Shown here in pieces: positions 1-10,053 of a stretch of 10,053 bases of DNA. The stretch's first letter is position 1, and each line of letters begins with the position of its first letter. The DNA is taken from assembly GCA_027070385.1 (NCBI GenBank), contig JALXDW010000507.1, forward strand, positions 1 through 10,053. The letters are read 5' to 3'. This DNA comes from Chromatiales bacterium (GTDB taxonomy: Bacteria > Pseudomonadota > Gammaproteobacteria > UBA6429 > Thiohalophilaceae). Below the pieces are notes generated by a model. The model was not told the DNA's origin. It worked only from the letters and a program-made list of their open reading frames with translations, and did no database searches. The position numbers and the translations under genes were made by a program.

Positions 1-858
1 AAGAACAGTTGTCTGGATTGCCATCAGGGAATCAAGGAAGTGCCGCACAAGAATGTTAAAGAAGTTGATTGCAGTACTGAATGTCATATGACGGAGCCAT
101 CAAGTGATACCAAATTTTCTCATGATGTTATTAAAGAGAACCTGCAGCAAAGTGTTCATAATAAATATGATAGTAAAGGTAAACTCAAGGAATATCCGGA
201 AGATTATCCGGGATGCAAAGACTGCCACGATCAACCACTGTATCGCCCTTTACATAAAGATATTAGCAGTAAAGAACGTGATGTGGCGCGCTGCAAGAGT
301 TGTCATGCAAGCGGTGATTTTGCAGAAGAACTATACAATCATATGACGACCCGGTTACATAAATTTCGTTCACCTAAGGAAAACATAAGTGTTTGTGCAA
401 AGTGTCATGGGGACAAGAAATTCAATCAACGCCATAAACTGGATGATGTTGTTAGTTCATATAAAGAAACCTTTCATGCCAAGTTAATTCAGCTTGGTTC
501 GGAAAAAGCCCCGGACTGTATTGATTGCCATGTAGTACGTGGTGAAAATGCACATTTAATTGAAGCAAAAAAAGTGAATACCTCAGCCACGCATGAAAGC
601 AATATTTCCAGAACCTGTCGAGGAGCAAGCTGTCATGATAAAGCATCCGAAAATATTGCCGGGTTTAAAACACATGTCACTTATGAACGAAGCAAATATC
701 CATTGCAATTTTATATGTTGACTTTTTTCCGAATTGTTTTAACCGTTGTGTTATATGCTTTTTTACTGATCGTGTTTATGGAGCTATTACGCCGATTATT
801 TCCTCATATTACCATTCCGGATATGTTAAGCCGGTTAAGAAAAGGTAAGGATAAATAA
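1..858 (+). CDS. Membrane-anchored multiheme c-type cytochrome, 5' end outside window
   Basis: The reading frame is open from base 1 and already holds a haem motif (CLDCH) before the first possible start (GTG at 40), so the gene begins upstream. The visible 285 residues carry five CXXCH motifs at residues 4, 72, 98, 132 and 173. There is also a CX3CH motif (CSTECH, residue 24) and a CX4CH motif (CRGASCH, residue 206), giving seven probable covalent haems. Many extra His residues could be distal ligands. One strongly hydrophobic helix lies at about 236-263, followed by a basic tail ending KGKDK. This fits a periplasmic haem domain with a C-terminal membrane anchor and a short cytoplasmic tail. 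The next gene, a b-type cytochrome, starts one base after the stop, so the two probably form a quinone-linked membrane complex passing electrons between the quinone pool and periplasmic cytochromes. The exact family is not recognised; the haem-protein call is firm and the partner assignment is inferred. Confidence 0.9.
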   Translation, partial: KNSCLDCHQGIKEVPHKNVKEVDCSTECHMTEPSSDTKFSHDVIKENLQQSVHNKYDSKGKLKEYPEDYPGCKDCHDQPLYRPLHKDISSKERDVARCKSCHASGDFAEELYNHMTTRLHKFRSPKENISVCAKCHGDKKFNQRHKLDDVVSSYKETFHAKLIQLGSEKAPDCIDCHVVRGENAHLIEAKKVNTSATHESNISRTCRGASCHDKASENIAGFKTHVTYERSKYPLQFYMLTFFRIVLTVVLYAFLLIVFMELLRRLFPHITIPDMLSRLRKGKDK

Positions 859-859
859 G

Positions 860-1651
860 ATGGAAAAACGTCCTGATATTCTTGTTAAAAATGGTGTGCG
901 CTATTTTCAGAAGTTTACCGTACATCAGCGTGTGCAATCTATTATACAGATTGCAAGTGTTATCGTGCTGGGTTTAACGGGCTTGCCTTTACGTTATGCA
1001 GAGTATGATTGGGCAAAAAGTTTGTACAGCTTTTTTGGTGGGCCGGAAGTCGCTCCAAATATTCATCGGGCTGCAGGAACGGTACTGATATCTGTTTTTA
1101 TTTACCATACGATTTACTGGCTTATTAAATATTACCAGAATCATATCAGAAAATTATGGCGACAAGGTGAGTTAAGTTTTAAATCTGCATTCAAGGAATT
1201 CTTAGGCATGACCATGATCATGGATAAAGAGGATTTTAAATCAGTCATTGATCATTTCAAATATATTTTCTTTATTAGTAACAAGCCAGCGCAGTATGGG
1301 CGCATCATGTGGAAGGACAAGTTTGAATATTATGCCCAATATTGGGGAATAACTGTGATTGGACTAGCAGGGATGGCTTTGTGGTGGCGTGATGAAGTCA
1401 GTCATTTTTTGCCGGGGATTGTTTTTAATGCAGCATATATTATGCATTCCTACGAAGCATTATTGGCCGTGCTATTTCTTATTTTTATCCATTGGTACCA
1501 TGAATATTATTCACCTGAAAAATTCCCGGTTCCAACCGGTTTTTTCAGTGGGTATATCTCTGAAAGTCAGATGATACATGAGCATTATGCACGTTATGTC
1601 GAGTTGATGATGGATGCCGGCCTGGAATCAGAAATTAAACCTCACCATTAG
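860..1651 (+). CDS. b-type cytochrome, four-helix integral membrane protein (cytochrome b561 / hydrogenase or formate dehydrogenase cytochrome b type)
   Basis: This 263-residue protein has four hydrophobic helices at about 25-45, 70-90, 157-177 and 187-212. Histidines lie in or beside them: H22, H69 and H83 at helices 1-2, and H196, H211 and H214 at helix 4. That pattern fits a dihaem b cytochrome of the kind found as membrane subunits of formate dehydrogenases and NiFe hydrogenases, which exchange electrons between quinones and a periplasmic partner. A hydrophilic segment of about 65 residues (92-156) separates helices 2 and 3. The ATG follows the previous stop by one base and is preceded by a purine-rich AAGG site, so translation is likely coupled to the upstream multiheme cytochrome. 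No dehydrogenase or hydrogenase subunit is present in the window; its partners appear to be the multiheme cytochromes on either side. Membrane cytochrome b is a confident call; direction of electron flow cannot be told from sequence. Confidence 0.85.
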   Translation: MEKRPDILVKNGVRYFQKFTVHQRVQSIIQIASVIVLGLTGLPLRYAEYDWAKSLYSFFGGPEVAPNIHRAAGTVLISVFIYHTIYWLIKYYQNHIRKLWRQGELSFKSAFKEFLGMTMIMDKEDFKSVIDHFKYIFFISNKPAQYGRIMWKDKFEYYAQYWGITVIGLAGMALWWRDEVSHFLPGIVFNAAYIMHSYEALLAVLFLIFIHWYHEYYSPEKFPVPTGFFSGYISESQMIHEHYARYVELMMDAGLESEIKPHH

Positions 1652-1665
1652 AGATAAGATTAAGC

Positions 1666-2571
1666 ATGAAATTGATTAAAGTCATTATATATAAGGTATA
1701 CGTTATTTTATTGATGATATTTGTTGTATGGACAGCTCAGTTTCTTTACCCGGTTATTTTTGGCTTTGACGAGGGGAATTTACTCAATCGTTCGCTGCAT
1801 TACCTTGATGGCAATGAGTCCGATGAAGTGAAAATGGTAAAAATAAAATCAAATATGGAAAATTCAAAAAAAACAACAGAGCTGGATCTGGGGTATAAAG
1901 TTATAAAGCAGCAATATATTGATAAGCACTTTCATCACATTGGTTTTGAAATACAGGATGATAAAACCAATGCTTGTGTGTATTGCCATGGTCAGGTTCC
2001 ACATGAAAAAGATCCGGAAAGTCGTTCGTTTTTAAACATGCATGCCTTTACTGTTGCCTGTGAAAGTTGCCATTCCATTGCTACCGAAGGAAAAAATAAT
2101 TGGGGGTTTGCATGGTATAGTATTAAAACGGGTAATATTGTTTCTAATCCAACGATGTTAGTTGAAGAAGATATATTCAGGGGGCCGTTCGGGGATAAGA
2201 ACAAAAAATATTATCCAACCGGTAATTATGGTGCAAAAATAGCACCTGGCTATCAGGTTAATGACGAATTCCGGTTATTAACAAATAGAGCTGACCTAGA
2301 GGCAGCAAAAGATTATATGCAGACTCGACATGAGCTGACTCAGACGCAAAGAAAAAAACGCAGGAAGGATCTGCATCGGGTTGTGAATAAAAAACCATTG
2401 GAATGTGATAACTGCCATGGAGATACCCATAATTATATTGGTTATGACAAACTGGGTTACCCACCTCGTCGGGTACGACAATTAAATGATACGGCAATCG
2501 TCGGTTTAATCAGCAAGTATGAACGTTTTTATTTTCCTAATTTTATGGAAGGCAGTGGCCGGAGAAAATAG
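1666..2571 (+). CDS. N-terminally anchored triheme c-type cytochrome
   Basis: The 301-residue product starts with a short basic stretch and a hydrophobic helix (about 5-30) with no clear cleavage site, so it is probably an uncleaved membrane anchor with the rest in the periplasm. Three CXXCH motifs are present: CVYCH (104), CESCH (132) and CDNCH (247). Possible distal ligands include H89-H91, H126, H222 and H237. The 110 residues between the second and third motifs have no haem site, giving much more polypeptide per haem than in its neighbours, so this stretch may form a docking or catalytic surface. The gene sits 14 nt after the b-cytochrome gene and its TAG stop shares a base with the next GTG start. 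It is probably a further electron-transfer subunit of the same membrane complex. I do not recognise a specific family; a small enzymatic role cannot be excluded. Confidence 0.85.
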   Translation: MKLIKVIIYKVYVILLMIFVVWTAQFLYPVIFGFDEGNLLNRSLHYLDGNESDEVKMVKIKSNMENSKKTTELDLGYKVIKQQYIDKHFHHIGFEIQDDKTNACVYCHGQVPHEKDPESRSFLNMHAFTVACESCHSIATEGKNNWGFAWYSIKTGNIVSNPTMLVEEDIFRGPFGDKNKKYYPTGNYGAKIAPGYQVNDEFRLLTNRADLEAAKDYMQTRHELTQTQRKKRRKDLHRVVNKKPLECDNCHGDTHNYIGYDKLGYPPRRVRQLNDTAIVGLISKYERFYFPNFMEGSGRRK

Positions 2572-3497
2572 TGCAATTACTGAATAGAAAAATAGCTGTA
2601 CTCTGTTTTTTTGCCGGTTGTTTATTGTATACGGCGATATTGAATGCAGCGATCCCCACAAAAAAAATAATACCACTTTATACCTTAACAGGGACAGCTG
2701 GTATGCACTTGTCGAAGCCTTCTGATATTAGCGTAAATAGTCGCTTTGTTTATGTAGTCGATGGTGATAATAATCGCATTGTTGTTTACAACAAGAAAGG
2801 CCAATATATAAAGCAATTTGGCCGGTTTGGTCATAAAAAAGGGGAATTAAATTACCCGGTTGGTATCGGTCTTGATAGTGAAGGTTATATTTATGTTGCT
2901 GACACAAGGAATCATCGCATACAGATTTTCGATGAAAATGGTGACTATGACAGAATGATTAAGGTGAATATTGCCGGTAACCCTGTCAGGCCGGTTGATG
3001 TTGTGGTTGCAGATGATAACAGTAAGATTTATGTCACAACCAAGTCGAATAAAATACTTGTTTATAAACAAAACGGGAAAAAAATCAGGGAAATCGGTAG
3101 AACAGGAACAGACAAAGGTGAATTTCGTTTTCCGGCAACAATAACAACTTTGTCACACGGAAGAATTGCAGCAATTGATATTTTAAATTTTCGTTTACAA
3201 ATATTCAGTGATAAAGGTAAGTACAGTTACCAGATAGGTAGCTTTGGTGTTCGTGCTGGACAGTTGATTCGTCCAAAAGGCGTTGCCGTCGCTCCAGGTG
3301 GTGATATTTATATTTCGGACAGTTATATGGATTTGATTCAGGTCTTTACCAATAAAGGCCGTTTTCTGCATGTACTTGGAAGCGAGGGGAAACCTTATAA
3401 AATGACAGCCCCAGCGGGTATTGCCATTGATCAACAGAAACATCTTTATGTGACAGAAGTTTTTGCCAATCGTGTCAGTGTTTTTCAGCTGGAATAG
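2571..3497 (+). CDS. Exported six-bladed NHL-repeat beta-propeller protein
   Basis: The 308-residue product begins with a signal sequence (basic MQLLNRK, then a hydrophobic run to about residue 27, probable cleavage after AILNAA). A Cys at 17 in FFAGC is a poor lipobox, so lipidation is possible but unlikely. Six NHL-type repeats follow at about 47-85, 94-131, 139-175, 185-223, 231-269 and 278-307. Each has the pattern P-x-x-[IV]-x-V, [IV]YV-[AS]D, N-R-[IV]-x-[VI][FY] and a closing G-x-[FY]. This fills a whole propeller. No haem motif or catalytic centre is visible, so it is most likely a scaffold or binding protein for the exported cytochromes. NHL proteins are often encoded beside multiheme cytochromes in bacteria that respire metals or use extracellular electron transfer. 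The GTG start overlaps the preceding stop by one base, with a GGAG site just upstream, which supports coupled translation. Confidence 0.88.
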   Translation: MQLLNRKIAVLCFFAGCLLYTAILNAAIPTKKIIPLYTLTGTAGMHLSKPSDISVNSRFVYVVDGDNNRIVVYNKKGQYIKQFGRFGHKKGELNYPVGIGLDSEGYIYVADTRNHRIQIFDENGDYDRMIKVNIAGNPVRPVDVVVADDNSKIYVTTKSNKILVYKQNGKKIREIGRTGTDKGEFRFPATITTLSHGRIAAIDILNFRLQIFSDKGKYSYQIGSFGVRAGQLIRPKGVAVAPGGDIYISDSYMDLIQVFTNKGRFLHVLGSEGKPYKMTAPAGIAIDQQKHLYVTEVFANRVSVFQLE

Positions 3498-3501
3498 GAA
3501 A

Positions 3502-5901
3502 ATGAAAAACGGAAATTATTATTTTATTTCAGTTATATTCATGTTTGTAGCAGCTACAAGTAATGTGGTATATGCCAATATTACAGCAACTTCTGATAGC
3601 AATGAATGCGCAACCTGTCATGTGATGTGGATCAGTGATTTTCAGGATAAAAGTGTTGAAACTCTGATTCCATATAACCCACAACCTGTCGAGTTATCCG
3701 GGAAACAAAATGGTGTCGCTAGTACTGAGCGAATGTGTTTCAGTTGCCATGATGGATATATACTGGAATCCCGTTATCGCTGGCGGGAAGGGCGACATAA
3801 TCATCCTGTTGGGCAGAAGGTTCCCAAAAAAATAAAGATACCAAAGAAAGACGGGAAAGAAACCTTTCCCTTGAATATGGATAAAAAAGTTTATTGTGGT
3901 ACTTGCCACTCAGCACATGGTGTTGATTGGGGACAGAACCGTTCCGCTATTTTTATGCGCGCGGTTAACGAAAGTTCCAATATGTGTCGTGCCTGCCATA
4001 AAGAAAGAGCAACCGGATCCCGGCACGGTAATCATCCTATTTTAAATCGTATCAAACGCTTACCTGAAAATTTAAAACAGGCAGGAGCAAAAATAGGGCC
4101 ACAGAATAAAGTTGTGTGTGAGTCTTGCCATCGACAACATGGCGCACCGGCTGATAAATTATTGGTGCTGGATAACAGTCAGTCATCCAGGTTGTGTGTT
4201 AGTTGTCATAAAGACAAGAAAAGCATGTCTAACACTAAGCATGATATGAATATCATGTCACCTGATTTGAAAAACAGTAAGAAACAAACAGCGGTTAAAA
4301 ATGGTTTATGCAGTGCTTGCCATGTTTCTCATGATGCTAAAGGACCCAAGCTGGCAAGTATTGCTGCAAAACAGGGAGCTGATCCACTCGAAGCGAACTG
4401 TGTGAATTGCCACAATGATAGTGGTGTTGCAAAAAAAGCAGCCATTGGTAGGCACAGTCATCCGATTAATGTGAATGTAAATAAATTAGGTATCAAGGTG
4501 ACCGACAAGCAATGGCAGAGTGATTCTGTATTGGTTGAACAGATTGGACAAATGGTATCATTGCCGTTATACGATAAAAAAGGTCATAGCGTAAAAGGGG
4601 GTACACAGGTTGCGTGTGGTACTTGTCATGACCCACATAATTGGTCAGTCAAGGAAAAACATCAGAATACTGAATCGGTATCCGCAGAACGTATACGGGC
4701 ATTACGCGGTAATGGCAATAACAGTTTTTTACGCATTGCTCAGGGAATGAATAGTGCTTTATGCACGAACTGCCACATTGATAAGCTGGCGATAAAGGCG
4801 ACCAAGCATAACCCCCGTAATGTTACGGGTGAAATGGCTGAAATGATGCACCCAAAACGTCAATCAGAAAGCAGTGAAGATTTAAACGATGGTTTATGTG
4901 GTACCTGCCATAAGGCACACAATGGCAAGAGTGTAAATATGTGGGCACGTGAGGTAAACCTTGAAAAAGGGAATGTTGTTATCGAACGCTTGTGTAACGA
5001 TTGCCACAATAAGGAAAGTGTTGCAAAAGGTAAATTAACCGGTACGCACAGTCATCCCCTGGGAATCACACTTCAGAAAATGAAAGGGCATAATAAACTT
5101 CCCTTGTTTAATAAAGAAGGGGAACGTACAAAAGATAAAAATGGACGGATAGATTGTGCAACTTGTCATAATGTACATCAGTGGGATCCACTGGATATTG
5201 AAACTACAGCCGGGGCGGTGAATGAAGTGGACGGTGATGCGACGAACAGTTTTTTACGAATTCCTTCAACAGCCACAAAGGAAATGTGTATTGAATGTCA
5301 TACGGACGAGCAGTATGTAGCGGGTACCGAGCATGATTTGAATATCTCTGCACCGGATGCAAAAAACAAATTTGGGCAGACAGTCAAGCAGTCCGGTGTC
5401 TGTGGTCAATGCCATGCAGTGCATAATGCCAGTACAAAAACAAAACTGTGGGCACGGAAGCTGGGGAAAGCCAATGATCCGATTGATCTCTATTGTCGAA
5501 GTTGTCATCAAAAGGGCGAAATAGCAGGATCTAAGGTGATTCCAGCTGAGCGGGGCACTCATCCTAAAGATGTGCTGGTTTGGTCGAGTGATATCCGGGA
5601 TAAGGCCGGTCGTCATCATCAGGGTAAAAAGTTTAATATTCCGGTATTTAATCGTTTAGCTAAACATGACAATGTCGGACAAATTACTTGTGCGAGTTGT
5701 CATAATCCACATAAATGGAACGGGCGTAAAAAGCAAAAAGGCCCGGCTAAAAAAACAGAAGGGAATGCAAATAACAGTTTTTTGAATGTTACTAATACCG
5801 AGAACTTTGTTTGTTCAGATTGTCATGGACTCGATGGATTATTTCGCTATAAATACTTCCATTCCCCTTCCTCAAGAAAAAAACATCGTTTGTATGAATA
5901 A
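3502..5901 (+). CDS. Exported 18-haem c-type cytochrome with doubled-CXXCH tetraheme repeats
   Basis: The ATG at 3502 is preferred because it gives a clean signal peptide (MKNGNYYF, hydrophobic core, cleavage after VVYA at residue 25), a GGAA site about 7 nt upstream and a 4-nt gap from the NHL gene. An in-frame TTG at 3463 would add 13 residues and spoil the leader. The 799-residue product has 18 CXXCH motifs, starting at residues 36, 79, 132, 162, 206, 232, 270, 300, 372, 421, 466, 498, 552, 596, 634, 665, 730 and 771. They fall into a four-motif cycle: one followed by HSHP or THP, one of the form CxTCHxxHxW, one preceded by NSFLRI, and one of the form GLCGTCHxAHN. This is the doubled-CXXCH, cytochrome c3-like class. 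No membrane anchor or lipobox is seen after the leader, so it is soluble in the periplasm or exported further. It is probably the terminal electron carrier or acceptor of the operon. The protein is basic and Lys-rich. Confidence 0.92.
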   Translation: MKNGNYYFISVIFMFVAATSNVVYANITATSDSNECATCHVMWISDFQDKSVETLIPYNPQPVELSGKQNGVASTERMCFSCHDGYILESRYRWREGRHNHPVGQKVPKKIKIPKKDGKETFPLNMDKKVYCGTCHSAHGVDWGQNRSAIFMRAVNESSNMCRACHKERATGSRHGNHPILNRIKRLPENLKQAGAKIGPQNKVVCESCHRQHGAPADKLLVLDNSQSSRLCVSCHKDKKSMSNTKHDMNIMSPDLKNSKKQTAVKNGLCSACHVSHDAKGPKLASIAAKQGADPLEANCVNCHNDSGVAKKAAIGRHSHPINVNVNKLGIKVTDKQWQSDSVLVEQIGQMVSLPLYDKKGHSVKGGTQVACGTCHDPHNWSVKEKHQNTESVSAERIRALRGNGNNSFLRIAQGMNSALCTNCHIDKLAIKATKHNPRNVTGEMAEMMHPKRQSESSEDLNDGLCGTCHKAHNGKSVNMWAREVNLEKGNVVIERLCNDCHNKESVAKGKLTGTHSHPLGITLQKMKGHNKLPLFNKEGERTKDKNGRIDCATCHNVHQWDPLDIETTAGAVNEVDGDATNSFLRIPSTATKEMCIECHTDEQYVAGTEHDLNISAPDAKNKFGQTVKQSGVCGQCHAVHNASTKTKLWARKLGKANDPIDLYCRSCHQKGEIAGSKVIPAERGTHPKDVLVWSSDIRDKAGRHHQGKKFNIPVFNRLAKHDNVGQITCASCHNPHKWNGRKKQKGPAKKTEGNANNSFLNVTNTENFVCSDCHGLDGLFRYKYFHSPSSRKKHRLYE
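4399..5826 (+). repeat. Tandem tetraheme-unit repeats within the 18-haem cytochrome gene
   Basis: Three consecutive units start at 4399, 4993 and 5494; the last lacks its fourth haem and ends the protein. Equivalent haem motifs recur every 165-198 residues, for example 372, 552 and 730, or 421, 596 and 771. Shared landmarks are HSHP, LPL[FY] before the second motif, CHxxHxW, NSFLRI, [KE]H[DN] and LWAR. A diverged unit precedes them at 3985-4398 and half a unit at 3736-3984. At DNA level the 11-mer AACAGTTTTTT occurs at 4720, 5245 and 5773, spaced 525 and 528 nt. This indicates growth by duplication of a tetraheme ancestor. Confidence 0.8.
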
Positions 5902-5949
5902 ACTGTTCATGATTCGTAATACCGGATCAGCTTTTCGATGGACTCATTT

Positions 5950-5978
5950 TTGTGCAAATTAACCGATAATATTAAAAT
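5950..5978 (+). promoter_or_regulatory. Possible sigma70-type promoter
   Basis: TTGTGC at 5950-5955 and TAAAAT at 5973-5978 are separated by 17 bases. The -10 box matches TATAAT at five of six positions, but the -35 box shares only the first three bases with TTGACA. It would drive the leader-like remnant at 6044. In AT-rich DNA such a match is easily found by chance. Confidence 0.2.
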
Positions 5979-6034
5979 CTGATGAGGGATATGCTGCCTC
6001 TTTATCGCCTTAGTATATAAAAGTAACCAAATAT

Positions 6035-6139
6035 AAGGAGATAATCATCTTTATTCTATCAGTAACAGAATTTAAAAGAATTATTTTATTGGGAATGTTG
6101 TCACTCTTGGCTGCCTGTACAGGCATTGTTTGTCGGTAA
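6035..6139 (+). pseudogene. Remnant of a lipoprotein leader: ribosome-binding site and lipobox, no start codon
   Basis: A strong AAGGAG lies at 6035-6040. At the right distance the frame begins ATC-ATC-TTT (6044-6052) rather than ATG. The frame then encodes a charged region (EFKR), a hydrophobic run and a textbook lipobox (LLAAC, Cys at 6116-6118), and stops with TAA at 6137-6139, seven residues after the Cys including it. The only in-frame ATG (6095) would give a leader too short for export. Past the lipobox, the frame one base later stays open to 6284 and has a Gly/Asn-rich start (GNVNGTGNSK), as if a frameshift had broken a small lipoprotein gene. Alternatives are a tiny lysis- or entericidin-like lipopeptide using a rare ATC or ATT start, or chance. 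Confidence 0.3.
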
Positions 6140-6203
6140 TGTTAATGGGACGGGCAATAGCAAACTAAGCAGTGTTTTTGCAAGTTCAGAAGTAAGACTG
6201 TTT

Positions 6204-6233
6204 AGCTGGCTGCTGATGGTAGCCGGTTTCTTC
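6204..6233 (+). terminator. Possible rho-independent terminator
   Basis: The arms 6204-6213 and 6219-6228 can form a 10-bp RNA stem around a five-base loop (TGATG), with seven Watson-Crick and three G-U pairs, followed by a pyrimidine-rich run (TCTTCCCGTTCC) containing few consecutive T residues. The G-U pairs work only in plus-strand RNA, so it would end transcripts from the cytochrome operon or the leader remnant before they enter the convergent globin gene. The weak U-tract lowers confidence. Confidence 0.3.
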
Positions 6234-6267
6234 CCGTTCCCTGTTCCATTTTGTTTGACTGAATTTT

Positions 6268-6690
6268 TTATTTTGAAAAATTAAGAATAGCTTGTGTTGG
6301 ATAGGCACGAATACATTCAGCTTCGCTGGTTTTAACCAGAGCACGTTGAAAAGTGGCATCGGTCTGTAGCCATTCCTCTCTCAAGGCATCACTGATTCCG
6401 GCTTCTTTTATGGAATCAGACAGTAGTTGTGCACGTAATTCAAATAATTCATCGCTGATTAACATATGTTGGTGTGCAGATTTGGGCGATTTGCCTGAAT
6501 AACGTTTGGGCCCCCCCATTAACTGGATCATAAAATCTGTCTGCTGGTTCTCAAGCAATTCCTGCGGTTTATCAGTAAAATATTTGCTTAACCAGGGGTG
6601 GGCATAAGCTTTATCATAAAAAATCTTGTGTACTTTAATAAAAGTGGATTTGCCACCAAGGCGCTCATAAAGTGTTTTATCAATAGCCAT
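6268..6690 (-). CDS. Truncated haemoglobin (2/2 globin family)
   Basis: The 140-residue product has the truncated-globin signature: LYERLGG at 7-13, a Phe-Tyr pair (F24-Y25) where the B-helix Tyr that contacts bound ligand is expected, HPWLSKYF at 31-38, then QLMGGPKRYSG at 56-66 and SAHQHMLIS at 71-79. The proximal haem ligand is most likely H73, with H75 as the alternative. The glycine pairs and length are typical of the family. Subgroup I or II is not settled; the Trp common at helix G in group II is not evident. Such proteins bind O2 or NO in the cytoplasm and often serve in NO detoxification or oxygen sensing. The gene is divergent from the beta-barrel gene across 128 bases and convergent with the cytochrome operon. 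I found no convincing promoter or NO-regulator site in the divergent spacer. The C-terminal extension (about 118-140) with Cys126 is not conserved in families I recall. Confidence 0.88.
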   Translation of the reverse strand: MAIDKTLYERLGGKSTFIKVHKIFYDKAYAHPWLSKYFTDKPQELLENQQTDFMIQLMGGPKRYSGKSPKSAHQHMLISDELFELRAQLLSDSIKEAGISDALREEWLQTDATFQRALVKTSEAECIRAYPTQAILNFSK

Positions 6691-6818
6691 ACTTCTGCCT
6701 GCTAACGTTACATCATATTACAGGTTTTTATATCGGCACTCAGGCAATAAACTTGAATCTGGAAGATTAAAACGATGATTTTATGTGGTTTTAGTGTCGT
6801 ATATGCGAGAATGGTTTA

Positions 6819-7457
6819 ATGAAATCCATGCCATTGTTTTATATTAGGAAAACTGAATATTTCGGCCGTACAGGGGCGTTGTTATTCGGGATGATGGGGC
6901 TGTTACTACTGACAAGTCATGCAGGTTTGGCGGCACCGAGGGTGACCCAGGCAAGTGCCTGGTCGCTGACAGTTTTTGCTGCAAACAAGACCAATGATGC
7001 CCTGGGGGATACAGTATTATTCAATGCAGATTTTCCACAGAAGCAGCACTTTGTTTCTGTGGCCATCGCTAAAAAACTGGATTCATATCGGCAAGTTGAC
7101 TTTGAACTGGAAGGTCAGGTAGCCAAACATTATGCGGCAGAGAAATACAAGGAATACACGGTCGCTGTTTTGGCGCGTTGGGCCAAACTCAGCTGGGATG
7201 ATGTGGTAAACATGCGTTTTGCTGTGGGTGAAGGCCTGTCTTACACAACGGTTATTTCCCAACTTGAAGCAGAAGGGCATGAAGATACTAATCGGTTATT
7301 GAATTTTCTGATATTCGAAACCAGCTTTGCAATTCCTGAAAATAACGACTGGGAGGTCGTGCTTAGAATTCATCATCGTTCAGGTGTATTTGGTTTATTT
7401 AATGGTGTGCATGGTGCATCGAATGCATGGGCACTGGGGCTGCGCTATCATTTTTAA
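6819..7457 (+). CDS. Outer-membrane beta-barrel protein, PagL (lipid A deacylase)-like
   Basis: The 212-residue product has an N-terminal export signal: basic residues up to R17, a hydrophobic core GALLFGMMGLLLL, and probable cleavage after AGLAA at residue 39. The mature part of about 173 residues alternates polar and hydrophobic residues in strand-like segments and ends LGLRYHF, the C-terminal Phe typical of barrels inserted by the BAM machinery. The segment RIHHRSGVFG (184-193) resembles the His-x-Ser active site of PagL, the lipid A 3-O-deacylase (H126/S128/E140 in Pseudomonas aeruginosa); here the pair would be H186 and S188. No Glu or Asp follows S188, so the usual catalytic acid is missing, and a non-enzymatic relative is possible. 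ATG codons at 6819 and 6828 are both possible starts, and the ribosome-binding site (GAGAATGG) is weak. Barrel is likely; enzymatic role is uncertain. Confidence 0.7.
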   Translation: MKSMPLFYIRKTEYFGRTGALLFGMMGLLLLTSHAGLAAPRVTQASAWSLTVFAANKTNDALGDTVLFNADFPQKQHFVSVAIAKKLDSYRQVDFELEGQVAKHYAAEKYKEYTVAVLARWAKLSWDDVVNMRFAVGEGLSYTTVISQLEAEGHEDTNRLLNFLIFETSFAIPENNDWEVVLRIHHRSGVFGLFNGVHGASNAWALGLRYHF

Positions 7458-7511
7458 ACCCTTATCAGGTTCCCAGCCAGTGAAGTACACAGCAGTATAG
7501 AACAAGGCACT

Positions 7512-10053
7512 TTATTTTTCGAACTTTTGCATTTGCTCTTGGATACGAGAAGCGGCTACAGGTTTACTGTATAAATACCCTTGAATATAACGACAGTCAT
7601 TAAGTAACAAAAAGTTTTTTTGTTCCAGGGTTTCAACACCTTCGGCAATAACCATTAACCCCATATTTTTTGCAAGCGCAATAACAGATTTTGAGATCAT
7701 AATATCATCTTCATCATTTGGTAAATCACGAATAAAAGATTGATCTATTTTAAGTTTGTTAATTGGTAGGCGTTTAAGCTGGGATAGTGATGAATAGCCT
7801 GTCCCAAAGTCATCGATTGCAAGACTGATACCGAGGCTCTTAATCCGGTTTAAATTTTGAATGGCCAGTGTCGAATCCTGCATAATCTGGCTTTCAGTAA
7901 TTTCCAGTTCAAGCCATTCCGGGCAGCAGGCTGTTTCAGTCATCAAGGCCTGTAAGTTATCAATAAAGTCTTTATCTTTTAATTGAACCATCGATAAATT
8001 AAGTGCAAGAATACCCGGGTTAAATCCCTGTTGGTACCAATCGCTGAATTGTGTCATTGCGGTTTTCATGACCCATAGATCCAGGGGGATAATCAATCCT
8101 GTTTCATAGGCAAAATTCAGAAATTTAGCAGGTGAAATTAATCCCATATCCGGGTGTTGCCAACGAACAAGGCCTTCCATACCAACATACCGGCCGGTTT
8201 GTGCATCGACTTGAGGTTGATAGTAAACAACAAATTCTTCACGTTTTAAGGCATTGCGAAAACTGGCTTCCATAGCGATACGTTCAAATGCCTTCTCAGT
8301 CATCGCTTCGGTATAAAACTGATAGGTATTTCTACCATCATCTTTAGCATGGTACATTGCCGCGTCAGCATTTTTCAGAAGTTCCTCGGCATTGTTACCA
8401 TCATCAGGGTAAAGTGCAATACCAACACTAAAGGTAACATAAAAATGATTTCCTGATATTTCAACAGTTGAGTGCATTACTTGCAGCAAATTTTGTGTAA
8501 CACTGACAACAATATCATTATTGGTAACCTGATCCAGGACAATAGTGAATTCATCGCCTCCCAAGCGTGCCAAAGTATCAGTTTGCCGAATTTTACTTTT
8601 TAAACGCTGCGCAACTTCCTTTAATAACTCATCACCTACCTTGTGCCCCATCGAATCATTAATGCCTTTAAAATGATCAAGATCCAGGAATAATACAGCT
8701 ATTTTTGTTTTACTTCGTTGTGCTTGTTTAATGGCCTGATTCAATCTGTCATCAAACAGAAACCGGTTGGGTAGATCCGTTAAGGTGTCATGGTGTGCAT
8801 GGTAATGAAGAATTTCTTTTTGTGTTTCAAGTTCTTCCTGAACTTTCTGGCGTTTCTTGATTTCAAGAGACAGCGCAATGGCGTTGACAACGGAACTGGA
8901 AAAATCCTCCTCATCGGCAGTCCATTCGCGTAGCTCACCGGTTTTTTCATGGCGAATAAGGCCGATGGGTTTATTGTCCTGCAAAATAGGTAAATCAAGT
9001 ATTGAGTAAATATTAAGTGGATAGAAATAAGTATTATTAAATTCACAGCTACGTTGGTCTTCACGCGCATTACTTATTGCAAGAATTTCACCATTAGCAA
9101 TCGCATTAAAATAATTCGGGTAATCTTTCTTTAATAAAATATCCCCACTTTCATGTTTGTCTTTATCTTGCAAATACAGATCAACACAATTCAGTGTCGA
9201 TTGATCATTATTAAACAGCCAGATACTGACACGTTCCACATGCAATGCTTTGGCCGACAATTCGGTTGCCTTATGAATAGTGAAGTTCTCATCCAGATAG
9301 TCAACTTTGGACCACTCCAACAGGGCCTGCTGGTAATCTATTCTTCTGTCAAATACACGCTGTATTTTTATGATATTTTCATTTACGACACGAGCCATCA
9401 CTGCTATTTCATCATTCCCCTTGACCTGAATGGGTTGTGCTGTCTGTTGTTGTTGGTTCAGGTATTTAAAGAAATTTAACAAGCCGTTCTGGAAAGAAGT
9501 CACAACGGATGATATGGAGCGCGCAATAACAGAACCAAACAATATCCCGAGCATGATGGTGACCGCACTGACTATCATTAATGTCAGTTCTATATTGTTA
9601 CTTTTATGGGACATATGTTTAACAGATTTCTTGGCAGACTGAATAGCATTATTAATAATATTCTGGCCTAATTTCTGCATTTCAGGTAAGACTTCTACAA
9701 CCAGTTGTTTGTTTAGCGTAACCCAGGATTGCATTGCTTTTTCATATTTCAGAGCAGAATTTCTGAATTTCTCAAGTTTTTCAAATTCAAAAGGTTGATC
9801 TGACATTGCCTTCAGTCGTTTCCATTCACTCATCATAAAAGAAAAACTTTTATTAAATGTCTGAAAAACAGCGTCATCAGGACTTAAACGGTATTTTTTT
9901 TCATCCAATCGTGTCACATAAGTATACTGCCAGATATTGGAACCATTATTTATTTTTTCAATGGTTGTTTGGTTTAAACTTTTTTTAATTTCAACACGTT
10001 TGGATTCAACATATTCCTGTATTTGCAGAGTTATATATTCCCCCTCCTTTTCC
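7512..10053 (-). CDS. Membrane sensor with GAF, GGDEF and EAL domains (cyclic di-GMP turnover), 5' end outside window
   Basis: The frame is open to the window edge, 45 codons upstream of the GTG at 9917, so the true start and probably a first membrane helix are missing. Numbering from that GTG: a helical, presumably periplasmic sensor region to about 105, a transmembrane helix at 109-133, a HAMP-like linker to about 185 (GNDEIAVMARVVNEN), a GAF domain at about 205-350, a GGDEF domain at about 370-535 and an EAL domain at about 545-795. The cyclase motif RLGGDEF (451-457) is intact, and an RxxD inhibitory site (RQTD, 444-447) lies five residues before GGDEF. The EAL motif reads EGL (581-583). 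The other phosphodiesterase residues are present: N640, E672, D702-D703, K723 and E759. Both synthesis and breakdown of cyclic di-GMP are possible. It probably senses an extracellular or cytoplasmic cue for attachment or motility. It is convergent with the barrel gene; no terminator is visible between them. Confidence 0.93.
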   Translation of the reverse strand, partial: EKEGEYITLQIQEYVESKRVEIKKSLNQTTIEKINNGSNIWQYTYVTRLDEKKYRLSPDDAVFQTFNKSFSFMMSEWKRLKAMSDQPFEFEKLEKFRNSALKYEKAMQSWVTLNKQLVVEVLPEMQKLGQNIINNAIQSAKKSVKHMSHKSNNIELTLMIVSAVTIMLGILFGSVIARSISSVVTSFQNGLLNFFKYLNQQQQTAQPIQVKGNDEIAVMARVVNENIIKIQRVFDRRIDYQQALLEWSKVDYLDENFTIHKATELSAKALHVERVSIWLFNNDQSTLNCVDLYLQDKDKHESGDILLKKDYPNYFNAIANGEILAISNAREDQRSCEFNNTYFYPLNIYSILDLPILQDNKPIGLIRHEKTGELREWTADEEDFSSSVVNAIALSLEIKKRQKVQEELETQKEILHYHAHHDTLTDLPNRFLFDDRLNQAIKQAQRSKTKIAVLFLDLDHFKGINDSMGHKVGDELLKEVAQRLKSKIRQTDTLARLGGDEFTIVLDQVTNNDIVVSVTQNLLQVMHSTVEISGNHFYVTFSVGIALYPDDGNNAEELLKNADAAMYHAKDDGRNTYQFYTEAMTEKAFERIAMEASFRNALKREEFVVYYQPQVDAQTGRYVGMEGLVRWQHPDMGLISPAKFLNFAYETGLIIPLDLWVMKTAMTQFSDWYQQGFNPGILALNLSMVQLKDKDFIDNLQALMTETACCPEWLELEITESQIMQDSTLAIQNLNRIKSLGISLAIDDFGTGYSSLSQLKRLPINKLKIDQSFIRDLPNDEDDIMISKSVIALAKNMGLMVIAEGVETLEQKNFLLLNDCRYIQGYLYSKPVAASRIQEQMQKFEK

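Follow-up and report, generated by a model that had tools for sequence, protein, structure and literature searches.

The five genes A–E that open the window (the whole stretch analysed, 10,053 nt) probably form that half of an extracellular electron-transfer operon which serves the inner membrane and the periplasm. This reading is built on gene content, haem motifs, synteny, co-occurrence across genomes and a model of B resembling FdnI. The window is a complete contig (C507) of a draft genome (G000; 2.46 Mb, 530 contigs, 83% complete). The five ORFs occupy positions 1–5901, all on the forward strand, and are spaced in order by 1 nt, 14 nt, a 1-nt overlap and 4 nt, at the places and with the range of gaps (1-nt overlap to 14 nt) given in the original prediction.

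Gene A (1–858), 5′-truncated and open at the contig start, encodes a predicted type-I octahaem c-type cytochrome with a C-terminal transmembrane anchor, of which seven of the eight haem motifs are visible. Gene B (860–1651) encodes a cytochrome b of the FdnI/HydC kind, predicted to be dihaem and quinone-reactive, and gene C (1666–2571) an N-terminally anchored trihaem c-type cytochrome, the third member of the triad; the membrane stretches of A and C were taken from hydropathy only. Gene D (2571–3497, GTG start) encodes an exported NHL beta-propeller (PF01436, E 2.2e-29) and gene E (3502–5901, ATG start) an exported 18-haem c-type cytochrome matching the doubled-CXXCH family of Pfam (2.4e-32), both as predicted. 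CXXCH motifs number 5, 0, 3, 0 and 18 in A to E (26 in total) and A carries in addition one CX3CH and one CX4CH, which brings the window to the 28 motifs that had been proposed as a minimum. Shuffled proteins (1000 shuffles each) gave CXXCH means of only 0.026 for A, 0.003 for C and 0.096 for E, hence a chance origin of these counts is excluded. All Pfam matches of A, B and C were below the cut-offs, and among A–E the doubled-CXXCH domain of E was the only NCBIfam match above cut-off; the best NCBIfam match of B was formate dehydrogenase gamma (1.8e-7), below the family cut-off.

The rest of the window carries three other genes. A bacterial-like globin (6268–6690, −; PF01152, 2.7e-14) is convergent with E, and a 140-aa ORF occupies the equivalent place in the sister-species locus L022, as seen by position, without alignment. 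A 212-aa protein (6819–7457, +), probably exported and without a Pfam match, is by eye what we take to resemble the outer-membrane PagL-type deacylases. A GAF-GGDEF-EAL cyclic-di-GMP protein (7512–10052, −) is open at the contig end.

A had been described as an anchored seven-haem cytochrome. The contig starts, and window A with it, after the first haem motif. The intact homologue in the sister species (L022:607–1671, 354 aa) has six CXXCH, one CX3CH and one CX4CH, and all eight motifs, the two longer ones included, are invariant in an alignment of 42 sequences (window A and 41 type-I homologues). Thus the count of seven is an effect of truncation, and A, judged by its motifs, is an octahaem cytochrome cut by the contig end. 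Nine more histidines, beyond the haem motifs, are invariant in the same alignment, and there are enough invariant histidines for each of the eight haems to be bis-His ligated. This speaks against the idea of a respiratory reductase complex that would use one of these cytochromes as terminal enzyme to reduce a soluble substrate (tetrathionate, nitrite or sulfur). In favour of that idea, C has a weak match, at 26.5 bits for a cut-off of 375, to the family of octahaem tetrathionate reductases, and the profile of E has a weak one to cytochrome c nitrite reductases of the PDB, but such matches are far under cut-off or confined to short haem-motif stretches, and we consider this explanation very improbable.

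Named genomes were scanned with the B alignment, which gave 520 loci, and the 80 most similar to B were taken. Forty-five of them (L022–L064, L066 and L088) make up a close group; the other 35, distant B relatives, were left out. By title, the close loci are mostly from Gammaproteobacteria; Gallionellaceae, Nitrosomonadales, Sulfurimicrobium and, twice, Polarisedimenticolaceae also occur among the titles. A tblastn recheck for genes under antisense ORFs covered eight loci, of which five (L032, L043, L052, L055 and L056) belong to the 45. The original prediction had proposed a synteny search with all five proteins, and they do co-occur: the A-B-C order was kept in 44 of the 45 close loci (A being cut in L026, L046 and L053, and C in L057), the last one, L088, being cut inside B. 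E was present within the fetched stretches of 21 of the 45 loci, with D directly 5′ to it in 15 (not in L035, L036, L046, L052, L055 and L056). The triad adjoining D-E in these 15 loci was of type I in L022 and L044, of type III in L045 and L050, and of type II in 11.

A B tree was built from 49 sequences (16 of type I, 13 of type II, 8 of type III and 12 fused, types I and II being sampled). In it, types I, II and III each fell on one branch with 100% bootstrap, and B of the window, L022 and G338, a more distant gammaproteobacterium, formed a subclade at 100/100. We did not rely on the deep joins because long branches are involved. In L065, B and C are one fused ORF. The predicted model of B found its best match in FdnI, and the best reading of A-B-C from sequence is a quinone-linked inner-membrane module, Cbc-like, which agrees with the multihaem-plus-cytochrome-b module of the Cbc kind first proposed.

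Several features were observed around these triads. A signal peptidase I gene lies directly before the type-I triad in L041, L044, L045, L047, L048, L050, L051, L054, L061 and L064 (PF10502, 5.3e-29, for the L044 copy). In L045 (Ca. Thiodiazotropha), triads of types I, II and III stand in tandem, flanked by J11-H8 and by D-E (20 haems), and the recognised genes of the whole locus have 67 CXXCH. In L068–L101, B-like domains of Bacteroidota, Acidobacteriota and others are fused to cytochromes of 11–23 haems, and a protein of ~500 aa (6 CXXCH, three predicted transmembrane stretches) was found nearby in 12 of the 35 distant loci.

We then consider what precedes the triad in relatives, labelling the genes H8 (octahaem), J11 (undecahaem), POR (a presumed beta-barrel of ~630–720 aa), N1 and N2 (NHL lipoproteins) and H4 (tetrahaem). 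G338 carries a contiguous 11-gene run on one contig and one strand, H4-N2-POR-N1-J11-H8-A-B-C-D-E, with a type-I triad, a B 68% identical to that of the window, and 50 CXXCH plus the two longer motifs of A. In the sister species (L022, B 83% identical), a six-haem fragment of H8 runs from the contig start into A, and another contig of the same genome holds H4-N2-POR-N1-J11, ending inside J11. J11-H8-triad-D-E is contiguous with the paralogous type-II triad in seven more loci (L121, with B2 split over two frames, L122, L123, L124, L126, L142 and L140), that is, together with G338, in 8 of 14 fetched J11 contexts. L146 has the same J11-H8-type-II triad order until its contig ends inside D; parts are interrupted or rearranged around a type-I triad in L143 and L145; L120 is cut in J11, and L147 and L148 have no triad within the fetched stretch. 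In L125, fetched for a weak J11 match, N1-J11 and H4-E-D-C2-B2 are ~8 kb apart. L140 is Thiohalobacter sp. IOR34 (P0176, a contig of 2,961,281 nt), where N1 and N2 are present, with no H4 beside N2.

J11, with its 11 CXXCH, lies two genes from POR in relatives. The POR proteins of relatives (~630–720 aa) had no Pfam match, and the label of presumed beta-barrel follows from place in the operon and analogy only. By analogy, the missing upstream half is best read as an outer-membrane conduit like those of the Uet and MHCR clusters. The block had originally been proposed as a possible separate inner-membrane-to-periplasm route. Such a self-contained route would feed a soluble periplasmic partner, with no partner in the outer membrane. 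For it speak the type-I triad loci lacking E in their fetched stretches (24 of 45), many of them also without a conduit gene, and the fact that neither J11 nor the conduit genes were found on the window's contig or elsewhere in its 83% complete genome. However, the same triad type stands in the contiguous operon of G338, the sister species has a split version of it, and E and J11 co-occur across the class; relatives have the block as the later part of a longer operon, preceded by genes that resemble the Uet/MHCR conduits. We hence regard a self-contained route as unlikely.

This co-occurrence was counted in two samples. Among 369 genomes across the class, E (≤ 1e-60) was found in 10, J11 (≤ 1e-60) in 12 and both in nine, two of which (G250 and G350) match J11 over only ~300 of 571 residues; the sole genome with E and without J11 was the incomplete one of the window. 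J11 at < 1e-100 was found in 10 genomes of this sample, seven with E, and type-I B (< 1e-90) in eight, all with E. In the 40-genome order, E was found in 14 genomes, J11 (≤ 1e-30) in 14 (11 with E), strong J11 (< 1e-100) in nine (eight with E) and type-I B in eight (seven with E, five with J11). Ignoring shared ancestry, Fisher tests gave p values in the class of 7e-15 or 8e-11 for E/J11 and 6e-15 for E/B, and in the order of 4e-5 or 3e-4 for E/J11, 1e-3 for E/B and, depending on the cut, 0.008 or 0.10 for B/J11. Type-II B sets in the class were picked after the E-values had been seen, leaving out the short B-like frames of G126, G224 and G327, and nothing is rested on them. The sister G002, 100% complete, gave no match for B, J11 or E, hence these genes are accessory. 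The operon occurs in many uncultured Gammaproteobacteria, whose lifestyles are presumably sulfur or iron cycling as their names suggest, and in one complete named genome, that of Thiohalobacter sp. IOR34.

In the mechanism we propose, A (octahaem), B (dihaem cytochrome b) and C (trihaem) would form a quinone oxidoreductase working like CbcBA/CbcL of Geobacter and would exchange electrons with the quinone pool. D, the NHL propeller, may serve as a scaffold and E, with 18 haems, is the predicted periplasmic wire, so that D, E and H8 would bridge the periplasm, while J11, POR, H4, N1 and N2 would carry electrons through the outer membrane. The whole set would wire the respiratory membrane to the cell outside via ~50 haems, electrons being probably taken up from or released to minerals or other solids. 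In this scheme we infer that the proteins form a complex, where in the cell each one sits, that POR is a barrel, that the module reacts with quinones, and which way the electrons flow.

E is the short form of a cytochrome family with mostly 18 or 24 haems, aligned here with 37 homologues picked, for both lengths, from 120 listed of 1144 matches. Tentatively, we suggest that one operon may encode every step from surface to quinone pool, that its quinone module may be a swappable cassette, with triads I, II and III occupying the same slot singly or in tandem, and that E may be a single-chain series of OmcE-like haem modules, mostly in two lengths six haems apart. If so, swappable triads could adapt the chain to donors or acceptors that differ in potential, like ImcH, CbcL and CbcBA of Geobacter, and the two lengths of E are perhaps set to periplasm width.

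Two more giant cytochromes of the window's genome (G000:C356, L114; 584–2596, −, and 2674–4266, −; 25 and 21 CXXCH) lie beside the end of a transmembrane protein. No E-family protein was among the best eight BLAST matches listed for them. The arrangement resembles a cluster of the PCC3 type, and the organism may thus possess a second route through the outer membrane.

As to direction, uptake, for autotrophic growth, is favoured over export, because the related Uet and MHCR clusters are tied to cathode-fed autotrophs in the portions of the reports consulted (PMC5371394, PMC12575090, PMC13293256, PMC9751133) and the order is largely RuBisCO-bearing (matches in 33 of 40 genomes, 32 over cut-off). 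The same conduit could run in reverse and, like CbcL/CbcBA of Geobacter, send quinol-pool electrons outwards to minerals, electrodes or partner cells, and the Cbc-type quinol oxidoreductases have been characterised in that direction, according to the available text of PMC9129911 and PMC12307469. Export is a possibility we take seriously, though a doubtful one: the nearest described clusters are those of cathode-fed autotrophs, and RuBisCO is widespread in the order, even if this marker does not separate E-bearing (13/14) from E-lacking genomes (20/26), and the window's genome has only a fragment under cut-off. The Cbc type does not fix the direction, since CbcBA has been proposed to run in reverse in Seep-SRB2 (PMC10553843, as far as its consulted text goes).

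Like CbcBA/CbcL of Geobacter, the triad pairs a dihaem cytochrome b of the FdnI/HydC fold with a periplasm-facing multihaem c-type cytochrome. CbcA has seven haems, whereas A has eight invariant motifs, a comparison by description; unlike both systems, the triad has a third member, C, and is linked in relatives to an outer-membrane conduit. CbcL differs further, with nine haems in one fused chain, as described in the consulted text of PMC9129911, where A and B are separate genes with eight haems in A. Fused b and multihaem forms with haem counts other than nine exist in other phyla.

Uet, the undecahaem electron transfer cluster of Tenderiales, comprises the undecahaem UetJ beside a beta-barrel, the tetrahaem UetA and two NHL propellers (PMC10734462; UetJ also in PMC13386937, the cluster name in PMC12575090 and Tenderia transcripts in PMC5371394), and the account consulted adds a peptidyl-prolyl isomerase, UetB, and three trihaem cytochromes, UetDEG (PMC10734462). 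The same gene kinds as in Uet and MHCR, likened as kinds and not by sequence homology to the partial descriptions, make up the first half of the relatives' operon, the tetrahaem and both NHL kinds (H4, N1, N2) being Uet-like in the relatives' loci L121, L122, L123 (H4 cut), L124, L126, L142 and L156. In contrast to Uet as there described, seven full operons (L121–L124, L126, L142 and L144+L156) contain from H4 to E no other called ORF that reaches 70 aa, hence no isomerase-sized gene. C/C2 is the only trihaem within these runs, and the operons continue into H8-A-B-C-D-E, which brings in an 18/24-haem cytochrome. L147 (G386) resembles Uet in form: it has two trihaems, and there is no triad close by. 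The MHCR of ‘Ca. Thiomicrorhabdus electrophagus’ likewise unites multihaems, a beta-barrel and NHL/6-blade propellers in one cluster and has, in the text consulted, cytochromes of at most 11 haems (PMC9751133; MHCR also in PMC13293256), against 18/24 in E. E shares with PCC3 of iron oxidisers the very large cytochrome as predicted periplasm-spanning wire (21–27 haems there, thought to span the periplasm; PMC10734462), but the PCC3 parts named in that partial account are periplasmic and extracellular cytochromes, a porin and a single inner-membrane protein; neither a triad nor an NHL protein is among them.

No description of this gene combination came up in our literature search, which did not extend to most subscription papers and preprints. 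The consulted parts of PMC5371394 and PMC9751133 do not settle how electrons get from the Uet/MHCR conduits into the respiratory chain; the operon is a concrete candidate for that missing link, in one unit, and can be tested because it is present in the complete genome of Thiohalobacter sp. IOR34. On our best reading, the kind of system is known, and the version here joins a Uet/MHCR-like conduit to a Cbc-like module, for which three triad clades are the source, and to a cytochrome that mostly carries 18 or 24 haems.
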